Source of the DNA: an uncultured Gammaproteobacteria bacterium
GTDB lineage: Bacteria; Pseudomonadota; Gammaproteobacteria; GCA-001735895
Assembly: GCA_947259305.1 (NCBI GenBank)
Contig: CAMYML010000004.1
Coordinates: 1-40,014, forward strand
Direction: 5' to 3'
DNA: 40,014 bases
The translations under genes were made by a program, and so were the position numbers. The notes under the pieces were generated by a model that did no database searches, had not been told where the DNA came from, and saw only the letters and a list, made by a program, of their open reading frames with translations. Shown here piece by piece: positions 1-40,014 of this stretch. Numbering within the stretch: position 1 is the stretch's first letter; each line of letters begins with the position of its first letter.

Positions 1-432
1 TTCACGACCATGGTGGTGAGCTTTCTGATCCTGCTGCTGTGGGTACCGCTAGCGCAAAAACCGGGTATAGGCACCATTCTCAATGCGCTGATCATCGCTT
101 TCATGATCGATTTTTCATTGGACTGGCTGCCTTACCCGGAGCTGTTCGCCTGGCAGCTCGCCCAGGCGGCGGCGGGTGTTTTGCTGGTCGGTATTGCCTC
201 GGGCATCTACCTGACCGCTAACCTGGGGGCGGGCCCGCGCGACGGATTGATGACCGGTTTGCAGGCCGTCACCGGCCTGCCGATCGCCTCGATTCGGATC
301 GTCCTGGAAGTCGCGGTAGTAGCGGCTGGCTGGTACCTCGGCGGGGTCGTCGGCGCCGGCACCCTGCTGTTTGCTTTCGGCGTAGGACCCTGCGTTGCGC
401 TCGGCATACTGTTCGTGCGGAAATTTCTTTAA
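1..432 (+). CDS. YczE/YitT-like integral membrane protein, C-terminal part (5' end outside window)
   Basis: Frame open from base 1. Hydrophobic multi-span protein with the motif 'GIYLTANLGAGPRDGLMTGLQ...TGLPIASIRIVLE', typical of YczE-type membrane proteins. Confidence 0.7.
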   Translation, partial: FTTMVVSFLILLLWVPLAQKPGIGTILNALIIAFMIDFSLDWLPYPELFAWQLAQAAAGVLLVGIASGIYLTANLGAGPRDGLMTGLQAVTGLPIASIRIVLEVAVVAAGWYLGGVVGAGTLLFAFGVGPCVALGILFVRKFL

Positions 433-589
433 CTCAGATTTTCTGGATTAAGGGCAACATCCCCTTTTGAATTGAGCTGCCCGTTTGCTAATTAAGATAT
501 GACAACAGAGGTCAGAGCAGGTTTTTTCGCTGCTAGCACGAGTGCAGAAAACGGGTTATCCCCCGCAGGGAGAGTCGCGGGTCGATCAT

Positions 590-3500
590 TTATTGCTGGC
601 TTAGTTTGCGGAAGTAGTCGGCGACCATTTCCTCGTAGTCGTCGGGTAACTCGGCCGGCTCGGATATCAACAGTTCGGGATATTCGGCTTTATCGAACTT
701 GTTGCGTAACTTGTACTCCAGCTCCATCAGAGCGCGCAGGGCGAGTTCGTACTGCGCGCTGGAAGCAGGGATAGCCGCGCCGTTTTGCCCGCGCGTTAAA
801 GCTTCAATCTGCGCGAGCACGGGATCGACATCGCCCGCCGAGGCGCCCTGGTCGAGCAAACCCCCGCCGAGTTCGCGCGTGCGTTCGGCGATGTCGTTCA
901 GTTCGTCCTGACCGATCGGCCGGTCGTCGAAATCCGTTCGACCCGCAGTGTCGGCGTCCACGCCCGGGCCGTTAGTGGTCCCCGCGGCGCGTTGCCGCAG
1001 GTAACGCAACTCTCGCGCCAGGTCGTGCAGTTGCTCGAGCGAGCGCCCCAGCCCCCGGGTGCCTTTTTCGCCAACGTTCTCGAGGGCCGTTTCGATATGC
1101 TCGCGGATCTCGCCGATGCCCTTCTGGATTACGGTTTCGTTGTCGAGCGCATGCTCGCGATCGTCCAGCAGCACCATTTGCCGGGTGCGACCGATGCGAT
1201 CGTGCAGGCGATACTCGCGCCCCGCCCGAATCGCCTGTTTTAACGCCTGACCTGACTCGGGCTGCTCTTCCTTCGCGGTTGTCGTCAGGCTGCTGAGTTC
1301 GCTCTCCAGGTCGGTCAGCGCTTCCGACAGCGCCTGCTTTTTTTGCCTGAGCCGTTCCAGCTGGGCTTCGAGCCGGCCGCCCCATTGGTCGTCCAGCGCC
1401 GACACTTCCTGCTTGATGGCAGCTTGTTTTTTCTCTACCAGTTCGGCGCGGCGCAGGCTGCGCTCGACCTTTTCGCTGAACTGCCGCGCCCGGCCCTGGT
1501 CCAGCAGGCGCCTGGCTTCACGCAGGTTTTCTGCGGCCTGGCGGGCCTGATCGACGCTGCCCGTACCGCCCGCCGTCGCGGACGACGCGGCGCGTCGCAT
1601 GGCTTGCGCCGCATTACGCATCTTGCTGATCGACTGCTGTAACTGCGGATTCGGCTGTGTGCGCGACAGCCGCTCCAGTTGTCGCGCCATCGCTTCCAGT
1701 TCTTCGGCCAGCGCGAGCTGCTTCTGGTTGGCGTTGTTGTTCTGCGCCTGACCCTGACGCCGCATCGCGCGTTCCACTTCCTGCTGCTGGCGCCTTGCCA
1801 GTTCGCGCAGTTTATCCAGGGTCTCGTCGATCAATTCGGCTGGCGGCGGTTGCTGCGCGCCGCGCTGCACGGTTTCATATTGATGCCGCAGTTTGTCCAT
1901 TTCCAGCTGGAACAGGTTGGCCAGGTCTTCGATGCCGGCGTTGCTGCCGGCCCCGCCGCCGCCGCGGTTCGCCAGCGAAACGTTGATATCCCTGAACTCC
2001 GCATCGGCTCTTTGCAGATGCTTCAGCGCAACCTGCGCGTCGGTTAGCGCCGGTTCGATCTCGGCTCGGTCCAGTTGTTGTTCCACCTCGCGCATGGCTT
2101 CGATTGCCAGCGGTAACTCCTCCAGGATGACCTTGTATCTTGCGTCGGCCTGGACAATCGCACGACTGCTGATGCGCCTTACAATCGCTTCCACGCGGTC
2201 GCGAATACGCCCTTGCGCCGTGACCAGCAGCTCCAGGTTTTCCTGGTAGGTCTGGTCACTGTAGCGGTTGCGGTCGCGAATCATTTTGAAGGTAGCCACG
2301 ACGAACTGCTTTTGCTGCTCCGACAGATGCCCCTGCTGTTGCCCGCCCTGGGCGCCGCCGCCACCGCCGCCACCCTGCTGCTCGGCGCGGCGGTAGTTTT
2401 TGCGGAACGGGCGCACCTGGTAAAAGAATATGTCGCTGGTAGCGGTTTTGGCCGCGTCGGCTGGCGCCCGGTCCGCGGCGTTGACGTAGTAGGAAATCAG
2501 GTCACCGGGACGCAGGCCGAGATCTTCGAGGTAGACGATGTGCTCGGCCTCGACCTGTTGACGGGCGCCTGGCTCATCCGCCGCCGGCATCAATTCGATG
2601 CGTTGCTCGGCTTCGCCATTGACCGACAGTACCAGCTCGAGGTTGGCAATGCCCTGATCGTCGGTGGCGCGCACTTTGAGCACCGGTTCTTCGATCATGC
2701 TGACCTTGATATCCCGCCCGGGGCTCGTAATCGATACGCTCGGAAATCGGTCGTCGAGCGCGCTGATGCGAAACTCGGCCGAAGCGTCGACCGGGATACC
2801 GCTCGCGCGCTGCAGCGTCACCTGGTAGGCGCTGTCCTGTTGCACCGTTATTTCACCAATCCAGGTCGAGTCATCCGCGCGCTGCAGGTCGATGCGCTCG
2901 CCATCGGCGAGCTGCAGTGCACCGCCTGGAATATCAATCGTCGGCTCGATCAGCACTTCGACGCGGGTGCCCCGCAGTGCCGTGATGTCGCCGGAACCCT
3001 GGCTGGTTTCGGGTGGCAGCATGGTATAAGCGGGAAAGTTGTAACGCAGGCCGATCGACTCGATCGCGGGGATATCGGCCACCGTGATGCGATGAGTCGG
3101 GGACTGCCGGCCCGCCCCGCTGACGTAGTAATCGGTGTCCTGCTTCAAATCGAAGACAAAGGACTCATAGCGGCCGCCCTCGTTGCTGGCAGCCATTGTC
3201 GTTTGCTGCCAGCTTTCACCTTCGTCGCGCGAGGTGAAAAGCAGCACGTCGGCGCCGTCGAATCCGTCAATCCGGGCGCTGATCAATTGATCGTCGCCGC
3301 GCGCAATTTCGATATCGCCGGGCGCAAGCTCGATGCGATAGGGAGAAACTTCACTCGCGCTGGCCCAGGCTTGCAGCAATGCCGGCGCGCCGCTGCGCAA
3401 AAACCCGGGCGGCCAGAGCATCAATCCGATAATAACGAACAGCGCAACCCCGAGCTTAGAGCCTGCCTGGCGGAGTTTTTGTCGTTCGACCCGGTCACCG

Positions 3501-3976
3501 TATTCAACCCGCGCACAGGCGTCGAGCGCTCGCTCGACCAGCTGTTCGACCAGTTGCGTCGATAAGTCACGCAGGCCCGTTCGCCGGGCGTCGACCGCGC
3601 TCAGGATGAGCGACTTCAAGTCTGGTTCGTGCTCTTCCAGGTAGAGCGCGACCTGGACGTCGTCGACCTTGCGGCGCAAGGGTTTGACACAGAACTGCAA
3701 GACCAGCGCAAGCAGGGCAAAAACGCCGACAAAGCGTAACGACCAGACCGCGGACGGGGCAAAATGCCACGCGTTTACCAGCCAGGCCAATATCAGGATC
3801 AACGCGGTCGCGAGCGCGAGCGTCCAAACCAGGCCGTTGACTAACAGGCGCAGCCGCCAGCGCCGTCGTATGCGCTCGATGATCGCGGACAGGGCGGGTC
3901 TGCCGTCGGCCTGGCGCCGGACCGGTGTCAGCAGGTCGAACAATCTGGCGCCGATATTGTGATGTGTCGTATCCAT
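590..3976 (-). CDS. DUF4175-like large membrane protein (1128 aa) with N-terminal TM helices and long coiled-coil/Gln-rich C-terminal region
   Basis: Long ORF with TM segments near the N-terminus, Gly/Gln-rich linker 'QQGGGGGGGAQGGQQQG' and helical repeats. Located in a MoxR/DUF58/BatA cluster. Confidence 0.75.
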   Translation of the reverse strand: MDTTHHNIGARLFDLLTPVRRQADGRPALSAIIERIRRRWRLRLLVNGLVWTLALATALILILAWLVNAWHFAPSAVWSLRFVGVFALLALVLQFCVKPLRRKVDDVQVALYLEEHEPDLKSLILSAVDARRTGLRDLSTQLVEQLVERALDACARVEYGDRVERQKLRQAGSKLGVALFVIIGLMLWPPGFLRSGAPALLQAWASASEVSPYRIELAPGDIEIARGDDQLISARIDGFDGADVLLFTSRDEGESWQQTTMAASNEGGRYESFVFDLKQDTDYYVSGAGRQSPTHRITVADIPAIESIGLRYNFPAYTMLPPETSQGSGDITALRGTRVEVLIEPTIDIPGGALQLADGERIDLQRADDSTWIGEITVQQDSAYQVTLQRASGIPVDASAEFRISALDDRFPSVSITSPGRDIKVSMIEEPVLKVRATDDQGIANLELVLSVNGEAEQRIELMPAADEPGARQQVEAEHIVYLEDLGLRPGDLISYYVNAADRAPADAAKTATSDIFFYQVRPFRKNYRRAEQQGGGGGGGAQGGQQQGHLSEQQKQFVVATFKMIRDRNRYSDQTYQENLELLVTAQGRIRDRVEAIVRRISSRAIVQADARYKVILEELPLAIEAMREVEQQLDRAEIEPALTDAQVALKHLQRADAEFRDINVSLANRGGGGAGSNAGIEDLANLFQLEMDKLRHQYETVQRGAQQPPPAELIDETLDKLRELARRQQQEVERAMRRQGQAQNNNANQKQLALAEELEAMARQLERLSRTQPNPQLQQSISKMRNAAQAMRRAASSATAGGTGSVDQARQAAENLREARRLLDQGRARQFSEKVERSLRRAELVEKKQAAIKQEVSALDDQWGGRLEAQLERLRQKKQALSEALTDLESELSSLTTTAKEEQPESGQALKQAIRAGREYRLHDRIGRTRQMVLLDDREHALDNETVIQKGIGEIREHIETALENVGEKGTRGLGRSLEQLHDLARELRYLRQRAAGTTNGPGVDADTAGRTDFDDRPIGQDELNDIAERTRELGGGLLDQGASAGDVDPVLAQIEALTRGQNGAAIPASSAQYELALRALMELEYKLRNKFDKAEYPELLISEPAELPDDYEEMVADYFRKLSQQ

Positions 3977-3988
3977 ATTTTTCGTCGG

Positions 3989-6033
3989 CTAGCCTGTTCC
4001 CCGGGTGCGGATGGATCGCCTGGCGCCGATCCAGTTTGCGGACAGGGCCTCGATCAGCGTCAACGCCAGCACCGCCAGCAGAATCGCGTAGGCCAGTTGC
4101 TGTTGCTGCTCATATTCACTGGCCTGTCGCCTGGTCAGGGCCGCACCCGTAACGGGAGGTTTCGCAGAAGCCCTAATTTCCTCCACAAATCGGTCGACGT
4201 CAAGCGTCTCCAGGTTTGTTTCCTGCGGATCGATGTTCGCCGCCAGGGTGATTTCCACCCCGCTCGGGGTCGCCTGATGGACCTGGTAGAACCCCGGCTC
4301 CGTCAACGCTAACAACGGGGATTGCCGATTGACCCGGATTTCCCTGGCCGACGGCGTTTCGATAATCAGCGGCCCGTCATTTGCGGCGGCGACGGTGGCG
4401 TCGGCGCCCGCAAGCGCACGCGCGTAGCGCATTACGTCGGTGATACTACCGATTTCGGATTGATTCGGATAGGCTTCGAAGGCCGTGAGATAGCGCAGGC
4501 TCTGGTGCAGAAAGGGTAGAAAAACCGGCTGTAGCGCGAGGTCGTTCCAATGCGTATCCAGCGTCGTAGTCAGCGCCAGCACGCGACCCTGGCCGACGCG
4601 CCGTTCCAGCAGCGCGACCGCGCCATCGCTGTAGCGGGCTACGACCCGGTCATCCGCCGCGGGTTGCAGTTCGCGATAATTGAAAATTCGCGCCAGCGAC
4701 AGGTCGATCGTATTGCGCGCGCCAAGACTGATGGCGAGCGGATGGTCGGCTTCGAAATCGGTTATGTTAAAGGCCGTGCCCCGTTTCGCATCGACCTTGC
4801 GACCCGGGCTGCCTGGCAGGTAAGGCGACGCCCAGTTTCGCTGCGTTGCCGTGCCGGTAGTGACCAGCAAGCCGCCGCCCGCGGCGGCGAATTTGGCCAG
4901 CGCCTCACCCAGCTCGCCACCGGGCAGCGAGACGTCATTCATGATGATTACCGCCCAGTTCTGCAGATCCTCCGCTTTCAATTCATCGATTGCTATGCGT
5001 TCGACCCGAAACACGGGGTTGCGCGATAGCCGCAGGGCGTTCTGCAGGTAAACGGCCTGGTTGCTGCGGGCTGCGGGCTCCTCGACGATTAACAGCGGCA
5101 GCTGTTGCCTGCTCGAGTAAACGAAGAAGCGCTGGTTATCCAGCGCCAGCGCATCGTCACCCAGGCTGACACGGCCGCGCAGTAAATCGTCGCTGACGCT
5201 CAGTCGATCGAAGCTTTCGGCAATCGCCGAGCGGGGTGCTAACAAGAGCTTGCGCCGGGCGAGCTCACGGCCGTCGAGCGTCAGCGTGACTTCCTGCTGC
5301 AGCGGGATGGTCGCGCGATTGGCCACGTCAACCGTGAGCGAAAACTCGTCGGCGCCGATGCGTGACGACGGTTCGATGACGACCCCGGTGATCGACGCAT
5401 TCGCAACCTCGGCCGACGCAGCCTGGTGGTACTGATTTCGGATCTATACGACACGCCGGAGCTCTTTTTGCGGCTGGCGTTGCTGCCCGCGAGCAGGCGC
5501 GCCGCCTGCTCGATCGCGGGCGGCAAGCGCGTTGCTTTAAACCCGGGTGTCTGGTCCTGGAGTACCGTGCGCAGGTTGGCGGCACGGCTGCTCAGGTCGC
5601 TGAGCAGCTCGGTCTCGTCATCGAATAATACGACAGCAATCCGGTCCTGCGCCGGTTTCTGATCGACCAGCCACAAGGCGATATCGAGCGCCTGTTGCCA
5701 ATGGTCGGCAATGCGCATGCTGTAGGATCGGTCGAGCACGATGACGCTGTCCTGGCGTCCCGGTTCCAGCCCCGTGGACCCGGTTGCAGAGCTGAAGAAC
5801 GGGCGCGCAAACGCGAGCACGATGAGCAGCAGCAGCAGGCAGCGCAATAGCAGCAGCAACCAGTGCCTGATCTCGAGGCGGCGTTTTTCGCGCTGCGGGA
5901 TTCGTTTTAAAAACATCAACGACGGGAAGCGGGCACCCTGGCTGTGCTGCTTTTGCACCAGGTGGATCAACACCGGCAGGGCCAGTAACAGCAGGCCGAC
6001 CAGATACAGCGGATTGATCCAGGACAGGCCCAT
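3989..6033 (-). pseudogene. BatA-like VWA-domain membrane protein, reading frame disrupted (N-terminal piece 5281..6033, C-terminal piece 3989..about 5403)
   Basis: N-terminal piece 'MGLSWINPLYLVGLLLLALPVLIHLVQKQ...RFPSLMFLKRIP' is a BatA-type N-terminus with MIDAS 'DRSYSM'. The C-terminal piece continues in another frame ('SITGVVIEPSSRIGADEFSLTVDVANRATIPLQQEVTLTLDGREL...'). The junction contains a 59-bp inverted copy of DUF58 gene sequence. Confidence 0.7.
5404..5462 (+). repeat. 59-bp perfect inverted repeat, arm 1 (within the disrupted BatA-like gene)
   Basis: caacctcggccgacgcagcctggtggtactgatttcggatctatacgacacgccggagc is the exact reverse complement of 6353..6411. Confidence 0.95.
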
Positions 6034-6956
6034 CAGCGGGTCCGGTTCTGGCGTTCCCGGTCGGACAGGTAACGGAACAGGATATTATCCAGCGGTTGGG
6101 AAATGTCAGCGAAGATATAGTCGATCTGGTTGGCGCCAAAGCGCCGCTCGAGCTCAGCCCGGTGATCCTGGATCAGCTGTCGGTAGCGGTCCTGAAACTG
6201 CTCGGCTGCGAGCGGCAGGTTAACCCCTGATTCCAGGTCTTCCACGCTGGAGACGTCGCCCAGGTCCAGGCTCAGTTCCTGCGGATCCAGCAAATGGAAC
6301 ACGATCAGGTCGTTGCCGCGGTAGCGCAGTTGATTGATCGCACCGAGCAGGCGCTCCGGCGTGTCGTATAGATCCGAAATCAGTACCACCAGGCTGCGTC
6401 GGCCGAGGTTGAGGGCGATTTTCGCCAGCGGTTCGCGGTAATTGCTGGCGCCGCCGGCGGTGAGTCGATCGAGGGCAAGCAGCACCGTGTTGAAATGCCT
6501 GATCGACGGTGGGATCACTTCGACGATCTCGTTGTCGAAGGTGATCAGGCCGATACGATCGCGCTGGCGCCGGGACAGGTAGGCCAGGCTCGCGGCGAGA
6601 AATTTTGCGTATTCGAGTTTGGTCACCGCGCCGCTGCCGAAGTCCATGGAGCGGGAGACGTCGAGCAGCAGGTGCAGGTTGGCATTGGTATCGGCCTCGA
6701 ATTCCTTGACATAGAGGCGGTCGGTGCGCGCGAACAGCCGCCAGTCGATGCGGCGCACGTCATCGCCGGGCATGTAGGCGCGATGTTCGGCGAAATCCAC
6801 CGACATGCCGAGCATCGGCGAACGATGCAGACCGCTGATGAAGCCGTCCACCACGCCGCGCGCGACCAGTTCCAGGTTGTCGATACGGGTCAGTACTTCC
6901 GGATCGATGAAGCGCTGTCCGGGTAGCTGGGCCTGTGCCTGTCTGTTTCTCGGCAT
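6033..6956 (-). CDS. DUF58 domain-containing protein (VWA-like)
   Basis: 'HRSPMLGMSVDFAEHRAYMPGDDVRRIDWRLFARTDRLYVKEFEADTNANLHLLLDVSRSMDFG', the DUF58 signature with a MIDAS-like DVSRSM. Confidence 0.92.
   Translation of the reverse strand: MPRNRQAQAQLPGQRFIDPEVLTRIDNLELVARGVVDGFISGLHRSPMLGMSVDFAEHRAYMPGDDVRRIDWRLFARTDRLYVKEFEADTNANLHLLLDVSRSMDFGSGAVTKLEYAKFLAASLAYLSRRQRDRIGLITFDNEIVEVIPPSIRHFNTVLLALDRLTAGGASNYREPLAKIALNLGRRSLVVLISDLYDTPERLLGAINQLRYRGNDLIVFHLLDPQELSLDLGDVSSVEDLESGVNLPLAAEQFQDRYRQLIQDHRAELERRFGANQIDYIFADISQPLDNILFRYLSDRERQNRTR
6353..6411 (-). repeat. 59-bp perfect inverted repeat, arm 2 (in-frame part of the DUF58 gene, encoding ..NLGRRSLVVLISDLYDTPE..)
   Basis: Reverse complement of 5404..5462. 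Here it lies in the intact DUF58 reading frame, so this is the likely source copy. Confidence 0.95.
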
Positions 6957-6967
6957 GCTGCTGCCCG

Positions 6968-8005
6968 CTACATGCCCGAGCTCGGTAACGGCACCGCGTC
7001 GAGCAGGCGATCGATGAGCTCGTCGGAAGTGATTTTTTCCGATTCGGCGTGAAAGTTTCGCAACACCCGATGCCTGAGCACGGGTTTGGCGAGCTGTACG
7101 ATATCGTCGAAATCGACATGGTAGCGACCATCGAGCAGGGCCCGCGCCTTGCCGCCGAGCACCAGGTACTGCGCGGCGCGGGTGCTGGCGCCGTAGTCCA
7201 CCCAGTCGCGCACGAAATCGAGCGCGTCAGCGCTGCCCGGGCGACTGCAGCGCACCAGGTCCAGCGCGTATTGCGAAACCGGTTTCGAGACCGGTACCCT
7301 GCGCACCAGTTTCTGAAAAGCGCGAATCTCCCCGCCGCTCATCGCGTATTCGAACGCAATTTCGCGCAGCGAGGTCGTCTGGCGCACCACTTCGAGTTCA
7401 TCCTCCGCCGACAGGTAGTCGATAATAATTTCGAACATGAAGCGATCCAGCTGCGCTTCGGGCAACGGATAGGTGCCCTCCAGTTCGATCGGGTTTTGCG
7501 TGGCGAACACGAAAAATGGCTCTTCCAGCTCGTAGGTCTTGCCCTGCACGGTGACGCGGTGCTCCTGCATCGCTTCGAGCAGCGCGGATTGCGTCTTCGG
7601 TGGCGTCCGGTTGATCTCGTCGGCGAGCACGATGTTGGCGAAAATGGGGCCGGGCAGGAAGTTGAGTTCGCGTTTACCGGTGTCGGGATTTTCCTGCACC
7701 AGGTCGGTGCCGGTGATATCCGACGGCATCAGGTCCGGCGTGAACTGGATGCGTGAAAACCTGAGATCCAGCACCTGGGCGATGGAGTGAATCAACAGCG
7801 TCTTGGCGAGGCCGGGTACGCCGACGATCAGGCTATTACCGCCGGCCAGGATGGTCAGCATGACCTGCTCCACCACGGCGTCCTGGCCGACGATCAGTTT
7901 GCCCAGTTCGCCGCGCAGGCGCGCGTAACGCTCGATCAAATCCTCGGCGAGCCCGATATCGTCGGCGGCCTGCAGGGATTCTGTCTGTTCAGTTTGCTTA
8001 TCCAT
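6968..8005 (-). CDS. MoxR family AAA+ ATPase
   Basis: 'GNSLIVGVPGLAKTLLIHSIAQVLDLRFSRIQFTPDLMPSDITGT' Walker A region and 'VLADEINRTPPKTQSALLEAMQEHRVTVQG' Walker B region. Confidence 0.95.
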   Translation of the reverse strand: MDKQTEQTESLQAADDIGLAEDLIERYARLRGELGKLIVGQDAVVEQVMLTILAGGNSLIVGVPGLAKTLLIHSIAQVLDLRFSRIQFTPDLMPSDITGTDLVQENPDTGKRELNFLPGPIFANIVLADEINRTPPKTQSALLEAMQEHRVTVQGKTYELEEPFFVFATQNPIELEGTYPLPEAQLDRFMFEIIIDYLSAEDELEVVRQTTSLREIAFEYAMSGGEIRAFQKLVRRVPVSKPVSQYALDLVRCSRPGSADALDFVRDWVDYGASTRAAQYLVLGGKARALLDGRYHVDFDDIVQLAKPVLRHRVLRNFHAESEKITSDELIDRLLDAVPLPSSGM

Positions 8006-8077
8006 CGGTGGACCTCTTGTGCCATTCAGGACGCGCCCGGCGCGGTCGCCGGCTGCTACGGTCGATCTGTCGCACGG

Positions 8078-10624
8078 CTACTGCGCCTCCGTCGCGGCGG
8101 GCGTCTTTGCCCGCAACGAGAGCAGCAATTCCTGCGCGCGGTAAAAATTGGGCGCGATCTCGAGAGCATATAATATCTGCTCGCGGGCGGAAGATCGATC
8201 ACCCGCGCGTTCGTAGGCAAAGGCCAGCTGGTAGTGCGCTTCCGCCTTGTCCACCGGGTCGAGCGCGAGCAGGGCGCGGCGCTCGCGCGCAACCCGCTCC
8301 CAGTTATCCAGAATAGTATGCTGGCCGGCCAGATCCTGGTGCAGGTCGAGATCGTAGGGGTAGATATAAATCGCGCCTTCCAGCGCCTCTGCGGCGGCGG
8401 CGTGAGCGCCACGTTTCACGCGTAGTTTCGCCAGCTCGAGTTGCGCCGGATAGTGTTCGGCGTTGATCGCAATCAATTGTTCGAGCTGCGTTTCCGCCTG
8501 CGGATATTGCTCCTGTTGCAGGTAGAGCTGAGCCAATAGCCAGTAGCTGCTATCTTCGCCCGCGTATTCCGGGAACAGTTGTTGTGCCCTTTGCAGAAAC
8601 AGTTCGGCCAGCTCCAGGTTTTCCTGTTCATACAGCAATTGCCCGAGTTTGAGTTGATCGAAATACTTGTCGGGCAGCGCGGTTTCGGCTGTCACCTGGC
8701 CCGCAGGGTCCACTGATTCGGTTTGTTGACCAGGTTCCATGTCCTTGCTCAGTGCCTTGAGCGCGGTGGCGTAGCGGGTTTTCAGATAATCGTCGAACGC
8801 GGCGTCGAGCGCGGCGCCGTCGAGCTGCAGCTGCTGCAGTAACACGGCATCGGGGTTTTTGCTGTCCCGATAGGCGTTCAGGCTTGCCCGGATCACGTCG
8901 AAGCCCCAGCGTTGTTCGATGAACTCGAATACCAGCGAAGCCTGGAAGTAGGAATGGATCACCTGTTCCGGGTAGGAGGGTCGAACGAATCCATTGTTCA
9001 ACTGGCTGACCGGCAATAATCGGCCGTCGAGATAGGCGAGTAGAAAATCCGGGGTGATATCGCCGCCCCAGCCCGGGCGGGCAATACGTTCCTCGTAGAC
9101 CGCAAGCCCCTCGGAGAACCAGCGCGGCACGCGGTTTGCGGTCATCGACAAGTGGAACACGTGGGCCAGCTCATGCCATAACGTGGAGCCCCAGTTGAAC
9201 TCGCTGCGCGCGCGCGCCGCGGGCGAGTCCATCGCCACCACCGGCCCGAAGCAGACACCCAGCAGCCCGACGCCGGCCAGTCCGACCGAGCGAACCGAGA
9301 AATCGGCGTGATCCGGGTATAGCTCGACGCGAATCGGCTCGTCGGGTTGGTGCCGGTAACGCGCCTCGAGATGCTGGTAAGCCTGCGCCGCGAGATCGTG
9401 AATATACTCGCCGAGTAACGCATTCTCCTGGCCGTGCAGGACGACGCGGAATCTACCCCGGTCGATCTGCACGTAGTCTTTGAAGCTGTCCGCGAGCTGT
9501 AGCGTATTCTTGATCCAGACGTTATAAGGATCGCCGGCGAAGGAGCGCTCCAGGTTTTCCCGCCCGGCCTCGATCTGCCCCAGGCGCATTTGATTCATGC
9601 CCAGCAGGCCAAAGCCGCGCCATGATAGCGCATCCAGCTGCAGCGCACGCCGGGCAAAGTTTTCGGCATCCTGGTAAAGCCTGTTTTGCGCCGCCAGGTC
9701 CGCCAGCGTGGTATAGAATTCGGCATACCGCGGATTCAGCGCCATGACCTGTGCTTCGATTGCTGCGAAGCGATCCGTGTTGCGCTCAAGATGGTTGACC
9801 ACGGCGAGCATGGTCAGGGCTTCCAGCGACACCGGGTTGACCTCGAGCGCGAGCTCCGCCTCGTGCCGGGCGTCGCTAAATTGCTCCAGCTCGATAAACA
9901 GGCGCGCCATGAAGACGCGCGTGGGCACCAGGTTGGGGTTGATGGACAATGCCTGCAGCGCCGTCGTCACCGCCTCTGACGAATAATCGAAGTGCTGGCT
10001 GCGCGCCAGGCCGAGCAGGGCGCGCGGATGTTTTTCGTCGATTGCGAGCATCTCTTTGAACAGCGCCGATGCCTCCTGGTTATTGTATTTTTCCAGCAGC
10101 AACTCACCCAGCGCAATGCCCGCATCGAGGTAGGAGGGATCTTTGCGGCTTGCCTGATCGAATAGCTGTACCGCGTCCTTGAACAGCTGCGGATCGGAGC
10201 GACCCAGGTGACGCGTGGCGCTGGCAATCGCAAACAGGTCGCGCGCGCTTAACGAGGATTCGGATTGGTAGGCCTGCCGAATATCGCGCCACAGGGTTTC
10301 GGCCGGTTGCCATGCGCCCCGTTGCCGATGAGTTTCGGCGAGATTGAGTTTTGCCATTAGGCGCGCGGGACCGGGCAGCTCGAGCGCCTGCCGGAAGCGC
10401 ATGGCCGCGGCGTCCAGGTCCCCTGTTTCGAGTCGAAGTTCGCCTAGCTGGTTCAGCAGCAGGCTGTTGTTCGGCTCCGCGTCCAGTTCGCTTTGTACGT
10501 GTTCGATCGCGGCCGGGTAATCGCCGGCAAGGCGCAGAGCCTGAATCTGTTCCAGCCGCGGGTCGGTGGCGGCGTAACCGAGTTGCGTCAAGCCAAGCAG
10601 CAGCAGTGCGTAGAGTTTTTTCAC
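8078..10624 (-). CDS. TPR-repeat protein with central gluzincin (peptidase MA-like) domain, 848 aa
   Basis: Signal-like N-terminus 'MKKLYALLLLGLTQLGYA', TPR-like helices on both sides, and 'STLWHELAHVFHLSMTANRVPRWFSEGLAVYEE' (HExxH at 9161-9175 with downstream E). Confidence 0.85.
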   Translation of the reverse strand: MKKLYALLLLGLTQLGYAATDPRLEQIQALRLAGDYPAAIEHVQSELDAEPNNSLLLNQLGELRLETGDLDAAAMRFRQALELPGPARLMAKLNLAETHRQRGAWQPAETLWRDIRQAYQSESSLSARDLFAIASATRHLGRSDPQLFKDAVQLFDQASRKDPSYLDAGIALGELLLEKYNNQEASALFKEMLAIDEKHPRALLGLARSQHFDYSSEAVTTALQALSINPNLVPTRVFMARLFIELEQFSDARHEAELALEVNPVSLEALTMLAVVNHLERNTDRFAAIEAQVMALNPRYAEFYTTLADLAAQNRLYQDAENFARRALQLDALSWRGFGLLGMNQMRLGQIEAGRENLERSFAGDPYNVWIKNTLQLADSFKDYVQIDRGRFRVVLHGQENALLGEYIHDLAAQAYQHLEARYRHQPDEPIRVELYPDHADFSVRSVGLAGVGLLGVCFGPVVAMDSPAARARSEFNWGSTLWHELAHVFHLSMTANRVPRWFSEGLAVYEERIARPGWGGDITPDFLLAYLDGRLLPVSQLNNGFVRPSYPEQVIHSYFQASLVFEFIEQRWGFDVIRASLNAYRDSKNPDAVLLQQLQLDGAALDAAFDDYLKTRYATALKALSKDMEPGQQTESVDPAGQVTAETALPDKYFDQLKLGQLLYEQENLELAELFLQRAQQLFPEYAGEDSSYWLLAQLYLQQEQYPQAETQLEQLIAINAEHYPAQLELAKLRVKRGAHAAAAEALEGAIYIYPYDLDLHQDLAGQHTILDNWERVARERRALLALDPVDKAEAHYQLAFAYERAGDRSSAREQILYALEIAPNFYRAQELLLSLRAKTPAATEAQ

Positions 10625-11599
10625 CTAACCTCCCTGTGCCCTGATTTCCCGGCTCAGCAGGGCGAGATCGACCAGTAATCCTTCGAGCCGGGTGTAGTAG
10701 TCGACCCGTGGCAGGCTTTCACGCTGCCGCTTTAGCTCGCTGATCGACTGCTCGAGATCCTGTTTGCGTCGCATCCTCTCGACTAATTGCGCGGATGCGC
10801 CAAGCTCCAGGGACGGCGGCTGCTGCAGGTAAACGCGGTTTGCCAGGGCGCCGTCAGGCTCGAACTCGCCTGGCGCCAGGCTGCCTTCGCCATCGCCGTT
10901 ATCGTCCAGCAGGGCGTGCTCGGTCAGCAGCTGTTTTTCATTGTCGAAGGCGCGCCGGGTCTCGCGGCGCGCGAAGGCGAAGGCTTCCAGCATCGATACC
11001 CGCTCGTCCTTGTCCGTGTCCGCGCCGGATTCGGCAAAGGCGGCAACGAAATAATCGCCGAAGAGGGTTGCGTGGTACTCGCGGCCGCTCGATGTCGCGG
11101 TAATGACGACCCGGTTATGCGCGGAGAGCGCCTTGATGAACGGGCCGCTGGCGGAGGCCGTGTTGACGATGACGACCAGCTGGTTTGCCAGCCCGTCCAG
11201 CGCCGCGGCGAGTTCCGTGGCGGAGATGTCGGGGCCTGGCAGGTTGAAGGCCGCGTCGTCGCCGCGGGGATTACCGTGGCCAATCAGGACCACGAAAACG
11301 CGGTCGTCGACCTGCGCCCTGGCGCCGATCTCCCGCAGCGCCTGCAGGATCGTCGGCTTGTCCGAGATCCGGTGTTGCGTGGGGCTATCCGGCATCGGGG
11401 TCTCGGTTAGCAAGATGATATTGTTTTTATCGACGCCGACCTCGATGGCAGATTCATACAGGCGCGTCGATCTGTCTGCAAAAAGCTCGCGATAGTCGTC
11501 GATCCCGCCGATCCCGCCGATAATCAGCAGGTAGTTTTGGGTCGCCTGCGCGCACGGCGTCGCGCACAGCAAGAGCAGCAGGATAGTGCGTAATTTCAT
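10625..11599 (-). CDS. Caspase/C13-like fold protein, secreted, probable non-canonical nucleophile
   Basis: Start taken at the internal Met giving signal peptide 'MKLRTILLLLLCATPCAQA'. Contains 'FVVLIGHGNPRGDDAAF' and 'QLVVIVNTASASGPF'. ATGA overlap (11596-11599) with the upstream gene supports this start. Confidence 0.6.
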   Translation of the reverse strand: MKLRTILLLLLCATPCAQATQNYLLIIGGIGGIDDYRELFADRSTRLYESAIEVGVDKNNIILLTETPMPDSPTQHRISDKPTILQALREIGARAQVDDRVFVVLIGHGNPRGDDAAFNLPGPDISATELAAALDGLANQLVVIVNTASASGPFIKALSAHNRVVITATSSGREYHATLFGDYFVAAFAESGADTDKDERVSMLEAFAFARRETRRAFDNEKQLLTEHALLDDNGDGEGSLAPGEFEPDGALANRVYLQQPPSLELGASAQLVERMRRKQDLEQSISELKRQRESLPRVDYYTRLEGLLVDLALLSREIRAQGG

Positions 11600-13860
11600 G
11601 CCAGGCTCCGCCAGCGCCGGTATCCCCACTCCGCGCACAACAGGGCGACGAGCAACAGAAACAGGATCGGCATATCCCATAGCTCGAGGCGCAGCAGCCT
11701 GCGCGACCCACGCGAATTGCTATCCAGGGCAGCGACCAGCTGGTCCACCTCTTGCGCTCTGAAAAAGCTGCCGCTGGATTCGTCCGCGATCCGGCGCAAT
11801 AGTTTTTCGTTCATCTCCGAAGCAAAGTATTCATCACCTGCACGGGTTACCAGGAAACGGGTTTCGCCGCTGCGGGTCACTTGCCCGCTTGCATCGAGTT
11901 CGACCTGAGCCAGGTAATCCCCGGGTTCTGCAACCGCTAAATTCCCTTCGTAGACGCCTGGCAGGGAAGGGTGGGGTTGCAGGGGTATCGCCTGTTCGCT
12001 GCCGTCCAGCGCGGTCAGCACCGCACGCACCTGCGCCTCGCGCTGCGCGCTAAAATCAGCTTTCAATACTTCGCTGCGTAGTTTGATCACACCCCCGACA
12101 TGGATTTTCTGGGCCGACAGTTCCAGGTTCAAACGCCGCGGCACGCTTTCGACCAGCCAGCGCAGCAGTTGCCGCCACAACAGTTCATGGGTCTGATCTT
12201 CGAGGTCGATCTCGTGATGCATTTGCCACAACCAGGAATTCTGTACCGGGAACGCGACGACCTTGCCGCGGCCGTAGCGATGCCAGGCCATGGCCACGTA
12301 GGGGTCGTCCCGGTCGTTTGCCGGGCTGCTTAACAGCAGCGTCGCGCCGGGTTTTATTCGCCGGATCGGATTGACCATGGTCAACGGCGGCAGGGTCAGC
12401 CAGCGGGCGATCGATTTTTCGCTGCTGTCATCGAGTATCAGGGCCGGGTGGACCCAGGCTGCGGCGGTTGGCTGAATCTTGATCCGACGGTTGAATTCGG
12501 GTTGGGCCCGATCCGGCATGATCACCGGCGATATGCCGTGCAGCACGGAATCGCGATACCCCCCCTCGGTGAAAGCGTGACGGCCGCCCAGCATCAGCAG
12601 GCCGCCCCCGCGCTCGCTGACAAACTCGACGATCATGTCCTGTTGCTCGCGACTCAGTAATGAATTTTCGACACTGCCCAGTATGATGGCGTCGTAGGCA
12701 AATAGTTCGTCGCGGGTGATCGGAAAGCCGTTACGCAGCTCTTCCGAGGATTCGATACCGACCCGGTAATATTTCGCGTCGGCGGTTCTGATCAAACCCG
12801 TGACAGCCAGGTTCTCGTCATCGGCCACCGCGCGCCGGATGAACTTCAACTCGAAACGCGGCTCGCCTTCGTAATACAGGATTCGTATTTTACGGTTATC
12901 CACCGTCAGCATGGCCTGGCGGCTGTTGTTGGCGACGATTTGCTCGTCAGCCATGGCGCCGAGGTGAAACTCGAGTTGGCGCGGACCGGTATCTTCGATA
13001 GCGAGCGGTATCCGGATCGACTGCATCCCCGGTTTGAGGCGGAGTTGCTGCTTGTGCAGGATTCGGCTGTTGTCCTCGATCAGCAATTCAACCGGCAAGC
13101 CGTCGTAACCCTGCTGCTTTATCGTAACATCCGCCATCACCCGGCTGCCGTTCAGTACTTCGTCGGGCAGCCTGATCTGGCTGATTTCGATATCGCGCGC
13201 GTAGCGGCTCTCGCCCAGGCCGATGCTGTATACTGGAATCCGCGCCGACCTCAGGGATAACAGCAGCTTATCCAGCGGCTCGGCCGGCTGCAGGGCGCCG
13301 TCGCTGATCACCACCAGGCCGGCCAGCGGTTCACCCTGCAGGGTCGCCTGTGCGAAGCTTAGCGCCTGGATTAAATCGCTGTCGCCGTCGCTAAAATCGA
13401 GTGCGTCGATGTCGGCGATCGCTTCTGTTGCGGCGCCGAATTTAAACAGGCGCAGGTCGAAGCTCTGCTGTAGCGCGCGCAGCAGGTTGCCGGATTCGGC
13501 ATCGAGTTGCTGCCTGATAAAATCGCCGCGCGTGCCCAGCACCGGGTCCGCCAATCCCATGCTGATCGAATTATCGAGCAAAACGCCGACCACGCCGGGT
13601 TGCGGCATCTGCGCCGTGACTTCGAGCAGCGGCCGCGACAGACTGAAGATAATCACTGCAAGGGCCAGGCCGCGTAGCAACGCGATTATCATCCGATCCC
13701 CGCCGCGCGTGCGCCCCTGCAGTTTGAAGTAACCCAGCACTATGAAGGCGAGCGGAGCGATTACCAGTGGCAGTAGCGCCAGCTGCCACCAGGACAGGAG
13801 CGATACGAACCTGCCCTCGGCAAAATACTCGGCGGGGAATTTGAACAGGAATTCGAACAT
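11596..13860 (-). CDS. VWA-domain plus GATase1-like membrane protein (754 aa)
   Basis: N-terminal TM helices, MIDAS-like 'GVLLDNSISMG', GATase-like 'AYDAIILGSVENSLLSREQQDMIVEFVSERGGGLLMLGGRHAF', C-terminal TM helix. Confidence 0.8.
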   Translation of the reverse strand: MFEFLFKFPAEYFAEGRFVSLLSWWQLALLPLVIAPLAFIVLGYFKLQGRTRGGDRMIIALLRGLALAVIIFSLSRPLLEVTAQMPQPGVVGVLLDNSISMGLADPVLGTRGDFIRQQLDAESGNLLRALQQSFDLRLFKFGAATEAIADIDALDFSDGDSDLIQALSFAQATLQGEPLAGLVVISDGALQPAEPLDKLLLSLRSARIPVYSIGLGESRYARDIEISQIRLPDEVLNGSRVMADVTIKQQGYDGLPVELLIEDNSRILHKQQLRLKPGMQSIRIPLAIEDTGPRQLEFHLGAMADEQIVANNSRQAMLTVDNRKIRILYYEGEPRFELKFIRRAVADDENLAVTGLIRTADAKYYRVGIESSEELRNGFPITRDELFAYDAIILGSVENSLLSREQQDMIVEFVSERGGGLLMLGGRHAFTEGGYRDSVLHGISPVIMPDRAQPEFNRRIKIQPTAAAWVHPALILDDSSEKSIARWLTLPPLTMVNPIRRIKPGATLLLSSPANDRDDPYVAMAWHRYGRGKVVAFPVQNSWLWQMHHEIDLEDQTHELLWRQLLRWLVESVPRRLNLELSAQKIHVGGVIKLRSEVLKADFSAQREAQVRAVLTALDGSEQAIPLQPHPSLPGVYEGNLAVAEPGDYLAQVELDASGQVTRSGETRFLVTRAGDEYFASEMNEKLLRRIADESSGSFFRAQEVDQLVAALDSNSRGSRRLLRLELWDMPILFLLLVALLCAEWGYRRWRSLA

Positions 13861-13885
13861 GCTTCAGTTTAGCCCCGGGATGGCG

Positions 13886-14686
13886 CTAGTGGGTCATGCC
13901 GTAGATGACGAAATTGATTCCGATTTCGAAGGCATAGGTCGAAAATTTGAGTGGATAGTTTGGATCGTCCGCCCATTCCCAGGCGTCCCCGAGGTCGGTA
14001 TTCCAGTTGATCAACACCATCAGGCGGCCGTCGTCGTCGAAGATACCGCGCACGTGGGGCACGATGCCGTCGTATTCATGGGTCGGCCCGCCGTGCTGCG
14101 CGGCCCAGCCCTGGCGCAGGTTAGGCACCTGTATGACGCGATCGATGTTATAAAAGACATGAAATACGGGGTGTTCCGGCGGCACCTCGACTATCGCGCG
14201 ATCGGGGAAGACCATTTGCATCTGCGACAGAAACTGATCCCAGGCCCAGCTGCCCCAGAAATCGTCGAAGACCAGGAAACCGCCGGCCAGCAGGTAATTC
14301 CGCAGCGCCAGCACCTCCGCCTCGGTCAGCGACATCGAACCGACTTCGACCGCGTATAACAGCGGAAAGTGACGCAGCAAGGGATCGGTCAACTCGATTG
14401 CATTGTCGGACCCGTAGGCGTCGATAACGCTAAGCCGTTTCAGCGCCACCAGGAACTGGTGATCCGCTTTAGGATAATCGACTGCCCAGCGCCCGCCTTC
14501 GTCGTAGTCGTCGAACTCCCCGCTATAAATGCCGCGGGTAAAATAAAACTCATGCGCGTTGCCGGGAGGGGTGTCAGGGGCGCTGGAGATTTGCGCCTGA
14601 TCGTCATGCTGGAGCGACTGGGCGGTCGCGAGCGCAGGTAACAGGCCTGCAATCAGTAAAAGAAAAAACGGTTTTACCTGGTTCAT
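13886..14686 (-). CDS. DUF4159 domain-containing protein
   Basis: 'EFYFTRGIYSGEFDDYDEGGRWAVDYPKADHQFLVALKRLS' and 'YLLAGGFLVFDDFWGSWAWDQFLSQM', typical of DUF4159 proteins near DUF58/MoxR genes. Confidence 0.85.
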   Translation of the reverse strand: MNQVKPFFLLLIAGLLPALATAQSLQHDDQAQISSAPDTPPGNAHEFYFTRGIYSGEFDDYDEGGRWAVDYPKADHQFLVALKRLSVIDAYGSDNAIELTDPLLRHFPLLYAVEVGSMSLTEAEVLALRNYLLAGGFLVFDDFWGSWAWDQFLSQMQMVFPDRAIVEVPPEHPVFHVFYNIDRVIQVPNLRQGWAAQHGGPTHEYDGIVPHVRGIFDDDGRLMVLINWNTDLGDAWEWADDPNYPLKFSTYAFEIGINFVIYGMTH

Positions 14687-14744
14687 AGTTCTGCCGTCGA
14701 TTCCTTGCCGTCCTGTTGCGGGCGCGCCATGAATACGGGCGCGC

Positions 14745-15284
14745 CTACTCTGGGGTCAGCACGATATCGAAGCGTCCAAAGAGAATGGTTTCCCCCTTCA
14801 CGGTAGACTCTTCCAGAAATATCGCGGTGCCGCTTTCGTAGTGTTCGTCCAGGTTTGGATCGCCCTTGAACAAGATGCTGGTATCGAAGTACGCGAAACC
14901 ATCCTGGTATACCGAAAGATGAACGTGCTTGGCGCCCATATAATTACCGGGTACCACCGATCCGAATTGATAGCGCCCCCTGGCGTCGGTTTCCAGGGTA
15001 GTCCGATAGTTTTCGGTATAATCGCCTTCACCGTTTGCCTGCCGCAGGGATATGCGAACGCCGCCGAGCGGGGTGCCGTCGATACTGGTCACCCGACCGC
15101 GGATATTCATACGCTCGCCCGCATCCCCGGGTTGCCACAGGTCGATCAGTTTCGATTTATTTTCCGTGTCGGCTGCCGTGCCATCAGCCTGGGCAATGAT
15201 TATACCTGCAGCGAAAACAGCATTGGAAATCAGCAGGCCTGTAACCGCCAGGAATACCGCAAACCTAAATTCGTGTTTGAACAT
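14745..15284 (-). CDS. Intradiol ring-cleavage dioxygenase-like / carboxypeptidase-regulatory-like domain protein with signal peptide
   Basis: 'MNIRGRVTSIDGTPLGGVRISLRQANGEGDY...ETDARGRYQFGSVVPGNYMGAKHVHLSVYQDGFAYFDTSILFKGDP' matches the overall layout of dioxygenase C-terminal domains. Confidence 0.7.
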   Translation of the reverse strand: MFKHEFRFAVFLAVTGLLISNAVFAAGIIIAQADGTAADTENKSKLIDLWQPGDAGERMNIRGRVTSIDGTPLGGVRISLRQANGEGDYTENYRTTLETDARGRYQFGSVVPGNYMGAKHVHLSVYQDGFAYFDTSILFKGDPNLDEHYESGTAIFLEESTVKGETILFGRFDIVLTPE

Positions 15285-15322
15285 TTCAGGTCCTCGCCAG
15301 AGTAATGGAATCCAGAAAACAT

Positions 15323-15351
15323 ATACTATTTATCCTGACCGGATAAAGCAA
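15323..15351 (-). promoter_or_regulatory. Putative sigma70-type promoter (TTGCTT - 17 nt - TAGTAT) with perfect 7-bp palindrome across the spacer
   Basis: Minus strand: -35 TTGCTT (15351-15346), -10 TAGTAT (15328-15323). Palindrome TTTATCC-ggtca-GGATAAA (15329-15347). Located 39-67 bp upstream of the 15284 start. Confidence 0.5.
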
Positions 15352-15672
15352 TGCAAGGCAATTTACGCCATTTGCGGGCAGTATTTCCCAGTCGATCGAG
15401 CAGTTACTGTTAGCGGTTTTTCCCAATTCGAGGCCCTGGCGCCGCGATCGAGCTGACTCGGCTATTGTTTATTGGGGCAGATTTACACCGCTTGTTTCGG
15501 CTGGTTTGCCAAACAATCGGTTCGGCGCCGGAATGGTCAGGGGCCTGTCGAAGGCCTTCCCGTCATTGGCGACGCTCGTGCGCTCCGCTTACGATCAGGC
15601 AATGCGGCACATGCATAACTACATGCAAGAGAGCGAGGAATTCCACCAGGACCTGGAGGGCATGGTAGAGAT

Positions 15673-15726
15673 TCACTGCAAGCCCAGAAGCTGCTGGCTG
15701 GTGGTTTCAATCGAACGTTTCTCCAT
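15673..15726 (-). CDS. Putative 17-aa small ORF MEKRSIETTSQQLLGLQ with strong Shine-Dalgarno, or remnant 5' end of a decayed gene
   Basis: Minus strand AGGAGG (15738-15733), 6-nt spacer, ATG (15726), stop TGA at 15673. Read manually; too short for the ORF track. Confidence 0.3.
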   Translation of the reverse strand: MEKRSIETTSQQLLGLQ

Positions 15727-15798
15727 TACGAACCTCCTGGTTTCCAATTCTTGTGCTGATTCTCCTGCCAATATTTCATCGGCATACCGACTAATCCT

Positions 15799-17994
15799 TC
15801 AGCCTTTGGACAGGCTCGAACTTATGGCCTGTTGTTTGTTTACGGCACCGAGGAAGTCGTTAACCGCCACCGGTCGGCCGAAAAGAAAGCCCTGCATGAT
15901 GTGACAGCCAAGGCTATCCAGGTACTCCGACTGGGCGGTGCTTTCCACGCCTTCGGCGATGACATTGATGCCGAGACCCTGCGCCATGCCGACGATGGCC
16001 GCAACCAGGGCCGCGCCCTTTTTCGAATGCTCGATTTCGGAGACGAACGAGTAATCGATTTTCACCGTGTGCACCGGTAGTTCGCGCAGATAGTTAAGCG
16101 AAGAATACCCGGTGCCGAAATCATCGATCGCAATCGATATTCCCTTGTTCGACAAAACCTGCAGCTTGTAGATACAGGACTGGATATCGCTCATGAACAT
16201 GTTTTCCGTGATCTCGATCTCGAGCCGGTTGGGTTTGATGTGCAGGTCCTCGATGTAGGCAACCAGGTTTTCCGGGAACTCTTTTTGCCGGATATCGGTG
16301 GCTGACAGGTTGACGCTGACTTTGATCTCGCTTTCCAGGAAAGTTTTATCGCTGAACAAATCGACCGCCACGCGATTGAGTACCCACTCGGTAAGCTGAT
16401 CGATGATGCTGGATTCTTCCGCGTGCGCGATAAAATAGTTTGGCGAGCGCAGGCCGAGCTTGGGATGATTCCAGCGTAGCAGGGCTTCGACGCCGACGAT
16501 CTGCTCGGTTTGCATGTCGATTTGCGGCTGGTAAAACATTTCCAGCTCGTCGTTTTTAATCGCGTTCCTGAGCCCGCTTTCGATGGATATTTTCTCGGCG
16601 GCGGCGTGTTCGAGCTTGTCGTTATAAAAGATGAAACCGTTTTTGCCGGATGACTTGACCTCGTACATCGCCATGTCGGCGTTTTTAACCAGGGTATTGA
16701 TGTCGCTTGAGTCATCCGGGTAGACCGAGATACCGATACTGACATTGACGTAGACTTCCTTGTTTTTCAAAAAGAAAGGCTGCTGCATGCTGGTGATCAA
16801 CTTTTGCGCCACGCGCTCCGCCTGTGCCCTCGAGGTGGGTTGGGGCAGTAGCAGCATGAATTCATCGCCGCCCAGCCTGGCCAGCGTATCGCCGGTTCGA
16901 ATTTCAGTCTTGAGTCGTTCGGCCACCTCGATCAGCAGTTGATCGCCCACCACGTGGCCGAAGCTGTCGTTGATCAGCTTGAACCGGTCCAGGTCGATGA
17001 ACATGACGATCAGGGCTTCACTGGTTCGTTTCGCCTGTTTGATGGCGAGATCCAGGCGATCGTAAAGCATGGCCCGGTTGGGCAGTTTGGTGAGCAGGTC
17101 GTGATAGGCCTGGTAGGTGATCAGCTTCTCGGCTTCTTTGCGGCTGGAAATATCGCGCGCGACACCGTAGGTGCCCTGGTAGCTGCCAACCACTTTTTTC
17201 TCCTTCGAGTCGACCGAGTAAATGCCCATCGAGTTGAGCTCGATCGGGCAGGTCGTGACCTCGAAAGGCCGCTCGGGATCCAGCGGATTGCATTTCAGAC
17301 GGAGTTCGATATTCCGGTTCGAACGACTTTCCCGACGGCGCTCGTTAAAAACGTACTCCGCTTTCAGGTGGTCTTCCTCGATCACAAATTCGCTGTAGTG
17401 CTTGCCGATCAGGTCGGTTTTGTCGTAGCCCAGCAGCCTGGTCACGCTGTCGTTAACAAAGGTGAATTTGCCCGTAAGGTCCAGTATGTAAATCAGGTCG
17501 GGCGAGTTATCCACCATGTAACGATGCAATTGCTCGGAATGTTTGAGGCGGCTCTGGATTTGCGATTTTTCTTCCTCGATGCGCGACCTGTCCAGCGCGT
17601 TGCGGATCGCGTGTTCCAGTTCATCGAAGTTGTAGGGTTTTTTGAAAATATCGTAGGCGCCAAGCCGCATCGCCTCGGTGACCTTGTTAAGCGAAGCCTC
17701 ACCGCTGATGACAATGACGGGCGTTGTCAGCCTTTGATCGCGGATAAAGGATAGAACCTGGTCACCTGATTTTCTCGGCATGTTGAGATCCAGGATGATC
17801 AGGTTGAATTGCCGCTTTTGAATGAGTCCTATCGCCTGATCGCCGTCTTCGGCCTCGGTAATATCGGTCCAGCTTCGCTGCAGCAGCCCGATCAGGCTTT
17901 CACGCGCGCGTTTTTCATCATCCACCACCAGAAAAGAGACCGGCTTGTCCAGGTGCCGGGCTTGTTCTTCAAAATCGATCAAGGAAGTCTCCAT
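15799..17994 (-). CDS. Response regulator with REC-PAS-GGDEF-EAL architecture
   Basis: REC 'VVDDEKRARESL..LIILDLNMPRKSG..VIVISGEA..FKKPYNF'; PAS 'DLIYILDLTGKFTFVNDSVTRLLGY'; GGDEF 'LARLGGDEFMLLLPQ'; EAL 'GVEALLRWNHP' and 'IAIDDFGTGYSSLNYL'. Confidence 0.97.
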   Translation of the reverse strand: METSLIDFEEQARHLDKPVSFLVVDDEKRARESLIGLLQRSWTDITEAEDGDQAIGLIQKRQFNLIILDLNMPRKSGDQVLSFIRDQRLTTPVIVISGEASLNKVTEAMRLGAYDIFKKPYNFDELEHAIRNALDRSRIEEEKSQIQSRLKHSEQLHRYMVDNSPDLIYILDLTGKFTFVNDSVTRLLGYDKTDLIGKHYSEFVIEEDHLKAEYVFNERRRESRSNRNIELRLKCNPLDPERPFEVTTCPIELNSMGIYSVDSKEKKVVGSYQGTYGVARDISSRKEAEKLITYQAYHDLLTKLPNRAMLYDRLDLAIKQAKRTSEALIVMFIDLDRFKLINDSFGHVVGDQLLIEVAERLKTEIRTGDTLARLGGDEFMLLLPQPTSRAQAERVAQKLITSMQQPFFLKNKEVYVNVSIGISVYPDDSSDINTLVKNADMAMYEVKSSGKNGFIFYNDKLEHAAAEKISIESGLRNAIKNDELEMFYQPQIDMQTEQIVGVEALLRWNHPKLGLRSPNYFIAHAEESSIIDQLTEWVLNRVAVDLFSDKTFLESEIKVSVNLSATDIRQKEFPENLVAYIEDLHIKPNRLEIEITENMFMSDIQSCIYKLQVLSNKGISIAIDDFGTGYSSLNYLRELPVHTVKIDYSFVSEIEHSKKGAALVAAIVGMAQGLGINVIAEGVESTAQSEYLDSLGCHIMQGFLFGRPVAVNDFLGAVNKQQAISSSLSKG

Positions 17995-18012
17995 ATTAGT
18001 AAGGCAATAGGG

Positions 18013-20124
18013 TTACTGTTTGAGTGATAACGGAATCGACACTTCGAATAAAGCGCCACCGACTTCGTTTTTCGCGTATTTAATCTGGCCTTTGAAGGCT
18101 CTCAAAATATCGGCCACGACTGACAATCCCAGACCCCGGCCGGCGCCCTCTTTAGCGCTTACCAGTGGCGAGAACAGCAGGCTGCGGGTTTTGGTGTTGA
18201 TGCCTCTACCGCGATCCGAAATGGAAAACTGGGCATAAATCTTGCCGTCGATATTGGTAAAATTCCGGCTGGATACCATGATCGCAGCATCGTCGGCCTG
18301 CGCTTCAACCGCGTTTTTCACCAGGTTGAGCACGATCTGACGGAAAGCGTCACGGGTTACGTCGATCTCGGCGTCGGTTGGATCGAGGTCCCACATGATT
18401 TGAATTTCCCGTTCCGGGCTTATGGCCTTGACGTATAGCGGGATGCTGCCCTGCAGTTCGGTGTTCAGCATCACGGCCTCGGGCTCGACCTCGCCGCCGT
18501 CCTTGAAATTTATAACAATATTGCGAACGCGCTGCAGTTCTTCCTTCAGTATCCCGATTTCCTTGTCACTGCCGGTGCCTCCCGACCTTGCGTTGACGAT
18601 ATCGATGTAATTACCGATCACGCTCAGCGGGTTGCTGATCTCGTGAATCAACTTGTCGATTTCCCTTTGTTCCTGCTCGTTTTTCACGCCCTGCCGTCCC
18701 TGGATGGGCATGTGCTTTATCCAGGTTTCGGCGATGTCTTCCAGGTAGCTGGATATGATGTCGGCCAGCTTCTCCAGGTTGTTGCGCTGCGTTTTATGGC
18801 AACCGACCACAATCGTGCCGATGGCCTCGGTGTCGTAAACCAGCGGAAAGCAGAGTGCAATATGGTGGTTCAGCCGGTGAATGATCTGGCGGTCGGGGAC
18901 GGGCGATTTCCGATGGTCCGGGCCTTCGGCTTCGATCCACAGCTGGCGTTTTTCGAGATAGCTTCGCACCGCCTGGCTTTGGTTGTTTTCGAGCGAAAAT
19001 CTGCACAACGGATCGACCGGTTTAACCTCGTGCAAACTCAAGGATTCCGGGGCCTGGGGGTCATGGTAGAGCAGCGCCAGATGCGAGATCGAAAAATATA
19101 ACTGCATATCCCGCGCCACTTTCGCGAGCAGCTTGCCCGGGGTATTCAAAATCGTCGGATAGGTTTCTTCAGCGCTTATGACCTTGATCAGTGAAGCATC
19201 CCTGATTTTGCGCGCGAGCTTGACGGTTTCCTTTTCGATATCCTTGGATAATTGATCCTGGGTCAGGCTCTTTGACCGCGGCAGGCTGATGCCGAGTTTT
19301 TTGGCGGTCTGGGTGACCTTGTCGTGAACGTGAATATAGATATCCTTTAAATCTTTATGCTCGATCAGGGCCGAACGCCATTTGGGGTCGGCGCTGCCGG
19401 CCTCGCACCAGTGGCGGGCAATCTGGCTGGCCTCGGCGACGATCCGGCACAGAATGTCGCTGCCCTGCAGTTGGACCTCGTCTTCGTGGTGAAAACGGAC
19501 CGCGTCTGCGATCGCGGGGCTCAGGCTGGGCCAGCGTTCGATAATACCGGCGCCCAGTTCGGTATGGCTGATGCCGAACTTGGAAATTTCCTGGGCGATG
19601 GTTTCGGCCTCGGTCGTCGAATTAATGATTTTGATGTACTGATCGTGATACTTGGCGTCAAACACGATCTGGCCGATATCATGCAGCAAGCCCGCCAGGT
19701 AGGCATCCTGGGGATACTCGTAGCCGAGCGCGATGGCGATGTCCCTGGCGAACACGGCGCAATAAATAGAGTCCAGCCAGGCGTTGCAGATGTATTTTTT
19801 CTGGGATTCGATCAGCCCGGCAAAGAGTTGCTGTATCGACGAGGTCGCCACCATGGTTTTTACCTGCGCATGGCCGATCAGCGTTACCGCCTGCTCCAGG
19901 TTTTTCAGGGGCTGGTTGATCGCGAATGCGCTGGAATTTGCGGCCATGATCAACTTGCTGGTAAGGGCGGCGTCTATGCTGATCAAGTCGGCCAGCTCGC
20001 CCAGCGAACTATCCGGGTCGTGGCAAATATCCAGCAATTTACAAAGGACATGTGGGGGGCTAGGCAGCCTCACCAATTCCATTGATTCTAATAGCGATTG
20101 TGGCGGACTTCCTAGTTCATACAT
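18013..20124 (-). CDS. HDOD-domain sensor histidine kinase (HDOD - GAF-like - HisKA/HATPase)
   Basis: HDOD 'LPSPPHVLCKLLDICHDPDSSLGELADLISIDAALTSKLIMAANSSAF'; H-box 'LIHEISNPLSVIGNYIDIV'; N-box 'IVLNLVKNAVEAQ'; G-boxes 'ISDRGRGI' and 'GRGLGLSVV'. Confidence 0.95.
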   Translation of the reverse strand: MYELGSPPQSLLESMELVRLPSPPHVLCKLLDICHDPDSSLGELADLISIDAALTSKLIMAANSSAFAINQPLKNLEQAVTLIGHAQVKTMVATSSIQQLFAGLIESQKKYICNAWLDSIYCAVFARDIAIALGYEYPQDAYLAGLLHDIGQIVFDAKYHDQYIKIINSTTEAETIAQEISKFGISHTELGAGIIERWPSLSPAIADAVRFHHEDEVQLQGSDILCRIVAEASQIARHWCEAGSADPKWRSALIEHKDLKDIYIHVHDKVTQTAKKLGISLPRSKSLTQDQLSKDIEKETVKLARKIRDASLIKVISAEETYPTILNTPGKLLAKVARDMQLYFSISHLALLYHDPQAPESLSLHEVKPVDPLCRFSLENNQSQAVRSYLEKRQLWIEAEGPDHRKSPVPDRQIIHRLNHHIALCFPLVYDTEAIGTIVVGCHKTQRNNLEKLADIISSYLEDIAETWIKHMPIQGRQGVKNEQEQREIDKLIHEISNPLSVIGNYIDIVNARSGGTGSDKEIGILKEELQRVRNIVINFKDGGEVEPEAVMLNTELQGSIPLYVKAISPEREIQIMWDLDPTDAEIDVTRDAFRQIVLNLVKNAVEAQADDAAIMVSSRNFTNIDGKIYAQFSISDRGRGINTKTRSLLFSPLVSAKEGAGRGLGLSVVADILRAFKGQIKYAKNEVGGALFEVSIPLSLKQ

Positions 20125-20458
20125 TACGGAGTTTCTTATTTAAAGTCTCGGAAGAAGCAGGAACCGAAATACTATACTACATTTCTGTGCCTGATTTGCG
20201 CCTGGTCAGGACAATTTGTCGGAAAACGGCGCAAGACGATGTCAAACCGTACTATCGCATATCAGGGTAAACTAAGGAGGCCGATCACAGTTTTGCCAGT
20301 TATTGAATGCCAGGGCCGACCTGTCAGAGCGGCCTCAGACCGCCCTCTACTGGCCGTGGCTGTGCCCGGAATGGCTCAAGCCGCCAGCCACGATTACGGT
20401 GGTCGCTGCCCGGCTGCGATAAGACAGGGTAACTGGCACTTGGAATACAAAGGTTCGT

Positions 20459-20623
20459 ATGAGTCCCCGGCAAGCGGAAGAGGTTGCGGCAGTGGCGGCA
20501 TGCGCTGACTTTCTGCAGTGCCTGCCCGGTAAGGCCCTCGCAGAGGCGACAGATCCGAAAATCGGCTACTTCAATAATCCTCGTTTCATTGTCGCGGGAC
20601 AGAATCAGACCGATAGCCAATAG
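20459..20623 (+). CDS. Putative 54-aa small protein MSPRQAEEVAAVAACADFLQCLPGKALAEATDPKIGYFNNPRFIVAGQNQTDSQ
   Basis: ATG at 20459, stop TAG 20621-20623; protein-like composition in this frame; weak AAGG upstream. Below the length cut-off of the supplied ORF track. Confidence 0.35.
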   Translation: MSPRQAEEVAAVAACADFLQCLPGKALAEATDPKIGYFNNPRFIVAGQNQTDSQ

Positions 20624-20761
20624 CCGACATTCCCCGTGGTACGGAGACGGCAGCGGCACATTGAGCTGGTTTGAATTGCACACATCGGGCGAAGCTGGCA
20701 ACAGCGGTCGGGATTGTTAAGCGTTTTCTTGCGCCGCGTCTCAATCACGCGCAAGTTTCGC

Positions 20762-20767
20762 TATAAT
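20762..20767 (+). promoter_or_regulatory. Consensus -10 element (TATAAT) upstream of arfB
   Basis: Exact TATAAT 17 nt before the ATG at 20784, with no good -35 hexamer; preceded by the inverted repeat CTTGCGC-N14-GCGCAAG (20728-20755). Confidence 0.45.
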
Positions 20768-20783
20768 CCGGTTTTTACCTGGA

Positions 20784-21206
20784 ATGCCGGCAATGCTGCA
20801 AATCTCTCGCAATGTTGAAATCCCCGGTGACGAGATCGAGTTGTCGGCCATTCGCGCCCAGGGCGCCGGCGGGCAGAACGTTAACAAGGTGTCGTCGGCG
20901 ATTCATTTACGTTTCGATATCAATGCCTCGTCGCTGCCCGATTTTTACAAACAACGCCTGCTGCTGTTGCGCGATCGACGTATCAGCAAGGATGGCGTGG
21001 TTATCATCAAGGCGCAGCAATACCGGACCCAGGAGAAAAACCGGCAGGCGGCGCTCGATCGGCTGCAGGAATTAATCCAGGCGGTGGCGGTCGTACGCAA
21101 GGCCAGAAAGCCGACCAAACCGAGCAAGCGCTCGCAGAGCAAACGTCTCGATTCCAAAACCCGCCACGGCAAGACCAAGTCGTTGCGCGGCAAGGTTAGC
21201 GAATAA
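20784..21206 (+). CDS. arfB: Alternative ribosome-rescue peptidyl-tRNA hydrolase ArfB (YaeJ)
   Basis: 'EIELSAIRAQGAGGQNVNKVSSAIHLRFDI' with GGQ motif, and a basic C-terminal tail (KKxTKPSKRSQSKRLDSKTRHGKTKSLRG-like). 140 aa. Confidence 0.95.
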   Translation: MPAMLQISRNVEIPGDEIELSAIRAQGAGGQNVNKVSSAIHLRFDINASSLPDFYKQRLLLLRDRRISKDGVVIIKAQQYRTQEKNRQAALDRLQELIQAVAVVRKARKPTKPSKRSQSKRLDSKTRHGKTKSLRGKVSE

Positions 21207-21245
21207 CCGACTGTAGAATCTGTCTCTTATTCATGACCACGAATC

Positions 21246-21310
21246 ATCCCGGCCAGGAAGCCGGGATCATGCAATGGGTGCGCGTAACAAGGTCTCCGCG
21301 TGCGCGGGGA
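21246..21310. repeat. Pair of REP-like palindromes
   Basis: ATCCCGGC-caggaa-GCCGGGAT (21246-21267), then TCTCCGCG-tg-CGCGGGGA (21293-21310, one mismatch), between convergent genes arfB and the histone-like gene. Confidence 0.6.
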
Positions 21311-21344
21311 CGACTCAAACTGCTGGCAACTGTCGCCGCTAATT

Positions 21345-21848
21345 CTAGGATTTGATCTTTTTCATTCCTTTGGCCGCCAGCCTTCTGATTTTCGCGATCT
21401 GTTGTTTTTCCCAGCGCTGACCAGCGGCCACCATCATTTTGGCTTTTTTCTCACCCAGCTTCAATAATTCCTGCTCGCGTTTCAGTGCCGCCTTGAGGTT
21501 CCCGTTGAGCGCGTCGATTTCAGCCTTTGCAGCTGCCTTGGCCAATTTGATTTCGTCCCTGGCGGCGGAGCGCGCGCTCCTGAGCGTGGCCTTTGTCGCC
21601 TTTAAATCCGCGCGCAGCTGTTTGAGTAACGCTTGCCGGGAACTGGCGGCGGCCTTGCGCTTGGTTACGACGCGTTTCTTTTTAATCGCTGCTTTACTGG
21701 TGGCGGCCTTTTTGACCGACGCGACTTTGCGTTTCGGCGCGGCCTTTTTCTTGACCGAGGTTGATTTCACTTTTGCAGAGGCTTTTTTCCCTATTGCCTT
21801 TTTCGCGGTAGCTTTCTTTTTAACAGCTGACTTTTTGATCGTGGGCAT
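21345..21848 (-). CDS. Lys/Ala-rich histone H1-like DNA-binding protein
   Basis: 'MPTIKKSAVKKKATAKKAIGKKASAKVKSTSVKKKAAPKRKVASVKKAATSKAAIKKKRVVTKRKAAA' followed by a charged helical C-terminal half. Internal Met chosen as start (ORF track starts at 21860). Confidence 0.7.
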   Translation of the reverse strand: MPTIKKSAVKKKATAKKAIGKKASAKVKSTSVKKKAAPKRKVASVKKAATSKAAIKKKRVVTKRKAAASSRQALLKQLRADLKATKATLRSARSAARDEIKLAKAAAKAEIDALNGNLKAALKREQELLKLGEKKAKMMVAAGQRWEKQQIAKIRRLAAKGMKKIKS

Positions 21849-21931
21849 ATTAAAAACCATGAGAGTTGATTAAGGGCCTCCAGAGTACAGAAAACAGGCG
21901 GGCTTATAAAGCGACTACTGTTATCAATTTG

Positions 21932-21985
21932 AAAGCTGCCATCCCGCGGCTTGACCCGATGTGTCGGACCGGCGGGATCCAGCTT
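21932..21985. repeat. Imperfect palindrome/nested hairpin
   Basis: AAAGCTGCCATCCCGC ... GCGGGATCCAGCTTT arms around an inner CCGA-tgtg-TCGG hairpin, in the divergent histone-like/patatin intergenic region. Confidence 0.55.
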
Positions 21986-22205
21986 TAACAGGAAACATTT
22001 GCCCCGGGTGTCAGGCAGGAGACTAACGCTATCACTTCGATGGGCAATGTTGCACAATTAGCGGATTCGAGTCGCGTGCGAAGCAGGGCGGCCGTAGCTG
22101 CCGGATAACACGAACTCCGAATCGAACGCAACACCAACGCTTTTCGCAGTATAGATACGCAGGCAGCGAGTTGGGCAAAAGAAACCAACTGATCAGGGGG
22201 ATGAC

Positions 22206-24044
22206 ATGGAAGATGCAAAAAGCAATCGACGCCTGGGGCTGGCGTTGTCGGGTGGCGGTTTCCGCGCTTCGTTTTATCACATCGGTGTGCTGGCGAGGAT
22301 GGCAGAACTCGGCATGCTTCGACAGGTGGAATCCATCTCCACGGTTTCGGGTGGCTCCATCGTCGGCGCGGCCTATTACCTGTTGTTGAAAAAACTGTTG
22401 GAAAGCAAAACCGACAGCGAAATCACCAACCAGGATTACGTCGACCTGGTGCAGCGGCTCGAGGTGCATTTTCTCGGCGCGGTACAGCAAAACCTGCGCA
22501 TGCGCACCTTCGCCAACCCGCTGAAAAATCTGAAAATGTCGAAGGCGAACTACTCGCGCTCCGATACCATCGGCGAGATCTACGAAAAGTATATTTACGA
22601 TCCCCTGCTCGACGTCGGCGATCGACGTCTAACCATGGGCGACCTGCTTATCACGCCCAATGGGATCGAAGGGAAATTTCATCCGAAGGATGCAACCGTC
22701 GGCAATTCGGCGCGGCAGTGTAAGGTGCCGATATTGATCCTGAACGCTACCAGCCTCAACAGCGGCCACAACTGGATATTTACCGCCACCAGTATGGGCG
22801 AAGTGCCGCCTCGCAACCTGAACTTTCGTGATATCGACAAGAAAGACCGCTACCGGCGCGTGCGATACGATGACATTGATCCGGACATGCGCGCCCCGAG
22901 TTTCAAGCTGGGCAACGCGGTTGCGGCATCGGCCGGAGTGCCGGGCCTGTTTCCACCGATGGCGGTCTCCGGTCTATACAGCGAGCGGCGAGTGCAACTG
23001 GTTGACGGCGGGGTTTACGATAACCAGGGTATCGCCGGGTTACTCGATCCCGACTGGACCTGTACCGATTTCGTCATTAGCGACGCCGCGGGGCAGAGCG
23101 ACGCCACCGACAATCCCGATACCGACACCCTGCCGGTGCTGATCGCCAGTAGCGGCGTCATGGGCGGGCGGGTGCGCGAGGAGATGGTCAACAGCCTGCA
23201 GATATCTCATGGCAGCGAAAAATTCGCCTATTTTCATCTGACCCGCGGCCTGTTTGCGCGCGACATTGTATTTAACAAAGGCGGAGTTTCCAGCAAGCCT
23301 GGTGAAAAAATGAAGGAGGACATCGTCGAATCCGAAAAGGAATTTGAAGTCACCCAGGAAGCGCAGGAGAAACTTGCCCATATTCGCACCGACCTGGATT
23401 CGTTCACCGATGTCGAAGCCGGCTGCCTGCAGGCGGATGCCTACCAGATGTCCAAGCCGCGCCTGCTCAAGCTGAAAGATTACCTGGCGCCGGAGCCGCT
23501 CGCCGGCAACTGGCAATTCAGCCGCTACCTGCCGGCGCTGAAAAATGGCGATGCGATGACGTTGAAGCACCTGGACCTGGGTCGTCACCAGTTCCTCAAA
23601 CCCCTGCTGTATGTCTTCAATGGCGCGACCAGTGTCGCTAAGGCGCTGGGTTTACTGGTGGTCAGTATTCCGCTGATCGCGAGCCTGATCGTTATTTTCT
23701 GGGCGATCGGATGGGCCTTAAAAAAATCCGGTATCGACGTCTACAGGATTCTCGCCGATGAAGTCGAGCGGCAGACTTTCCTTAGTGAGGTCGGGCCCTG
23801 GATATATACCATCGTCATATCGCTGATCCTGTCGTTTATCCTGTCGAAGCTGGCCGACCTGTTGATTCGAGGCAGCGGCAAATGGGCCAGCAGGATTCAG
23901 AAGCTGTTGAAAAGCCCGATGTCGCTGATCACCGGTTTTTTCGTCAGGGCGCTGCTGCCGGTCGTGTTCTCGATACCCATCATCATTTATCTTTACACCG
24001 TCGATCGCTACTTCATCAAGCAGATGGGCAAGCTGGACGGATAA
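22206..24044 (+). CDS. Patatin-like phospholipase with C-terminal transmembrane region (612 aa)
   Basis: 'LALSGGGFRASFYHIGVLARMAELGML..STVSGGSIVGAAYYLL' (oxyanion GGG, GxSxG-type GGS) and 'VQLVDGGVYDNQGIAGLLDP' (DGG). Hydrophobic segments in the last ~150 aa. Confidence 0.92.
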   Translation: MEDAKSNRRLGLALSGGGFRASFYHIGVLARMAELGMLRQVESISTVSGGSIVGAAYYLLLKKLLESKTDSEITNQDYVDLVQRLEVHFLGAVQQNLRMRTFANPLKNLKMSKANYSRSDTIGEIYEKYIYDPLLDVGDRRLTMGDLLITPNGIEGKFHPKDATVGNSARQCKVPILILNATSLNSGHNWIFTATSMGEVPPRNLNFRDIDKKDRYRRVRYDDIDPDMRAPSFKLGNAVAASAGVPGLFPPMAVSGLYSERRVQLVDGGVYDNQGIAGLLDPDWTCTDFVISDAAGQSDATDNPDTDTLPVLIASSGVMGGRVREEMVNSLQISHGSEKFAYFHLTRGLFARDIVFNKGGVSSKPGEKMKEDIVESEKEFEVTQEAQEKLAHIRTDLDSFTDVEAGCLQADAYQMSKPRLLKLKDYLAPEPLAGNWQFSRYLPALKNGDAMTLKHLDLGRHQFLKPLLYVFNGATSVAKALGLLVVSIPLIASLIVIFWAIGWALKKSGIDVYRILADEVERQTFLSEVGPWIYTIVISLILSFILSKLADLLIRGSGKWASRIQKLLKSPMSLITGFFVRALLPVVFSIPIIIYLYTVDRYFIKQMGKLDG

Positions 24045-24174
24045 CTTACCCGGCCTGTACTTAACCGCATACCGAATTTTCGGATAAGCCGCGCATCCTG
24101 AGCCGGGAGGTTGGTACTGGTGCGCTCGAGTCGGTGTTATCATGCCGCGTTTACCTTATGAAGATTCCGCGAAT

Positions 24175-25626
24175 ATGAAAGCACTTTCTGACATTGGCCT
24201 GGTCGGCCTGGCCGTAATGGGTGAAAACCTGATCCTGAATATGGAAAGCAAGGGTTACACGGTTACTGCTTTTAACCGCTCGATCGATAAAGTCGACAGC
24301 TTTATAAAAGGTCGAGCCGCGGGTAAGAATATCCGTGGGGCAAAAAACGTGGAAGCACTCGTCGAATCGCTCGAGCTGCCGCGCAAGGTCATGTTGATGG
24401 TCAAGGCCGGGCAGGCGGTCGACGACTTTATCGAGCAGCTTATCCCGCATCTCGCTGCGGGCGATATTATTATCGACGGAGGTAATGCACACTATGCCGA
24501 CACGATGCGCAGAACCGCCTACCTGGAAAGTAAGAATTTGCTGTTTATCGGTACCGGCGTCTCGGGCGGCGAAGAAGGCGCGCTGATCGGCCCGTCGATC
24601 ATGCCGGGCGGATCGAAGGCCGCCTGGGAATCGGTCAAACCGATTTTTCAGGGCATTGCGGCCCGGGTCGAAGACGGCACGCCCTGCTGCGAGTGGGTCG
24701 GCGAAAACGGCGCGGGTCACTTCGTCAAGATGGTCCACAACGGCATCGAGTACGGTGACATGCAGTTGATCTGTGAGGCTTACCAGATCATGAAGGAATT
24801 GCTGGGCATGACGCCTGCGGAAATGCACGTGGTGTTCGCCGACTGGAACCAGGGTGAGCTCGACAGCTACCTGATCGAGATTACGCGCGATATCCTGGCC
24901 TACCAGGAAAACGGTGAACCGCTGGTGGAGAAGATTCTCGATACCGCGGGCCAGAAGGGAACCGGCAAGTGGACCGGCATCTCGGCGCTCGAGCTCGGAA
25001 TCCCGCTTACCCTGATCGGCGAGGCGGTATTTGCCCGATTTTTATCGGCGCAAAAGGAAGAGCGCGTGCAGGCTGCCGGGATACTCAAGGGGCCCGAGCG
25101 TAATTTCGAGGGTGACCGGCAAGCCTTTATCGAAGACATTCGGCAAGCCTTGCTGGCCTCCAAGATCGTCTCGTATGCTCAGGGTTATTTACTCATGCGC
25201 GAGGCCGCAAAGCAGCACGACTGGAATCTGAACTATGGCGGCATCGCGCTGATGTGGCGCGGCGGATGTATTATTCGCTCGGTGTTCCTGAGCCGAATTA
25301 AGGATGCCTTTGACGAAGATCCGAACCTGCCGAACCTGCTGTTGTCTCCCTACTTCCGTGAAAAAGTCGAGAGCGCGCAAGCCGGCTGGCGCCGCGTGGT
25401 GGCTGCCGCGGTTTGTCACGGCATCGCTTCGCCTGCGTTGACCTCCGCGCTGAGTTATTTCGATGGTTACCGCTCGGATCGACTGCCCGCTAACCTGTTG
25501 CAGGCGCAACGGGATTATTTTGGCGCACATACCTACGAACGCATCGATCGACCGCGCGGTGAATTTTTTCATACCAACTGGACCGGTCGTGGCGGCGATA
25601 CTGCCTCCTCGACTTATAACGTCTAA
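24175..25626 (+). CDS. gnd: 6-phosphogluconate dehydrogenase, decarboxylating
   Basis: 'DIGLVGLAVMGENLILNMESKGYTVTAFNR', 'GTGVSGGEEGALIGPSIMPGG', 'GTGKWTGISALELGIPLTLI', 'YFGAHTYERIDRPRGEFFHTNWTGRGG'. Start at 24175 preferred; the ORF track gives 24142. Confidence 0.97.
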   Translation: MKALSDIGLVGLAVMGENLILNMESKGYTVTAFNRSIDKVDSFIKGRAAGKNIRGAKNVEALVESLELPRKVMLMVKAGQAVDDFIEQLIPHLAAGDIIIDGGNAHYADTMRRTAYLESKNLLFIGTGVSGGEEGALIGPSIMPGGSKAAWESVKPIFQGIAARVEDGTPCCEWVGENGAGHFVKMVHNGIEYGDMQLICEAYQIMKELLGMTPAEMHVVFADWNQGELDSYLIEITRDILAYQENGEPLVEKILDTAGQKGTGKWTGISALELGIPLTLIGEAVFARFLSAQKEERVQAAGILKGPERNFEGDRQAFIEDIRQALLASKIVSYAQGYLLMREAAKQHDWNLNYGGIALMWRGGCIIRSVFLSRIKDAFDEDPNLPNLLLSPYFREKVESAQAGWRRVVAAAVCHGIASPALTSALSYFDGYRSDRLPANLLQAQRDYFGAHTYERIDRPRGEFFHTNWTGRGGDTASSTYNV

Positions 25627-25900
25627 ATCCGGGCTGTGTCCCAAATCAACTGCACTAATTCAGGGCAAACGAGGTCGCACATAACCACGAGGAAACTAAC
25701 TGTTCCGGGTCTCAGTCAGCTGCCCGCACCGGAAACAGGCGGTAACATCCGACATTCGATTGTGTCACAGTGCGTGGAAGTATCTTTTTTCCGTTAATCG
25801 AGTAACATTTTAAGGTTAAGGTAGCGATGACGCATTCAGCGGTAGCAACACGCTCGACCTGAACCAGCAGTCGATTAATCCCAACATATGTAACCACAAT

Positions 25901-27175
25901 ATGAAAACTCACAAGCAAACCCGTTTTGTCAGTCGGCTTACGCGCCAGACGCTGGCCCTGGTGATGGCCGGGGGCCGCGGCTCTCGACTCTACGAACTGA
26001 CCGACTGGCGAGCCAAGCCGGCGGTGCCTTTCGGCGGCAAATTCCGCATCATCGACTTCCCGCTTTCGAACTGCATCAACACCGGCATTCGCCGCATCGG
26101 CGTGTTAACCCAGTACAAGGCGCATTCGCTGATTCGCCACCTGGTGCGTGGCTGGACCCGGTTCGACAGCGAGCTCGACGAATTTGTCGAAATCCTGCCG
26201 GCTTCACAGCGCGCCGGCGGCGAGTGGTACCAGGGCACCGCGGACGCGGTTTATCAAAACCTCGATATCATGCGTACGCACAAACCCGAATACGTGCTGA
26301 TCCTGTCGGGCGATCATATTTACAAGATGGACTACGGCGACCTGATCGCCACGCATCATAAAACCCAGGCCGACATGACGATCGCCTGTCTCGAAGTACC
26401 GATCGAAGAGGCGGCCGGCGCCTTTGGCGTCATGACCGTCGATGAATCCGGCCGCATTATCGAATTCAATGAAAAGCCGGCCGAGCCGGCGCCGATACCC
26501 GGCCAGCCCGGGTTCTGCCTGGCCTCGATGGGTAATTACCTGTTCAACACCGAGTTTCTCTACGAGCAGTTGATCAAGGATGCGGACGAGCCGGATTCCT
26601 CGCACGATTTCGGCAAGGACATCATCCCGTCGATCATCGAAAAGTACCAGGTCTACGCCTATCCGTTTCGCGACATGGACACCGGCGAACGCGCCTACTG
26701 GCGCGACGTGGGAACGCTCGACGCTTTCTGGGAAGCCAACATGGAACTCGTCAACGTGTCGCCTGAACTGAATCTTTACGATCAGAACTGGCCGATTCTG
26801 ACGCACCAGGCGCAGATGCCGCCGGCCAAGTTCGTGTTTGACCTGGAAGAGCGTCGCGGGCTGGCGATTGACTCGATGGTCTCGGGCGGATGTGTGATTT
26901 CCGGATCGCTGGTCAAGCGCTCTTTATTGTTCTCCAACGTCAGAATCCATTCTTACGCCAAGATACTGGACAGCGTCATCCTGCCCGACGTAGAAGTCGG
27001 TCGTAACGCCCGTATCAATAAAGCCATCATCGATCGCGGATGCACCATCGAAGCCGGCATGGTGATCGGCGAAGACCACGAACAGGACAGGCAGCGCGGA
27101 TTTCGGGTTACCGAAAAAGGCGTGGTACTGGTGACACCGGATATGCTGCACCAGACTACCCACGAGCAAAGGTAA
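25901..27175 (+). CDS. glgC: Glucose-1-phosphate adenylyltransferase
   Basis: '[64 protein letters not shown]', '[15 protein letters not shown]', '[20 protein letters not shown]'. Confidence 0.98.
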
Positions 27176-28830
<1,655 letters not shown>

Positions 28831-28831
<1 letters not shown>

Positions 28832-30390
28832 TGACGCATATCCTGATGGTCGCCGCGGAAAACGGAGCCCTGCCCGGTGGCAAGGTCGGTGGTATCGGCG
28901 ACGTCGTGCGCGAGATTCCCGGGGCACTCGCGCAGCGTAACTGCACGGTTTCCGTTATCACCCCGGCCTACGGTGTTTTCGACAGTTTGGCCGGCGCGAA
29001 GCAGCTGCAAACACTCAAGGTCAAATTTGCCGGCCGTACCGAGGCGCTCAAACTTTACCGGCTGGACGGGATCGGCACCGATAAGGTTCGGCACTACGTG
29101 ATCGAGCATCCCCTGTTCAGCAGCTGCGGCGCGGGCCGGATTTACTGCGACGACCCTCCCGGGCGCCCGTTTGAAACCGACGCCAGCAAGTTTGCGTTAT
29201 TTTGCCTGGGCGTTGCCGCGGCAATGAAAAAAGCGGTCTTTGCCGATCTCGACGTTCTGCACCTGCATGACTGGCACGCGGCTTTCCTGTGCATCTTGCG
29301 CCGTTACGATCCCGTTTACCGTTCACTACAGAACCTGCGCTGCGCCTACAGCATTCATAACCTCGCCGTGCAGGGCGTACGACCCTTTGCCGGGGACGAC
29401 TCGTCACTCGAGGAATGGTATCCGGGCCTGGCCTACGAGCGTAAGCGGCTGGCTGACCCGCGCTGGTCCGACTGCGTCAACCCGATGGCCAGCGCAATTC
29501 GCCTGGCCGATGCGGTGCACACGGTGTCGCCGAGTTATGCCGAGGAAATTCTGCTTCCGGGGGATCCCGAGCACGGTAAACATGGCGGGGAGGGTCTCGA
29601 TCAGGACCTGCGCAACGCGCGCGACGAGAAGCGCCTGTTTGGCATCCTCAACGGCTGCGATTACTCGCAAAAACCGGGTTCGGTGCTGGTCGACTGGCCA
29701 TCGTTGCTGCAGCGGATGAGAGCGCTGGTATTACGCTGGGCCAGCCGCGATTCGGCGCTCGCCAGCGCGCATTTTATTGCCCAGCATTCGCTCGACCAGC
29801 TCAGCGATGAACGGCCGCAAATGTTACTCACGAATGTCGGTCGGATAACCGATCAGAAGGTGGGCCTGATGCGTCAGCCAACGACCTCGGGACAACCGGC
29901 GCTGCATGCTGCACTGGAAATAATGGATGCGGACGGCCTGCTGTTGATGGTTGGAACCGGGGATCCGGTTTACGAGCAATTCTTATGCGAAACCGCGGCA
30001 GGTTATCGCAATTTTATTTACCTGCGCGGCTTTTCCGAGGAACTGGCCCAGGCGCTTTACCAGCAGGGCGATTTGTTCTTTATGCCCAGTTCTTTCGAAC
30101 CCTGCGGCATCAGCCAGATGCTGGCATTACGTGCCGGCCAGCCCTGCCTGGTGCACCATGTCGGCGGACTGCGCGATACGGTCAAGGACGGTAGTACGGG
30201 TTTTGTCTTTACTGGCGATAATCCGACCGAGCAGGCCGATGCCCTGGTCTCGACCGTGCAGCGCGCGCTAAACCAGTTCAAGAAAAAATCCAGCAAATGG
30301 GGAACCATGCGCAAGGCTGCGGCGGCGACAAGATTCGAGTGGGCCGACAGTATCGATGCTTATATTAAGCAGCTTTACCGAAAATCGTGA
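28831..30390 (+). CDS. glgA: Glycogen synthase
   Basis: 'ILMVAAENGALPGGKVGGIGDVVREIPGAL', 'LHLHDWHAAFLC', 'LTNVGRITDQKVGL', 'PSSFEPCGISQMLALRAGQPCLVHHVGGLRDTV'. TGATG overlap with pgm. Confidence 0.93.
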
Positions 30391-30402
30391 GCTGCTGAAA
30401 CC

Positions 30403-32571
30403 ATGACCACGCTGGAATCCAGTTACGACGCCATTGCCCAGGGACGGCACGGTGATCCGTTCAAGGTCCTGGGTCCGCATAGCGCCAGGAAAAACTGGAC
30501 GGTGCGCAGCTTTCAACCGCAGGCCCAGGCGATCGAAGTCGTCGACGCTAACGATGAATTGCTGATCGATATGCAATCGGTACATGCTGACGGTCTGTTC
30601 GAAGCGCGATTGCCGCTGCCGGTCGTAACCTATCGGCTGCGCGTCCATGTCAATGATCACAGCTATATCATCGATGATCCGTATCGTTTCGCTTCGCCAT
30701 TCGGGGATCTCGACCGCCACTTGATGCGCGAGGGTAAATTGCGAAACCTGGCGGAAAAACTCGGCGCTCACGTGATTGAAATCGATGGCGTCGAGGGCGT
30801 GCATTTTGCGGTCTGGGCGCCCGCTGCGAGCCGGGTCAGCGTCGTCGGTTTGTTCAACGGCTGGGACGGTCGTCGCCACCCGATGCGACGGCATCCCACC
30901 GGCGGCGGGTGGGATATCTTTATCCCGGGTCTTGGCGCCGGCGACTATTACAAGTACGAAATACTCGACGCCAAAGGCAAGCTACTGCCGCTCAAGGCCG
31001 ATCCGTTTGCCCGGCAGATGGAACTGGCGCCCGGCAACGCGTCGATCGTGCACCAGGATGACTACCGTTGGCAGGATACCGAGTGGCTGGACGCCAGGCG
31101 AGCCACCAGCACGCTCGATCAACCGATGGCAATTTACGAAGTACATCTCGGTTCGTGGCGCCGGCAGAGTGACGGCAACCAGGCGTTGAGTTACCGCGAA
31201 CTCGCCGAGAGCCTGGTCGCCTACGTCAGGGACATGGGTTATACCCATATCGAGTTACTCCCCGTTAGCGAACATCCTTTCGATGGTTCCTGGGGCTATC
31301 AACCGGTCGGCCTGTTCGCACCGACATCCCGATTCGGTAATCCCGAGGATTTCAAGTTCTTCATCGACTGCTGCCATCAACAGGGAATCGGCGTGATCAT
31401 GGACTGGGTCCCGGCGCACTTTCCGCGCGATGATTTCGGGCTTGGCCGGTTTGACGGTAGCCACCTCTATGAGCACGCCGATCCGCGCCAGGGCGCGCAT
31501 CCGGACTGGGGCACGCTGATTTTTAATTTCGGCCGGCCCGAAGTCGTCAACTACCTGATCGCCAACGCGCTGTTCTGGGTCGAGGAATACCATATCGACG
31601 CGCTGCGCGTCGACGCGGTTGCTTCTATGCTCTACCTGGATTACTCACGCGAGCCCGATGAATGGATTCCCAATCAATACGGTGGCAACGAAAATCTCGA
31701 GGCGGTAGATTTCCTGCGGCAGATGAATGAACAGGTGCACGCGACTGGCGCGGTCACCATCGCCGAAGAGTCGACCGCCTGGCCTGGCGTTTCACACCCG
31801 GTTTACACCGGTGGGCTGGGGTTCAGCTACAAATGGAACATGGGCTGGATGCACGATAGCCTGGACTACTTTGGCGAAAACCCGGTGCACCGGCGCTATC
31901 ACCAGGACAAGCTCACGTTTGGGTTGCTCTACGCCTTCAGTGAAAACTTTATCCTGCCGCTGTCACACGACGAGGTCGTGCACGGCAAGGGCTCGATGAT
32001 CGAGCGCATGCCCGGCGACGACTGGCAGGCATTTTCCAACCTGCGACTTTACTACAGCTTCATGTACGCGCATCCCGGCAAGAAATTGCTGTTCATGGGC
32101 GGCGAATTCGCGCAACGGAGCGAATGGAACCACGACGCTGCGCTCGACTGGCACCTGCTCGAACAGCCCGCGCACGCCGGTATCCAGCAGCTGGTTCGAG
32201 ACCTGAATCATTTCTATCGCGACACGGCCGCGCTCCACCAGGTGGATTTCAGCGCTGAAGGTTTCGAATGGATCGATTGCAGCGATAACGAGCAGGGCGT
32301 GATTTCCTTCATACGCCGCGCTTCGAACCCGAACGAAATGATTGTTACGGTATGTAATATGACGCCGGTAATACGCCGTGATTATCGCATTGGCGTACCT
32401 TTGGCGGGCTGCTATCGAGAGAAAATTAACAGCGACGCCGGCGTCTATGGCGGCAGCGGCGTGGGTAACCTGGGGAAAGTCCATGCCGAGGAAATTGCCG
32501 CCCACGGGCGTGACTACTCGTTGAATTTGACCTTACCGCCGCTAGCGACTTTAATCCTGTCATTCGAATGA
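30403..32571 (+). CDS. glgB: 1,4-alpha-glucan branching enzyme
   Basis: '[31 protein letters not shown]', '[10 protein letters not shown]', '[87 protein letters not shown]'. Confidence 0.98.
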
Positions 32572-32599
32572 CCGATACAGAGAACTGACCGACAGCAAC

Positions 32600-35101
32600 A
32601 TGAACACTCGTCACAAAAAAGAAATCGCCGCGCTGGCGCCTCCGGGTCGCGATAGCAAAAGCCTGATGCACGACTTTCGGCGTTACTTCAATCACACCCT
32701 GGGGCGCAACCATTACCAGAGTTCACCGCACTACGAGTACGTTGCACTGGCAATGACGCTGCGCGACCGGCTCATGGACGGCATTAACAACACTCGCCAC
32801 GGTTACGAAAAACAGGATAGCCGCCGGGTCTGTTACCTGTCGATGGAGTACCTGCTCGGCCGCAGCCTGCGCAACGCGGCCCTGAACCTGGATTTGAGCG
32901 ATGGGCTGGCTACAGCGCTCAACGAGCTTGGACTCGATGAGGAGGAGCTGGTCGAGCAGGAGCACGATGCCGGGCTCGGTAACGGTGGCCTGGGACGGCT
33001 CGCCGCCTGCTTCCTCGACAGTTGCGCGACCCTGGGTTTGCCGGTTATCGGCTACGGCATCCGTTACCAGTACGGCATGTTTCGTCAGAAAATTGTTTCA
33101 GGTCACCAGGTCGAGGAGCCCGATCCCTGGCTGCGCGGCGGCCACCCCTGGGAAATCGAGCGCGCCGAATACGAACAGACGGTGCATTTTGGCGGGCACG
33201 TCGAACACTTTCTCGACGACGACGGGCGCAGCCATGCGCGCTGGGTCGATACCTACGACGTGCTGGCGATACCATTCGACATTCCGGTGCCCGGTTACCA
33301 CAATGGCACGGTCAACACCCTGCGGCTGTGGTCGGCTATCGCCACCAACGAATTCGACCTCGATGAATTCAACGCCGGCAGTTACACCGAGGCGGTTGCC
33401 GGCAGAACCGCGGCGGAAAACATCACCATGGTTTTATATCCCAATGATGCCAGCGAGAACGGCAAGGAACTGCGCCTGCGGCAACAGTATTTTCTCGCCT
33501 CGGCCAGCCTCAAGGATGTGTTCCGCCAGTGGAGCAATCGCCATAATGAGGACTTTACTCATTTCGCCGAAAAGCATTGCTTCCAGTTAAACGATACCCA
33601 TCCGAGCATCGCCGTGGCCGAGCTGATGCGCCTGCTGATCGATGTGCATGGGCTCAAATGGAACGCGGCCTGGAAAATCACCACCAGCTGTATGGCCTAC
33701 ACCAATCATACCCTGCTGCCGGAGGCGCTCGAGCGCTGGCCGGTCAGCCTGTTGGAGCAACTGGTGCCGCGAGTGATGGACATCGTGCGCGAGATTAACA
33801 GTCGCTTCGTCGCCGAAATCACCGAACGCTGGCCGAAAGACGTGAAACGACGCGAACGCATGGCGATCATCGAGGAAGGCCCCGAACCCATGGTGCGCAT
33901 GGCGCATCTCGCCATCGTCGGTAGTTACTCGGTGAATGGCGTCGCCGAGCTCCATTCGAACCTGTTGAAACATGGGCTGTTTCGCGATTTCCACGAACTC
34001 TGGCCAACCCGTCTCAATAACAAGACCAACGGTGTCACGCAGCGCCGCTGGCTCAAGGCCTGCAATCCCGGGCTGTCGCAACTGATAACCGACAGCATCG
34101 GCGATGGCTGGGTTACCCATCTGGAGCAGCTCGGCAAGCTGGCCCCGCTGGCGCAGGACGCCGCCTTCCGCGAGTCCTGGCAGGCGGTTAAGCAGGCCAA
34201 CAAGATGCAGGTGGTCTCGCTGGTGAAACAGACCTGCGATGTCGAGCTTTACCCCGACGCCATATTTGATGTGCAGGTCAAACGCATGCACGAATACAAG
34301 CGCCAGCTGCTCAACGTATTGCATGTCATCCATTTATTGCAAAGGATTCACCGCGGCGACACCGATGACTGGACGCCGCGTTGCGTGCTCATCGGCGGCA
34401 AGGCCGCGCCCGGTTATTTCATCGCCAAGCTAATTATCAAGCTGATCAGCAATGTCGCCCAGGTAGTTAACTCGGACCCCAGGACTACAGACCTGTTACG
34501 CCTGGTATTTCTGCCCAACTACAATGTCAGCACGATGGAGATCATTTGCCCGGGCTGCGATCTCTCCGAGCAGATTTCGACGGCGGGCAAGGAAGCTTCC
34601 GGCACCGGCAACATGAAATTCATGATCAACGGCGCGCTCACGATAGGTACCCTGGACGGAGCCAATATAGAGATCCGCGAAGCCGTCGGCGCAGAGAATT
34701 TTTTCCTCTGCGGGCTGAGTGCCGAAGAGGTCGCGCAAACCCGCCCGCAATATGATCCGGCTGCGATCGTTGCCGCCGACGACGATCTGCGCGAGGTCAT
34801 GCAAGTGTTGCGCAGCAACCAGTTCAGCCGGTCTGAACCCGGTATTTTCGATCCGATAATAAATGGCATTCTCAATCCGCACGACGCCTGGATGACGGCC
34901 GCGGACTTTGCCAGTTTCGTGGCCGCGCAGCGGCTTGCGGCGAGCACCTTCCTGGACCGTGATCGCTGGACGCAGATGAGTATTCTCAACACCGCGGCCA
35001 GTGGACGCTTCTCTTCCGATCGAACCATTCGCGAATACAACGACGAGATCTGGAGACTGGAGCCGGTATCGCCGGTCGCGGAAAACACCCACTTACCATG
35101 A
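32600..35101 (+). CDS. glgP: Glycogen/starch/alpha-glucan phosphorylase
   Basis: 'YLSMEYLLGRSLRNAALNL', 'DAGLGNGGLGRLAACFLDS', 'VKRMHEYKRQLLNVLHVIHL', 'EASGTGNMKFMINGALTIGTLDGANIEIREAVG' (PLP region). Confidence 0.98.
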   Translation: MNTRHKKEIAALAPPGRDSKSLMHDFRRYFNHTLGRNHYQSSPHYEYVALAMTLRDRLMDGINNTRHGYEKQDSRRVCYLSMEYLLGRSLRNAALNLDLSDGLATALNELGLDEEELVEQEHDAGLGNGGLGRLAACFLDSCATLGLPVIGYGIRYQYGMFRQKIVSGHQVEEPDPWLRGGHPWEIERAEYEQTVHFGGHVEHFLDDDGRSHARWVDTYDVLAIPFDIPVPGYHNGTVNTLRLWSAIATNEFDLDEFNAGSYTEAVAGRTAAENITMVLYPNDASENGKELRLRQQYFLASASLKDVFRQWSNRHNEDFTHFAEKHCFQLNDTHPSIAVAELMRLLIDVHGLKWNAAWKITTSCMAYTNHTLLPEALERWPVSLLEQLVPRVMDIVREINSRFVAEITERWPKDVKRRERMAIIEEGPEPMVRMAHLAIVGSYSVNGVAELHSNLLKHGLFRDFHELWPTRLNNKTNGVTQRRWLKACNPGLSQLITDSIGDGWVTHLEQLGKLAPLAQDAAFRESWQAVKQANKMQVVSLVKQTCDVELYPDAIFDVQVKRMHEYKRQLLNVLHVIHLLQRIHRGDTDDWTPRCVLIGGKAAPGYFIAKLIIKLISNVAQVVNSDPRTTDLLRLVFLPNYNVSTMEIICPGCDLSEQISTAGKEASGTGNMKFMINGALTIGTLDGANIEIREAVGAENFFLCGLSAEEVAQTRPQYDPAAIVAADDDLREVMQVLRSNQFSRSEPGIFDPIINGILNPHDAWMTAADFASFVAAQRLAASTFLDRDRWTQMSILNTAASGRFSSDRTIREYNDEIWRLEPVSPVAENTHLP

Positions 35102-37194
35102 ACCACGACCAGCTGCGCGGAACACCACAGCCGCTCGGAGCTAACTGGGATGGCCACGGGGTAAATTTTGCGCTGTTCTCGGCGCATGCAACCCGGGTCG
35201 AGCTGTGCCTGTATGACGCCGCAACCGGGCGCGAAATCGAACGCTTCGAACTCAAGCTTAGCGACCAGGTCTGGCATACTTACCTGCCGGGTTGCGCACC
35301 GGGTACGCATTACGCTTACCGCGTCGATGGACCCTATGAACCGCAGCAAGGCCATCGCTTCAATTCCAATAAGCTGCTGCTCGATCCCTACGCCAGGCAG
35401 ATCAGCGGAAACCTGAGCTGGGATGATTCCGTCTACGGTTTCGATTTTGATGATCGCGGGCAGGACCCGGGTTTCGACAGCAGCGACAGTGCCGAGTTTG
35501 TTCCAAGGTCCGTGGTTGTGGATGACGCTTTCGACTGGGGCAACGATCAACCGCCGCGGGTGCCCTGGCCGCGTACGGTAATTTACGAAGCCCACGTGCG
35601 TGGCTTTACCATGCGGAATCCCGAAGTTAGCGAGAATGAGCGCGGCAGCTTCGCCGGACTGGCATCGGACAGCGTGATTGCCTACCTCAGGGCGCTCGGC
35701 ATAACCGCGCTGGAACTGATGCCGATCCATGCGTTTATCGACGATCACTTCCTGGTCAAAAAAGGCCTCGTCAATTACTGGGGTTACAACAGTATCGGTT
35801 TTTTCGCCATTGAACCACGCTACCTTTCGAGTGGCGACCGCAACGAATTCAAGGCCATGGTGCGACGCCTGCACCAGGCCGGCATCGAAGTCATCCTCGA
35901 CGTGGTCTACAACCATACCGCCGAAGGCGACCACTCGGGGCCGACGCTTGGTTTTCGCGGTATCGATAATGCGAGCTACTATCGACTTTCGGATGAGGAC
36001 AAACGCTTTTATATCAACGACAGCGGTTGCGGCAATACCCTCAACCTGAATCATCCACGGGTTTTACAAATGGTCATCGACAGCCTGCGTTACTGGGTGA
36101 CCGAGATGCACGTTGACGGCTTTCGCTTCGATCTTGCCGTCAGTCTTGCGCGTGCAGCGCAGGGTTTCGACAGCGAAAGCGAGTTTTTCAGGGCGATACG
36201 TGAAGATCCCGTGCTGTCCCGGGTGAAGCTCATCGCCGAACCCTGGGACATCGGGCCGGGGGGCTATCAACTGGGTGCTTTCCCGACGGGCTGGGCGGAA
36301 TGGAACGATCGCTTTCGCGATAGCCTGCGCCGTTTCTGGCGTGGCGACCCCGGGGTGTTGCCCGAACTGGCGTGCAGCCTGCATGGCTCGAGCGATCTGT
36401 TCGAACATAACGGCCGCCGACCCTCGGCCAGCATTAACCTGGTTACCAGTCACGACGGGTTCACGCTTAACGACCTGGTCAGCTACAACGAGCACCATAA
36501 CCAGGCCAACGGCGAGCACAACAAAGACGGCCATAGCGCCAACTTCAGCAGCAACTATGGTGCCGAAGGCGCGAGCGACGATACGGCAATCGAGCAGCTG
36601 CGGTTACGCCAGCGGCGTAATATTCTGGCAACCCTGATCCTCGCGCAGGGTACCCCGATGCTGCTGGCCGGGGACGAACTCGGGCGCAGTCAGCGGGGCA
36701 ATAACAATGCCTATTGCCAGGATAACGACACTACCTGGCTGGACTGGTCCGCGCTTCAGCGGGAATCGGAAATGCTCGACTTTGTGCGCTCCCTGATACG
36801 CATTCGAAGCGAATACCTGCTGCTGCATCGGGATCGTTTCGTGCATGGGGAAGCGCAGTTCGAACCCAGCGGTTTTATCGATATTCAGTGGCTGCGCGCC
36901 GACGGCCAGCCGATGAACGACGTTGACTGGCATGACCACGACAGCAACTTTCTCGCCATGTTGCTGGCGGTCGAGGCCATGCCCGCGAGGGACCCGCGCT
37001 TCGATGGCGAAAAGGAGTCGGCGCTGCTGATCGTTTTTAATGCCGATGCAACGCCGGTGGACTTTGTACTGCCGCAGACCGGGTTTCACTGGCAGTGCAT
37101 CCTGACGACCGCAAGTATCGAGCCTTCGATCAACGGCAACTCGTCCGTGGAGATTGAGCCGCGATCGGTACAGTTGTTTGAATTGCTGATGTAA
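35098..37194 (+). CDS. glgX: Glycogen debranching protein GlgX
   Basis: 'GTPQPLGANWDGHGVNFALFSAHATRVELCLYD', 'YEAHVRGFTMRNPEV', 'DVVYNHTAEGDHSGPTLGFRGIDNASYYRL', 'FRFDLAVSLAR', 'LAGDELGRSQRGNNNAYCQDNDTTWLDW'. ATGA overlap with glgP. Confidence 0.97.
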   Translation: MNHDQLRGTPQPLGANWDGHGVNFALFSAHATRVELCLYDAATGREIERFELKLSDQVWHTYLPGCAPGTHYAYRVDGPYEPQQGHRFNSNKLLLDPYARQISGNLSWDDSVYGFDFDDRGQDPGFDSSDSAEFVPRSVVVDDAFDWGNDQPPRVPWPRTVIYEAHVRGFTMRNPEVSENERGSFAGLASDSVIAYLRALGITALELMPIHAFIDDHFLVKKGLVNYWGYNSIGFFAIEPRYLSSGDRNEFKAMVRRLHQAGIEVILDVVYNHTAEGDHSGPTLGFRGIDNASYYRLSDEDKRFYINDSGCGNTLNLNHPRVLQMVIDSLRYWVTEMHVDGFRFDLAVSLARAAQGFDSESEFFRAIREDPVLSRVKLIAEPWDIGPGGYQLGAFPTGWAEWNDRFRDSLRRFWRGDPGVLPELACSLHGSSDLFEHNGRRPSASINLVTSHDGFTLNDLVSYNEHHNQANGEHNKDGHSANFSSNYGAEGASDDTAIEQLRLRQRRNILATLILAQGTPMLLAGDELGRSQRGNNNAYCQDNDTTWLDWSALQRESEMLDFVRSLIRIRSEYLLLHRDRFVHGEAQFEPSGFIDIQWLRADGQPMNDVDWHDHDSNFLAMLLAVEAMPARDPRFDGEKESALLIVFNADATPVDFVLPQTGFHWQCILTTASIEPSINGNSSVEIEPRSVQLFELLM

Positions 37195-37286
37195 GGTCGC
37201 GCCAGCATGATACGCTCGCAAGAATGACGATTTCGATTCCACGACGCGGCAAAGATGCACCCGTACTCGAGCCGGAATAGAGTTCG

Positions 37287-39494
37287 ATGCCGATAACCGA
37301 TCACGAGGGGCTCGATGCGCTATGCGCCAGCTGCGGTATTGCGCTTGGCTACCACGATATCCGCGGCCAGTGGCATGAGCCCGGCGTCGAGGTGAAGCGA
37401 TCTCTGCTGGCGGCGTTACAGTTGCCGGTAAATAGCGATGACGATATTCGGCATAAGCTCGAGGCAGCGGCGTCACGCCAATGGCGTCATCTCATCGCTC
37501 CGGTGGTGGTGCGGCGTCAGAACGAAGCGCCGCTGCGCCTGACCCTGACACTTGGCATTAACCAGACCGATAAGGCGATAAACTGGGAACTTTGTACAGA
37601 AAGCGGCCAGCACAGGCAGGGTGAATGGAATCCTGGCGCGCAGGCTGCGGTCGACGAAGCGGTGGTTAACGGCACCCGGCTGAGGCAATTCGAAGTCGTC
37701 TTGCCGGACTTTGACGAGGTCGGTTATCACCAGCTAAGCGTGAAAGCGGATAACGCGTGCGCAGCGCGAGCCAGCCTCATCGTCGCGCCCGAAACCTGCT
37801 ATCAACCGCCCGCACTTGCTAACGGCAGGAAGATATGGGGTATTAGCCTGCAACTGTTTTCGCTGCGTTCGCAGCGCAACTGGGGCATCGGTGATTTTAC
37901 TGACCTGCATGCAACGATCGATATATTGGCCCCGCTCGGAATCAATGTGCTGGGTCTCAATCCACTGCACGCGCTGTTCCCGCATTTACCCGAAAACGCG
38001 AGCCCATACAGCCCTTCGAGTCGAGAATTCCTCAACCCGGTTTACCTGGATGTCGAGGCGATCGACGAATTTGAACATGACCCTGAAGTAAAGCATCAGG
38101 TAACAAGCCGGGAATTCCAGGCCAGCCTGCAGGCATTGCGAGACCTCGAGTTGATCGATTACCGGGAGGTCTGGGGCCTCAAGTTGCAGGTGTTGGGAGC
38201 GCTGTATCAGGCGTTCAGGCAACAGCGGCTCAATCCTGATTCGATACGGCTCGAAGCTTTTCGCCAGTTCCAGCAAAACGGCGGTCAGGATTTATTCAAA
38301 TTCGCCCTGTTCGAGGCCTTGCAGGCGTCTTTTCACCGACAGGATGCCGCTGTCGATCAATGGCAGAAATGGCCTCAAGCCTATCGAGACCCAGCTTCGG
38401 AGGCGGTAGCAAGGTGGGCCGACGAGCATGGCGATGAAATCGAGTTTCACCAGTACCTGCAGTGGAATGCAGAGCAGCAGCTAGCCGCGGCACAGGAAAA
38501 TTGCAAAAGACACGGCATGTGCATCGGCGTCTATCGCGATCTCGCGGTTGGCGATGCAAAGTCTTCGGCGCAGTGTTGGACTGAACAGGAAGACTACGCG
38601 CCAGGCGTGGGTATCGGTGCGCCGCCCGACGATTTTAATTCAAACGGGCAAAACTGGGCGTTACCCCCGTTAAAGCCGCAGTCGCTGCGCGATCAGGCTT
38701 ATCGACCGTTCATCAATACCCTGCGCGCGAACATGCGCCATGCGGGTGCGCTCCGGATCGACCATATCATGGGTCTGATGCGACTTTTCTGGGTGCCGCC
38801 GAACTGTTCGCCCAGCGAAGGTACCTATGTCTCTTATCCCTTTTCGGACCTGCTCGGCATTCTCGCGCTCGAGAGCCAACGCAATCGTTGCCTGATTATC
38901 GGCGAAGACCTGGGCACCGTCCCGGACGAGGTTCGCCATGCGCTCGAAAGCAATAAAATGTTGTCGTATCGAATTCTATGTTTCGAAAAAGACTGGCACC
39001 GGGGAACGATTAAGCCGCCCGCAGATTTTCCCTACTACGCGCTTTGCACCGCGGGCTCACATGACTTGCCGACGCTGCGAGGTTTCTGGCAGGAATCTGA
39101 CCTGGAGCTGCGCGAACAACTCGATTTATATCCTTCAGACGAGTCCCGGGATCAACAGCGGCAAATTCGCCAGCGGGATCGTTTGGAAATTCTGGCGGCG
39201 CTGAGGCGCGAAAATATGATCGCTGGCGAAGATACAAACGAGAGTCGAGAAGGTAGTGACTTTAGCAGCGAACTGGCTCAGTCTATTCAGCGTTATCTTG
39301 CGCGCTCGGGGTCTATGCTGTTGATGGTTCAACTGGAAGACCTGTTGTCACAGACCAGGCAGATGAATGTGCCCGGCACCATAGCTGAATACCCGAACTG
39401 GCGAGTCAAGTTATCGACTAAGCTTGAAGACTGGCGCGACCAGGTCGATCTCGAAGGTTTCGCCATTGCCATCAATGCCGAACGCGATAACTGA
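37287..39494 (+). CDS. malQ: 4-alpha-glucanotransferase (amylomaltase)
   Basis: 'SLQLFSLRSQRNWGIGDFTDLHATIDILAPLGINVLGLNPLHALFP', 'SPYSPSSREFLNPVYLDVEAI', 'LRIDHIMGLMRLFWVP', 'IIGEDLGTVPDEVRHAL', 'GSHDLPTLRGFW'. Confidence 0.97.
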   Translation: MPITDHEGLDALCASCGIALGYHDIRGQWHEPGVEVKRSLLAALQLPVNSDDDIRHKLEAAASRQWRHLIAPVVVRRQNEAPLRLTLTLGINQTDKAINWELCTESGQHRQGEWNPGAQAAVDEAVVNGTRLRQFEVVLPDFDEVGYHQLSVKADNACAARASLIVAPETCYQPPALANGRKIWGISLQLFSLRSQRNWGIGDFTDLHATIDILAPLGINVLGLNPLHALFPHLPENASPYSPSSREFLNPVYLDVEAIDEFEHDPEVKHQVTSREFQASLQALRDLELIDYREVWGLKLQVLGALYQAFRQQRLNPDSIRLEAFRQFQQNGGQDLFKFALFEALQASFHRQDAAVDQWQKWPQAYRDPASEAVARWADEHGDEIEFHQYLQWNAEQQLAAAQENCKRHGMCIGVYRDLAVGDAKSSAQCWTEQEDYAPGVGIGAPPDDFNSNGQNWALPPLKPQSLRDQAYRPFINTLRANMRHAGALRIDHIMGLMRLFWVPPNCSPSEGTYVSYPFSDLLGILALESQRNRCLIIGEDLGTVPDEVRHALESNKMLSYRILCFEKDWHRGTIKPPADFPYYALCTAGSHDLPTLRGFWQESDLELREQLDLYPSDESRDQQRQIRQRDRLEILAALRRENMIAGEDTNESREGSDFSSELAQSIQRYLARSGSMLLMVQLEDLLSQTRQMNVPGTIAEYPNWRVKLSTKLEDWRDQVDLEGFAIAINAERDN

Positions 39495-39495
39495 A

Positions 39496-39532
39496 AAGAA
39501 ATCGAGTATTCAGAGGCCCTCGACTTTTCTAC
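39496..39532 (+). terminator. Weak candidate terminator/hairpin downstream of malQ
   Basis: AAAAG..TCGAG-loop-CTCGA-CTTTT shortly after the malQ stop; short stem, low confidence. Confidence 0.25.
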
Positions 39533-39738
39533 GCTGGCCCTGATTCAAAAGGTTGAGTTTAACCATAGCCGTTGTTTATGAAGGGGTTTTCAGCTCGATG
39601 GACCAACCGCAGTTCGTCCTTTGATCTGCACCCCGAAAGCGCATTAATTAACACTTTCGAGATAAATGTTGCAGTGCACAATATTCACTATTAGTATCCA
39701 TTACCTGAATTTTAAACAACTAATTTGAAGAGCAGGTC

Positions 39739-40014
39739 ATGAAAATGAATATTGAATCAGATATTAAAACCGATGCCAAAAGCGAAGCCAGCCATAATCG
39801 CCACCCGGAAGTTTTAGCAAGCTCGAGTTTGCGAAATTTCTCCAGGCGCCTGAACCATTTGCAACGCTGGGTTACCTCGAGATTTGACGCACATCACGCA
39901 AGGACTTTATCGCTTCGAGTACATCGACAAAACAGAACCGATTAAATGGGCCGATCCGCTTGCTGCTACCTCCGCCGGTGGCAAATGGAGCCCGGGTGGT
40001 AAATCCCGTTACCG
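39739..40014 (+). CDS. Partial, unidentified protein; apparently two frames (39739-about 39885 and 39854-40014)
   Basis: Frame 1 'MKMNIESDIKTDAKSEASHNRHPEVLASSSLRNFSRRLNHLQRWV..' appears to give way to another frame, '..DLTHITQGLYRFEYIDKTEPIKWADPLAATSAGGKWSPGGKSRY', which is open to the window end. Confidence 0.35.

Follow-up and report, generated by a model that had tools for sequence, protein, structure and literature searches.

In this assembly, the MoxR-DUF58-BatA operon contains an inverted copy of DUF58 DNA, a probable artefact

The window, i.e. the whole stretch of 40,014 nucleotides that was analyzed, carries an operon that matches the usual MoxR-DUF58-BatA (VWA) operon of the Bat proteins in gene order and domains, and differs from it by the interruption of the BatA-like gene alone. 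Its features are listed below, with the sequences at the two junctions given in the sense of the BatA-like gene.

6968-8005, minus strand: intact MoxR-type AAA ATPase gene, part of this operon (Pfam AAA_3, 1.6e-61)
6033-6956, minus strand: intact DUF58 gene, source of the block (Pfam DUF58, 2.6e-45)
6353-6411, minus strand: native source copy of the block, in frame in the DUF58 gene (NLGRRSLVVLISDLYDTPE); relatives reach up to 90% DNA identity to it at the corresponding site
5281-6033, minus strand: 5' part of the BatA-like gene, with the BatA N-terminal domain (Pfam BatA, 2e-21) and a truncated VWA domain (Pfam VWA_2, 1.3e-10)
5462/5463: junction 1, ...CGCAAAAAGA followed by GCTCCGG...; microhomology with the source flank is absent
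5404-5462, plus strand: inverted block of 59 bp in the BatA-like gene, in place of a 102-bp segment of the closest relatives
5403/5404: junction 2, ...GAGGTTG followed by CGAATGCG...; possible homology of a few nt at most
3989-5403, minus strand: 3' part of the BatA-like gene, in a different frame, open from the block to the stop codon (in the ORF list as 3989-5326, from a GTG)

The region from 590 to 14686 (minus strand) is a syntenic block in which the order MoxR, DUF58, BatA, DUF4175-like is conserved across the relatives compared, and which also encodes TPR/peptidase-MA-like, C13-peptidase-like and GATase1-like proteins and DUF4159. The other syntenic genes of this region are unbroken in comparison with the relative G030.

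As a preliminary description of this DNA had claimed, the 59 nt at 5404-5462 and those at 6353-6411 are exact reverse complements (100% complementary); these two arms are separated by 890 nt. When N runs and self-overlapping palindromes were excluded, this pair was the longest exact inverted repeat in 1.41 Mb of the same genome, where no other exceeded 27 nt. The best exact inverted repeats in control loci from other genomes (0.86 Mb) were 34 and 36 nt, both shorter than 59 nt. Because neither the 1.41 Mb nor the controls held a repeat of equal length, the probability that this one arose by chance is negligible. A whole-genome search for the 59-nt block returned the two arms only, with no third copy. 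A perfect 60-bp inverted repeat was observed in the relative G005 (contig C84, locus L163), at 5061-5120 and 10095-10154, 5 kb apart; it has GGGGTCAGGCCTTAC ends and looks like a member of a dispersed repeat family unrelated to the BatA block.

In the relatives, the counterpart of the block was found in the DUF58 gene only, on the strand expected for DUF58 and some 0.9 kb away from the N-terminal segment of BatA (13477-13534 in G030 and 19148-19198 in G005). The in-frame position that had been described for the copy at 6353-6411 was also borne out, within an intact DUF58 gene of 307 aa. The DUF58 copy is native, and the copy inside the BatA-like gene is foreign.

The block replaces part of the VWA domain

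The segment lost from the BatA-like gene was defined by alignment with loci L021 and L022 (83% and 78% protein identity, respectively, over the first 190 residues). The window gene aligns with both up to ...SRKK and resumes at ..NASIT, and the intervening segment is exactly 102 bp in both, starting at IYVVSDFQ in L021, and 108 bp in some other relatives. Thus, a loss after SRKK, at the expected VWA strand, had been placed correctly, whereas the estimate of about 40 missing codons has to be reduced to 34 (102 bp) relative to the two closest relatives and 36 relative to some others. Replacement of 102 bp by 59 bp is a net change of -43 bp, which destroys the reading frame: the gene is native up to 5463 and frame-shifted beyond. 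Our results agree with the original description of a wrong-strand block with loss of frame. The gene has 250 aa in frame 1 upstream and 445 aa (from a GTG) in another frame downstream, compared with BatA-like ORFs of 704-717 aa in relatives. In VWA domains, the aspartate of the SDF motif belongs to the metal-binding site, so the truncated product should lack function.

An uninterrupted match to this BatA stretch was present in 11 relatives of the genus. We also looked for an intact allele in a named genome or in one of the same species and found none; the closest name-bearing relatives are MAGs. Relative to G030, pN/pS was 0.21 for the N-terminal part and 0.38 for the C-terminal part, and intact relatives compared with one another gave 0.20-0.58. 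No stop codon has arisen in the 3' part downstream of the lesion. Since both halves of the gene keep normal constraint, the lesion is either very recent or not real, and with no sign of decay we rejected an ancient pseudogene.

The block does not behave as a functional or mobile element

The preliminary description had raised a rearrangement of the phase or conversion type between VWA paralogues, and had proposed a search of relatives for the inverted copy as a check for an ancestral feature. The operon transcript would be expected to contain a perfect stem of 59 bp spanning the border of DUF58 and BatA, which might suit an RNA hairpin, as an alternative to programmed inversion, conversion or a phase switch between VWA paralogues. 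Yet none of the 30 further genomes that were searched in this genus has the inverted copy, the 59 bp make no meaningful coding sequence within the BatA-like gene, there is no third copy, and inversion of the DNA between the two arms would not restore the missing 102 bp. An ancestral or functional feature of any of these kinds can hardly be credited, and the lesion is very unlikely to be a mobile, phase-variable or functional element. A rearrangement between paralogues is also unsupported in that the block lies on the wrong strand, codes for nothing there and has no similarity at its junctions. Gene conversion transfers a same-strand tract between similar sequences, whereas this block lies on the opposite strand and has no marked similarity to the deleted stretch in either orientation. 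A mobile or repeated element was likewise rejected, as only two copies exist genome-wide; the L163 repeat is not comparable, its ends being unlike those of the block.

The assembly contains other N-free breaks in conserved genes

The source assembly is a 368-contig draft that is 92.8% complete. It contains N runs of 3, 8, 11, 14 and 41, and a 99-bp overlap between contig ends; at the N gap in locus L212, GACACCGG is present in both flanks. In assemblies made with IDBA-UD or CLC, Ns have been described between flanks that overlap, and the same authors suspect that unsupported "local assembly errors" are most prominent in IDBA-UD (Chen et al. 2020, PMC7111523); this assembly resembles those cases in having Ns between overlapping flanks. 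We considered 59 as the k-mer size of the assembler and dropped it, because a different setting is indicated by the N runs and by the overlap of 99 bp between contig ends.

The contigs are numbered by decreasing length, but many exceed the length that their rank would predict; C18, for example, has 58,971 bases and no N yet ranks among 24-kb contigs. This departure from length order implies that length-ordered seeds were later extended by joins, many of them without Ns. In agreement with this, the N run at 755-795 of C51 lies inside the join slot predicted from the ordering (662-949). The contig of the window, C4, is not provably extended; the ordering permits but does not require a join at 5.4 kb (remainder ~34.6 kb).

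A survey for further scars compared 586 ORFs from relatives with the 1.41 Mb, about a third of the genome; 214 had a good match and seven of these were flagged. Two corresponded to the BatA lesion, one was a shadow frame where the DUF4175-like gene starts, and the remaining four were N-free breaks, as follows.

C34:8813 (L135): polA (DNA polymerase I), ~45 bp missing, no Ns; predicted join slot 8333-8821
C33:19797 (L134): FecR-like gene, small N-free indel; predicted join slot 19590-20078
C40:12048 (L141): choline-sulfatase-like gene, 8 bp missing, no Ns
C18:28009 (L121:8009): PilM-like gene, 4 bp added, no Ns

All four are on provably extended contigs, and those on C33 and C34 fall within the predicted join slots, while those on C18 and C40 cannot be placed relative to predicted joins. 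On contigs that are not provably extended, the window has the only break among the genes compared. The broken DNA polymerase I is a warning sign on the assembly. The FecR-like, choline-sulfatase-like and PilM-like breaks are probable assembly scars or frameshifts, and some of the four could be real mutations.

Template switching or an assembly join

A genuine and very recent template switch in vivo would account for the exact reverse-complement copy of nearby DNA in place of native sequence: a nascent strand would leave the BatA-like gene, copy 59 nt of the complementary strand in the DUF58 gene ~0.9 kb away and rejoin its first template after skipping 102 bp, with loss of BatA in this strain. 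Monttinen and Loytynoja (2022, PMC8794818) describe mutations of this kind, with four switch points, in which native sequence is exchanged in a single step for an exact reverse-complement copy, and here both junctions are clean and the copy exact. Bat genes can also be dispensable, as an L. biflexa mutant without all bat ORFs grew normally (PMC3557215). Nevertheless, junction 1 has no microhomology and junction 2 a few nt at most, and the distance of 890 nt between the arms is unlike that of typical short-range events. The described events thus differ from this one in priming similarity at junction 1 and in distance to the source, and the BatA lesion is absent in relatives, which maintain the gene. 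Two switches would be required, and the other N-free breaks in the assembly, polA included, also argue against a real mutation. Templated end joining via Ku is unlikely, because a search of the genome gave no match to Ku. Altogether, a real template switch is the main rival to an artefact but seems unlikely to us. It is correspondingly doubtful that the dominant strain in the sampled population lost its BatA-like gene through an event that had next to no homology for priming.

Chimeras formed during amplification were also considered. According to the summary in PMC5960468 of Lasken and Stockwell (2007), inverted joins make up 85% of MDA chimeras, and the cases described there resemble ours in joining nearby sequence in reverse orientation. 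However, the BatA case has two junctions around 59 bp, and pervasive chimeras should have left many inverted joins, whereas no second such case was present in 1.41 Mb. Pervasive amplification chimeras are therefore unlikely, and the lack of a general excess of inverted chimeras is also in keeping with a real template switch.

Among the causes originally offered, a chimeric amplification or assembly artefact is the best supported: the gene is intact in close relatives and broken only in this assembly, and the same assembly has other N-free breaks in conserved genes, some at predicted joins. For the latter reason, we favor an assembly or library artefact and consider it probable that the lesion is a chimeric inverted tail left where contigs were joined over a gap of poor coverage. 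A stretch of ~100 bp may have been poorly bridged by reads, and two contigs joined there without Ns, one of them ending in a 59-bp chimeric tail complementary in reverse to DNA ~0.9 kb away. Such a tail could come from strand switching or fold-back in library preparation, or from local assembly. The join would then have dropped 34 native codons (102 bp) and retained the tail. That the lesion is itself a join, and how the tail originated, are the parts that we infer. The four other scars are plain, small indels, and since none carries an inverted copy, the chimeric tail has to be assumed for BatA.

The local assembly and scaffold-join errors of Chen et al. (2020) are alike in their short suspect consensus, broken coding gene and lack of Ns, but the stretch inserted here exactly copies, in inverted orientation, DNA that lies 0.9 kb away. 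The real BatA-like gene of the organism is probably intact, like that of its relatives. A point against an artefact is that De Bruijn assemblers are not known to invent junction k-mers, so that one or both of the BatA junctions ought to be present in a read.

Taken at face value, the BatA locus would suggest loss of BatA, or a mechanism of rearrangement, in this lineage. If the template switch were confirmed by reads, it would provide one clear bacterial example of inverted template switching over a long range. Because the check on contig order also points to breaks in polA and other genes, claims of gene loss from this assembly need read support.
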